Source: Diphasiastrum complanatum
Taxonomy: Eukaryota; Streptophyta; Lycopodiopsida; Lycopodiales; Lycopodiaceae
Assembly (NCBI GenBank): GCA_029204225.1
Contig: CM055102.1
Span: 25,194,780-25,258,779 of the forward strand
Direction: 5' to 3'
Length of the DNA stretch: 64,000 nucleotides
Part shown: positions 1-64,000 of the stretch, piece by piece
Layout: each line of letters opens with the position of its first letter
How positions within the stretch are numbered: position 1 is the first letter of the stretch
Made by a program: the position numbers and the translations under genes
The notes under the pieces: generated by a model
Databases searched by the model: none
Told to the model about the DNA's origin: nothing
Seen by the model: only the letters and a program-made list of their open reading frames with translations

Positions 1-1000
1 AGAATTTGGAAAAGTCGTGCAGGAGATGTCGGACATGAGATTTAAATAGGAGACATAAAAAAGTGGACATCATCGGCAAACAACTGATGCGAGAGAGGGC
101 CTACTTGGGAGTGGACAAGAGCTACAAGGTGAAGGGAAGATGCACGGTGAAGGGCACAAGAAAGCAATGGCAAAAAGCAAGGGGAAAAGCGGATAGCCCT
201 GATGAATACCACACTAGAATTGAGGAATCCCCAAGGCTAGACAACTGCAAAGGATATAATGTCATCTGATACAATCAACGGCCTTGTCCAGGTCAAGGCA
301 TAGTATCAAAGAGGGAGTGGAGGAAGTGAAAAGGGAGTCATCTAGTGCCTACATATTAAGAATGGAGTCCGTGATGTTACATGTGAGGAATAGGGCAAAA
401 TATAGCTTTATCAGGCCAAATTTATGTACATAATGTCATTCCACATGTGTGAAGCATAGGCCTAGGTTAGCTTGTACATAATCTCAAGAGCCATGAAGGC
501 AAATAGACAAGTTTTCCAAGTTAGAATGCATTTTTTTAGATTCTAGCTTTTTTCAAGAGGTGCAATTTGATTGGATTTGTTTGAGACCTTAGGAGGTGTC
601 AAAGGACAAGTGGATGCATTGTCCCCATGTGTGAATAGTTCAGATCAGTCCAACTCTCAAGCTTTTTGTATATAGTCCAATTTGGAGCTCATTTGGAAAC
701 AACAGATCTTGAGGATTGTGCATCAAGCTTGTGTATCTCTTTCTTTGCATGCATTTTGATGAATCTAATGCTTCAATTAGTGTAAGTATTTTGCTCTAAG
801 GTTTAGCAGGCTATGTCTCACACATGTGAGGCCTATTTGATCTTTAAACATTTCGTTTAGATTGCTCTTGCTTATAGATCTACATTGTGTCAATTCTAGG
901 TGCTAGTTTTGATGGAGATGTTGATATTAATGCAACTAAAACGTCTCCCAATACTTCCAATTTTAAACCAGAAACCAAAAGTCCAACAACTAGAATAGAT
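1..1000. other. unrecognised AT-rich sequence, possibly old LTR remnant
   Basis: I recognise no gene here; the short frames match nothing I know. A purine run, AAAGAGGGAG at about 308-317 followed by TG, resembles the polypurine tract/LTR start of the copia elements further right (AAGAGGGAG then TG). The following few hundred bases could therefore be an old 3' LTR. No second copy is visible in the window, so this stays a weak suggestion. Confidence 0.2.
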
Positions 1001-1800
1001 TGAAAAATTTCGTTTCATGCCAAAATCGGAAAAAACCGAATCGAATTAACAAGACCATTCCAAACCGATTCATCCAAACAAAGGTAGAACACCTACTTGG
1101 AAGATCACCGATTTACCGAAAGCACACGGATTGTTGATGACACGATTCCACAGCAAACTGGTCTACACCAAGCCGCTCCCATGACCCGATTGGTTGCTTT
1201 GATGCCAATAAAAACTTCCCCCAAGACTTTCAATCCGAGTAGAGCTCCAAGAACACCAAGGGAAAGTGTAGTAGACGAATCCAACCCAACCGATTCTAGA
1301 TCTCTGTTGATCTAGCCCTTAAGTAATCCAGGAGATAGGCAATCACAATAGAATAAAAGTGCTTTGCACTTTGACAGCATAACGGCCGCAAGACTCTCAA
1401 TGATCCTCATGGAGACGGGTGAAGGTATATATAGAGCACAAAGCTTAACCCACCTGTCCATGCACCGAATCTACATGTAAGCACTAAATCAGATCATGCC
1501 AAGCTCCCATGCATGTCCACTGCATGTAGGTACCCCTAACCCATAGTAGCTAAGACCCATGCAATAGCATAGTGCATGTACATTCCATTCCATACTAGAA
1601 TGCAACACACATGCTAATACCGCATGCATGTGGTCACTTGACCCCATGGTCCTACTCAAATACTATCCAGGTTAAATCCGGTTATGTCCAAGGCACCCCC
1701 TAATGGTCCAAATTCCCATTAGGGCCATGACATCAACCAATCACTCTTGTGGATTGAATGAATCCCATTTATGATCCTAATTGTACTTTTCTTTCACATT
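1001..1800. other. no recognisable feature
   Basis: There is a small open frame at 1097-1315 without family resemblance. The remainder is rich in CATGCA/CATGTA words and has stops in all frames. I see no gene, RNA or element boundary. Confidence 0.3.
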
Positions 1801-2020
1801 ATGACCTTTCACGAAGCCGAATTGCTCAATAGACAACATGAAACTTAAGAGGGGGGGAGAGACGCAAGGCCATGGCTTTAGCCAGAACTTCATAGGAGGT
1901 ATTAAGCATGGTAAGAGGGCAAAAGCCGGCTAGTGTTAGTGGAAGGGACTTTTTGGGGGTAAGTTTGACCAGCCCTTCAGAAACATAGAGTGGGAGGGAG
2001 AGAATTGGAAGAAGAAGCAT
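1801..2020 (-). pseudogene. LINE-type reverse transcriptase fragment
   Basis: Read on the minus strand, 2020-1826 gives a frame containing GLVKLTPKKSLPLTLAGF and then LNTSYEVLAKAMALRL. This fits the non-LTR reverse transcriptase stretch 'L-I-P-K ... RPI-LLN..YK+.AK.+..RL' that opens the palm domain. Just downstream, in another frame, IEQFGFVKGH (about 1835-1803) matches the next conserved block (Q.GF+.GR). So one frameshift lies near 1830. Only about 70 codons survive; no endonuclease, poly(A) tail or target duplication is seen. A dead 5'-truncated or internally broken LINE is the simplest reading. Confidence 0.7.
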
Positions 2021-2368
2021 GGAGGGCTAACTGAAGAATGTTGGGTCCTAGTTGCAGCCAAAACTTAATATTGTTTTCCACACGCTTTTGTGTGCGTGCG
2101 CATAAAAGTGCACATAAAACTCTTGGTCACTTGACGAGAAAACATTTCCTCTTTGAGCTCCTTATAGAAGAAAAATTTGCTCCTATATCCAAAGCATTAT
2201 GAGGGACAAGAACTAAGCTAAACTATTTGAAAAGCATCAAAGATTCTTTCTAAAAAACTAAAGAAAAATATATACATGTATTAGCAAAGCAAATCTCAGA
2301 TGCAATGGAAAGAATAAAGCCTAATAGAGATACAACCAAACATCTATAAGCATTCATCCTCACAATCT
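2021..2368. other. no recognisable feature
   Basis: AT-rich sequence between the LINE scrap and the microsatellite. I see no frame, repeat or motif of note. Confidence 0.3.
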
Positions 2369-2575
<207 letters not shown>

Positions 2576-5500
2576 ATTCACAAAATGGAGGATTTTCCCC
2601 TTATGTTTAGTTGGGTCCAAAAAAGCTCGAGTGGCACAAGACTACTGGTCGATTACTAACCTTGAGAGTCTAAGTTAAATTGCTTTTATCTCCGTGGATC
2701 TAATTGTTGATGCTACTTCTTGTGAGATGTGATCATGGGTAGGAAAAGCATGTGGTATTGCGGATAGAAAATTGTAAAAAATCTGTTTCAAATTTAGTGT
2801 GTGATTGAATAGTTGTGGCTGTTCGTCAAAGTTAGATGGGACTAGATTTGGTTCTTGTCATCCATTCCTCCCTTTTAATGTGGTGAAGGTGAAATGAGAG
2901 CATTTTAGAATATCTTAAGGAAGATGAGCATTTACACACACACACAGACACACACACACACATTCTATTCATTTATTTATTTATACTATAGCGCTGCTTC
3001 TAGATTACAATTGAGAAGGGTGGTGCAAAGATTTGATAGAAGAGATCGAGTTGGAGCTAATCTAAAAGAATGGAAAAATAATGAACAAATATAAGAAATG
3101 AAAATAAGACAAAATAACAAATAAGAACATTGTAAAACAAGAAATTATCAAAAAAGGAGCCTTTTTTTTTTTTATTGTATCTTTTCTTTTTCCCTTTTTT
3201 TCATTTTTTACTTTATTTGAGATTATATGATACATTGGAAGTTTATGTATAGAAAAAGTGCCAGGTGACCTAATCCTTGGCCTACTCAACTATCTTTGAA
3301 GTTTTTCCTAGTTAACCACTTGATTTTGACATATTTGATTGGAGATCAATTGGGCAAAATGCTGGTGTATTGTAGCCTATAGGTGAGCTATCTCACAAAT
3401 GGGGCTAAACATGGGGTGTATGCCTTGGAGCCATTGTGTAAGCTACCATCATTCCATTCATATTATAAAAATGGAGGAGCCAAGGGTAGACCAATAAAAT
3501 GTGCGATAGATAGGGAGCCAATCAAGGCCAAGTATATATACTTTATTGAGATCAAAGTAACACTCATCAAAACAACCATCCCATGTAGCATGACTTTTGA
3601 GATCAATAGAAGAATACGATAGTTTTTCGTTGCTTCTACTACTACCTTGTCTGAACTCTATTTATACTTTTTTGCAAAATCATCAAGACTTTGTTGGAAC
3701 TCCACGAGGGTTATCCAACTCTTTCTTGATTGAATTTTGGAGAAGTTTCAATGCTCCACAATGGATCCTTCTGCCCATGTTGAACATCACATAATAATAT
3801 CTTGGATGGACCGAGGCCCAATAAAAGATAGACCTCCTCCTGCCATTTGGATTGTGATTGGAGGTTGGCAATGGTGTCTCTAAAATAGTGGGACTACAAT
3901 TTCAAGGCTAGGAATGAGAGTTTGTAGGCCCGTCAGGTTGCAAGGTCTAGTATTGAGCTAGGAAATCATGGATAAGCTTAGTCACTAGAGGTAGACATTT
4001 CTTGAAATAATTTTGGTGCACCTCGACAAGATTTGAGTGAAGATGTACGCATGTAATTAGAAAGCGTCATAGGAATCATTTTTGGGGTGGAGGGTGGATG
4101 TGCCATGTCTTGGCTTAAGTTGAGTTGATCTATGCCCAATGTTCAATCGCAAGACATGTCATGGTAAAAAAGGTGGAACATCAACCTAACCAATATGGAG
4201 ATTGGAAAAAAAAAAAGGTAGATTGCAAAGTAGCTAAGCCACGTGTTTGGGTAAGATCATAGGGGAGCTCCTTAAACGTGCATGGGCGATGTATATCAAG
4301 GTTGGCTAAATTCTTCAAGTAGTGTGCTATACCAACATTATAATAGTGTGCCAAAACAGAGAGAAAAAAGATATGAGATTCGGCTCAACGTTGAGGAGAT
4401 ATCGATGGACATCTTGTAGTTGGAGGGGCGACATGGTTATGAGAGGTGCAAGATGCTTAATGGGCTTGGATAGGCGTGGATAGTTCTAGCTAGTCCAAGA
4501 GGGTCTCTTATTCTTGTATATGTGTTGATATAGAGGGAGTTGAAATTGTAGGGGTGGATGTAGATGCAAATGCAATTTAAATGAAATTCAAAAAGTGATA
4601 TGTGTGGATAATTCTGATGTGTATGCACGATCACGACAAAAAAACAAAAAACCAAAAAAAGAGCAAATAAAACACAAATGACTGAGCATCCGAAGATTTA
4701 AAAAGTATGCAAAATGTTGATCTTAAATTATTTATGAATAACAACCAAAGTAAAAATACATTCTTTCAATTTCATTCAGAATTTGATATGCTCTTTTGAC
4801 ACGACCATTAAAAAAAAGTTAAAACTATAATGGAATATGTTATCCACAAGAATGCCAAGTTGATGTGAAAGCAATAAACAATGGTGTTCCAATTCTAGAG
4901 TGATGTTAGTGTTGGAGGCCATGTTTATTTTATTGTATTCCACAATAGCCTCATCCTTTGTCACTATCATCTACCTTAGATTCATCATTGATGTGCGCTT
5001 CCATATACTTGGCGTGGAGATCTACAGTTTTCAGTTCATTCTGTTTAAGCGTACCTTTATAGTTCTCTTGCAATGTCATCACATTTTTTTTTAAGTATGG
5101 TGTATTGGTGTTATAGTGCTCAGCTTGCTTAGACTGTCGTATAGTGTCAATGGGAGCGATTGTATCCATCTTAGCATCGTTGATAATAAAGAAATGTTTG
5201 AGCAACTTGTACAAGTTGCCTGAAGCTAACAACTTGAATTTGCAATCATTGAACAATTGCCTCATTACTTGCTAATTCTTTGCCTAAACATTCTTTAATT
5301 GACTTCCCATCTTACTTGTGTTTTGCAATAAGCTCATCAAGCCTACTCTGAAGAGCTACATTCTTCTTGCAAAGAACACGTTTATTTATCTATGAGTATA
5401 CAACTATTTTCCCACTTTTGGAATTAAGTTTGGACTATGCAGGTTGTATAGACATTTGATCTAGTTCTTATAGCTTTCTAAATCATTGGCACACATCACA

Positions 5501-6651
5501 TGATTTTATGGATTAGTAGACATTCTTGTGAAGGGTTGGCCATCAAAATCTTCCTTGGAGAATCTATAAAAAGTGCCCACCTCCTATTGTTCATGAGTTA
5601 ACTTTACTCTGAATTCAATTTTATGGAGTAGGACACTTCTATATAAGATTCAATTGGGACCTTTCTTGTAGAGCTAGCTAGTTATTAGAGAATAAGGAGC
5701 ATGTTTTAGAGTCAGCTACTCTACCTTATTCATTTTTAGAGGTCCTCACATCATAAGACATTCCGAAATATTTGCTAACCTGTCATGTGCCAAATCTCAA
5801 GCAAATAGCAATAACAATGAAGTAAAGCTAAGAGCAAGAAAAGTACAAAGCATTCAGGATAGCATATCCATAGAAAGCTAGAAACAATGAGATCTCAATG
5901 GAATCACATTAGTAATGAAAAGAAGAGTACAAGCAATGTAAATGAGCATGGATTCATGTAGATAGGGCACATGAGACCTAGCAATGGAGATTCTCATGGC
6001 TCACATTCACAAGGAAGCTAGAAGCTCTCACTTGCAAATGAGCCAAAAGATCCACAAAATGATGTCTCTTGCCTAGTTATAGACAATGCTCTTACTTAAC
6101 TTAACTATCTCGAGGGATAGTTAGCGCTTGTTAAGTATTATTCAAACTACATTGGGCCCTTATTGGCCTATTATCCTTATTACTTACTTTGAAGGGCCTA
6201 AAGAGGGAACCGCCTTGTTCTTAAGGCTAATAGCTCCTTTTGGGCCTAAAAGCTTACAATGGATATTATATTGCCTTGAAAAGCACTGATGTACTAAAAG
6301 TACATGACATAACCTCTTCGATATAACATTTACTAAAAATAAAATTGTGTCTGAAAGTTTGGTAGGTATTTCTTTGCTAGGCGGTGCATTTTGGATCCTT
6401 GATAGATGATCTAAATAGTGCTACTTCCTTTTACATACCACAATCCAAAATTCAACTTTCTATTTTAGCAACAACCATCTCTTCTATTCGTACAAGGCCA
6501 ATTAACAAAATACAACAAAGCTTGATAGTCAAAAAAGAATGCAAAAGGGTTAGCCAATAAATAATGTTGATATTTTTTAATGTTATAAACCATGGCAAGA
6601 GCTTCTCATTTAGAAGTGATATAATTAACCTCTTATTCATTTTGAACTACA
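2576..6651. other. long stretch without recognisable gene
   Basis: Small frames occur (for example 3383-3622 plus, 4951-5265 minus), but none shows a domain, and most are AT-rich or Lys/Phe-rich low complexity. The 104-codon minus frame at 4951-5265 is Lys- and Asn-rich and hydrophilic, and could be an old transposon relic; I cannot place it. Around 6050-6290 the word GGGCC recurs, as in some LTR sequences, but I found no partner copy in the window. Confidence 0.3.
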
Positions 6652-7012
6652 TTTAAAGTTAGTACCAATCAGACACCTTTCCAACTGATTTATGGACAAG
6701 ATGTAGTGGTGCCTAAAAAGTTTTTAATACCATCCTTATGGATCACCACAACAGAACATTTATATAAAGAAAAGTCGCTCCAATTCCGACATAAAACATT
6801 AAACAAGTCAAGTGTGAAACCCGTTGATTAACAATCCATGTGTTAGCTACAAAAAAACTCACATCAAAATAGTTGGCATGATTGATTCCTTCACAAGAAA
6901 GACTTTGAATATGGTGACCTGATTCTCATGTACAAGACGAAGTTGATCGAGGGAAATCTCAAGTTCATGAGAGAAGGCTCTTTTCGAATTAAATACACTT
7001 TATCTCAAGAGT
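6652..7012 (+). pseudogene. Ty3/gypsy integrase C-terminal fragment
   Basis: The plus-strand frame near 6660-6720 reads TNQTPFQLIYGQDVVVP. This corresponds to the conserved 'TPFxLVYGxExVxP' block at the end of the gypsy integrase core. About 180 bp later, FEYGDLILMYKTK followed by a Lys/Phe-rich stretch (about 6905-6990) matches the 'F..GDLVL....' block of the integrase C-terminal domain. Stops lie between the two blocks and no catalytic Asp or Glu region is readable upstream. This is a dead fragment; its LTRs were not found. Confidence 0.65.
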
Positions 7013-7914
7013 GATTTGAAAAAGTTAAATGGAACACAATTTGTAACTCCAATCAATGACAACCAATTATGCAAGTATTCGCTGTCACAAGCTTCCTAAA
7101 CCAGCGGAATCACCACTTTTATATTCACTTTCCCTTTTCCCATTCTTGTTTTCCTTAGTTATTTTTAATATTTATATAGTGAATAATTGCTCACAAATCT
7201 TTGTTGAAAAACCCTTGATAATTTTTTAAAAGGACCTTTGACATAAATTTTTTTATTAATTTATACTTAAACCTTCACATGTGAACCCTTGTCAAAAACC
7301 TTCAGCACAAAAGAAAAATCATTTTCATCATCGAGTGGGACAACCATAATCTTCTTGAAGATTAACTATACATCTCAACCATTATTGTTGACGCTATGAC
7401 AACTATAGAACAACAATTGGCTCGACTATATATGTTCATGATGAACAATTCAACAATGCTCTAGAAGGATTTACAACATAATGACCCACCCATTGCTGCA
7501 AAAACCACAATGATGTACTATTACACTAGCCTTCTCGACAAAATCAAAGTTGGTATGAAAGAATTCACATTCCATGACACCTACACAACTTTTTATGCAT
7601 GCCATCAATATTGAAACTCAAATAAGGAAAACAGAACTAAACAAAGTCTGTTCAATTTCAGTACCATTAGATGAAAGACCAAAGGAAACATTACCGATGT
7701 CAAAAGATCATGCAAATGAGGAAGACATGACATCACAATAGAGTGATGAAGACAAGTAAATGAGACCAAGTGCTACGAAATTAACAGTTGACCAAGAACT
7801 TTATCATTTTAGTGACTAGAGTCCATTGCCTAAAAAGCTTGATCATGTTGTAACTTACGGGTTGATGGATTGAATGATCATAAATTATAGAGAATGTTGT
7901 TTTACTTTTCCTAT
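7013..7914. other. unrecognised sequence between two retroelement scraps
   Basis: AT-rich. A plus-strand stretch around 7390-7560 has codon-like periodicity (Thr/Ile/Glu/Gln/Gln/Leu...) and might be gypsy gag debris, but the similarity is too weak to call. I see nothing else. Confidence 0.25.
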
Positions 7915-9324
7915 TGTAGGCAAAATTGTCCAGCAAATTCTGGGCATAAGTGCAAGGCCAGATTAGTAGCAAAAGGTTTCTCTCAGAAATCGTGTATAGA
8001 TTACTTTGAGACTTTCTCACCAATTGTGAAAATGACCACCATTCAAGTTCTGCTTTGTTTGGCAGTCTTGTTCAACCTTGAAATACATCAAATTGATGTT
8101 AAAACAACATTTCTACATGGAGTACTAGATGTGGAAATTTTTATGGAGCAGTCACAGGGCTTTGCCAATAAGAATTATCCCAATCATGTGTGTAAGCTCA
8201 ATAAGAGCATCTATGGATTGAAACAGGCTACAAGAGTGTGGTATAAGAGGATTGATTAAGTCAATAGGTATGATACCATTGAATGCCGATTGTAATTGCA
8301 AGAAGGCCCACAACTTCTTATACATGACACTCTTCGTAGATGACTCATTGTTGATTGGGAATTGTGGTAAGCTCATCCAAAAGGTGAAAAGCTTATTGGA
8401 TCATGAGTTTGGAACTAGGTGAGGCAAAGGTTTGTGTTGGCCTGTAGATTGCAAGGAATAGAGACGAAGGAACAATTCTTTTATATCAAAGCAAGTATGC
8501 TTTGAAGATTCTGAGGGACTATGAGATGGAGAATTGCAAGGGCAAAAGTACTCCAACGGAAACACGAGCAAACTTAACATTGGAAGACAGTCCCAAAATA
8601 GAAAAAGAGAAGAAAGAAATAGAATGAATTCCATATAGAAACCTGATTGGGAGCTTAATGTACTTGGCAATGTGCACAAGGCCTAACATAATTACGGCAA
8701 TATACACTCTCGGTCAATTTGGAAATAATCCAGGACCAAAGCTTTTATAGAATGGCAAAGTGGATAGCGCAATATGTCAAGATGACACCACATTATGGCC
8801 TAATGTATAGGCAAAATGCAAATTGTACACTATTACCATACAACGATGTGAGCTAGGCAAATTCTAGAATTGACAACAAGTCAATTTCAGGTGGTTGTTT
8901 CATAATGTGTGGAGCAGCAGTGAAATGGGTTTGCAAAAAAAAATCCCTGGTTGCTCAATCATCCTGTGAAGTGGAGCACATCACAGCATCGAAGAATGCC
9001 AATGAGATTGTCTGGCTTAGATTCTTACTCCAAGAGCTTGGGGTGCTGCAGCAAAAGATCCCACAGTGATAAACATGGATAGCAAGACTGCAATTTGCCT
9101 TATAGAGTATCCATTTTTCTACAGACCAAGCATATACTTTTGAAGTATCATCATGTCAGAGATCTGATCCAGAAGGGGATGCTCATTCCAAGGTACATCA
9201 AATCTGCAGACATGTCTGCAAACATTCTGACAAAGCCATTGTGCCAGCCATCGTTCATAAAGCATCGAATGGGCTTGGGAATCACTACAAATTGTATGAA
9301 TGGTTCCTCGGTTCAAGAGGGAGC
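7915..9324 (+). pseudogene. Copia element C: reverse transcriptase and RNase H remnant
   Basis: The 7894-8259 frame carries the copia RT N-terminal blocks: KARLVAKGFSQ, the 'DYFETFSPIVKMTTI' region, HQIDVKTTFLHG and IYGLKQA. After a stop at 8260 the RT continues in pieces in other frames. RNase H-side landmarks follow: SKYALKILRDYEMENCKG (about 8485-8540), IPYRNLIGSLMYLAMCTRPN (about 8628-8690), and at 9095-9280 the 'KHILLKYHHVRDLI' and 'ADMSANILTKPL' terminal blocks. Gag, protease and integrase are missing at the 5' side. A polypurine tract (AAGAGGGAGC) leads straight into the 3' LTR. Many stops and frameshifts make it non-functional. Confidence 0.85.
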
Positions 9325-9785
9325 TGTTGATGGGTGAACTTCACAACCCTTCAAACCTGCAAACACAAGTGGCAAAACAGTTTACAAGATAGTTAGTAGA
9401 TAAACTAGCTAGTTATTTTCTAACTGTGCTCACAAAAAAAGATTAGGTATAGAAAGTAGGAATACATAGGAGATACGTAGAGCAGAATAGAAAGAAGCAA
9501 GCAGAAAGCAGAGGGAGTTGTAGGAAACACAAAGAGCTTGTTCTTAGGAGACAACAAGAAAATAAGCAGTAGGCATATGTGGCATAGGCTTTCATTTTGC
9601 AACATTGTATTGTTTTTCACATTCCTTTAATTCAAAGTCTGATGGAAACTTAATGAATCTCTGTGTGTTGACAAGTGCAAGTGTAGGAGTCATTTGTAGA
9701 TTGCTGTAATCCCCTGCTTTAAAAGTACTGCTTTGTTTTTTTTGGTTTCCCTCTTGTGTTTTGGGTAGGTTGTTCCTTTTATGCA
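9325..9785 (+). repeat. Copia C 3' LTR
   Basis: It starts TGTTGATGGG right after the polypurine tract and ends ...TTTTATGCA. The right border is set by the neighbour: the minus-strand protease frame of copia D continues cleanly up to its VNFH codons at 9786 and becomes nonsense inside this LTR. The LTR is thus inserted in copia D. Length is 461 bp. The matching 5' LTR is absent, so the target duplication cannot be checked. Confidence 0.65.
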
Positions 9786-10942
9786 GGTGAAAATTTACAT
9801 CAAGGCCATTATCAAGCAATTGGCCAACACTAATAAGATTCTTGGTAAGCTTAGGTACATAAAGAACTTTAGAGAGAGAAAGAACTTTAGAGGATGCAAG
9901 ATTCAAGGGAATGTTCCCTATGCCTTCAATAGGACATTCAAAATCATTTGTAGTGTATATTGATTTCTTGACTCCATCATAAGGTGCAATAGAAGAGAAA
10001 GAGTCCTTGGAGCTACACATATGTGAAGAGGCTCCACTATCAATATACCATAGGCCGTCCTTCTTGAAAGGAGTAGATGACAAACTAGAGACCATAAGAG
10101 ATCCCTCTCCATCACTTGCAATAGTGTCTTCCTTCTCATTGGTAATGTTGGCTTGTTTGAGTTGATTCTTCTTCTTGAAGCAATTGGTGGCATAATGACC
10201 TTTCTTGCCACAATAAAAGCACTTGATCTTCTTCTTCTTGAGCTTGGATGATGAAGCATTAGAGGAATCATCTTCTTCCTCATCTTTGTCTTTGGATTTG
10301 ACTTTGTCCTTGCTTGAGGATTGTTGATGTTGGTTCTTGCTCCTCCCTTTGTGCTTATCCTTGGCAAAGAGAGCTTTGCCATCATTATGAGTGAGAGAAA
10401 GCTTGTCCATCCTCAAGAGCTTGTACTCTTGTCTTGATTCTTCCAAAATTAGCACACTTTGGAGAGCCTCCAAACTTGGTAGCTCCTCCTTAATGGCATA
10501 GGATTGGACAAGGTTATCAAATTCACTTTTCAAGCCATTGAGAATGACTTGAACAAGCTCATTTTGATTGATGGAATCACCAATACAAGCAAGTTCTCTA
10601 TGAATATCTTTTACTCTCAAAACATAACTAGATGCACTCTCATCACTCTTTTGGCTACTTTGAGAGGAGTGAGAAGCCTAGAGGTATTCTTAGTCTCATA
10701 GATAGTCTTGAGACAATCTTAAGCTTCTTTGGCTCTTGTACAAGTACCAATATCTCATTAGAGACATTCATCTTAATGTAGTGGAGAGCCATCCTAGCTC
10801 TCTTTTTGTATATTTGAACCTCTTGAAGAACTTGTGGTTCTTCTTCAAGGCCAAGAACTATGTTCATCACGTCTTGAAGGAATAGTTTGAAGTGGACAAT
10901 CTTTCACTTGGTTCCAACAAGGATGAACCCATTGAAGACATT
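9786..10942 (-). pseudogene. Copia element D: gag and protease remnant
   Basis: The frame starts at 10942 with MSSMGSSLLEP and SERLSTSNYS, similar to the gag start of copia I at 47736 in this window. It shifts frame near 10870 (DVMNIVLGLEEEP) and again near 10620. The last frame holds a gag C-terminus, a zinc knuckle CFYCGKKGHYATNC at about 10228-10187, and the protease block WYIDSGASSHM at about 10050-10018. It also holds LYVPKLTKNLISVGQLLDNG (about 9870-9811). It is cut at 9785 by copia C. A short deletion near 10871 removes the codons between the two gag segments. The N-terminal frameshifts make it dead. Confidence 0.88.
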
Positions 10943-11680
10943 TGAAGTGAAGAAAACTCAAATGATGAACAATAAATGTTGCTACACACTCTCTATAAAT
11001 TCCAATAATAGAGTACTATCTCCTCCTATGAAAATTCTTGCAACTATTTGTGAATTGATTCTCACTAGCTACTCAAATCTCTCTAAAACAAGATCTATTT
11101 CACATCAAATGATGGAGTATAGGCAAAGTTAGGATCAAACACTCTTAGCACGTGTGAAGTACACTATGAAACCAAATTTGACTCAAATACAATGATATTG
11201 CATGAAACAAAATGGCTAAGATCTCAAAACAGTGCCTAGATCACAAATAGATGAGATTAGTAAGCATACAACTATGATTTTGGATCAACCAAGCAATTTC
11301 TTGACCAAACCAAATGTGTCCACCCAGGTCTAGGTGCCCTACCTAACCCTCTTCAAAAGCTTATTCTGATTGGCTCAACCAAATGGAATGAAACTGATTG
11401 CATCATAAACTAGACAAAAATAGCTTCAAAACAAGCTATCAAGCAAGATAAATGGATCAAGCATGAGAGAGAACTTCCAAACTGAAATTGGATTTTCCTC
11501 ACACGTGTCTGAGCACTTGATTCCGTACAGTACCAGGTCAGACCCAATCAACGTCCTTTTGATCTCTTTTGATCCAAGATTAAACAAGATGGCTAGGAAA
11601 ATGGGCCTTGACAATTTCTAGCTCAAGATTGATGAAAAGTTTTCACTTAGATGGATCAAAATGCATGGTAACCTTAGGTA
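10943..11680 (-). other. Copia D untranslated leader
   Basis: This is the stretch between the primer binding site and the gag start on the minus strand, about 740 bp. It has no long frame. It holds two CACGTG-type palindromes (about 11136 and 11496) like those in the LTRs. Confidence 0.55.
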
Positions 11681-11693
11681 GGCTCTGATACCA
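11681..11693 (-). other. Copia D primer binding site
   Basis: The plus strand reads GGCTCTGATACCA; its complement TGGTATCAGAGCC is the site complementary to the 3' end of initiator Met-tRNA used by plant copia elements. It directly abuts the LTR at 11694, which fixes the element's orientation as minus and identifies the LTR as the 5' one. Confidence 0.92.
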
Positions 11694-12427
11694 TGTTGAA
11701 TTTCACATGTGTGGATTGTCCACATGTACTTGTGATCTCCTAAGGTGTGTAGATGCACCAAGATCAAGACTAGATTGAGATTCAAGATCAATCTTGGATT
11801 CTATGGCAAAAACACACTACTACATGCATTCAATCACTTCCAACTCTCAATCACACGTGTGGGAAGTATTCAAAAAATATTCTAAGTAAAAACAAGCTGC
11901 TCTCCTCGAGTAGAGAGAGAAAAAACATCATGAGCTCTCGAGTAGAGAGAGAAAGCTAGAAATCCAATAACACTCAAAATCCATATAATCACCAAATCAA
12001 TTAGCTTCAAAATGAGGAGTACAATGATACTAGTAGATCCACGAGCTACCATTATGCTTAACTATGATTGGACCATACTTTGTCACCTCTTGATCCTATT
12101 GGACCATTGATCCATGCACCTCTTAATTCTATTGGACTATATTCAAGCACACCTCAATTTCCTATTGGACCTCACATGGTTCCACCTCTAAATCCTATTG
12201 GACCTCTTGGAATTCATCAAACAAAAGCTTTACACTTGTCTACACTCTAATTGGCACAAGTTTAGCCTCTTACTCTATTTTGGCTCAATGGTGGCATTAC
12301 AAGTGGAAATGCATAATTTGCCATCTATGCCAAATTTGTTCCTATCAACATCCTACACCTAGATGTTTGATGTAAAAAACATAAGACCCCTATATCTAAC
12401 ATAGATAATCTTTTTCAATTCTTCACA
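11694..12427 (-). repeat. Copia D 5' LTR
   Basis: A 734-bp LTR, TGTTGAATTTC...CTTCACA on the plus strand. A second, highly similar copy lies at 17978-18714. Both contain a Pro-rich-looking stretch of repeated 'CCTATTGGACC' words and a G-box palindrome CACACGTGTG (11853-11862 here). The right flank is TTTCA; the element's 3' LTR was not found, so no duplication can be confirmed. Confidence 0.92.
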
Positions 12428-13985
12428 TTTCAAACACGTCGAATGAATATTTAGATCAACTATGATTCACAATATTAATCAAGTTACTAATACACTACGA
12501 ACCCATTCGTTAACTGGTATGGAAACTAGCATAAATTGCAACTAAACATACTCCAACTGACAAGAAGTGCTTACGAAAAATAAATGGTTACATAAATGAC
12601 ATAGATGAAACGAACTAAAAATAGATAAAGCCATACCTATTTGTGAGCGCATATGTATGTAGCCGGAAAGCGAAGAAGTGCTAGTCATGAATGTTGCAAT
12701 CGATTCTACTATGTTTGCCACTTTGCTTTTGTCCTTTGCCAAGTAATGAGGTAGACAATTGATCACTCAGGTAAACAAGCGTTGTAGGGTTTGTAGGTCG
12801 CTAGAAAACCTTGACAAAGGGCCACAAGCAGATGCCATACTTCACAGGTTTGAAAACATAGGCACAGATGGCCATAGGTAGATATCTCAAAAGGCCGCAG
12901 ATTTGATCCTAACCTAGGTAGGGCAAATAGGGCCAGAAATGAGCTCACAGACAAGGTTTACAATTAGGTGGAATGCCACCCGATGCTCGAGCTTTCCATT
13001 CCCCCCGCAACTCATTTTAAATTCTATCTTAAAAAAAAACGCTCAAAAAAAGCATTGGAAATCACACGTCTTGTTGTAGTGTTGCCCAAAGTCAAGTCTA
13101 TACCATGTACATCAAAATTACAACAAAATAGAATCATTTGGAGTACATGTTTTTGCTAACAATGATCATATGCAACCAGCTGAGTCACAACCAATGATCT
13201 TATTTAGAATGGTTATTATAGCTTAGATTCCAACATTGCAAAGACAACACATCATTCAAATATATCCTAGAGCTCAAAATTATAAACCTTACACCTGAAC
13301 CCCTCATGTGAAATGCAAAATGCTAGCACATCATTTCAAAGTGAACCTAAGTTCAAAATTGGCCACAAGACAAAAAATCCACACAATTGAAATGGAAAAC
13401 AATCCATACATGGATGTAGTTACTCTAAACCGTACCATAATACCCATTTACAAAACTATGCAATATCGTTGCTTCCTCTATCACGAGAAATATCTATCCT
13501 TTTTGGCTCTTAACACTGTTGCAAGTTGAGTGAAAAAGTTTGCGAGCTTAGGAGAAACATTTGGAATATTGGTCAATATTTTTTTTAAACTCTATTTTTT
13601 ATGTCCTTTTGAAATTTCATATGCGCACGTATAAAGACTTTCAAAATATGGCTACAAAATATGAGCATTTTTTAATTTTGAGGCTCATTACAAAATTTAA
13701 AAAGTATACAATTTTTGTCAATTTTGAGTTTAAAATATGTTAAATAAAAAGTAGGTGACTATCATATCCATCAATATCTCCAGTATACATGGATGAGCCA
13801 GATGATGTAGAGGATGCATCTTCTTCTTCATTGTTAACTAGAATGCCATCTGATTCTATATGGAGACCATAAGACTCAGGATTACTTTTGTATGAACGAG
13901 TGTTACGACTTGGACTATGAGAAATTTGTAAAGTGGAAATCTTAGATCTTAACCATAGCCATGTCTAGTTTATTATTATTTTCTT
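12428..13985. other. no recognisable gene
   Basis: Only short frames occur. 13560-13745 is very AT-rich with runs of T. I see no domain, repeat boundary or RNA gene. Confidence 0.3.
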
Positions 13986-14273
13986 TCAAAAACGGGGCAA
14001 AATCTGGACTAGACAGTCTAACCAAAGCCAAATTTCTTCCTTAAAACGTTTATTGTCAGCGCAAGTACAAGGTGGAATGGTGTCAACATCGAAATCACAA
14101 AAAACTTGAAAAAGTTTATACCATTCATTCTTCAAATGTGGAAAGTAAGACCAACCAAACAGAATAAGCTCAAAAGTCTCATCAATATGACCAAAAATCT
14201 GAAGCAAGGGTTCAACATATAATCGTTTAACATCAATCCTCTCAAAGCATCTGTTATAATAACGTAAATGCAA
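13986..14273 (-). CDS. orphan ORF, 95 codons, doubtful
   Basis: An open minus-strand frame rich in aromatic residues (Phe, Tyr, Trp) and Cys, ending in LWLDCLVQILPRF. It lies on the same strand and downstream of the larger orphan ORF at 14878-15762, so the two could be exons of one old gene, but I found no convincing splice pair. No family is recognised. It may equally be chance. Confidence 0.2.
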   Translation of the reverse strand: MHLRYYNRCFERIDVKRLYVEPLLQIFGHIDETFELILFGWSYFPHLKNEWYKLFQVFCDFDVDTIPPCTCADNKRFKEEIWLWLDCLVQILPRF

Positions 14274-14877
14274 AAAAAAAACTTCCCTTTGTCTTTTCTA
14301 ACCACTAGTCATCGTCTATCAGTATTGCTGACCTCCAATATCCTTGTTTCTTCTATGTCCTCCTACACATGGATCAATCACGGTAAAAGTTCAGCTTTCT
14401 GATAGGAAGATCCCCCTTACCACCACTGCTTTGCCCTTCTTTGCCTTTGTTTGGAAAGTACTTTCTCTTCCTGTTATTGCCACTACCTGATATGACTGAG
14501 CTTGGATTGTTCAAATTGAAGGAACCCGTTTTTTTGCTAGTTTTCAGAAAGTATATGTCTTGGAAGGTAAAAAAGGGGTTTTTTTCAAAAGGCGTTCAAT
14601 TTCTTAAACGTTTTCAACATCGCCAAAGTGTGCAAGGAGCTTAGCAGTAGGGTTTATGGAAAGTTCAATGGCAGCATCAATCATGTATTGTTGGAAATAC
14701 AGAAAGACAAGGTGGGACTTGACAACCTCTCTAGCAGGTTTATGCAACCAAAGGAAGAAGGCATTAAGCTGATTTTGCAGAGACGCACCAAGAAAAAAAA
14801 ATGGAAAGATTATTCATTATGTACCAGATAGAGTGATCAAACCATATGATAGAAGAATTGTTTTTGCATTTATCACC

Positions 14878-15762
14878 TCATCTGCACTTAAAGAAAGCTC
14901 TTTTCCAGTTCCAGATTTTAGCTTGATGAAGGTTCATTCTGTTAAAGCCAGTGTCAAAATGGCCTCTAGTTTTAGACCAGGTCTGCTCAAAAGGACATCT
15001 TGAAGGTTCAAATCTGCTCATCTTGATGACAGTATCAAAGGCAATAGGAGTATCAAAAGAATGATTCTTATGCAAAGCAGCAAGCTTGCACGCTTGGACT
15101 TCTACATCAGTGAGATGAGGAAGAGCGATCCAGAGCTCAATAGAGATAGGTGCTAGGAAGTTGATAGAGGGAAGGCTCCAAAGTTTATAAGCAGTTTTTG
15201 CAGATTTAAACTCAATGATACAACTTTGTACCAATGGTACTTGGCAACTATTGGCCTGACAAAATTCAAAGGCAGATTGATTTCCCACATCACAGATTTC
15301 TTGTGAGAAGGACTCTAACTGAGAAGCATTGTCTTCATCAAGGTCTTCGGTAAAAATCAAAGGGTGAGGTGAAGTAGGAGCAGTAGTAGGAACAGGGGTA
15401 TCAATAGAGGAGTCACCATTTTCTTTTTCCAGGCAAGCAAATACTTTCCGAATATGTTTATTACAGAACTTTTCTTCAGCAACAATTCGTTCAACATAGT
15501 TTGAGAGGTCCATATAAATTTTTTCAACCATGCTAAGGGTTTTCTTCTTTTTAATAAAATTCGTATAAATTTTGATCCAATCCATGATGCACATCAAATC
15601 AACAAGGCAAAGAATTTTATCATCTGGGCCAACATCATTGCAAGTAGTCATATCATAAGCAGTAATCAATTTGCGAACTTCAACAACTTTCTTCATGCAA
15701 CATATAATAGTCTGAACAAAAGGACTAGGAGGAGGAAGGGGCTCCCCATAGCCAAGAGTCAC
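14878..15762 (-). CDS. orphan ORF, 294 codons, unknown
   Basis: This is the longest unexplained frame in the left half of the window. It opens with a GTG in TLGYGEPLPPPSPFV, and the frame may extend upstream as an exon. It continues with a Lys-rich, probably helical part (residues about 25-110), a Thr/Pro-rich linker with acidic run EDLDEDNAS (about 125-145), and a C-terminal half with several Cys, Trp and His (for example ELWIALPHLTDVEVQACKLA). No transposon polymerase motif, zinc knuckle, transmembrane segment or signal peptide is seen. It might be an exon of a decayed host gene or an ORF of an unknown transposon. Function unknown. Confidence 0.35.
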   Translation of the reverse strand: MTLGYGEPLPPPSPFVQTIICCMKKVVEVRKLITAYDMTTCNDVGPDDKILCLVDLMCIMDWIKIYTNFIKKKKTLSMVEKIYMDLSNYVERIVAEEKFCNKHIRKVFACLEKENGDSSIDTPVPTTAPTSPHPLIFTEDLDEDNASQLESFSQEICDVGNQSAFEFCQANSCQVPLVQSCIIEFKSAKTAYKLWSLPSINFLAPISIELWIALPHLTDVEVQACKLAALHKNHSFDTPIAFDTVIKMSRFEPSRCPFEQTWSKTRGHFDTGFNRMNLHQAKIWNWKRAFFKCR

Positions 15763-17977
15763 TGCATCATGAAACCATCCTGTGGACTACACTATACAAC
15801 AGACCTGGTTAGCCATAAAATACAAGTAAAGGTAAAGGTTTGGTACTACCTCGACCAAAGGGTAGTCGGGGTGGCATCAGAGATGCTAGAGAGAGAGTAA
15901 CAAGATTTCACATAGTCTCTCTTGACAAGTCAAGACCATACCCTTTGAACCCTTCAATTTATAGCATAACAAAAATACAGCTGTATAAAGTTTAAAGCGA
16001 AGCAAGTTATAAGACGCCCAGCTGTTACTTGCCACCATCCCACACAACAAAATCGTACAAGTTAGTCGTGTGAGGAAGACAGGTGTCATAGTTGAGCATC
16101 AGTTGTTATCCATGTCCGAAACAAGATTCACTACTTTATCAGCTAAATTGCATTTATAACAAGTACGTCCAATTTTTCCAATCATTTACTTCATCACTTA
16201 GCAATACATTCCACCCTTTAACGAAGCCGTATCAGGGCACAAGCCATACTGATCAGTACAAGAGCAAAAGGAATGTATTAGGTTCACATCTACACTTTAC
16301 ATGTGAAGCAACTACCTTTCACTACACTGATGGACAGAGACATGACTATGGCAACAACGCTAGGTACTAGAGCACCTGCGTGCTATACTAGCCCCCATGG
16401 ATATCCCGTAACCGTTTTCCAGGAGTCCAAGCACCGAACAACTTGGGCAAATCCATGCCATTCAAGTGTACCATGGTCGAGCCCTATATGAGTACATGAC
16501 TTTACTTATCATAACCGGACTTAGGATGCAGGAGAAATTCATTTTACAAAAACCACAAGCTCATGTCCACTTTAACGCACATAAGATCAGACTTTTCTAG
16601 ATCTATTAATTAGTACCATTATAGGAAGCATTTGCAGTATTATCATGTATGTATAAGATTTCTCGTAGTAATGAGTAAGGCTACCCACCGTATTGGTGAA
16701 GTTCCGTATAGCATCGTACCTAAATGATAGGCGAAGTCATCTCTTGCAAACTATCCATCTTCAGCTGTTTAAACGAATCACCTACGTGCTAGAAGATTCA
16801 AACTGAAAGTATTGTGTTAAGCATAGAGTACTTCTACCAACCTCATAGTCTTTACCAATAGCTAATCCATCGTCTTCCCGAAAATTATTAACTTAACATT
16901 CAGCTTTTCAAGAGCATTTCATTCCTCACCATATCCATGATATACAGATTATCAATTTTTGTGCACATGTCTTCTCAGAAAGATACTATCAAGCCAAGCT
17001 TTCTTCATGCTACATTCTTTAGAAGCCATTAGACTTGTTATCAGAGGCAGCTATCATCATAGTTTCTATCATCCTACCAGAGCAATCATTCGGAGCAATC
17101 AATCATAGCAAGTTATAGCCAATGGAGTATAGAAAGAGTACTCTTATCAACTGCATATAAGCTATAACCATTGGTATCATCGAAACCTATATGTAAGGAC
17201 AACGGTCCATCGCACTTTTACTGTCATTCCATACTGAAAAATGCGTGGAGTTTTGCTTGCATGCAAGGCACTGCTAAATCGTAGTAGCAAAATGAATATT
17301 CTTTCCAAAAACTAGCACTGGCCAGCGACCAAATCCGTTACAGAAGAGTGCTGGCCAGTGACTACACTCATTCATAAAATGTGATAATTATTGCCAACAT
17401 CTGGATTGCTGTCCAACGCCAACCATAGATCAACAGAGGTTGAGAAAATACCTATAAGAATGCCCACTACTGCTCCTTGAGGCAGCGCTTGATTGCAAGG
17501 GTATCCAATCACAATTTTGCAAGCCAATACTTGCTACTACACAACGATAATCACAACAAGTAGTAAGCATCCCCATTCCTAATCATAAAGCACAACATAC
17601 ATTCTTCATAATCAGCAAGCTACCATTCCACAAATCATTCTCACCTTTGTTTGCATTATCATTCCCACGCTCGCTTTTCCAATAGCCTCACGAGCTTTCT
17701 CTTCAATCACCGTATGGTAGAGCACCAGTAGAGCAAGAATGAGGGAGAGAGAGAGAGAGAAAGTAAGAAAGCATGAGGAAAAGTGAATAGGGTTGTGTGA
17801 TTTCCCTCTTTATAGAACCAGAGGACACTTAGGTGTACTAAGTGTAAATTGCTGCTCACTTTTAGAATAACTGTCCATAATGTGCACAGATCCTGGCAAT
17901 TGAAAGATTCACAACTTTCCCACCATTTTAAAAAAAAAAAAACTTTTTCTATTATGTGGAGTCTTTTATCATAGTAA
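15763..17977. other. no recognisable gene
   Basis: Short frames only (for example 16092-16370 plus), none with a known domain. A short GA run lies at 17742-17760. No LTR, splice-linked frame or RNA gene is seen. If the orphan ORF at 14878-15762 is real, its 5' part and promoter should lie here. Confidence 0.3.
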
Positions 17978-18714
17978 TGTTGAATTTCACACGTGTGGAC
18001 TGTCCACTACATGTACTTGTGATCTCCTAAGGTGTGTAGATGCACCAAGATCAAGACTAGATTGAGATTCAAGATCTATCTTTGAATCTATGGCAAAAAC
18101 ACACTACTACATGCATTCAATCACTTCCAACTCTCACTCACACGTGTGAGAAGTATTCAAAAAATAATCTAAGTAAAAACAAGATGCTCTCCTCGGGTAG
18201 AGAGAGAAAAAGCATCATGAGCTCTCGAGTAGAGAGAGAAAGCTAGAAATCCAATAACTCACAAAATCCATGAAATCACCAAATCAATTAGATCCAAAAT
18301 AAGGAGTACAATGATACTAGTAGATCCACAAGCTACCACTATGCTTAACTATGATTGGACCATACTTTGTCACCTCTTGATCCTATTGGACCATTGATCC
18401 ATGCACCTCTTAATTCTATTGGACTATATTCAAGCACACCTCAATTTCCTATTGGACCTCACAAGGTTCCACCTCTAAATCCTATTGGACCTCTTGGAAT
18501 TCATCAAACAAAAGCTTTACACTTGTCTACACTCTAATTGGCACGTGTTTAGCCTCTTACTATATTTTGGCTCAATAGTGGCATTACAAGTGGAAATGCA
18601 TAATTTGCCATCTATGCCAAATTTATTCCTATCAACATCCTACACCTAGATGTTTGATGTAAAAAACATAAGACCCCTATATCTAACATAGATAATCTTT
18701 TTCAATTCTTCACA
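17978..18714 (-). mobile_element. solo LTR of the copia D family
   Basis: A 737-bp copy of the copia D LTR, TGTTGAATTTC...CTTCACA. It is flanked by identical 5-bp sequences AGTAA at 17973-17977 and 18715-18719. There is no primer binding site on its left and no polymerase sequence on its right. Perfect duplications around a lone LTR show that a complete element inserted here and was later removed by recombination between its LTRs. Confidence 0.93.
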
Positions 18715-18823
18715 AGTAAGACATTTTTTTTGCCCCCACTAGTAAATAAGGTTAGTACGCAACATTTACATTCCACAGAGGCTTGCGAAGCGATTAAAGT
18801 GATATATGTATGTAACAGAGCCC

Positions 18824-18960
<137 letters not shown>

Positions 18961-19308
18961 AAAAGTCGAATTGCCAAAGAGAAAAAGGGATAAGCTCAAA
19001 TAGGAGTATCATGGACTTTTAGAAATTATACCCTTCTAGATGATGGAAATAATTATCAATTCAAAGAGAAAGTGATATCGATGCAAGGAGAGATAGATTA
19101 TTGAACTATGTAGATCCTTTGATCCAAGATACATTGTTGAACTATCTAGATCCTCTTAATCCAAGTTAGACTAAGTTGACTTCATATTGCTTTTGGTTAA
19201 CAAATATTTCCTAACAATAACATTAGAGGCAATAAATCTCCATATAGGAGGAGGCTCAAAATGTTATTCATTGGGGGTTCTCTCCCATCCAGTGGGGTTT
19301 TGGATGGT

Positions 19309-19575
19309 GACATTGTAATTCTTGTACTTTATGTAGATGATGTAATATTTTGTGGAAACAATGCCAATCTCATTGATGAAGCTAAGATGGCATTGTGTAG
19401 AGAGTTTTAAATGCAAGATCTAGGTCCCTTACACTAGATTTTGGGCGCTCTAGTAATTAGACCTTGTATTTATAGCTTCATTAGTCAATCCAAGTATGCT
19501 ACTTCAATTATTAAAAAGTTCAATATGGATATGTGCAAGAAAGTAGCAACTCCAATGGAGGACTAACATGGTAGA
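19309..19575 (+). pseudogene. Copia reverse transcriptase scrap (E)
   Basis: The plus-strand reading DIVILVLYVDDVIFCGNN contains the YVDD catalytic box of copia RT. It is followed by EAKMALCREF, stop, MQDLGPLH, then SQSKYATSIIKKFNMDMCKK and ATPMED, the usual RT-to-RNase H connection. Stops interrupt it at about 19408 and 19435. Sequence on either side is not recognisably copia, so this is a short relic. Confidence 0.82.
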
Positions 19576-21351
19576 AAGCAAGAGACACTTTGCATACTTA
19601 TACATGAAGTCCACCAAGGATTTAAGGGTCCTAAGCTATTTGTTCTAGTACATCTATAGTATTGCCAATGATTAAGTTTGTTCTTGAATCAAGTTGTTGA
19701 TTGTTGGCTCTTGATTGGCTTCCATATCTTCATCCATATTATTTTTCACATGCCAATCAACATCAACTCAATTGTTGATGACATGAGGGTCACGATGATT
19801 CAAGGAAGTGACAACTTGATGAGCCAATCATTATATAAAAATAACAAGAATTATATAATCCCATATAAATGCTCTTCTCATTAAAAACTCCATAAGAACA
19901 ACTTATCAAAGCAATAAGCTCACATGCATCCCCACCAAAACAATGGTGCCTGTAATTAGGAGAGGAGCAAACTTTACTTTGGCCCACTAGAACATTTGAA
20001 CATAGTATCACGATAGACAAAACATAGGTTCCTGTTGTAACACTTGAGAGCCAACGGCAACAACTCCCAACTTAATTCATATCATTGTCACTCGAGCGTT
20101 TGATACTCTTGGCAAATGAGCAATGCCCTATAAAACAAAAGACTACTGAACATGAGGATATCTCCACGATGTTTTGATAATAATAAACTTCATCCATACT
20201 AAAGAATATTGGTGCATGCACATGATTCAAACAAAAATTAGAAAAATGATGCCGATTACTTTGACGGTCGACATGCAAGCTCATCCACTCTGCACCCCTC
20301 CCCGCCAAGCCAGCCTTAATCTCAGTTGCATGTATATGCACTTTTTGCATAATTTTGATTTCACATTGAGTGGGGGTAAGTGCAAAGGGCCCAAACATCT
20401 CATAATTAGTGGAGGCCACTTGAAGTGACCTTCACCCATTTCACAAGGAGATGGGGAGTTACCTCTAGGTGAAATTGAAAACTGCTAGCTTGAGGTAGGT
20501 CAACATGCCAAGGGGAATACCCCAACCATCTATCTGGAGTGGCCACTACTAGTGGGCTCTTTCTCTCCCTCAATAAAAAACATAAATGCCTTATCTAGAC
20601 TTATATAATTTGAATTTAAGAATGCAATGCACTTACCTTCAAAAAAAAGGGGGGTTTTACATGGAATGATCTCGTCTTTCTAATTGGGGGGTAAGTGCAT
20701 ATTTCAAAATGAGCTTTGCCCCCCTTCCATGTGAAACCATCCTTATTTCATCAGCTAGTTAAATACATCAATCGATGTGACAACCAGATCTCTCTCGCTC
20801 CCTCTCTCATATTTTAAACACGAACCTCTCCGTCTCTCTGATCACGGACTTCATGTGAAAAAAATAGATTTAAAAGCATCTAGCCAACATATGGATGTCT
20901 GAGTCTTAGTTGAATATGCGCAGTTGTTGATATAAATGTAGCTACATGTAAATAAAAAAGCAATCACAACTACAGATTTGATTTTCAGATGAAACAAATG
21001 TTTACTTATGTGGAAAAGAATTAATTATAATACAGTCAATAAGACTCATGGTTATGATACATGCCTCCGATACACGAGATAGTGCCCAGTGCATAGATAT
21101 ATGCATATACAAAAAGTTGTTCAATCCAAAGCTGTTCGACCCTTGAAATGCTGCTGGTGCTCAAATGTACAAAGGATGAGCAAAAAGGGACATAGCATAA
21201 GCTGTTGGCATACCCCACTTCCTTGATCAACAATGCAGAGCATTTATATCACAGCAAATTCCTTCATCTTGACTTTGGGTGATTCTTTGTGTAAAAGCAC
21301 AAGACAAACCTTCACCTCCAATTTTACATAATTTTATAGCACAGTTCTTGC
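19576..21351. other. DRP1 3' flank; no other gene recognised
   Basis: This is the region downstream of the DRP1 stop codon (minus strand). It should hold the 3' UTR and poly(A) site in its right part, which I cannot locate with confidence. Short frames at 20072-20428 on both strands overlap each other and look like chance. A TCTCTC-rich patch lies at about 20790-20840. Confidence 0.35.
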
Positions 21352-24300
21352 TCACTTTCCATAAACAACAGCATCTATTTCATCACGAACATTTTTGTAC
21401 AGCTCTAGACGTTTAGCACATGCTGACCGTCGTTCCATCACAGCTGGGTCTTCATCAAGGAGTTGTGCAAGTTGTTTTCCCTGGCCAAAAAAAATGATAG
21501 TGAGCTTTTGAAGGCATTCAGCAACATGTATAAAATGCCTCTACAAGCATAGACATTTACTGCAGAACTGCAAATTAGGTGGAAGAAGAATCTAAAGCAA
21601 CTCCAAACAGCCTGCTTTCATTTTCGAATTTTGGTTAAGGTTGTTTTCCTTTACCTGTTCACTTGATCACTGACCTGCTTTACCAAACTGAGGAGAGAAA
21701 ATCTAGCATCAATTTTGGTTAAAAATTCCTATCAATAGCAGTCTTCAAATTTGTCACTCTTTGGTGTTGACTGATGATTTGACGACTTGTTGATGAAATT
21801 TAACTATTATAAGTCAAATATTCTACTTAAATGCACTCTGAAGCATCTTCTGAATTATAATTGACCTACAATACGCTAGTCGTTGTTGTCCACAACTGCA
21901 TCTAAAATCAGCAGTTGCAATTTGAATATGGCTACTGAGCTAATCAATTACCAACATTGAGAAATTTGATTGAGCAGAATTTTGAATCAATTACAAAAGA
22001 AGGCTCCAATAAAAATATGCTTTCCAACACAAAAAAATCACTAGCAACAATCATCACATCAAAGGTTTTGCAAGAATAGTGATTTGGAGCTCTCACTGAC
22101 TATCAATGCACAAATTCAAGTTCTTCATCTATTTATTAATACAGGTTGTGGAGATAGGTTGGGCTGATGTGACAGAACATATACGTCATAGATATAGCTG
22201 AATTTACCACTTTGTACAATATATTACTTTAATACAAACATCAGATGAAATTTTCTAGAATTTCTGCATACAAACGTTATAATGAGAAGGAAAGCGTACT
22301 ATACCCTACATATGATGATTAGCAAGCAAATCGCAAACTATCACACATTTGCACTTTTCATCGGCCTATTTCGATTGATTTCTATTTCCATTTCTAGAAT
22401 GATATATATATATATATCAAAAGCCTCTGATTATATTGGATCCTAGTACCTCTCTTTTGCCAATCTGAGTGTAAAAGTTGTCCAGTAATGAACGCTTTGC
22501 TTCTCGTACTTGGCAATGAACTGCTGCCTTTGGAATGGATTTGCAAAGAGTGTCACACACCATTCCAACATATGCTGAAACATTTGACCCTGCATTAAAA
22601 AAATGTCCTGGACATAAGTACACTAATGTCACAGGTGATTAGTCTAGAAAATGAACAGCAAGACTGAAAAGCCAAGTTGCACCAACCAATTCGACGAAGA
22701 TGGGCCTCAGAGTAGCGATCCAATGAAGGACCTACTGGATTTCCAGCTTTCTCCATTTCCTGGGGAAGTTTACGGAAAAAGTCAACAGTCAAATAGCTTG
22801 CCTCCATATCAACCAATCTCAAAGCAAACTTCTTGCTGTCACTGCGAAATTTTTCCAGTGCTTCTGTTGCTGCAGCTGCAATCTCAGATTGCAGATTTGG
22901 AAATCTCCTTAGTTCCTGATGCAAACAGCAAAACAAGCCAATTATCATTACCCAGAAAATGTTGGCAAGCATCACCTTCTTGATAGTAAACCACATACAA
23001 AGCAAGTTTAGGCAAAGTTCCATACTTGTGCTTCAGTGATTGCTTTTCTTACGAGATCCTTCAGAATAGCATGAACCTGTTATCCAGCAAACCATATGAG
23101 ATAACTGAATACTGAATAGCGTTATGGAGTGAAGTCATAGACAGCTTGAACTCAAGCAACTGTCTCAAATTCTTGATAAAAGGTCAACTTTCTCGAGTCG
23201 TTTAGAACACGGAAGTTTGATTATACTGTTGCAGAGATATTTTATACTAAGAAAGTAGTTCAATATGATCCTACCGCATCAACAACAGCATCTGCTGGGC
23301 CTCTAAAAAGCCCTAGAGAGCCCTCAATAAGACGTCTGTAGCCTTGTTCAGGTGCTATTAGATGTGGCTGATAGCCGTCAGCTTCAGTAACAATTTTTTT
23401 CACATTTTGCATTGAGAGGTATCTATCGAAAGGTAATCTTTTCAGTGCAGCAGTGAGTTGATTGTCAAAAACAGAATATATACGTTCACCACCAGGTCGC
23501 CTGTAAGCACAACATTGCTCAATCAGGCGGACAAAATAATCTCCTATATGAAATTTCATCATGAGCATCCAATGAAAAGGGAAAGGACACATAAGCATTG
23601 AATAGATAACAAACAAGTATACTAACCCTCCATCAAGATGAGACTTGAAGATATGATCAAAACTTCTGCATAGTTCCAGGATGGTGTACAACTGCGCCTA
23701 AAATTAAAACATCTCAATTCAACCAAAGTTCAAAAGAAACATCCCACATTATCATCCTTTTGGCATATAAAAGACAAATTATGAAAAGTAAAATATTCTG
23801 CATTCTAGCAAAAGATCAACATTCCTAGATTCCAAGCAGCACATGGTTTTTTTTTAATTGGTACTTAATAATGAACGATGGCCTACAACCCAAGGTTAGA
23901 AAATGCAATGCTGGGTATGGAGAAGCTATTGATAAATTTGTGGCATGTTGGTTTGCCCAGATGCCACATGTCATATGTCTGGGTAGAATATGTATGCGTA
24001 AAGTGAATAGTTTGCACGTGTAATGCCAAGACAATACTCTGCCACGTGCTTGCTAGGGCTAGTGATGGATGAGGGCTGATCCTATGGGCATGGGACACCA
24101 GAATCTCCTTAACTCTTGATTGTGGATTGGGGTGTGCTTTATCAGCAGCTATATGGCTTGTAGGATAAGTATGGATGGAATTAGTGAAGAGTCAGCAAAC
24201 TATTCATATGAGGTTGAAGATCTTGGGGTGACTAAGCGCATAGAAGATTCAAGATCATTTCCATAAAATGGGAGGAGGCCCATATAGCTTAGGAAGAACA

Positions 24301-25138
24301 TGGTTCTGGCTTGACCCAAGGAGGTCAAGTTTTTCAACCATGTAAACATGATAGTTTTAAGATGGATAAATGAAACTTCATTCAGAGGAAACAGTTGCCA
24401 CATTTTCGACGACCTCAAATTTGGCAAACCTAACAGGAATGTTTATCAGAAGCCCTCCAACATTTTGAGACTTGACAAAAAGTGTCAGATTTGAGCAACA
24501 ATGGTGTCTGGAAAATGACATTTAAAAACCAACAAAGAGGTTCCACTTAACAAAACCAAATTCATACATACACAGGAGGCAAAAGCACATGAATAACACT
24601 TACCCCAGGATCCACAGCGAGGGCCCTGCCAAGCTGGTTCATTTCTTCTTCTAGTTCATCAATGGTCTTGTTTATAAGAGCCAGTATACTTGGAATTCGA
24701 GCTTTGATGACAGCTTCTAGATGCTACAAAACCAAAAAGCAGAATCGCCAAAGATGATGGAATTCATTTTATACTACAGGATCTAAAATATCTCAAACAA
24801 TAACTTGTGGTAATGGAAGATGAAATTAAAATTCAGAATCTGGCTAACCTATTAAGAAACATAATGTACATTGTTCATTGACTCAAAAGAAAACCTTGAT
24901 AGAGCTGCCAGGGTGCCTTACCTTTGAAAGCATTTTCCCCAGATATTCTGAGCCCATACGGTTTGCAAGATGTCCATAATCGAGACTGTTTGAAAAATAC
25001 TCACGCTCCCTTCTTCGAGCTGCTATCATATCTACATTTTTGTTTATATCGGCCTGGGATCTGTTCACTACTCCAATCCATGGCTGCTGCAAACGATAAG
25101 CCCTTCCTTCTAGAACCTATTAAAACAAAGAGAAAGTT

Positions 25139-25200
<62 letters not shown>

Positions 25201-28200
25201 CAACCACGCACATGAGAAGCTCTCCCAGAGCATAGTTATAGAGTTTTTCATTTGACCAATGTTACTTCATCCAGTAAAAGCTTTCTAAAAATATGAGACT
25301 TTCAAAATTGAATGTCTTGGCTAACCATCAAGTCTCAAGCATGGCATACTCATAATGGCTAGTCGGAAAGTAGATTAAAAAAATTGGAAGGTTATTAACC
25401 AGAAAATTCATGTCCAGGATAAATCCAATTTACGACACTTCAAGATAATAGAACCACTGCAATAGTACGTGGGTGAAAGATGTCACAAATAGTAACTCAC
25501 ATCAACGGCATTGGTGCCCTTGTCCATTAGGTCAAGCTTGGTAAGTACACCCCATGTCCTTTCACCTGCCAAAAAAAAAAACTCAGCACCACCATCTCTC
25601 GTGATCCAGCCACCAACTATTTGAAACAATAATCACAGTTACGAAATCCAACTTCGTCATTCGAGGAGCATAAACACACTATCTCCACTAGATATTATAC
25701 TAAAATTCTAATTGCGGCCTCGAAATTTGAACCTTATTTATTTGTGTGAAATTCATCACTACATGCATTATCTGACTCGTGAAGTAAGGAAATTATATGA
25801 TATAATAGCACAATTCGTGTACACAAACTAAAACAAATCTCATGATCAATTCGAAATAGTTACAATTCATACAAAAAATATAAAATAATGTCCAACTCTG
25901 CAGAAGCTAGGAGATAATTTAAAATCTGCTGATGACTATACCTGTTGGATCTACTTCTCTTGCAAGCTTCATTGCATCAGATGTAGCAATATCTTGATTT
26001 GCAGGAGAAATAGCCAGAATTATAGAGTTTTGCTGCATTTCAAAACATACAAACAAAATAAATGCCAGCAAGGTCCTATGTTGCAAATTGATTAAAGAAA
26101 ATAAGAGTTCATAATATTGATGAGGTATATGCTCTTCTAATATCAATACATTGGTATACATGAAATTTAACAGTTACTCAATTATTCCATAAGCATGAAA
26201 ACAAATCAAAAAACGTTCACAATGTGTCCACTGTCAGCTACAAATGACCAGATCATAGTAATCCGCTGCAACCACATTCCAGAATGTGCATTCACGGGCG
26301 TCCTATTTCACATCTTGGGCATGGTGTGCATGGTGGCAACGACAAGGGAGCTACGTGGGGAAAGAAATTATTTTTGGGTAAGTTTTGGTATTGTTTTCTG
26401 TACGGTAATAGCATAGGTTGTAGGCAATGTATTCAAGTGATTTTTGGTTCTAAACCAACTATCTTCATGCCCACAGACATCCCTGTGTCGTTAGTTTCGG
26501 CCGTTACGGCATGTAATGAAAGTTTTGAATGACACGCCCTGTTCCCGTGTGTTTTTTGGCAAATTGACTAATAGTCATCCATTTGAGGTGCAGTTTGAAG
26601 CTACATGGTGTTTCTTTATGCCTACAAAGACTTCTATGCAATTAGTTTCAGCCATTATTGGATGTAGCAGAAGTTTGCAATGACATGCCACCCTAATCCC
26701 ATGTGGTTTTTGTTCCCTTTAGTGAACTGACCTATAGGCATCTGATTGAGGTGCAGTTTGCAGCAACATCGTTTTTTCATGCCTACAAGAATACCTAAAG
26801 TGTTTATATTGATGAGTTTAGGGTTTAGGTCTTTATTCTGACTTGAATCATATGTTAGACAAAAAAATATGGTTTTTTTTGGTTGTTGGGTTACATTAGT
26901 TGTCAGGGTTGTTGTAAGCAATTGAATGCATGTGCGGATGTTGTAGTAACCAATGGAATGTATTAAACATCTGCATGTTTGCTCCTCTTTTGCAAGTCTG
27001 CTACCATAAGGACATGAGGCTGGCCCTTGGCAGGGGAATTTTGTCAAATGTTGAGCTGATAGAGGGGGATGTGGCTATCTACCAAGGTTCAAGTGCCTGC
27101 AAATGGAGATGTGGGTGCATTATGGTGGGGTGCTCACTAGATCTCTTACCAAGGTCAGCGCCCACTTATTACAACTCACCAAGCCAAATGGGTGAACTAT
27201 GGGTATATCTATTTATTTGTCCCTACATATCAAAAGCAGAGGTGGAGAGGTCGAGAGACACATAGAAGACTGAGAGTACATCTCTTGAGCCATTGACACT
27301 AGCTCAGAGCCTTATTTGTAGGTTAGGGACAGGTGTAGGTTCTAGTACAGGTGTAGGGGCTAGCGTAGGTGTAGTGTCAAGGCCTAGTCAACGGGGGAAG
27401 AGGAGGGGGGGGATTCTGTTTCTACATGCAACCCCTCGGCTTTCTTCTTCAACAAGTCCTTCCCATCTCTCATCGTCATCGGCTGTATGCACCATCTTCT
27501 GAGCCAGATCCTATGTAGGCCCATTAGTCACCTCCATGGGGTGCGCTAGACTAAGAGAGCCCTTTGTATGGCAGAGAGGGGTTAGGCCTAGCAGCAGAAG
27601 ACTCTAGCCAATTGCGGGGGCAAAGAGAGCAACATGCCCTTTGACCTGACGGGTTGCCCAAATCTTTTACAAGTGCCACATTCCATTCGCCATTGCTGAC
27701 ATTTGTATCTTCAGGGACACTTGTCAGAAATTGTGAACTCCTGCAACTTTGTCGCGAAGGTGACGAAGCGAAAGGCGAACATACCCCGAAGACCGAAAGA
27801 AAAGTATTCCTGATTCAGCCCGACGACCAGATGACGGAAAGACACGAAAAGAAAGAAAACAATTCGCGCTGCCAACTGGCAGCTCGACGAGCGTGGTGTA
27901 TTGTACTTCACGCTCAGCTGAAAGAAACAACAAAAATAGAGAATAACTAACTAGTTGATTAGGATTAACTTGTGTTGTAATTCTCTAATTAACTATCTTG
28001 TAAACTTCACACTGTGAAAATAAATACGCATTTTTGATTAACACGAAAAAGAGAATGGGAGAGGAAGATAGAGAGTAGAACTGTGCATGAAAGTCTGCCA
28101 ACGAGCAGAACACAGCGACTGAGGTGAGCGTCAGGGCGCCAACGAGCGAGACACTGAACGACTCACCCGAAAACGAAAAACAGAAAATACAATTGTTCTC

Positions 28201-31200
28201 TTCTCCACCTCTTCTTTGTCTTGTCGTCTTCTCAATTGATTCTGTCGTGATCTGTAATCTGTAGTCGCTTGCTTAGGATCCTGGAAAAACAAAACAGAAA
28301 CACGAAAAGCGAAATTCGCTACATGATGGTATCAGAGCCCGGTTATCGCTACATGATATCTGAGCAATGATTCTCTAAGACAACACAATATGGCTACAAC
28401 AATCCAGACAAGAATAGCAATTAGTCTTGATGACGAAAACTACAGAGTATGGAAATTCAAAATCAAAACACTTCTGAAGGGTGAAGGCATCTGGTCGGTG
28501 ACCAAACTCACAGAGGTGCAGCCTCCAGAGGTAGACCCAAGGAGAGCTGAGTGGATTAGAAAAGATGAACGTGCAATGGCGATCATCATTTTGTCCATTA
28601 ACGATGAAATACTCATGCAGATGAAGACTGTGAGAGCAGCCATGAAGCATGGGAAAGACTACAGCATAAGTACGAAGTGAGGACTGCCGCTTCGGTGATG
28701 CATCTTCACAATCAGCTGCAATCTATGCGATGGGATGGCAACCAGTTGGATCAGCATGTTGAGAAGATCAGAACGATCTTCGCTCAACTCGCTGCATCAG
28801 GGCAGGAACACTAGGTCCAAGCACCACAACAGCTGATGTACTTCATGAAATCCCTACTTGCGTCCTATCAGCCGTTGAGAATGCTCATACTGAGCCTACC
28901 AGATATGACATTCGAGAGAGCAATCAGTCTTGTCGCTGATGAGAGACTGATGAGGGAAGAAGGAGAAGGAAGCAGTGGCCAAAAGAAGGCCCTTTAGATG
29001 AAGGGAAAGAAAAAGAACAAACCCAGACCCAGATTTGACAAGGTGAACACAAAGTCTTCGAGCAGAGGCAACGACAACCAACAAACATCCTCCTGTAATC
29101 ACTGTCACAAGCCAGGACACGCAGCCAGCAAGTGCTGGTTTAACCCGACAATACCTTGCATGCACTGCAAGAAGAAGGGACACTCTGCATACAATTGCAA
29201 ATTCAACCCGAAAAGAAAAAACAAAGCTGACAAGGCGAATGTTGCAGAGTCGTCGATGCAGACAAAAGCGATGAGGCCTTCACGATATTCAATGAAGCCT
29301 CGACAAGCCACACATCACTTGCAGCAAAAGAACCTTGATCGCCTTCAGAGAACTCGAAACAACAGAGCAGTGATTCTAGGCGATGGGAGCCGACACGATC
29401 AAGGGCGTCGGAACTCTACAACTACGAACACTGTCGGGACAAGCAAAGCTGCCAGGAGCACTATACGTACCCTCATTAAGAAAAGACCTACTATCAATCT
29501 CCAAGATGGTAGATCTTGGAATTCGAGTTCTATTCGATGGCAATGTATGCCGGATGATCGAGAAAACAACAAACAAGTTGCTGACAGTTGGATCAACTCT
29601 GGCACAAAAGAATGTATCCTCTGAACATGAGGAGCTTCTACGACATGAGCAAGAAGGACATAGTCAAAGTTCTGAAAATATCCAGACCCGATACTGAGTT
29701 CTGCGAAGCCTGACAGAAAGGGAAACAACATCAGAATCCATTCGTACACGAGGGAAGAAGAGCTGAAGAAGTTCTTGAGCTCATCCACTCAGACGTCTAT
29801 GGACCGATGAAAGTTGATTCGCTCTCAGGATCGAGGTATTTCCTGACGTTCATTGATGACTACAGCCGGATGACAATGATCTATTATTTGAAGAAAAAAT
29901 CTGAAGTGTTTGACTCTTTCAAAAAGTTCGTGGCATTCGCAGAAAGACACACCTCAAAGAAGATTCAGATCATCAGGTCTGATAATGGAGGTGAGTACAA
30001 GAGCACAAAATTTTCAAGATTCTACCAAGAACAAGGAATAGAGCATCAATTCACTCCTGCGTACACACCCGAATATAATGGTGTCGCAACAAGAAGAAAC
30101 AGGACACTAGTCGAAGGAGCCAGATGCATGATGGCACAGGCTCGATTGCCAAGTCAATTTTGGGCTGAGGCAATAGCTGCAGCGGTACACCTGCAGAACT
30201 GATCAACAACGACAGCCCTGGAAAACAAAACACAGTGCGAAATGTGGACAGGTAGAAGCCTGATCTGTCATACGTGCGTGTATTCAGATGTGCAGCATAC
30301 AAGCACATACCAGAGCAGACAATCATGGTCAGATACTCGAACGGATCACAAGTCTACAGACTCTACAACCCAACCACGAAGAAAGTTGTGTCGAGTAGAG
30401 ATGTGACGTTCGACGAGTCCACATTCCCTGGATTTAAGGAAGAAAAGGGGCATGAGATCTTTGCACTATTGCCGATTCAAGAGGGAGATCAAGGGCAAAC
30501 ATCAAATCAAAATGTCGAGCCCCATACCCCAGGGCAGCAGGAAGCCAAAGATCAACCCGACGAAGAAGAAACATTCGAGCAACGACGAATCGAACCTAGA
30601 AGGTCGACAAGACAAAGAAGACCTCCAGAACGATAGACTGACAGCCTTCAATGGAGCAAAGAAACAGAGTTCGAATATTGCAGCTTCACTGAAGAACCAG
30701 CAACATATCAAGAAGCTATCCAGAGTCCATAAGGTGAATTTTGGAAGCAAGCAATGTCAGAGGAAATCAAATCAATGAGGCAAAACGAGGCATGGACACT
30801 AGAGCCACTACCCGAAAATAAGAAGATCGTCGACTGCAAATGGGTCTACAAAAGAAAAATCAAATCAAATGGCACTGTCGGACGATACAAAGCAAGGCTT
30901 GTCGTGAAAGGCTACACACAAAGGTACGGCGTCGATTACTTCGATACGTATTCACCAATGGTGAAAATGACAAGCATTCGACTGCTCCTTGCATACGCAA
31001 CTCAATACAATTTGGAAATTCACCAGATTGATGTAAAGATAGCCTTTCTCCACGGAGATCTAAAGGAAGAAACCTTCATGAAGCAACCTGAAGGATTCGA
31101 AGACCCCGACAATCGACAATATGTTTGTCGGTTGCAACGATGCATTTATGGTCTAAAGTGCAGGCATCACAATCTTGATATAAGAAGATCGATAGTCTTC

Positions 31201-34200
31201 TGAAGTCTCTAGATTACATTCCTACACAACCAGACTGTAATGTCTATATAAAGGAAGTAGAAAGAAATTTTGTGATTCTGACTGTATTTGTAAATGACTC
31301 CCTAATGATAGGAAATTCCTTGATGCTAATCAAGGAAACGAAGAGTCAAATTTTTAAAAGTTATGAAATCACAAACCTAGGAGAAGCAACAAAATGCCTT
31401 GGGCTGGAAATCAGAAGAAATCGAATCAGAAGATAAATGCATCTGAGTCAATCAGAGTACGCCCGAAAAGTGCTGAAGTGGTACCGAATGATGGACTGCA
31501 AAGAAAAAGCCACACCAATGATAGCTGTAGCCAGACTAACGAAACAGGATTGCCCAAATACAGATGAGGAGAGACAGAAGATGGAAGGTACACCCTACCA
31601 AAACCTGATCGGTAGTCCGATGTACCTCACAATTTGTACCAGACCCGATTTGGCCTTCTCTGTCTATGCTTTAAGCCAATTCTCTTCAAATCCTGGCATG
31701 GCACATTGGCAAATGGCGAAGCGAATTCTGCAATATCTGAAGGGTACCCAAAACATGGGATTAACCTATAAAGCAAACGAAGGCAAAGGATTCGAGCTGC
31801 AACACTACAGTGATGCAAGCTGGGCGAGCTGCAAAGACGACAACAAGTCCGTGACAGGAAGATGTTCGATTGCGTGCGGAGCAGCAATCAGCTGGACATG
31901 CAAAAAACAAACCTTGGTGGCTCAATCCTCATGCGAAGCTTACTATGTCACAACTTCAAAGATGGCCTATGGTGCAGATGATATTGGAAGCAGTTGGCAT
32001 ACCACAAAGAGAACCATGCATGATGATGATGGATTCTCAAAGTGCCACATATTTGTCCTAGGATCCTGTTTTCCATTCAAAGACAAAACATATACCTCTG
32101 AAGTACCATCACATTCGAGACTTGATCTCGAAAGGAGAGCTCAAGGTTCAATACATAAAATCTGAAGACATGATTGCAGATTTGCTCACGAAGCCGCTCG
32201 ACAAACCACTCTTCGCAAGGCCAAGCAAAGCAATATACAAAGTTGCAAGGTTCAAGAGGGAGTGTCAGAAATTGTGAACTCCTGCAACTTTGTCGCAAAG
32301 GTGACAAAGCGAAGCGAAAGGCGAACATACCCCGAAGACCGAAAGAAAAGTATTCGTGATTCGGCCCGACGAGCAGATGACGAAAAAACTAGAAACTTAA
32401 GAAAACAATTCGCGTTGCCAACTGGCAGCTCGACGAGCGTGGTGTATTGTACTTCACGCTCAGCTGAAAGAAACAGTGATAACAGAGAATAACTAACTAG
32501 TTGATTAGCATTAACTTGTCTTGTGCTATCTTGTAAACACCACACTGTGGAGATAAATACACATTTTTGATTAACACGAAAAAGAGAACGAGAGAGGAAG
32601 ATAGAGAGCAGAGTTGTGCATGAAAGTCTGCCAACGAGCAGAACACAGCGACTGAGGTGAGCGTCAGGGCGCCAACGACATTGAACGACTCACCCGAAAA
32701 CGAAAAACAGAAAATACAATTGTTCTCTTCTCCACCTCTTCTTTGTCGTGTCGTCTTCTCAATTGATTCTGTCGTGATTTGTGATCTGTAGTTGCTTGCT
32801 TAGGATCCTGGAAAAACAAAACAGAAACACGAAAAGCGAAATTCGCTACAACACTTGCCTTCAGATCATAGTAGTGAATTCTACATGGAGGCCTTCGAGG
32901 AGAGAGGCATTGCACATGAGCCTCTTAAATTAGGAGGAGCAGACTATCACATGGGAGCTGAGCTCTTTTTGCACACTGTGGTAGATGAACTTGCTACTTT
33001 TTATTTTGTGCTTCATAATTGCTTGAAGCTCTAACCCTTTCTGTTAGAGATGATTTAAAAGTTCTTTTTTCTCTTAGCAAAAAGCAAGGGACAACCCAAT
33101 TACTGTACACAAAAAATTTGCAAGACAGGAGTCATCAGACAGCACCAGTGATATACTTCATCGCAATCAACAATCCACAAACAACACAGCAAATTTGGGA
33201 TTAACGATAGTGGTGAAGCATATCACAGGTACCGTTTGACAACTCCTATCTTAAGAATCTTGTGAATATCGATTTCTTGGTCACATGTCCTTTCACCCCA
33301 AGTAACCTTGAGCTCTTCTGGCAGATTACCCCATTGGTAACATTCTTTTTTGGCTCCAGTAACTAGATAGTCCCTTGTTTTTTTTCTCAAAGAGTTAACA
33401 ACAACTCCTAAGTCAGGTCTAGGAGAAAGGTTCATAGCTTAAAGCAATTATGAATCATAATCACTCATCTTCGTGAAGCTAGAGCTTAACAAATCTCAAA
33501 GCTTGCTACAAGAACATGAATCTGATCAACAAAATATGAGGGCATTAATGAAAACACTTGGCAGCGTAAAGCTCTCATACAACTGAACATTGGGCCGAAT
33601 TAATAACAACTTTGGCAAGTCTACATAGCCACATTTGTTGGTTTGTTGTGGTTCAATAATGGTTCCACATCATTTCATTTTGAATGATAGAGAAACTTAT
33701 GTTCGACATGGTTTTGTATGAACACTGGTTCACTTAACTCCCCAAAACTGGACTGTATCGTTCTTGAAACTCCTAGCAAGCTCGGTAATTTCATTGCTCT
33801 TGAAAACCCCTTTATTGCCCCCCAAAAAACAATATTTCTGATCTGGCCTTGCTAGCATGGACTCTACACATAGATCCACAGAATGACAGTAGCAAAGCCT
33901 TTCCTTCACTCTAGCATGCAATTTCCACACCCTGAGCTCCTATTAACACGATGGAATGTGTCTCCCTTCTCTGCACTCACGCTCCACACCCAAATACATA
34001 TATAGTTGGAGAAGAGGATTATGAGATTAAAGTTCCGTGAGCCCTACTCCCCGAGGTCCCTTCACATTTTAGACAATGTGCCCATATTTGGCTAAACAGC
34101 TTGCCTTTTCCCCTTCTCTATTATCTGAGCAACAGGAATAATCGGCCCACTAGAGTGACGGTGTGGAGCATGTACATAGCCTCAAGCTGTACTGATTAAG

Positions 34201-36766
34201 GTTGGTGAAAGGCCCTATCATCAAGAGTAAGAGTAATGAATAAGCAGAAGGCTCAAGGGCCAAATTCTTTAGTTCCAAATATCTAGGAAACAAAAGGGAA
34301 CATGGGGCCCAAAGCCCAAAGAGGTGACAATAATAGTTTCTAACCAGGTTCAAATGCAAATTATGATGTGCAAACAAAAACATGAGTCGTTTATTCTCCA
34401 AATAGATACAAAATTTTGAGAGAAGCAATGCCCTAAAACAAACAAAACAAACAAAAAAAACAAAGTCTGCTTTGTTTAAGCAACATACCCAACTGAATGC
34501 ACAGTTGTAGGGCTGTACAATTCAAAACAAGCACAATCATAGTGGATTCCAGTGGGAGTGAGGATTAAGTCCAGATGTAGACATCAAAATCTCTTATTGG
34601 GTGAGGTGGCCCCACCTGCCATGATCCCATTTTCACCGACATCCTCATTAACACAGCTGGTATCCTAGTGAGAATTTAAAATGCAACACTAGGGTGAGGG
34701 TTTGGTAGTGAGCATGACACATGTGGGTAAGTGAATCTTAGCAATGGATGAAATGTTGTCCCCAGCCCTTTCCTTCCATTTTCTTGACACTAATGCACTC
34801 ATGTTCAAAGGAAGATATTGTGGAGTAAAATCTGCAAAAGAGCTTGGGAACATGCTGTATTGTCCTGCAGTTAAAGGGCTATAGTGCACAAACCCATGTA
34901 CTGTCTGACGACAATGTAATTTGGGGGAGAGGTGGGTAAGTGAAGCCAAGGAACACTTGGCAGCCTTGAATAGATTCATTCACATGCCAATCATGGTTAA
35001 TTCTACATCTGAAGTACATCAAGATTCAATAGTAAGTTGAACTTGGACACTAGACTTTCACTGAATCATTCTGTTGATTTTGAAGTTAGCCTATATGTGT
35101 GGAAGAAATCTTAGAGACCTTACCTTTTCAACGTAAGTCTGCACCATGTTTTCAATATCAGCAACAATGCTGTCCGGTTGACCATCTACACAAATAGAAA
35201 CAAAAATGAGTCAGTATGTCCAATACAGGATTTCACACAGGATTTTTTTTTTTTTTCACACATGGCGAGTAAAATTTCACAAAAAAATACCTGGGACAAA
35301 TTGTAATATACATGTGCAGAGAAGAACTTACCAACAGCCACCTTTGTCAAACCAGGCAGATCAATCAATGTAAGATTCACAACTGCAAAGACACATCACA
35401 TGCAAATGTCAAAGGCCTTACTTGATGACGTCTGCTACACTTATCATGGCGGCCTGTACTTGATGACATCAGCAACACTACTATCGTCTCAAAAGAAAAG
35501 ATTCTCTAAGTAACTGCCTGGATGAGAAATAAAACTTTTCAATGTACACGAAGGTCAACAAAGCTCTGTTTACAATGAAAGATTTATAGGTCAATTTAAG
35601 AAAAATCTTGAAAAAAATCTGAATCCTTCATGCTGGTGGACAGTGGTGGAGTACAAGGAATCGATAATCAGTCCGGGCAGGATTGCACCGCTCCATTAAT
35701 TCAGATAGCATCCAGAATGTACCATTAGGAGAGTAAATACTAAGATGAATAGGTACAGGAGAAATCTGCTTGCTGCGGCCTGTGATTCTGTCAGTTTCAT
35801 CCTGGATTTCTTTCCTCACAAGAGCTGCATATCCAAAAGTGCTAAAATTAGAGCACAAATTCGAAAGGCGCAGTTACAAAAGTCAAATTGCCAATTCATA
35901 GCTATCCAACAAGTAATTACAAAATACACGTGACAACGTGAACAACGTGAACAACGCTTGCATCTTGTTTTCAACAGTCAGAAGAAATGCAGACATAGCA
36001 TGTACTAAGCACCGATAGGACATCCCTACGAAACCAGCCAACTTTTGAACAATGAGAGCTGCAGTCTGAATTTCGCGTGAACAGACACCAAGCTTGGGAG
36101 TCATCAAAAGCTCGAGCCGTATAAAAGCATACAGAGCAGAGCTAGTGTATTGCGTCATTCAAAAGGAAAATAAATATCAGATCAGCATGATGGTACAAAA
36201 ATAAGTCCAATTACTTACAAAAATCCACAAATTTCTTTCTGGGAAGGTGGAGAAACTCTGCATATTCCGTCCCTTCCTCTATCCTATGTAACTGCAGAAC
36301 GAGTGGTCGCCTGGTCACGATTCCTGTGACTCAGAAGGAGGCACGAGTTATGGTAATCTTTCAGAGTTATAACATTTTGTTCACAACATTCACATGGAGC
36401 ACACAGATAATAACGATTTTGTTCACAGCAGTTACATGGAGTAAACAAATGGTAACTGACCACAGAGAATCCGCACCTGAGCCTCTTGGCAGAAAGTCTC
36501 GTCCTACTATACTCTCCAATACAGATGATTTGCCAGAACTCTGCAACACGAATGAGACAAACAAATGTTTAGGACTTTAGCAATGCAGTCATGGTGAAAG
36601 AGCTTGAAGCAACGAGAAAATCGGAGCAGACCTGTCCTCCAACTACCACAATAGATGGCAAATGCTCCCAAAGGGTTGGGAGAGCGTTGTCTCCTCCATA
36701 GTCGCCAAGAACAGTGCATGCTCTCTGTATTCGGTTGACAAGGCCAATCAAACTTTCCATTGCCAT
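21352..36766 (-). CDS. DRP1: dynamin-related protein 1 (DRP1/phragmoplastin class), 16 exons
   Basis: Large GTPase that assembles on membranes; in plants the DRP1 class works at the cell plate and in clathrin-mediated endocytosis (family knowledge). Coding exons read by me, in order: 36766-36632, 36540-36477, 36323-36219, 35824-35723, 35382-35332, 35185-35124, 26032-25942, 25565-25501, 25116-24922, 24723-24604, 23697-23627, 23500-23275, 23076-23026, 22915-22687, 22589-22450, 21480-21352. All introns are GT-AG and the phases fit, giving 611 codons, the usual DRP1 length. GTPase motifs: P-loop GGQSSGKSS (43-51), switch Thr in IVTRRPL (Thr70), DLPG (143-146), TKLD (212-215), NRSQ (243-246). The C-terminal exons hold the GTPase effector domain (EAKRSLLD and the [13 protein letters not shown] end). 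There is no PH or proline-rich domain, which excludes DRP2. The start [10 protein letters not shown] lies 45 codons before the first splice. Intron 6 is 9.1 kb and houses a copia element. No lesion was seen, so the gene is probably functional. Confidence 0.95.
25139..25197. repeat. (CT)n microsatellite in DRP1 intron 8
   Basis: About 59 bp of CT dinucleotides, 22 bp upstream of DRP1 exon 9 in transcript sense. In the transcript it reads as GA repeats, not as a pyrimidine tract. Confidence 0.95.
26467..26778. repeat. two degenerate tandem units of about 155 bp
   Basis: Units start at 26467 and 26618 with ATGCCCACAGAC and ATGCCTACAAAGAC. Both contain the words TTAGTTTC.GCC.TTA, AATGACA.GCC, CCC.TGTG.TTTTT and TTGAGGTGCAGTTTG in the same order. 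A third start (ATGCCTACAAGAA) lies at 26779 but then decays. Unit lengths are 151 and 161 bp. Confidence 0.75.
27722..28323 (+). repeat. Copia F 5' LTR
   Basis: 602 bp, TGTCAGAAATTG...AATTCGCTACA. It differs from the 3' LTR by scattered substitutions and a few indels, including about 16 bp (TGTAATTCTCTAATTA region near 27975) absent from the 3' copy. It is the presumed promoter of the element. Confidence 0.95.
28327..28339 (+). other. Copia F primer binding site
   Basis: TGGTATCAGAGCC, complementary to the initiator Met-tRNA 3' end, three bases after the 5' LTR. Confidence 0.95.
28390..32250 (+). pseudogene. Copia F gag-pol, broken
   Basis: Gag starts at 28390 ([18 protein letters not shown]) and breaks at 28680. 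The nucleocapsid part at 28998-29280 has two zinc knuckles, [14 protein letters not shown] and [14 protein letters not shown]. The protease active site is not readable; the frame after it (29383-29697) gives [20 protein letters not shown]. Integrase at 29700-30202 keeps HSDVYGP and RSDNGGEY, with GVATRRNRT in place of GVAERKNRT (the catalytic Glu codon reads Thr), and ends in a TGA. RT starts at 30754 with [11 protein letters not shown] and [12 protein letters not shown], and shifts frame after YGLK at about 31155. Its catalytic box reads FVND instead of YVDD. RNase H is at 31437-32165 ([17 protein letters not shown]), then the LTKPL-type end in another frame. It is dead by several independent lesions. 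Confidence 0.93.
32254..32262 (+). other. Copia F polypurine tract
   Basis: AAGAGGGAG directly before the 3' LTR; start site of plus-strand DNA synthesis in copia elements. Confidence 0.85.
32263..32850 (+). repeat. Copia F 3' LTR
   Basis: 588 bp, TGTCAGAAATTG...ATTCGCTACA, near-identical to the 5' LTR and followed by the ACACT target duplication. Confidence 0.95.
32856..33034 (+). other. exon-like frame at the copia F target site
   Basis: If copia F and one ACACT copy are removed, a plus-strand frame runs across the site and continues to a TAA at 33032-33034. It has coding-like content ([20 protein letters not shown], then [20 protein letters not shown]). A possible acceptor, CTGACATTTGTATCTTCAG, sits just left of the insertion at 27696-27714. 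It could be an exon of an older transposon or gene copy inside the intron. I do not recognise the protein. Confidence 0.3.
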
Positions 36767-37939
36767 ACCTCTTCCCTTGTTAACGACACTGCGACTGCTT
36801 CAGGTGCAATTACCGATGCGCGCTTATCCGAAAATAACCGATTGCAAGGACAGGACAATATTTGGGAAACTGTGTTCCTGCCAACGACTGATGATTAATG
36901 GTATGATTTAGCGCCTAGTCTCAAAGGGACAATTGCAAGCGTTTTCTTCTGAGACTCCTAAGGTATCAAATCAAACGATAACGATTCGGCTCTACAGCGA
37001 TCCTCCAAGAGAAATATCTGCCAAAGCTACCAGAAGCTACCAGTCAGCAAATATCCAATCCGTTTCCCCCTAAAGAGAAAGCCCAATGGCGCTAACAGAC
37101 CTGTTTGCGACTATACAAGCTCAAGTGTCCGGCTCTACCAAAAGTATTCTGTAATGTTCCCAGATGAGGAGGACATAAGCCTTGAAAACTCGCCTGCTGC
37201 CTCCCAGACGATAATTGCAATCTTTCCACTGAGTTTTTCTGGTTATTCCCGAATGGTTAATATCAGATATACAAGTCGAGAATTAATCTCGTATTTATCT
37301 CAATATATGCTTCTCGACCTTCCTTGCTTCGGCGGAATGATTATGGTACCGCAAATAGATTAGTCTTAATAGACTTTTGTGTCAAGAATAAAAAGTTTGC
37401 ATCCAACAAAGTTTACGTTAAAAAAAAGGCCGATCAAACAGCTTGCTGCAGGCTTCCTATTTCTTGACACTGGCGATGATGAAGTTTTGGAGGTTGCACA
37501 ACAGATTTCTTCGATAAATGTGCGCAAGGTGGTGTAGGACAAGAATACAGCAGATCGTCGCAGAGGGGGCAGGAGAACACAGAAGGAAGAAGGAGGAGAA
37601 GAAGCGGTGTTGTTCTTGCTATACGTGTGCACGAGACGATAAGAACTCTTGTGGCGACTTTTCTTCCTTTTCTTCAGCCGCCATGAGGTTCGAGAATGAC
37701 GGGGATCGAAAAAGCGCAGAAGCCACGGAAGGGAAAACAGGGAAGGTGATGCACCAGCACACGTGTGTACGAGGAAAGCAAGCCTATTAAAATGTAAACG
37801 CACATATTCCTTTCTCTTTTTCCATAGAGCACACCACCCATTCTCTTTTCCAATTTTGCTCCTATGGAACAAAAAGAAAGGGTGGCACCCTAACCTAACT
37901 TGTTCTTAGCCACCTCCATGAGCAGATGAAGACAATTGG
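36767..37939. other. DRP1 upstream region
   Basis: Expected 5' UTR and promoter of DRP1 (minus strand). A TATA-like GCATATATTG in transcript sense lies at 37310-37301, but its use is unproven. A 168-codon minus frame at 37366-37872 is Ser/Lys/Arg-rich and looks like chance within the leader. No other gene is seen. Confidence 0.4.
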
Positions 37940-38092
37940 GAGAGGCTAACCCACACACGGGTTAGTCTCTCTCAGCTTGCTTGCATGTGAAGAACCTGAC
38001 CCACTCAAAGGTTTAGTCTCTTTCAACTTGCTTGCATGTGGAGAGGCAGACCCACGCACAGGTTAGTCTCTCTTAGCTTGCTTGCATGTGAA
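37940..38092. repeat. minisatellite, three units of about 51 bp
   Basis: Three head-to-tail units starting near 37940, 37991 and 38041. Each has GACCCAC or AACCCAC, GGTTAGTCTCT or GTTTAGTCTCT, and ends CTTGCTTGCATGTG. Within units 1 and 3 the left part (GAGAGGC..ACCC) can pair with GGGTTAGTCTCTC, so each unit can form a hairpin. Confidence 0.85.
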
Positions 38093-38843
38093 GCATCACA
38101 GGGTAGAAGCTTGCCTTTGTCTGTTTTTGATGTCATGAACGGGCCAGATTGCCCTGCATGTGAAGAGGACTAAGCAAAAGATGCGTCCAATGCCCCCAAC
38201 CGTCTGATCTTCATCTTCAGTTTTAATTTAAGATCAAAATTAATTCCCTGATCTTTCTCGTGGACTTGCCATGCTAACGAAAAATCCTAACACTCTCATC
38301 CACAAGAACTAACTTTGAAAATCACCAGCTTGGAACTTCGTTCGTAGTCATCACAAACTTATTTGATCTTTTTTAGATTTGCCACTATGGTGGTAAGCTG
38401 TTGTGATGATTTTTTTGAAGTTGAGGTGCCACTCCAATGTCAATTTGAGCACAAAAATGAGCGCTTTTAAGTTTTTTAATTTTTCTAAATTGCAATGTTC
38501 TGTTTTTTCGATTTTTTGACAATTTTGAAGCCTCTTATATAAGAAAGGCACCAACTCCCATTTTCAACATGGTGTAATGCAAGCTTATTTGAATCAAACA
38601 AAATCTAATTAACCAACATCATCACCTTGAGTGAGAATTATAGTTCATTTGGGTGTCACTCTCTCAAAAGCTAAACTGCGGCACCTTGGCTTATTGCACT
38701 TTTGGTAAGCAATAACATCTATAATGTGTGTCATAAAATCTTACATAAATGTATGGTCCACACAGATTTTTGCGAAAAACAACACCAACTTGGGCATAAT
38801 AATGGAATTGCATTTTTTTTCTTAAAAACTTTAGAGTGGCTAT
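38093..38843. other. no recognisable feature
   Basis: AT-rich sequence to the left of copia G. It is neither the missing U3 of copia G nor the missing end of the gypsy H LTR, which points to a deletion or rearrangement at about 38840. Confidence 0.35.
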
Positions 38844-39185
38844 ACACATCTTCTCACTTCCCTCTCTCATTTCATCATTATGGTTCTCTTTGGGTTCTAC
38901 TACTCATTGGTGCACTCTCATGATGTTATCTTGCAATTCTATGTGTAGAATAATCATTTATTGCTATTTTTTGTTTCACACGTGTGAAATACAGTAGGGT
39001 ATTGTACGGACAGAAAATAGATTTTATGTTTTGGTTTATGTTTGATCAGTATCTCTTAGAGTTTGCATCTCATTTTGTATGTAGATGCTGATTTTTCTAC
39101 ATCGGCAGGATTGTTGGTTTGCTCCTTATTGTAACCAAAGATCAGGGACATGGATTGGATCTTGAATGATCTGAAATCCTTCACA
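38844..39185 (+). repeat. Copia G 5' LTR, U3-truncated
   Basis: The 342 bp ending CCTTCACA match the right part of the 3' LTR (43457-43807) closely. The first 290 bp of the LTR are absent; similarity begins abruptly at ACACATCTTCT. It carries a G-box palindrome TTCACACGTGTGAA (38975-38988). Confidence 0.85.
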
Positions 39186-39197
39186 TGGTATCAGATC
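39186..39197 (+). other. Copia G primer binding site
   Basis: TGGTATCAGATC directly after the 5' LTR; matches initiator Met-tRNA except near its end. Confidence 0.85.
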
Positions 39198-39786
39198 TAT
39201 TGTGTTTCAAATTATGAAAGGATCATCCATTTTTAGCAAGGATTTGGAGGAGTTACCAATGCTAGAGCATGCTAGATTGATTTCTACTTAAAAATCAACA
39301 TTTTTGCATATGTAGATTGGATCTTTTGTAGGTCAAAACTCAATATAGGATTATATACTTGATCAATTCCGATTTCACACTTGTTTTACTGGAATTAGAT
39401 GATTTTCGGTGCAATAGGAAGGTCTCATTGGAGGCTACAAGAAGATTTATCAAGTTTTTAGAAATTGCATGTAGAATTTGAGATATTCAAATTCTTGTGG
39501 TTTTGTCAAAACCCTAATTTTGATTGGATCTCTAGTTTGTGAGGTTACTGAACTTAATTTTAGTGTGTTTCAATCTTAGTAAATGGCAAGAATCATTATA
39601 TTGAGGATAGATCATAGGTTGATCAAGATTTCACTATTCTATGTGTTGATTTTCTAGTTAGAGTGCTAGAAGAGATTTGAGAGGTTCCATATCTTTGTGA
39701 TTTCTTCTTGAGTTCATTTGTTGACATTCAAGAGAGTGCTTTGTGCATTGGAACAAGTTGAAAAAAGAAGATCAGGTCATTGCAAC

Positions 39787-42048
39787 ATGGCTACAAGTGG
39801 TGGATTCATGTTGGAAGGCAATGATAGGCTTACCTCAATCAACTATTCTACTTGGAAGGTGAGGATAGAGTCCTTATTGGAGATGAATGAGTTGATGGAA
39901 ATTGTTGCAGGTGTGGAGGAGAGGCCTCAAGCACCTCAAGATCAAGTGAGGTATGACAAGAGAGCTAAAAGAGCTTTACACATGATTAAGATGAATGTTA
40001 CCAATGAACTTCTCAAGGAGATTGGTAAGTGCACATCATCTTTGGAGGCTTGGGAAGCTTTGAAGAAGCTTAATGAATCCAAGTCTACATCAAGAGTGCT
40101 TACTCTTAGGAGACAAATCTTTCAAAGTTTGCAAAAGAAGGAAGAGAGTACTCATGCTTTTGTTTTGAGGGTTAAAGCATTCAATGATGAGTTAGCATAT
40201 ATTGATGAGAGCATTAAGGAGGTAGAACTTGTTCAAGTTATACTTAATGGCTTGTTGGATGATCATGCTAATCTTGTTTAGAGTTTTGCTATTCAAAAGA
40301 CTTTGCCAAGTATTGTGGATCTGCAAGAGATCTTGGTGAGTGAGGAATATAGGCTTCAATCAAGAGGAGGTGGATCTACATCGACATCTCATTATGAAGA
40401 GGAGGCTATATTCATGAAAGGCAAGTTCAAAGGCAAAGGAGGCAAGTGGTCTAAAGGGCAAGATCAAGGTGAGAATTCCTCTTTTGGCAAAAAAAAAGAT
40501 AAGTCTAAGTTAAAATGTTTCTATTGTGGAATCAAAGGACATTTTGCAAATGAATGTTTGAAGAAGCAAAGAGATGAAGGTAGCAAGCAAATCAACTTTA
40601 CTACTAATGATGAGGATCTAGGTGGTGGTGATTCTCTTTTGATGTGTTCTTCAAGTCTAATATCAAGTGAAGGTGTCAAAGATTCATGGTGGATTGATAG
40701 CGGAGCTAGTTGACACATGACTAGTCACAAGGAGTTCTTTACTTCTTTGGTCGCTTATGATGGAGTCAAGAAAGCAATTCACATGGCCAATGGTGGTGAG
40801 TGTGTGATTGAAGGTATTGGTTCAATTCCTATTTGTCTCTCTACTGATAGGAAAGCAAGACTTGATCGTGTTCTTTACATTCCTTCACTTTCAAAGAATT
40901 TTCTAAGTTTTGGTCAAATGATAGAGAAAGGATACATGGTAAAGTTTGGTGGTGATGCTTGCTTCATTACAAAGAAAGAAATCTTGGTTGCTAGGGGCAA
41001 TAGACAAGGTAGACTTTTCAAGCTTGATGCTTTTGTTATGGCTAACAAAAAGGATGGAATGAAAAAGGAGATTGGTCTCAACTTTCCAAAGTTACCTTTT
41101 AGCATCAATAAGATTGGTGGATCTTATGCAAAGTCTAAAAAGCTTCCTTATGCTAGATCTAGGTCAAGATCTAATATGTTTCTTGGAGATGTTCATCTTT
41201 GTACTAACTTGGCTAGTCTTGAGGATAATGATGGTGTTTCAATGGTTCTTCATGGCAAGTGCAAGCATGCAAAAGGTAAGGAAAGAGCTAACTTCATCAA
41301 TGGAGGTGAAGGTTCTTCCTTGAAAAAGATTGTTGTTAATGATTTCTTTGATCATATGGAAAAAGATGTTGCTAGGTGCATTCATGAAGGAGGTGGTTCT
41401 TCTACATTCTTTTGTGATGAGTCCAAGAAAATCATTTTTCCAGCAAGTGGAGTCACATGTCTTCATAAAGAGAGTAGATCAAATGGTTCTATCAAGAGAC
41501 TTGGTGAGGGAGATAGTCACAAGTCAAGAAGAAGAGGAGTATGTGAAGAGTTCAAAGTAGGATGTACTTTGAATGATGTCATTGTGAACGATAGTGAGGA
41601 AGAATCATTATCATATGAGTCATTACATAAAACATTGATTAGAAGTTCTTGTTTGAAAAAAGAGAGTACTTCAATCATCCTTATGTTGAAGGTACTAATC
41701 ATTTTTTTCATGGCTTCTAATGTCTTTGAGGTTTCTACTTCTTATGATGCAATCATTAAGAGGGAGTCTTATGAAGAAAAGAGCAATGGAAAATTGGTTC
41801 TTGGAAAGATCCAAGGCATGGATCTCACATCTCTTCATCAACTCAAAGGATTCTATGATTGTGAATTGAGGTTGGAGAAGACTACATGGAGCAAATCAAG
41901 AGGCAATTTCTTCAAGGCAAGGGAGATCTCATTGGTGAGCTTATTGAGGTTTTTTATGGACTCAAGAGGGCTGGATTTCTTAGGTTTGATGCTCATCTTC
42001 ACCTACTCTACTTCATGTTGGATGGAAAGTTTGGAATCTATCTTTTGA
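39787..42048 (+). pseudogene. Copia G gag-protease joined to an unfamiliar ORF
   Basis: One reading frame of about 750 codons from MATSGGFMLEG at 39787, with only two in-frame stops: TAG at 40279-40281 and TGA at 40711-40713. Gag has the LTSINYSTWKVRIESLLEM start seen in copia I. The zinc knuckle is CFYCGIKGHFANEC (about 40519-40560). The protease site reads SWWIDSGAS, stop, HMTSH, and is followed by VLYIPSLSKNFLSFGQMIEKG. From about 41040 the frame leaves known copia sequence. The next 260 codons are Ser/Lys/Gly-rich (RSRSRSNMFLGDVHLCTN, HGKCKHAKGKERANF) and have no integrase HHCC, DD or E motifs. From about 41830 an RT vestige appears in another frame, so the last 70 codons of this frame are probably spurious. 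Confidence 0.75.
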
Positions 42049-42110
42049 TTTATGATGGTGACATTGGTGACATTGTTTTCACTAACCTTTGTGAATTTCA
42101 AGATCGAGCA
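41840..42110 (+). pseudogene. Copia G reverse transcriptase vestige
   Basis: In the frame running 41886-42134: MEQIKRQFLQGKGDLI, then EVFYGLKRAGFLRF, then FMLDGKFGIYLLIYDGDIGD. These correspond in order to the copia RT blocks MEQPEGF, YGLKQA and the 'LLIYVDDI' catalytic box. The active box is altered (YDGD for YVDD), and the flanking RT and RNase H parts are gone. Confidence 0.65.
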
Positions 42111-42121
42111 TTGATGAGATC

Positions 42122-43075
42122 TTGTTGGATATAGATCATATGTTTGAGAGGGAGTATTTCCAGAGGTTTGGGTTTGAAGATACTCGTGTCTTTGATATCT
42201 TTGATGATCAAGAGAAAGGTAAGCAAGTGGAAGGGACTCACTTTGTTTTACTCACATGTTTTGGAGAATCTTCTTGTGTAGATGATGCTATGCAAGTGGA
42301 TATTGGTTATCATGGTTTTTATACTAGAAAAGAAAGTAATGGATCTGGAAAACAAAGTTTGTTCAATGACTTTGAAGGTCAAGAGGAAGATCAAGAGGTT
42401 GGTCTCAAAGGGCTTCAACAAGGCAAAAAGGAAGTTGGCAATCTGGAGCTAGTCAAGAGCATCAAAGGAAGGTTATTTGGCAAAGATGTTATGGATATGT
42501 TTTTGCAGCTTATGGAAGACTCAAGTAAGGTCAAAGGAACAACAAGGAAGTGTTGTTCAGGTTTACTTTACTTGTTTTATCTCATGTTTAAGCTATTTCA
42601 TGTAGATGTGTGCAAATTGTCAAGATATGGACAAACTAGCTACATTGTCTTGCAATATCTTATTGTTGGAGTTGTACTAGCATTCTTGGCTGATTTTACT
42701 GATGAAAATGAAGATATTGGAGGTTTATTATGTCACTCACTCATGGCCAAGTCATCAAGTGTTGATGATATCTTGTGGCAAGATGGAGATGGAGGCTCAT
42801 TCATGGAGTTTTATGGTGGAAACATATCAAGAAAGGATAAATATGGAGGAGACAAGCAAGCAAATGGCCATCACTCACATTTATTGTTTGGTTGCTGTAA
42901 TTTTCCAGAGAGTTCAAAGTTTGAAACATGGAGGAATCATTCCATTCACATTCTTTTTAGTTCTTCATGTTCTAGTTATATCTTGATGTGTAAAATTGAT
43001 GTAAGAGATAGTGAAGCATCCAATTTGTACACTATTCTCTATGTCAATTATGGAAACTACTTTAGAGCATTATAA
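42122..43075 (+). CDS. Copia G second ORF, 317 codons, unknown
   Basis: A clean open frame between the RT vestige and the polypurine tract. The N-terminal third is acidic (EDTRVFDIFDDQEKGK). The middle has two hydrophobic stretches (GLLYLFYLMFKLFHV at about residues 143-157; YIVLQYLIVGVVLAFLADF at about 169-187). The C-terminal part is Gly/Ser/His-rich. No known domain is seen. The position before the 3' LTR, plus possible membrane segments, recalls the extra ORFs of some plant copia lineages, but I see no similarity to them. It may be captured host sequence. The start could be later than 42122. Confidence 0.5.
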   Translation: MLDIDHMFEREYFQRFGFEDTRVFDIFDDQEKGKQVEGTHFVLLTCFGESSCVDDAMQVDIGYHGFYTRKESNGSGKQSLFNDFEGQEEDQEVGLKGLQQGKKEVGNLELVKSIKGRLFGKDVMDMFLQLMEDSSKVKGTTRKCCSGLLYLFYLMFKLFHVDVCKLSRYGQTSYIVLQYLIVGVVLAFLADFTDENEDIGGLLCHSLMAKSSSVDDILWQDGDGGSFMEFYGGNISRKDKYGGDKQANGHHSHLLFGCCNFPESSKFETWRNHSIHILFSSSCSSYILMCKIDVRDSEASNLYTILYVNYGNYFRAL

Positions 43076-43164
43076 AGGAGATCTATACTTAGAATGAAGA
43101 TAGTTCTAAAGTTGGGATCAAAGTTCTGTTGTCAAAACTATGCCAAAACTAGTTGAAGAGGGAG

Positions 43165-43807
43165 TGTGAGAGATTTCAACAAGTTTAGTCATATTTTGGT
43201 AAATTGTCAATATGAGGCCAAAACTCATTTTAGACTTAGAGATAAACTTTTTGAAGTTATATTAGTTTAAAATACATTCAATAAACACTTTTTGAAAGTG
43301 TGGGAAAGTTGGTAGTCAAGTTTGAGAGAGATTCAAATTTGAACTTTGGGTACATTGAATCTAGACCCAAAAATAGTAGGGTTTACATTTTGGAGGGAAA
43401 GCCAAGTGGCAAAATAGGGTTTGGACACTCTATAAAAGGATGTAACTCATGGAGAGACACATCTTCTCTCTTCTCTCTCTCATTTCATCAGTATACATGG
43501 TTCTCTTTGGGTTCTACTACTCATTGGTGCACTCTCATGATGTTATCTTGCAATTCTATGTGTAGAATGATCATTTATTGCTCTTTTTGGTTCTACACGT
43601 GTGAAATACAGTAGGGTACTGTGATTGTACAAACAGAAAACATATTTTATGTTCTAGTTCATGTTTGATCTGTATCTCTTAGAGTTTCATCTCATTTTGT
43701 ATGTAGATGCTGATTTTTCTACATTGGCAGGATTGTTGGTTTGCTTCTTATTGTAACCAAAGATCAAGGACATGGATTGGATCTTGAGTGATCTGAAATC
43801 CTTCACA
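43165..43807 (+). repeat. Copia G 3' LTR
   Basis: 643 bp, TGTGAGAGATTTC...CCTTCACA, preceded by the polypurine tract. The right 350 bp match the 5' LTR. A TATA-like CACTCTATAAAAGG lies at about 43427-43440. Confidence 0.88.
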
Positions 43808-44242
43808 AAAACACAATAAAAGCATGAGAGATGGAGGAAAAGTGATAGAGAGCAAGGACATTCACAAATTCATTTCACAAGAGAACCAAACTGCTTTATT
43901 GAAATGAAGATATGTACATGTGTAGCAAACTCAAGTTGGTCCTTTTTTATAATGGAGAGGAGGATCCTGACCTCAGAATCCTATTGGTCCATTTCTGCCT
44001 CCCTATTTATTCAAATTTTAAAAAGAGTGGAAACCATTTAAAATTGGAGGGAAACCCAACTTTATTTGCTAACTTGACATTTAGGCCTGCGACATTAAAA
44101 GCCCTAAAGTCCTTTTATTGACTTTCTAATTAATCAAATCTCTATGTGATCATCGGGGTAGACTTACACACGCAGGGTGCCAAATCCCTCTCATTTATTA
44201 ACTAGGGTTAGGGTTGTCTTGGGATTTGCAAACCCTCCAACA
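43808..44242 (-). repeat. Gypsy H 3' LTR, partial
   Basis: 435 bp matching 53491-53930 of the other LTR. It is cut on its left by the copia G insertion at 43807. On the minus strand it starts TGTTGGAGGG and is preceded by the purine-rich GGTGGGGGATAC (44255-44243), a good polypurine tract. This makes it the 3' LTR of a minus-strand element. Confidence 0.88.
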
Positions 44243-44381
44243 GTATCCCCCACCAAAACTGGTGGCGGTCCTATGACACCTACGAGATGCAGTTACTGTG
44301 GGCTTTTATTTGCATCACGACGAATTTTTATGAAATGATACTAAACCTTCTCCATAAAATCGAGTCGAGTGGTATTGAGAT

Positions 44382-45035
44382 CTAGGTTGTGTGGCAAAAA
44401 ACAACGATGGCCTCCAGCGATCCATTAGGATTACAATGATAGAACTTTGTAACCTTTGGAACTGCATCATGTAATAAAGGTATAGTATGTTCAAAAACTG
44501 ATGTCGGAATACCCTTAAGATCTTTATAAGTCCGTGAAAAACAATCTTGATACTTAATAAGTAACGTTCGTAGCACTTGAAACTGTTCAGGATTAAGTTG
44601 CGATCCAACTTGTACAATCTTTTCTGGATCTCCTAGTTCAGCAAGATTCATAGGCTGTGTCCTAGTTGGGCCATCGTAAACATCTTTCGATTCTAGCACT
44701 TGTTTTTCGGGTTCATGATGTGCTTTGGGTAACATGATAACCACATCATCCAGTGTATATCGTTTAAAATGTTCTGGCATATCATGCTGGACTCCATGTG
44801 CTTGTTCTTTGTCAAAAGGATTTGTCTTGGATCTTCGCTTAGCCTTCTTAGCAGGAATTGATCGTGGAGGCGATAACTTTTGGGAAGATAGACTCTTCTT
44901 TGAAGGTGAAGACTTCCTAGATGGTGATGTCTTGCTAGAACTCTGACTTGCAAAATCATCCTTGACTTTCCCTTTGTCTTTATCAAGTAAGGGTGGCACA
45001 TTCTTTGAATCAATCTTTTCAGTGGATTTTCCCAT
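44382..45035 (-). pseudogene. Gypsy H pol: linker and start of reverse transcriptase
   Basis: The minus-strand frame has a basic Ser/Lys/Pro-rich part (KTSPSRKSSPSKKSLSSQKL), then ELGDPEKIVQVGSQLNPEQF, FQVLRTLLIKYQDCFSRTY and DLKGIPTSVFEHTIPL. This is the standard run-in to the Ty3/gypsy RT ('L..y.d.FAW...d.pGi...v..H.L'). It breaks off before the RT catalytic core because the 3' LTR follows about 140 bp later, so most of pol is deleted. Confidence 0.85.
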
Positions 45036-45261
45036 TTCATGATCGTACTATAATGTTGCTTGGCTTGTTTTTTCGTCATTGATCCTATGATCTTGTCTTC
45101 CTTCAATATAACTGCTTTTAGTGGTTATATTGTTGGTTCCTTAGGAATATTACGCATTCCAAATCTGGTTGGATCCATATGATTTATAATCTGCTCATCA
45201 GTAAGTTCTGCATTGTCATCATAAGTCAAGGCATGACTCACAAAAATGAGTTCATTTTCAA

Positions 45262-45498
45262 TCAGATAATCTTTGTAAGGCCCCATTTTGCACATAGCTT
45301 TGTAGAAATCAGGTTAACTCCTAAACCTCCATCTATCACGGTTGCTTCTTTAGGAAATTGTCTATGCTGTATCGGTAGAGTGATATTCTTGTTCACTTTC
45401 CCAAGCGGCTCCAACATGGAGTACTTCGTAGCTCCGTTGATATCCAAGCTACGTTCAACACATTCAAAGGAAAGGTGATCTGTGTATTTAAAATTCAA
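45262..45498 (-). pseudogene. Gypsy H aspartic protease, fragment 1
   Basis: Contains ATVIDGGLGVNLISTKLCAKWGL, the gypsy-type retropepsin block (DGGSGVNLI in relatives; the active-site Asp is present, Ser is replaced by Leu). It is preceded by KYSMLEPLGKVNKNITLPIQ. It overlaps the next frame by four bases, suggesting a frameshift at 45495. Confidence 0.7.
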
Positions 45499-45917
45499 TC
45501 CAATAATGAAATCCCCTTTAAATCTGATTGATTATCTTGTTGACACATATAACTTGTTGTACAGTCAATTGTTGCAAGAGCTTGATTACAGTTGACAATA
45601 TCGGTTTGAGAGTCGTAATGAACTCCCCAATTTTTTACTGGTTGGTCACAAGTATGATCCATTGTTGATGAATCATCATCCTCTTTTTGAGCCACTGGTT
45701 TGATAGTCCAAGTTACATGATCAACCTTGACTGCATGTTCACGATTTTCAAAAGTGATTTTTCTAGTACCCCGGTTATGAACTACTTGCGCAACTCGTAA
45801 CCATGGGCATCCCAATAGGACTCGGTAAACAAACTGTACAAAGAGTGAGAACCGTATAGCACTTGTCAAACAAAACTTGCATTCATCAACATTGATAATG
45901 TACCTTGACGATTGCAA
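45495..45917 (-). pseudogene. Gypsy H protease-region fragment 2
   Basis: Contains FVYRVLLGCPWLRVAQVVHN, matching the 'ILLGRPWL' block that closes the gypsy protease domain. In typical gypsy elements this block follows DGGSGVNLI. Here it lies upstream (5' on the minus strand) of the DGGLGVNLI fragment, so the order is unusual or rearranged. Confidence 0.7.
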
Positions 45918-46321
45918 TATTTCATTTGTTTTGTAGAGTAATGTGACTTACTCGGACATGCCCTTGTCAAAACAAGACAAAATTGGTGATACTAAAATCT
46001 ACCATCATTGATAGCAGATGTTGTAAGATATAGCTTGAGATGAATGTATGGGTGAGGGACTATGTCCTGAGTACCTCTCTGAGCAAGAGATTTAGAACCA
46101 AATCTCTATCTGGATTTCCGATTCCTAAATTTATTGTGTATTGGCACATTGGAAATATCAGCATGTGGAAAGACAAATATCTTTGAGGTTGAAGAAGGGG
46201 AGAAAAACTGTCAATTCCATGTGGAGTTTGTGAAGATTATTAAAATATTATCTTCCTATCTCGAGTTTGGGGTCATGTCCATGATAATTTCCACTAGATT
46301 TCATGTTGTACATATAAGGAG
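45918..46321. other. junction region between gypsy H and copia I
   Basis: No frame or motif recognised. It probably contains the remaining upstream part of gypsy H and the insertion point of copia I. Confidence 0.3.
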
Positions 46322-46958
46322 TGTGAATTGAGCACATATCCTTCTAGTGTAGCTCAAATTTGAGTTAGATAGGTTCAATTGTAATGACATGCAGATGTTT
46401 TGATAGCATGCAAAGTCTTACTGTATGCATGCAAGCCACATGCAATCAGAGCATGCAACATGCAAAGTAGTTTATGTGATCTACACATGTCTAGGCACTT
46501 TTATGAGTTGACATGCAGTACATGCACAATACATGCATGCAGTTACACATGTGGATCTCTGGTAGGTGAATTAATTCAGTTAAGTGGACTTTCCATGCAA
46601 CTCCACTGTAGGAATTCTAGCCTCTCTCATGTAGGGAAACCTGGGCATGTTTTGCCATATTGTGAATATTGAGATTTTGGTGTTTTGGACTCATTATCTC
46701 TCTACCTGAGTTTTCTATGTATGATTTTCTCTCTCTACCTGAGAGCAGTCTCTTTTTCCCATACTGAACATTTAGAATTATTTCCGACATTCATTTCTCA
46801 TAGTGAAGAGTTAGATTTTTTCATCAAATGTATGCCATTGTGCTCTTGCCTTAGATTTTTCAAGCATATTGTTCTTTGATCAATCTTGTGCAATCACAAC
46901 ACCTCAGTAAGATCCTATAGGGTGTGTGGTGAAGTTCACACGTGCTAAAAACTTCACA
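46322..46958 (+). repeat. Copia I 5' LTR
   Basis: The right end is certain: ...AACTTCACA followed at once by the primer site. The left end is set by the inverted ends TGTGAA...TTCACA and is less sure, since no second LTR exists in the window. About 637 bp; rich in CATGCA words, and has the G-box CACGTG at 46938. Confidence 0.55.
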
Positions 46959-46970
46959 TGGTATCAGAGC
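46959..46970 (+). other. Copia I primer binding site
   Basis: TGGTATCAGAGC directly after the LTR; initiator Met-tRNA type. Confidence 0.93.
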
Positions 46971-47735
46971 TTCATGCTTTGAAGAGGTGAGGGTGTATAC
47001 ATCAGATCATCAGTGTTTTTGCTTGCAGAAACTCGGATTTTGGAGAAGGATTCAAACTCGTTGAGAAACAAGCAATCTGTGGATCATAAGTGGACCAAAT
47101 CAAGGCTGATCTGATCCAGTAGAGCTCTGTACGGACATAGATCTCACACATATGAAATCAGCCCTCATTAATGAGTGCTACTTCTCAAGGAATGATCCAA
47201 ATTTGATGTTCTATAGCTTGTTGGATAGGTATTGGAGAGTAGAATGTGTTGCTCTTGTTTTTTAATCAATTTGATTTGTTTTTAGAAGAGTTTTAGGCAA
47301 TTAGAGAGTTTGAGAGGGTACTCAACTCGTGGGATATGCCAAAGTGAGCACACATCTGTCTTTTTAACCAATTTCATCAATTTTCATTGTCATTCAAGTA
47401 GGATTGGATAGAAGTGAGTGTTCTGAGGTCTTAGACTTTTTATTTCACACATATTACTGTGTTTGAGTTGAAAGTAAGTTCCTAGAGAGTTTTTCAGTAC
47501 ATTGAAACTCGTAGGAGAGATAGACTTCCTGCTTGCATGTGCTTCTTCTTTTGTGACTGAAGCAAGATCCAAATTCAAGATAGATTGATTCTCTGTATTG
47601 AGAATCTGTTCTCACATCTGTTGCTAGATTTCATAGGGTGGATCAACATCTGTGTTAGATCCTAGATTGAGATAGCAAGCAACATCCTTTCAACTCCATT
47701 TTTTTTTATCATTACTAGAATTTCTCACCAAGAAG
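46971..47735 (+). other. Copia I untranslated leader
   Basis: About 765 bp between the primer site and the gag ATG. No frame is seen. Similar in length to the copia D leader. Confidence 0.6.
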
Positions 47736-50700
47736 ATGTCTTCATCTGGTTCACATTTCTTAGAGCACAGTGGGAGATTAACATCTTCCAATTATGCAAT
47801 GTGGAAGATCAGAATGCAATCATTGTTGATTCTACATGATGTAATGGATATTGTGAGTGGAGCTGAAGAAGAACCTGTTGCACCTAATGAAGCTGCAGCA
47901 TTCCACAAAAGAACCAGAATTGCCCTTTATTTTATAAAAATGAATGTTACCAATGAAGTGTTAAGAGAGATCAGTACATGCACCACTGCCAAGGAAGCTT
48001 GGGATACTCTAAAAATAATCTATGAAATAAAAAATACTTCTAGATTGCTTACACTTAGAAACCAAATATTTCTAAGTTATCAGAGAGTAGATGAGAGTGC
48101 TTCATCATATGTCATGAGGGTTAAGGATCTTCATCAAGAGTTAGCTAGTATTAGTGATGCTCTTAAGAACACTGAACTTGTTCAAGTAGTCCTAAATGGA
48201 CTTAGAGATGAGTATGACAATATTGTGCAGACTTATGCTGTCAGAGAGGATCTTCCATCCTTGGAGACACTGCAAGGTGTTCTCATTGCTGAAGAAAGCA
48301 GGCAAGAGAACAAGATGTTGAGGATCAACAGACTTTCATTGAAAGATGGTGGAGATGACAAAGCACTCTTCATTAGAGACAAGTCAAGAGGCAAGGGCAA
48401 AGGACAACAACACTTCAAGAAGGATAAAGCCAAAGAAGGTGGTGAGGATCAGTCCTCACAAGGTGCAACATCCAGTGGCAAGAAGAAGTTGTCAAAGATC
48501 AAGTGTTTTTTATGTGGAAAGAAAGGACATTATGCATCAAACTGTTGCAAGAAGAAGAACCAATCTAAGCAAGCTAACCTTACTAACAAGGGTGAGTGTG
48601 AGGGTGTAGAGAGTGAAAGAGAGGATTCATTAATGATGTCTACTTTTTCATCTTTTCCTTTTAAGAATGAAGAAGTCTAGTGGATAGATAGTGGGGCTAG
48701 TTCCCATATGTCTAGTTCTAGGAACTCTTTCACTAATCTCATGCCATATCTAGGTGCAAAAAGATCAATCTATACTGCTAATGATGTAGAGTGTAGAATT
48801 GAAGGAATAGGTAGTATTCCATTGCATGCATCATCATCAAAAAAAAAATTCTTACATGATGTATTGTATGTACCTAGATTAATCAAGAATCTCATTAGCG
48901 TAGGATAGTTGTTTGATAGTGAATTGGATGTCAAGTTTCAAGTTGACAAGTGTATAATCTCAAGAGAAAATGAAGTTATTGCTAGAGGATCTAGAATTGG
49001 TAAGTTGTACAAACTAGATTCTAGGGAGAGTGCTAACATTTCAGATATTGCTTATGAGACCAAGGTTCTACAGGAGGATCTGTGGCATAAGAGATTGGGT
49101 CATCCCAATTTCAAAGCCATGCAATCTATGGTCAAAGAAGGAAAAGTTGTTGGTCTACCAAAGACATTGTCAAAGGAGCTTCTACCTTGTGAAGCTTGTG
49201 TGCTGGCAAAGTCACACAGAAGGCCTTTTCCTAGATCAAGTATCAAGACAAAGCAACCATTTGAACTTGTACACTCAAATGTTCATTTCTCATCAACTAA
49301 GAGCAAAGGAGGAGCCAACTGCTTTGTATCTTTTGTAGATGATTATACAAGACATTCTTGGATCTATATGTTGTCTTCAAAAGCCATGGTTTATGATGTT
49401 TTTCTTACTTTTAAAGCTTATGTAGAGAAGCAGTTTCCTTTCAACATAAAAGCTTTAAGAAGTGATAGTGGAGGGGAATACACTTCCAATAAGTTTAAAG
49501 ACTTTTTGTGAGAGAGAGGGTATTCAAAGAGAGTTTTTTTGTTCATATACTCCTCAGCAAAATGGAGTTGCTGAGAGAAAAAGAACAACTTTGTGTGAAT
49601 GTGCAAAAGCCATTAGGCTGGAAGCTTCTCTGCCTAAAGAATTTTGGGGAGAGGCAATTGCATGTGCAAACTATCTTTGTAATAGGCTTCCAAATCTTGC
49701 AATTGGAGGAAAGACACCATTTGAGATCTTGTATAAGAAAAAGCCTAAGGTAGATCATCTTAGGATTTCTAGTTGTGTATGCTTTGTGCATGTACCTATA
49801 GAAACTAGGAAGAAGGAAGATCCTAGTACAGTGAAAGGAATTTTTGTTGGTTATGCATCTACTAAAAAAGCATACAAGATTTATTTGCCCTCTACTGACA
49901 AAAATGTTGTTAGTAGAGATGTGGTCTTCCATGAAGATCAGAAATTTAACTTGGATGATGTTCAGATCAAAGAGACTCATGCAAGATCAATCATCAACCT
50001 TGATGTTGTTCAAGAAGAGGTGAGGCCGAGGCTTGAGGAGGAGCAGATTCAAGCTATCACACCAAGAAGATCTACACGAGCAAGATCTGAGCCAAGGAGG
50101 CTCACATATGATGAAGAAGGAAGGCAAGTGGAAGGTGAAACTTCCTATCATGCACTTTTTATACTAGATGAAGAGCCTAAGGATGTCTAGGAAGATTTTC
50201 AATCCAAGAAGTGGGTTGAAGCAATGACCCAAGAATTTGAAGCCTTGATGTCAAACAACACATGGGAGCTTGTGGAGCCACCAAACAACATGCATGTGAT
50301 CGGATGTAAGTGGGTATTCAAAATCAAGTCTAATCATGATGGATCTATCAATAAGTACAAAGCAAGACTTTGTGCTAAAGGCTACTCTCAGATTGAAGGT
50401 CTTGATTATGAAGATACCTTTGCACCAGTTGCAAAGATGGTAACAATTCGAATACTCATCTCTCTTGCATGTTTTCACAAATGGAGTATGTTCCAGTTTG
50501 ATGTTTCTAATGCATTTCTCAATGGTTACCTTGAGGAGGGGATTTATATGGAGCAACCTCCAGGTTTTGTGAAGGAAGGTGATGAATCAAAAGTTTGTCT
50601 TTTGTTCAAAAGTCTGTATGGACTAAAACATGCACCAAGGTCCTGGTATGCAAGGGTCAATTCTTATCTCATATCACCCGGATTTTGTCTAAGTGAATAT

Positions 50701-51004
50701 GACCCTTCTCTATATTATAAGTTTGTAGATAACTTTGTAATTATTCTTCTCATCTATGTAGATGATATCATTCTTTGTGGAAATAGTGAGAAGTTAGCTG
50801 AAGAAACTAAGCATGCACTTGGTACTGAGTTTAAAGTGCAAGACTTAGGAGTTCTTCACTATATTCTAGGCCTTGAAATAGATTTTTGGAAAGGTCATGC
50901 ATTTATGAGCCAAAGTAGATATGCACTTTCCATGCTCAGGAAATTTCATATGGAGAACTGTAAAGGCATAGATACACCTATGGAGCACACTGTAAGAAAA
51001 ATTT
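47736..51004 (+). pseudogene. Copia I gag-protease-integrase-RT, nearly open
   Basis: Gag (MSSSGSHFLEHSGRLTSSNY...) with zinc knuckle CFLCGKKGHYASNC (about 48507-48548), protease WIDSGASSHM (48681-48710), and the GAG-pre-integrase block WHKRLGHPN...CEACVLAKSH. In the integrase core the first Asp is changed (HSNVH for HSDVH), while RSDSGGEY and GVAERK are intact. RT has WVFKIKSNHDGS, FQFDVSNAFLNG, YGLKHAPRSWY and the intact catalytic LIYVDDIILCG. Lesions: in-frame TAG at 48678, 48906 and 50188, and one extra T in a T run near 49504 that shifts the frame. It ends abruptly after CKGIDTPMEHTVRK at about 51000, so RNase H and the 3' LTR are lost. Confidence 0.93.
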
Positions 51005-53130
51005 ACTTTTTGTTGGTGTCATTACTGATCAAAAGTTGAAAGTATAATTTGCCCACGATCGTTGCTTTGTAAAGGATGTGAGCCAAAAGTTCAAAGTTAT
51101 TGCAGATGGTATAAGGGAGCCCAACACTAAATTGTACAGGTTGAATGCCACAATCAAGGGGCAGCATGGACTTGTATCATCCATTCCATCGCAAACTGAA
51201 CTGTGGCATAAGAGGCTTGGTCACTTGAAGTTAGGAAGTCTCAGTTTGATGAGAAAATTGGAAATGGTGAGAGGATATCCTACGATAGAAGACCATTTAA
51301 AATTGATGTGCGAATCATGTGTGTATGGGAAGCAGCATCGAGAGAATTGGGTAAACCCTTCTATTTCATGACCTTTATTGATGATATGTCACATAAGACA
51401 TGGATTTACTTCTTGAAGAAGAAATCAGATGCATTTGACAATTTCAAGAGCTTCAAAGCATTGGTCGAAAATCAGATAGGTAGGAAGATCAAAGTTTTAA
51501 GATCACATAGTGGAGGGGAGTACAAGTCTAACGACTTTAATGATCTTTGTGATCAATGTGGGATCAAAAGACAATTTATGCAAGCTCATACTCCTGCTCT
51601 CAATGTTGTAGCTGGGTGCAAGAATCGTACGACTGTGGAAAGTGCCATATCTATGCTAGCTGAGATGAAAATGCCAAAAGATTTTTGGCCAGAAGCATGC
51701 AGCAGTACAACAGTCTATCTTCAAAATAGAAGTCCTACCATTACCATACCAAAGATAACACCCATGGAGGCATTCACAAAGAAGAAGACAAAGGTGAACC
51801 ACTTGCAAATCTTTGAATGTAAAGCCTTTGTACACATTCCTAAGGAAGAGAGATGTAAACTTGATGTGAAAGCTATCAAGTGTATATTCCTAGGATATGA
51901 TGATCGTGTGAAGGGCTATAGATGTTTTGATCCAGTGGAGAACAAAATACATATCAACTGTGATGTCATCTTTGATCATGAATCTAAGATGTGTGAAGTG
52001 AGAATGCTGAGGAGACAGACACATCCAGTGGAAAAAATGATATAGTGAGGATACCTCCTGATGATGATCCATTTATTGACTTTCCTAGTGATGGACATGA
52101 GGATACATCTTAAGATACTACTACTCAACCTCAAGACACAGGTTGGAGAGGTAGGAACAAACCCTTTGGTGCAAGAAAGATTGAAGTTGAAGGTGACAAA
52201 TGCAAAGAGAAAGATGTACCGTGGGATACATTTTCACCCAGAAGTCGATCACCTGACAGAAAACTCCCTAAGTGGTTTGAGAGATTGTTGGAGAGCCATG
52301 ACATGGATGACTTTTAGGATCATCTAGCCAGAGAGAGCTACGAAGATTAACAAGAGAGAAGACACAACCTAAAAGGTATGAAGCAAATTATGCTCTCTTA
52401 TCTAGCATTATTCAAAGCAAAGAACCTTCAACTTATGGTGAAGTAAAGGATGATGACATTTGGGTCATTTGTGCCAGTATGTAAGTGGAATACTCTACGT
52501 CTACCTTTGCATCAAATAGATGTGAAATCTACTTTTCTAAATGGGGAGCTAGAAGAAGAGATGTTCATGGATCAACCTGAAGGCTTTGTAGGGAAAGGAC
52601 AAGACAATAAAGTATGTCGCTTGAAGAAAGCACTTTATGGTCTTAAACAGGCACCGCGTGCGTGGTATAGCAGGATTGATGCTTACTTTCATTCAAAGGG
52701 GATGGTGAGAACACACTCGAATCCAAATCTTTATGTCTTATGCTTTGATAGTATGGTTGCTTTGATTGCTCTTTCTATTGATGACTTGATTATTATGAGA
52801 AATAATCAAGAGATGATAGACATGATCAAGAAAGACCTTATGGAACAATTCAAGATGACAGATTTCTAATGCATTATTGCCTTGGAGTAGAGGTGTGACA
52901 AAAAGAACACGAAGTGGGTTTAGCACAGGTGAAGTATGTTAGAGAGTTGCTGCACAGGTTCAAGTTGCAGGATTGCAAGCCAGTGAACACTCCTATTGAA
53001 CCAGGTAAAAATCTTTCTAAGCTTGATGAGTCACAGCCATTTGATGCTACGTTGTATAGACAATTAGTAGGGAGCTTGATTTACCTTACCACACTTAGAC
53101 CAGATATATGCTAATGCAAGCTAACCATCC
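51005..53130 (+). pseudogene. Second copia fragment B, fused behind copia I
   Basis: It begins inside a protease-proximal segment (FVGVITDQKLKV, stop, FAHDRCFVKDVSQKFK) and continues with GAG-pre-integrase WHKRLGHLKLGSL...CESCVYGKQH. In the integrase RSHSGGEY replaces RSDNGGEY and VVAGCKNRT replaces GVAERKNRT, so two catalytic residues are gone. The start of RT is deleted; it resumes with HQIDVKSTFLNGELEEEM and ALYGLKQAPRAWY, and the catalytic box is LSIDDLII. After a stop near 52868, VKYVRELLHRFKLQDCKPVNTP and LYRQLVGSLIYLTTLRPDIC follow in other frames. It is cut at about 53114, close to the gypsy H primer site. Confidence 0.9.
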
Positions 53131-53164
53131 AACTAACATGCTTCAAACTAAAAAATTGGCGTAG

Positions 53165-53184
53165 CTCCCCGGCAACGGCACCAG
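53165..53184 (-). other. Gypsy H primer binding site
   Basis: The plus strand reads CTCCCCGGCAACGGCACCAG; its complement, TGGTGCCGTTGCCGGGGAG, is the primer site form common in plant gypsy elements. It lies 3 bp from the LTR start at 53188, so this LTR is the 5' LTR of a minus-strand element. Confidence 0.9.
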
Positions 53185-53187
53185 AAG

Positions 53188-53930
53188 TGTAGTGGGTTTC
53201 TTTCCTTGTCTATCCTCAATGCAAGGTCTAATCATTCTAGCATCAAAGAGATGAAGTTAGTTATCACGCGTAGGTTTGTTCCCATGAGAGCGATAGCATA
53301 TTTCAGATTTCAACATGAATGGAAGATCCAGATCTAATCACTAACATCCATTAACCCTAAGCATTAACACTACGATCATTAACACTAAGATCCACAATGG
53401 AGATAGCTTACTCTTTCTCTCTATCCCTATCCCTCTCATGAAAAGTATAAAAACATGCAATTCCAATAATACTCAGATCCAACAATTAGCAAACACAATA
53501 AAAGCATGAGAGATGAAGGAAAAGTGATAGAGAGCAAGGACATTCACAAATCCATTTCACAAGAGAACCAATCTGCTTTATTGAAATGAAGATATGTACA
53601 TGCATAGCAAACTCGAGTTGTGGTCCTTTTTTATAATGGAGAGGAGGACCCTGGCCTCAGAATCCTATTGGTCCATTTTTACCTCCCTAATTATTCAAAT
53701 TTAAAAAAGAGTGGGAACCATCCAAAATTGGAGGGAAAAATAACTTTGTTCGCTAACTTGACATTTAGGCCTTCGACATTAAAAGTCCCACAAAAGGGCC
53801 TAAAGTCCTTTTACTGACTTTCTAATTAATCAAATCTCTATGTGATCATCAGATTGGACTTACACACTTAGGGTGACAAATCCCTCTAACTAGGGTTAGG
53901 GTTGCCTTGGGATCTACAAACCCTCCAACA
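53188..53930 (-). repeat. Gypsy H 5' LTR
   Basis: 743 bp, TGTAGTGGG...CCTCCAACA on the plus strand. The right 440 bp match 43808-44242. Both copies include a short TAGGGTTAGGGTT run. The right flank is TCATC; no matching left flank survives. Confidence 0.88.
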
Positions 53931-53942
53931 TCATCTAACATC

Positions 53943-55689
53943 ATGACTTCTTCTTCCTCCACTGACGAATCCGACACCAAGCAGGTCATCCAACAAGAGA
54001 TACCTTCTGCCACCTAGATTTGGGCCCTGCCATATGATTCTTTGATCCAACCCTGGCTTCAAATAGCTGGCCCTCTTCTTGCAGCAATGGGTTTTTATCC
54101 GGTGCTATTTTCCTCTGACATCAACATGGGGCTAGCTCTCCAAGCTTTCGCCATGTGGGTCATGCCGAAGTCATGTTTCCACATCTTGTACCAAGGTACC
54201 ACTTACAAGGTACGAATAAACACTAACTCCATGTCAGCGTCAGCATAGTGTCTGGTGATCGGTAGTTAATTTTCCATCGCCAAGCAAAAAACACCATCAA
54301 ACCTTACGTAACCAAGACTGCCCTTGAGATACCAGTCTAGACTAATAATGGGTATTTGATAGAGGCTATCAATAATCCCATAATTCAAGCAATTGCCTAT
54401 CTAAATAACTTTTAGGTTATTTCAAATTTTTGCAAGGACCACATACAATCCATGTTGCTCAACCAGATTGTGGAATCCTTCATGGAGTTTCCTAGCCCCA
54501 CAGTAGCACCATATGACTGACATACTTTTTTTTTGCACGAACTCTCCAGTCATCAAACCTAACATGCGTGACCGTATCGCAGCAGGACCCCTGCTGCGTA
54601 ACTTTGCTTGTGTGCTTCTTGAGGAGAAGGTGCATGGACTTAACCTTTCATCTGTTCTTTCTACCACCATCCCACACACTACCTTGTATCTACCTTCTGG
54701 CCCTTCCACCTCCCAGCAACCCACAATTACTGATACAACGGCCAGCAAAAACATGTGTGGCAATGCCCCCTCTTTGTCAAGTCCTCCTACCATCAGACAA
54801 TGTACTGCACCTCTACAGCTGACCACCCCCACTTCTGCCACCACATCTTCTTCTTCTGTTCAACCCTCTACTACTACTACCACATATGTTCCTTTTTTCC
54901 CTGTTCCTACCACTTCTACCTCTGTTTTCACATCCTGCACTGCTTCCATTACTATTGCTTCATCCATACCCCCTGCTTCTGCTTCTACACCCCTCCTTCA
55001 GATCAACCCTCTCGACTCTCAGCTCTATCCTAACACTCTTTCATGAATGAACCTCCTCCATCTTTTACCTCCTCGCCAAGCCACCCATCCTTAACACCAC
55101 CCTCGAGTCCCCTTTGTTCCTCCCATTCTTTTTTTTGAACAATCTGTTCTCACACCTCTTCCCACCATCGCCACTCCTCTCACAGCTCCCACATCTCTAG
55201 TGAAGGCTGCCGAGGGTGACAACCCGTTGTCCGATGACACATTTGTTCAGACAAAATTTGTATCATCAGCCCTTCATGCTGATTCCACAGCACCAGAGGA
55301 TATGGCGCCGCCAGAGAACTTGATTGAAGATGACGACACCAGTTTGCAAAGCAGTTGGGTGACAACAACAACAGCCCCAACTGCCACACTACCAGCTGCT
55401 CCCACGGACCTCATAATAACCTACCAAGCTTTGGGAACCTTCATCCAAGACGCGATAGTGGCCAAGGCTTCACTGGATAGCCGAGTACTACAATTAGCCA
55501 CCAGCAACCCAGCTGCAAGCAGACCTTACAAAGCTCCAACAAGAATTGATGATCTCCCAACAACATGAGCTGGATGGACAGAAGGAGATCCTGAAGCTCC
55601 AGCAGAAACAATATATCCAAAGCCTCTTCAAAGTAGTCACGGATGCTTCTGCAAAGGTCCAGGAACTTCAGACCAAATCCACACAATGA
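53943..55689 (+). pseudogene. degenerate plus-strand coding region, unknown family
   Basis: Pieces in changing frames: MTSSSSTDESDTKQVI at 53943, then stop; SLIQPWLQIAGPLLAAMGFY at 54042-54248; 54513-55046 with a long Ser/Thr/Pro-rich tract; 55200-55568, acidic then Thr/Ala-rich; and a Gln/Leu/Lys-rich coiled coil ending at a TGA at 55687 (for example LQADLTKLQQELMISQQHEL). The order of a short globular part, a low-complexity linker and a coiled coil recalls gag-like or ORF1 proteins, but no zinc knuckle or polymerase motif is seen. Several frameshifts are needed, so I treat it as a pseudogene of unknown nature. Confidence 0.4.
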
Positions 55690-55791
55690 CTTGCCCCTAA
55701 TTTATTATTGTACAGAAAATACCCACAACATATTTGCTGAACCTAGTTTAGATATGCATGTTTCTATACCATTTTTTTCGTCCAACATAGT

Positions 55792-56438
55792 CTAGATCAC
55801 TTTCGTAAGGTTAGTGACTAGATCCAATGCGTTACCAGAATCCATGTGGATTGTTGTTGGTGTAGCAGCAGCAGGAGCAGCACTTGTAGGAACTATGCTT
55901 ATTTGGCATTGATGTCGTGTCGATTCTTCTTCTTCATAGCCTTCGGGCACCGTGGCATCGAACTGCTTCAGAGATATAATCGCATGGTTGACCCTGATGG
56001 TTATTGGTGCTACTTCGTCTTGATCTTGCTGATATATCTGAAACGATGGATAAAATATTGTAGAACTATCATGAAACTGTTTGAATCCAGTTCCAGGGGA
56101 TTGGGGATCAAAGGGTCCTGGACTCTTGGTCATCTAAAAAATTTCATCTGGCCCTAAGGGATTGGAATCGTTGAACATGTCCATAAAAGCCTTGGTGTTT
56201 GGTTAAATTGCTTGCTTTGTGGAGATGAGATGACTTCGGCAGCTGTGGCTAGAATGGTATTTCCAATGGTCACAAATTGACCCTGTGAGGAAGCAGAGAT
56301 GAGGGAAGCATCGGTGAATTGGGGGATAGGTAGTTCAATGTGAGTTGCAATAGGGGGTGGAAGTGCAGCTGAAGATGTTTGCCTAGTACGACGACATGAC
56401 AAGGGAGACGAGTCAGGAATGATGACTTCCCTGCGCAC
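55792..56438 (-). pseudogene. degenerate minus-strand coding region, unknown
   Basis: Two open minus-strand pieces, 56438-56154 (VIIPDSSPLSCRRTRQTSSA...) and 56133-55792 (KSPGPFDPQSPGTGF..., with an acidic EGYEEEES run). They are separated by a stop and a frame change and are Ser/Thr/Pro-rich. They may be the start of a gag-like ORF of a minus-strand element, but there is no diagnostic motif. Confidence 0.3.
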
Positions 56439-56851
56439 ATGACGACGACTATGAGAACTCGAGGCCTGATGTAAAGACTCGGTAGGTGTGTCTTCATACC
56501 TAGATAATACGATGTTAGCATAGAACCCACGAACTTTGTTGTCTAGATAAGAAACAACAAGGGAGGATAGAAGAGGACCTTGGAATTTTCCTTGATGGCT
56601 CTCTTTAATTCTCTGAATACCATTTTGTACCAGCTATAAGTCTCTAATGTTTCGGATCCTAACTTGTAGTTGTGGACTCTACAATGTGATGCAAGATTTG
56701 AGAAGTATAGAACCTAGTGAGGTGTTAGAAAGTCATTAACATGGGTGTTTTGGCTAATATTCTAAACCTTGGGCCTCAACCTTGAACCATATCACTTTAT
56801 TGGTCTTGGACCAAAATATACAAGCACAACTTGGGAAATGAGACCTAGTAG
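56439..56851. other. no recognisable feature
   Basis: Sequence to the left of gypsy J; not copia K, although copia K directly abuts the element's right end. Confidence 0.3.
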
Positions 56852-57686
56852 TGTAGGGTGTAGATTTTAGTCGGTGAGCAGCCCTTCTGCCTGTTAAAGA
56901 GGGTTAGAACACTTGGATAGGAGCCTAACTAAGCCAAGATGCTACTTTTAGTTGATCTCTACTTTTTTCCTTAACTCTACTCACCTTTAACACTACCCCA
57001 CTAACTCTACTCCACTAAACTAGCATTCAACATGATTTTGGGTGAAATGGGATGAGAAGAATTGAAGAGATAGAGAGGCAAAGAGAAAGAGAGAGAGTGT
57101 GTGGAGAGGGAGGTTAGCTCAAATGCTCAAGATGCATGCTAATGAATAAAAACATAACTACTCAAGACAAGAACAAGAACATGGAAATCAAATGGAAAAT
57201 ACAACAATAACATTAGCATGAGTGCTTAGCAAATGAGGATGCTTTGGCTCTCCAAAATGGTAGAGTCTCCTCATTCTCATTAAGCATGGAAATATGGTAC
57301 AAGAGGTGTTTTTTTATCAATGGGAAAGGCCCTTTGCCCCAAAATCCTATTGGCTACTTCTAAAATTATAAGCTTTAATCTACACCATTCACCTTGGGTC
57401 CAATCTAATCCAAGGGTCTTAAAAAAGTACATTGGAGATCACATGATACATGTGAGTTTCAATTTGTACCCAACTTTGAAAGTTTTTAGACTAAGTTTAT
57501 TAACTTGACACTGTGGCCTCAAGTTTTATTTTATTAACAAAAGGCCCAAGTCCTTTTATTCTATTTACAACTTGACTTGCGTGCTCATTGGGCCATGGGC
57601 TTATACACGCAGGTGACATGACCCTCGCAACTAATTCTACTTTTTCGACTTTATTTATTTACACTATGTTGGAAATACCCCCAACA
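56852..57686 (-). repeat. Gypsy J 3' LTR
   Basis: 835 bp, TGTAGGGTGTAGA...TACCCCCAACA. It shares with the right copy GCCTGTxAAxxAGGGTTAG, GATGCTACTTTTAGTT, a run of 'AACTCTAC' words, CTCAAATGCTCAA, CCCAAAATCCTATTGGCTA and GCTCATTGGGCCATGGGCTTA, in the same order. Confidence 0.82.
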
Positions 57687-58134
57687 AGACCCATGACCTG
57701 AAGTAGTGCCGGTCCCTCGGCACTCTGCCGATTCTATATAAAGGTTGCTTGATGCGCCTCTGGTGGATGAGATATCCAGTGATGTCTTCCATGAAGTCCA
57801 ATCTGGCTAGGCTCTTCTTGTTCTTTTGGGTATAGCCTGTGTCGGTTGTCGGCTCTTGAGGTATCATGGGGCCCCTGATCTTGTGCACCCGGGCCATGAT
57901 CTGAGCTACTTGCCCCTGCTGCTTGTTTCCCTTTGTCGTGGCTGGAGTCGGCCTGTGCAGCATAAAAAATTTGTGGCGATGAAATTGCCACTGGGGCTGG
58001 TTGGGATTTCTGCTCATACATCTCTGACAGGCCTTTAGTGCTTGCTTGGTCTGGGCCAATTCCTGATTGGCACTTGCTCTGTACTTGTCAAACTTTGCCT
58101 GGTAGTTGTTCAAGGTCAGGCTGTAGACCTGCAC
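57664..58134 (-). CDS. ORF inside gypsy J, 156 codons, unknown
   Basis: The minus-strand frame starts MQVYSLTLNNYQAKFDKYRA, a Lys/Gln-rich likely helical part up to about residue 35. A basic middle follows (KACQRCMSRNPNQPQWQFHR) and a hydrophobic end that runs into the LTR. It has two Cys (CQRC) but no zinc knuckle spacing. It could be a remnant of gag or a filler ORF. Confidence 0.3.
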   Translation of the reverse strand: MQVYSLTLNNYQAKFDKYRASANQELAQTKQALKACQRCMSRNPNQPQWQFHRHKFFMLHRPTPATTKGNKQQGQVAQIMARVHKIRGPMIPQEPTTDTGYTQKNKKSLARLDFMEDITGYLIHQRRIKQPLYRIGRVPRDRHYFRSWVLLGVFPT

Positions 58135-58849
58135 CTGATACTAGAATAAGTTCATTTCTGCCTGAGTCAGCGACATATTATCAGGTGCCAATTGAGCTGA
58201 ACATGCGACCTTTTCATGCTGCAACGCTTGCACCTTTGCTCCCAGACGAGTGTTTTCTGTCTCATAGATTTGAAGTTGTGCATGAGACCATTAAAACTTC
58301 TGTTGGCCAAGCCTTACCAAGTGGGCCCCACCACAATACAATAGAGCAATAAGTGTGAGGCACTTGCTTTCTGTGTGTTTAAGCCCAGCCACCAATGAGC
58401 ACACTAGCTAAATAGTTTAAGTTGTTTCCTAGTGACTTGGGCCTTAGGTGCAAATAAAATAAGTTAAAGGCCAAAGTCTAAATTACAAGGTTGAATCAAA
58501 GTCAAATGATGGTAGGTGGGGTGTGTTTCTTTGTACACCACTAGATCTTTGGGTTAATTGACACTAGTTTTGGAGATATAAAAATCTGATGAGATTTTAG
58601 GCTCTTTTTCCCTCCAAAATACAGATTGGTGTGTTTTTTGGGTTTTTTGGCTAGTTGGTTTGAGTTTCAACCCCTTAGAGACTGTTCAGGGCCTCCTCTA
58701 CCCTCTCACACCTCCTCCGCTAGTTGTGAACAGTCCAAACACAAAAAAAAAAACAGAAAACTAACTCTAAACTCCCAAAAATCTACCTAAAACTACTCTA
58801 AAAACAAGAAAATAGCTAAACTGCAGCTAAACTAGTTAGTGGTAGCCTA

Positions 58850-58867
58850 TCCCCGACAACGGCGCCA
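58850..58867 (-). other. Gypsy J primer binding site
   Basis: The complement of TCCCCGACAACGGCGCCA is TGGCGCCGTTGTCGGGGA, a common plant gypsy primer site, one base from the LTR at 58869. Confidence 0.88.
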
Positions 58868-58868
58868 C

Positions 58869-59685
58869 TATAGGGTCGAAGACCTTGTGTAGTATAGCCC
58901 TCCCGCCTGTCAACAAGGGTTAGTTCACTGGATAGGTACCTAATTATGCATAGATGCTACTTTTAGTTAGTTTCCTACTTTGCATCTAACTCTACCTCCC
59001 CTAACACTACTCACACTAACTCTATTCCCCTAACTAACTTCGTCATGATTTTGGGTGAAGAGAGAGGATAGAATAGAAGAGGAAGAAAAAGGGGAAGAGA
59101 GAAAGAGAGAGAGAGATGAGATGGAGGTTAGCTCAAATGCTCAATTTCATTGCTTATGGAAAAACCTTAACTAGCATAAACCGAAAGGCATGGGAAATAG
59201 AAATAACAAGCAATCACAACAAGAGCATAAGCAAGAGTGATTAGCAAATGAGGATGCTTGAGCTCTCAAAATGATAGAGTCTCCTCCTCTCTATTAAACA
59301 TGAAAATAGTGTACAATTGGTGCCTTTTCATAAAACAGAAAAGGCCTTGCCCCAAAATCCTATTGGCTAATATTTACATTGATCCTATCCATTCATCTTG
59401 GACTCAACTTGATCCAAGGGTCCATAAAAAGTACATTGAAATTCACAAGATTCATGTGAGTCCTAATTTGGACCCAACTCTAAAAAGTAATCTTCTAAGT
59501 ATAAAAATGACTTTGGGCCTCTAGTTCTATTTTAACTCAAAGGCCCAAGTCTATTTTATTTTATTTACACTTAAGCTTGCGTGCTCATTGGGCCATGGGC
59601 TTACGCGCGTAGGTTGCCATGCCCTCGCAACACATTTTATTGGTCGAATTTATCTATTTACAATTCATTGGGAATACCCCCAACA
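58869..59685 (-). repeat. Gypsy J 5' LTR
   Basis: 817 bp, TATAGGGTCGAAGA...TACCCCCAACA on the plus strand. The first dinucleotide is TA instead of the TG of the other copy, which is a terminal mutation. It directly abuts the copia K coding sequence. Confidence 0.82.
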
Positions 59686-62165
59686 ATGACTCGCCAGACA
59701 CTTTGTGGCATAGAAGACTCTGCCACATGAACTCAATGGCACTTTACCAAGCAAGCCATCATGGAGTGATAACAGGGGTCAACATCTCGAATGCAACCAG
59801 TTCGACCACCTGTAATGCATGTTTGAAGGGCAAGATGTCACGCACTCCATTCATCAAAGACTCTTACAGAACGACTAAGATTATGGAGTTAGTGCATTAT
59901 GACATCTGCGAACCATTCAACGTGATCTCAGTAGGAGGTTCAAGATATTATATAACCTTCATTGATGACTATAGCGAATTTGCCAGAGTGTATTTTATCT
60001 AGAATAAATCTGAAGCAGTCGATAAATTCATAGAATATGTGAATTGTGTTGAAAGATGTATAGGCAACAAGGTTAAGCAGATCAAGACAGATCGAGGTGG
60101 TGAATACATCTCGAATCGATAAACTAACTTCTGCAATGATCGTGGCATCATTCACAGAAGAACTGCAGCCTAAACATCACAACACAATGGTGTTGCAGAA
60201 AGGAAGAACAAAACCATGATGGAAGCAGCCAGATGCATGATGGCCTACTCGAAAGCTCCAAGGGTGTTGTGGGCTGAAGTAGTAGCTACAATCGCATACA
60301 TCCAGAACCAAACATACAGTCTAGTGTCCCTCATGTGACACCACACGAGCTATGGTGGAGTAGAAAGCCCAATCTGTCTCACATCAAAATCTTTGGTTGT
60401 GCAGCCTATGCACATATTTCTGATAAGCTTCGAAAGAAGCTTGATGAGAAAGCCGAGCAGGGATTTCTGGTAGGTTATGACAACAATTCATCATACTACA
60501 GAATCTACATGCTAGACACGAACACTGTAAAAACAGTGAGAGATGTCAGATTTGATGAGAGCAGGACAATGGCCAACGATGATCCTTTCAGCTACGAAGT
60601 CTTGGAGAGACAGTATTATGACCTGCAGCCAGTGATAGAGGGAGCAGAGGACGAACACGAAAACGAAGATCTTTGAGTCATCTCCCATTCGAACGATGAA
60701 TCAAAAGAAGAAAGATTCGAGAGGTGACCTGTTGCCGCAGTTCTTGTAAACCAAGATGGTTTTGAACCAAGCAGAGCAGACAAAGGCAAAGGCATTACTG
60801 TCCCAGGAGGATTTCCAAAAGGTCGACAAGACCTCGAAGAGTGCCAGCAAGATATGTGCCAGGCAGCTCAGTTTCAATATCAGAAGAGTTCTGCGGATTC
60901 GATGGAGAACCACAGACTTTCGAGGAGGCGATTGACAATCCAGACAAGGACAAATGAATCCAAGCCATGAACGAAGAGATGGAGTCCATGAGGAAGAACC
61001 AGGTATGGATGTTGGAGCCATTACCACATAAGCGCAAGATTGTCAAATGCAAATGGGTTTTCAAGCTCAAATACGGACCAGATAGAAATGTGACAAAATA
61101 CAAGACAAGACTGGTAGAGAAGGGATTCTCTCAGACTACTCTAAAACCTTCTCCCGTGTCGTCAAACATTCGTCCCTATGTTTGTTATTTGCATACGCAG
61201 CAGCTTATGACATTAGGATCCACATTTTGGACGAGAAGACAGTCTTCTTGCATGGCGAACTAGACGAAGAACTCTATATGGATCAACCCCTAGGATTTGT
61301 CTCGAATTCACTTCCTGACTATGCATGCAAAATGCATAGAAGCATCTACAGTCTGAAACAATCAGTCCGACAATGGTACAAGAAGAAAGATCAAGCCCTG
61401 AAATCATTGGGATTCAAGTCTCTGTTGGCTGATTCTAGTGTATATGTCAGAGTTACAGATGGGCAGATTATCATTGTGGCTGTATATGTGAAAGACACTC
61501 TGATACTTTGTAGGAGGGAGCAGCTAATTGCTGAAGTGAAGATAGACATCTTGAAACATTTCAAGATCGTGGATCTGGGAGAAGCCAGGTATTACCTAGG
61601 CTTATAGATTGAAAGGGACTACGAGGGAGGTAAGTTATACCTTCACCAGTCCAGATACACCCTAAAGATCCTAGAGGACTTTGGGATGTTGAACTGCAAA
61701 GGAGCAAATACTCCAATGCTTGTAGGGATGGTGCTAACAAGCGACGACTGTCCGAAGACTGAGGAAGAGAGAGAACAGATGCAGCTCACACCTGACAGGA
61801 AGCTGATAGGATCACTGATGTACCTTGCAGACAACACACGTCCTGATATTGCTCATGTAGTATTCAAGATGAGCCAATTTTGCACATTGGAAGATTGCGA
61901 AACAAATTTTGCAATATCTTTAATTAACAAGGGATTACGGGCTGTATTATTGTCGTGGTGCAGATTTCAGGATACTTTCCTATAGAGATGCTAGTTGGGC
62001 ATCTCTCAAGGATGATTGTAAAAGTGTCTCAGAAAAATACACCATCACATCAGGAGCAGTAGTTCTCTTGGTCAGCAAGAAGCAGACCATTGTAGCCCAG
62101 TCATCCTGCGAAGTAGAGTACGTTGCATCAGCAAAGATGGCCAACGTAGTTCAGGGTGCTTGTGA
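59686..62165 (+). pseudogene. Copia element K: integrase to RNase H, degenerate
   Basis: It starts with GAG-pre-integrase (LWHRRLCHMNSMALYQ...CNACLKGKMSRTPF). The integrase has VHYDICEP, YYITFIDDYSEF, IKTDRGGEYISN and QHNGVAERKNKTMMEAARCM, but stops lie at about 60001, 60121 and 60172. The frame at 60335-60676 gives IKIFGCAAYAHISDKLRKKL. RT starts at 60967 (MNEEMESMRKNQVWMLEPLP), shifts frame near 61140-61180, and continues at 61182-61607 with HILDEKTVFLHGEL and SIYSLKQSVRQWY; its catalytic box is VAVYVKDTLILC (KD for DD). RNase H-side blocks at 61686-62150: TPDRKLIGSLMYLADNTRPD, KKQTIVAQSSCEVEYVASAK. No LTR is visible. It breaks off at about 62165. Confidence 0.9.
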
Positions 62166-63836
62166 TTTTGCAGGTATTAGCAGGGAAGCATTTGCAACAA
62201 TATTTAAACTAATTAGAGAAGCTTTTAAGCAAGTTCAAATTAGAAAAGTCCCAATCTCTAGGACATATCACTTGAAGAAAGAGAGGGATACATTAAACAT
62301 AGGTATGCATAAGATCACTAGAACTCCATTTCATATTGAGGTGTATGAAACTGATGGAAGATCGATATTCTATAATTCATCAAACAATTTATTTGTTGAT
62401 CTAAATTACTTGCTGAGATACATCATCACATTCTATGATATAACCTATGAAAAGGTGAATGGCAAAATAATCATAGTACTTAAGTTAGATGACTCTCATG
62501 AATGGTGCTCTATCACAAACAGAGAACCAAGAAGATTTCAGATTCAGTGTCTAGTCAAAAAATGATATATGGTGGTTGGCAATGTTTCAAGTAACTAGCC
62601 TCATTATTACATTACATTCATTGAATAGTATTAATACATCGTAAATTAAGTCTGATTAATTTTTTTGGACAGGTGCTAAAAGAGGATCATGATATATTAT
62701 CATGGATATTCTCAAGGACATCTTATCCTAGAATCATCAAGGACCATATGGATGGAGGACTTCTCAATGTTCCAGGAGTTGGAGACTTCAATGTTGAATG
62801 GCACTTAGGAGGTGATTTGAAAACATTGAAATGTATGTATAATGTCTCTCACGGTGCTACATCAAAACACCCTTCTTTGTACTGCATGAAAATGGCAAAA
62901 GATGTAACTAGGAGTACATGAATTACTAGAGAATATGTAGATCCAAACTGGAAGCCTGTGCTGTCTATCCCCTTAAAAAATGTGCATGTTTGCGCTCTTC
63001 ATGCAGAAGTTAGATTAATAGAAAAGATCATTTATCTTCATATAGTAAGCCAGCATCATTAGCAAAGGAAGCTATCTCTCGATTGGAAGATATTTAATCA
63101 AAAGCAGGACTCCATAAAGGACATGTCAAAATTCAAAAAGATGAAAAGCTTTCAGAAAGAATGGGAACATGTCAACTAAACCAAGCATAGGAGGAGCAAA
63201 AGCACGTCGTTTCCTATCAAATCATACTGGTAGGGCTTCTAATATTCAACACTCAGTCTGGACATATATTATTGCTGCTACTCAGGACTTCAAGAAAGAT
63301 GGCAAAACCATAATACTAAAAGTTGATGTATGGAAAAAGCTTGATAGTATGATTGCTATTTTAAGAAAAGAAAAATACTCTGATATTGATAAAAAAAAAG
63401 CTGTCCAAAGGACTTGTGTTGAGTTTGTTAATGCAATATCAAAAACATGGGGAGATGATCACATCACTCATTACATGAGTAGTATTAAATTCTTAAAATG
63501 CTTTCAATTTTCATATATATTTAGATCCAAACATAAGACTAACATTATGATTTTGACATATGCAGCACATAATAAGAGATCATACAACGTTTTTTGCAAA
63601 TACATATGGAAGCTTGAGTGTATGGTCATCACAAGGGATGGAGAAGTCACACTGGCAAGCACGAGCAGCATTTCATCGAAATACACAACATGGAGGAACC
63701 AATGAAAAACAAAACTACATTTGTCAATTGTTTCAATGGTTCTACTGCAGAGTTCAGATTCGAAATATAACAAAGTCCACACAATACAACAAGTTTAGAA
63801 AAGCATGCAAGTTCATACAGGAAGAGAAAATTAGAT
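62166..63836 (+). pseudogene. broken member of an uncharacterised GGDxK protein family, fused to copia K
   Basis: In phase with the copia K tail, a new sequence begins at about 62166 (REAFATIFKLIREAFKQVQI) and runs to a stop at 62563. A likely intron acceptor TTTTTTTGGACAG lies at 62660-62672. The next piece (62673-62921) has GVGDFNVEWHLGGDLKTLKC, then HPSLYC. After a stop, VHVCALHAEVRLIEKII is at about 62980-63030; the 63169-63705 frame has VWKKLDSMIAILRKEKYSDI and WGDDHITHYMSS. A last frame (63560-63838) has FANTYGSLSVWSSQGMEKSH and FHRNTQHGG. This order (GGDxK, C..C, LHA..R..EK, H.TxYMH, YGSL...S.QG.E) recalls an amplified protein family I remember from some invertebrate and fungal genomes. 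The recall is unverified. At least three lesions; a pseudogene. Confidence 0.5.
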
Positions 63837-64000
63837 GATTGTTGAGTAGAAGATCATCATTGTCATCAAATCATGACATGTTCAAAATTGATTTGCAAAT
63901 TCAATGAACAAGGAAAGAGAAATACTCAATGTAAATGTATTGACTGTATTATACCAAATACAAAGTGTCAAATATTCATTATTAGATCTTGTGTCAGATT

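Follow-up and report, generated by a model that had tools for sequence, protein, structure and literature searches.

The origin of RAG1 is usually told through the animal Transib and ProtoRAG elements, and RAG and Transib make 5-bp target duplications. For the CMCT lineages of transposons, the part of PMC12730594 used here gives C(2)C and H(3-4)H as common motifs, ends that are mostly 5'-CA..TG-3', and target duplications that are said to be 2-5 bp long, those of ESTA being TA. The same part of that source describes C(2)C/H(3-4)H as common to EnSpm, Mirage and Chapaev, and cites Lanisha as an EnSpm-like lineage. A histone H3 gene was captured and amplified by a hAT transposon in Dothideomycete fungi, according to the portion of PMC6710886 used here.

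We analyzed a window of 64,000 nucleotides from the lycopod Diphasiastrum complanatum (contig CM055102.1, positions 25,194,780 to 25,258,779). Its right end, 62147-64000, is probably (roughly 80%) a copy, dead and truncated on both sides, of a cut-and-paste DNA transposon of ~9.37 kb that is present in high copy number and has a DDE transposase of the RAG1/CMCT group and H3-like cargo.

The predicted transposase gene in the window

The features of the locus, in window coordinates, are as follows.

59690..62146, plus strand: degenerate copia-type pol fragments in open frames; the copia identity is the call of the first-pass annotation, and the left limit was set by eye
62146..62147, no strand: breakpoint between copia and transposon; family copies start at 62147, and crossing is limited to the window and an identical duplicate
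62147..62590, plus strand: predicted transposase exon A, 3' part, aligned with family-1 copies and family 2
62591..62672, plus strand: intron 1, donor ..CAA/GTAACT, acceptor TTTTTGGACAG/GTG
62673..63477, plus strand: predicted transposase exon B, with the second Asp, the zinc motif, LHAEVRLIEK near 63000 and HITHYM at the exon end
63478..63565, plus strand: intron 2, 88 bp, separating HITHYM from YGSLSVWSSQGMEKSH
63566..63838, plus strand: predicted transposase exon E, H-x4-H-x8-GS-x3-W-x3-G-x-E; stop at 63836-63838
63839..64000, plus strand: transposon DNA 3' of the transposase; family similarity continues ~1,065 bases beyond the window end

The longest plus-strand open frames in 62165-63850 are 186, 132, 98 and 93 codons long, and a frame of at least 186 codons was seen in 0 of 1000 first-order Markov shuffles of this interval. 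The open frames and motifs that the first-pass annotation reported here lie where it placed them. Its four pieces proved to be exons of one gene, with two of the breaks between them being introns (62591-62672 and 63478-63565) and the other breaks being decay. HITHYM and YGSLSVWSSQGMEKSH lie on either side of the 88-bp intron.

The predicted motif order of the intron-containing transposase is D...D...C(2)C...H(4)H...E. Specifically, the first predicted catalytic Asp is in exon A at 62488-62490 ('LKLD') and is followed in the window copy by a short internal deletion, while exon B has the second predicted Asp at 62814-62816 (HLGGD) and a zinc motif at 62874-62885 that reads SLYC in the window copy and PCLYC in 7 of 8 copies listed. 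Exon E supplies the predicted zinc His residues (63566-63568 and 63581-63583) and the predicted catalytic Glu (63641-63643), and in the six-frame translation of the window (127,996 residues) the string H-x8-GS-x3-W-x3-G-x-E occurs once. The 'GGDxK' once taken as a family mark is peculiar to the window copy, which reads HLGGDLK; most other copies listed read HLAGDLK, and a second family reads HLAADLK. This second family is 39.7% identical to family 1 over 448 aa and keeps the motif order, with a zinc motif of FCIYC in one copy (L045) and FCIYS in another (L052), and with H-x4-H also present.

Intron 1 is absent from family 2, where the text is continuous (WWIAAFEVPKES) as compared with WWLAAFQ/VLKEDH, and its donor GTAACT is found in all 5 copies, out of 10 given, that matched the search string. 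Intron 2 has lost its donor GT in the window copy; the 8 other copies listed have GTTAG (7 copies) or GCTAG (1 copy) at this place, and all 8 have the acceptor ATGCAG. The predicted spliced reading is HITHYM-HIIRDHTTFFANTYGSLSVWSSQGMEKSH, and searching the genome for intronless copies with the spliced intron 2 junction gave 0 matches. A stop at 62919-62921 and a shift of frame at ~63060-63145 break exon B of the window copy, at sites through which other copies read; to judge from the letters of these copies, both are decay of the window copy.

Copy number, ends and insertion sites

The exons are massively repeated in the 1.74 Gb genome. The transposase query gave 7524 candidates genome-wide, a first-look count of which part is confirmed, and all 150 candidates that were scored have 91-99% identity. 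That the pieces belong to one family in one order was upheld by 20 copies chosen by their exon-B match, exon A being present in 20 and exon E in 18 of these. As a rough upper estimate (7524 candidates times up to 9.4 kb), family 1 may fill tens of megabases, and such high-copy families are of consequence for annotation of the Diphasiastrum complanatum genome. Among the recent copies collected, pN/pS revealed no clear constraint on the transposase exons, with values of 0.58 in the own frame of exon A versus 0.59-0.70 in the other five frames and of 0.66 in the own frame of exon B versus 0.41-0.85 in the other frames; the picture was the same with other averaging.

Other copies have terminal inverted repeats of ~31 bp, CATTAGAGG...CCTCTAATG, with the element starting at CATTAGAGG and its ends reading CATTAG...CTAATG. 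All 40 scored 5'-end matches start at base 1. Over 24 nt the inverted repeat has no mismatch at 8 of the 9 5' ends collected and a single mismatch at the remaining one, and it is likewise exact at the only 3' end collected. One 5' end and one 3' end lie on the same strand of one contig (C2) with an end spacing of 9,371 bp; exon B and H3 of that copy are not among the matches listed. Overlapping copies gave a hand estimate of 9.4 kb. A candidate 3' end at L033:8952 was discarded, as other copies share the sequence that follows it. Two further insertions (C4 and C11) had no 5' end at the position guessed for it, and a pair on C10 was in the wrong order.

Empty sites were found for three insertions. 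The flanks join exactly in 3 of 3 empty-site matches for one copy (L042; 2 matches with the reversed control pattern), in 1 of 2 for the 9,371-bp copy and in all 18 for a third copy (control 0 for both), with both flanks verified at four of the empty-site places. Target-site duplication is 0 bp in all three (CTGC^ATTT, ATGT^TCAT and TAGG^AGTT), and the exact joining of flanks also rules out a CATTAATG target with a TA duplication. Inverted repeats at the fixed ends of many copies, together with precise insertion at empty sites, are what a cut-and-paste element displays, and an ordinary plant gene is ruled out by the very many copies with such repeats and empty sites. The terminal repeats that the first-pass annotation had named as a check are present in genomic copies, and its reading 'highly copied, possibly transposon-encoded' holds for the most part; its word 'undescribed' depends on Lanisha.

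In the mechanism that we propose, a complete element of ~9.37 kb with ~31-bp terminal inverted repeats would express an intron-containing gene, the predicted product being a DDE transposase with a zinc-binding insertion of the RAG1/CMCT group. This transposase would presumably bind the inverted repeats and excise the element, and both ends would be joined to directly opposite target phosphodiesters. Such zero stagger would leave no target-site duplication; the absence of the duplication is observed and the chemistry is what we infer.

It is quite possible, if short of likely, that this element falls in a CMCT-clade superfamily that has a name already, Lanisha (or ESTA), and would be a new member of it in another species. 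The plant element has both the CMCT zinc pattern, C(2)C plus H(3-4)H between the second D and E, and CMCT-type 5'-CA..TG-3' ends, but the 2-5 bp duplications of CMCT, or the TA duplications of ESTA, that would be expected from the part of PMC12730594 used here are absent from 3 of 3 insertions. We would class the element as a RAG1/CMCT-type transposon, possibly of the Lanisha lineage.

Histone-H3-like and possible BAH-like genes

Many of the longer copies encode a histone-H3-like protein (Pfam PF00125, E 4e-28) for which H3 chains are the top PDB hits (E 5e-24). In a hand comparison of the matches listed, 4 places have a same-strand H3 match close to a 5' end and 6 have one close to a 3' end. 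A host gene captured once and carried as a passenger without a role, as in the fungal hAT elements, is possible though somewhat doubtful. The published capture of H3 in fungi (PMC6710886, in the portion used here) is a precedent for a passenger. Against this, the copy numbers of the H3-like gene and the transposase exon are of the same order (6812 versus 7524 first-look candidates genome-wide), and the H3-like protein is diverged from PDB H3 chains and has its own C-terminal extension of ~190 residues or more. The own-frame pN/pS of 0.42 for this gene is also the lowest of six frames (others 0.52-0.86; 5 copies), a selection test that is weak, since in these copies pN/pS falls as low as 0.46 over a 5' stretch that is non-coding, and which to that extent leaves room for a passenger.

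The element also carries minus-strand genes, one of which is perhaps BAH-like. The Pfam match of this candidate (E 0.024) covers profile positions 2-120 of 121 with a query joined from exons of two copies, and at 14.9 bits is below the curated cut-off of 30.8. We suggest that the H3-like and minus-strand genes probably aid the element in chromatin, for example in escape from silencing. A more far-reaching proposal, which we make tentatively and regard as rather unlikely, is a new superfamily of (probably early-diverging) plants that would combine a RAG1-like zero-stagger DDE transposase with its own chromatin kit, made up of a BAH-like reader and a dedicated long-tailed H3 variant, that keeps copies active or targets insertion, and hence reaches thousands of copies. 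With a transposon that has its own diverged H3, change of nucleosomes by a mobile element on its own copies would become directly testable.

RAG1 resemblance, the copia join and related systems

In spacing and in pairwise sequence comparison, the segment from H(4)H to E resembles mouse RAG1. Smith-Waterman scores against mouse RAG1 are 64 and 66 for the two families, as compared with shuffled means of 29 (sd 5; 0/5000 shuffles for both), and hhalign found the same segment with a probability of 16.5%. The link to RAG1 that we propose would rest on ~60 C-terminal residues and motif order. Fragments of HzTransib and BbRAG1L gave no clear signal with the plant transposase, while RAG1 versus the HzTransib fragment scored 76 (0/5000 shuffles), so that over the C-terminal segment RAG1 is nearer to Transib than to the plant protein. 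No RAG1 or transposase was returned from the PDB by hmmsearch with a 3-row profile, and the window pieces yielded nothing useful there; PHROGs profiles were likewise of no use for the transposase. Weak Pfam matches, among them Tsp45I, Sgo0707_N1 and DUF4923, all fell below the cut-offs with E values no better than 0.005 and were taken as chance, as was a single 17-residue match, the only one to viral and prokaryotic contigs.

We consider it unlikely that the transposase simply belongs to EnSpm/CACTA, hAT or some other known superfamily, with a RAG1 resemblance that is convergent zinc-site geometry. C(2)C/H(3-4)H is indeed also found in EnSpm, Mirage and Chapaev (PMC12730594, in the part used), and RAG1 was found by no profile search, but the ends are CATTAG and not CACTA, target duplications, which would be 3 bp for EnSpm/CACTA, are lacking, Pfam gave no match to any transposase model at cut-offs of E 1 and E 0.5, and the RAG1 match takes in GS, W and G positions besides the zinc ligands.

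Genome matches to 61648-62647 and the family starts place the copia/transposon join at 62146/62147. Among 40 scored matches, 17 start at the join with the transposon side alone, 21 cover the copia side alone and all stop at the join, and 2 cross it, these being the window copy and a duplicate on the same contig with 100% identity over 1000 bp. Because the common family sequence starts at 62147 in 25 of 28 other non-chimeric loci, 'VVQGACDF' (family text 'TIVQGACDFAGISREAY'), which had been read as the end of the last copia block, is part of the transposon gene and the copia reading stops at about '...YVASAKMAN'. The join is a private breakpoint, probably made by later rearrangement. The frame does stay open across it, as the first-pass annotation had it, and the chimera is present at two places, but one functional fused protein is extremely improbable and we rule it out, since 2 of 40 scored matches cross the join, both are identical over 1000 bp and one is thus probably a recent duplicate, the copia and transposase partners are both broken, and an open frame is expected by chance for ~1/3 of joins.

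Several described systems resemble this element in part. In the portion of PMC12730594 used here, ESTA and Lanisha have the same C(2)C, H(3-4)H and 5'-CA..TG-3' ends, and ESTA was likewise detected as RAG1-like, but ESTA has TA duplications and the plant element has none. Spy, of the PHIS group, also moves by cut-and-paste without target-site duplication, but the part of PMC4482050 used gives it an AAATTT target preference, absent at the three plant-element sites, and a transposase related to Harbinger, unlike the RAG1-like plant transposase. The fungal hAT (PMC6710886, in the portion used) is likewise a DNA transposon that amplifies a histone H3 sequence, there a captured host H3, whereas the H3-like protein of the plant element is diverged, has a long C-terminal extension and belongs to a transposon of another, unrelated type. 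With RAG1, Transib and ProtoRAG the plant element has in common the predicted order D, D, C(2)C, H(4)H, E. The second zinc His and the predicted catalytic Glu are 20 residues apart in both the plant element and mouse RAG1, and GS....W...G.E is also in the plant transposase. Differences are the spacing of the second Asp and the first Cys, which is 20 residues as compared with 19 in RAG1, the lack of a target duplication, unlike RAG and Transib, and the lack of a RAG2-like gene among the plant-element frames scanned with Pfam. If the resemblance is true, a plant genome with very many copies of a RAG1-like transposase would extend the range known for this enzyme type, and the plant element would offer a natural contrast of staggered versus blunt joining.

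Two separate repeats at the copia join

The open frames that the first-pass annotation had placed at 62150..63836 are present and are longer than those found in Markov shuffles. The gene is also highly copied: in the genome of the window (G000, 1.74 Gb, with contigs C1, C2 and so on) the 82-residue piece at 62673-62918 gave 7524 first-look candidates, and all 150 of the 150 scored have 91-99% identity. These frames had further been read as a copia element fused to a gene. The join at 62146/62147 does exist in the window and in a duplicate, but most scored matches stop or start there. Specifically, when a 1-kb query (61648-62647) was compared with the genome and 40 matches were scored, only two crossed the join, namely the window itself and a copy at C11:41525193, on the window's contig, that matches it at 100% identity, whereas 17 start at bases 500-502 of the query and 21 stop at bases 496-500. 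This indicates that copia and the gene are distinct repeats; a rearrangement brought them together and was afterwards duplicated. Among 28 fetched loci (window and duplicate excluded), the shared DNA sequence starts at 62147 in 25 and at 62150, 62172 and 62485 in the other three. "VVQGACDF" is part of the transposon gene and lies outside copia. The duplication of the chimera is recent, with copies at C11:25255952-25259197 and C11:41524718-41527963, 16 Mb apart on one contig, that have 99.3% identity over 2.8 kb and 100% identity across the 1-kb join region.

Ends and duplication-free insertion of the complete element

The earlier suggestion that the gene is possibly transposon-encoded is largely borne out by other copies, which have inverted terminal repeats and are precisely inserted. 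Nine of 20 copies fetched with ~5 kb on each side share a common 5' end, CATTAGAGGAGTTCTCAATATC, and with the first 301 bases as query (1772 first-look candidates) all 40 scored matches start at base 1. The 3' end of one fetched copy, L042, is the reverse complement of this 5' end, with the two ends identical over 31 bases by eye, 24 of which were scanned by computer. One copy, known from its ends, spans 9,371 bp between C2:29752455 (5' end) and C2:29743085 (3' end); a hand estimate from overlapping copies, ~9.4 kb, is close to this. Both ends are also present in two shorter copies:

L042: 5,410 bp
C2:78010079-78015442: 5,364 bp

Five of 40 scored 3'-end matches fall inside ~270 kb at G000:C7:60128262-60399853, which suggests a local duplication or a nested array.

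For three insertions the flanks were searched elsewhere in the genome as a joined pattern with a variable gap, using the reversed pattern as a control. With L042 all three matches have the exact join; the reversed control gave two matches, and therefore the three empty-site places were fetched; each of them aligns to both flanks. The 9,371-bp copy gave two empty-site matches (control 0), one an exact join that aligned to both flanks over 99 columns and the other carrying extra bases. For the copy at C2:78010079-78015442 the join is exact in 18 of 18 matches (control 0). Since the flanks join exactly at empty sites of all three insertions, insertion is precise and leaves no duplication. Two further candidate insertions had no 5' end at the guessed position.

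Coding frames of the element

In fetched copy L045 the 3' part of transposase exon A, exon B and exon E are all open. The exon B to E intron reads GTTAG...ATGCAG in seven of the eight copies listed, and the exon A to B splice donor is GTAACT. A second transposase family (family 2) was found beside L045, which belongs to the window copy's family 1; it was fetched as L052 (G000:C1:98548200-98550800) and also occupies L045 (turned, that is, read in reverse orientation) 1-2729. Family 2 gave 5755 first-look candidates in the genome, with 150 scored at 89-100%. The two families have 39.7% identity over 448 residues and both keep KLDExEIVKG, HLA(G/A)DLK...C(2)C, (L/M)HxE(V/L)R, GGAK(A/S)R, HITHYM-H-x4-H and YGSL..W..QGMEKSH, although the second Cys is lost in L052 (FCIYS), the family-2 copy in L045 having FCIYC. 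Family 2 has one intron absent from family 1 and lacks one that family 1 has, there being no intron at the exon A to B position. A 191-codon open frame lies downstream of the family-2 transposase at L045 (turned) 2115-2687.

Three further frames are found, of which the acidic and the BAH-like one lie on the minus strand of the element:

L039:522-1439 minus as fetched (turned 8463-9380): H3-like open frame inside the transposon, N-terminal tail and long C-terminal extension
L046 (turned) 6666-7589 and L035:6670-7641, minus: acidic open frame, ~320 codons, C-x2-CNKKC (CPYCNKKC in L035)
L034:8477-9715 and L042:8591-9088, minus: 3'-end gene, N-terminal part perhaps BAH-like (Pfam, spliced start)

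In copy L033 the H3-like frame lies ~5.8 kb from the 5' end, and in longer copies it has ~340 codons. Its first third has the histone H3 fold (Pfam E 4e-28; PDB H3 chains E 5e-24), and a long extension comes after it. Nine of 20 collected copies have the frame, one of them only in part, several copies being truncated earlier, and a tenth H3 match, in L047, has a different context. This separate fragment (L047:9683-9793, minus) adjoins a truncated family-2 copy and is 57% identical to the transposon's H3 across 37 residues. The genome holds 6812 first-look H3-like candidates, with 150 scored at 86-100%. Comparing the listed end and H3 matches by hand placed same-strand H3 downstream of 5' ends in at least four places (C22:14833881, C8:10968189, C1:60110116, C8:29161435) and upstream of 3' ends in at least six (C17:32368113, C10:35030445, C558:19737, C20:40923352, C20:26687038, C2:12256064).

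The acidic frame had no Pfam match of note, and BAH was the sole Pfam match of the spliced start of the 3'-end gene (E 0.024, below cut-off). In a weak test on mostly dead copies, the coding frame had a lower pN/pS than the five other frames in both H3 (0.42 in 5 copies, others 0.52-0.86) and the acidic gene (0.47 in 14 copies, others 0.63-0.78), as compared to 0.46-0.82 across the six frames of a non-coding 5' stretch; the transposase exons gave no clear signal in this weak test of mostly dead copies.

Relation to RAG1 and to known elements

The transposase was compared with RAG1 because its motif order resembled that of RAG1, using a mouse sequence checked against PDB. RAG1 has the residues D708, C727, C730, H937, H942 and E962. 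In mouse RAG1 H-x4-H is followed by 20 residues to Glu, exactly the spacing in families 1 and 2, and all three have GS, W and G in common. Local alignment to this RAG1 segment scored 64 (family 1) and 66 (family 2), reached by none of 5000 shuffles each (means ~29, sd 5); with a longer core segment the scores were reached by 1 and 0 of 3000 shuffles, respectively. hhalign returned the same segment at 16.5% probability (P 0.0015), and a 3-row profile used in hmmsearch of PDB did not recover RAG1. Scores to an HzTransib piece were reached by 1948 (family 1) and 149 (family 2) of 5000 shuffles, and to a BbRAG1L piece by 118 and 3140 of 5000; mouse RAG1 itself scored 76 against the HzTransib piece (0/5000). 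Given a pairwise RAG1 match, yet no profile match and no clear HzTransib or BbRAG1L signal, we name the transposase RAG1/CMCT-like only, a sequence resemblance and not proven membership.

The element has inverted repeats, precise duplication-free insertion, a high copy number and several linked coding frames. A putative DDE transposase would excise and reinsert it by directly opposite strand transfer, and the H3-like and BAH-like products may have a role in chromatin, for instance in countering silencing. The copy in the window is probably an inactive remnant. Judging by its copia content, the genome is probably that of a plant.

The element could belong to the Lanisha lineage; some authors of the Lanisha report work on the moss Ceratodon. 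Lanisha comes from a report in Repbase (Maumus, McDaniel and Carey), cited in PMC12730594. As described in PMC12730594, CMCT lineages have C(2)C and H(3-4)H, mostly 5'-CA..TG-3' ends and 2-5 bp target duplications; the element shares the zinc motif and the ends but differs in lacking the 2-5 bp duplication. A phrase search of the literature for transposon-borne histones found no paper; PMC6710886 describes histone H3 captured by a hAT element in fungi. Spy likewise lacks target duplications but, unlike this element, is related to Harbinger (PMC4482050).
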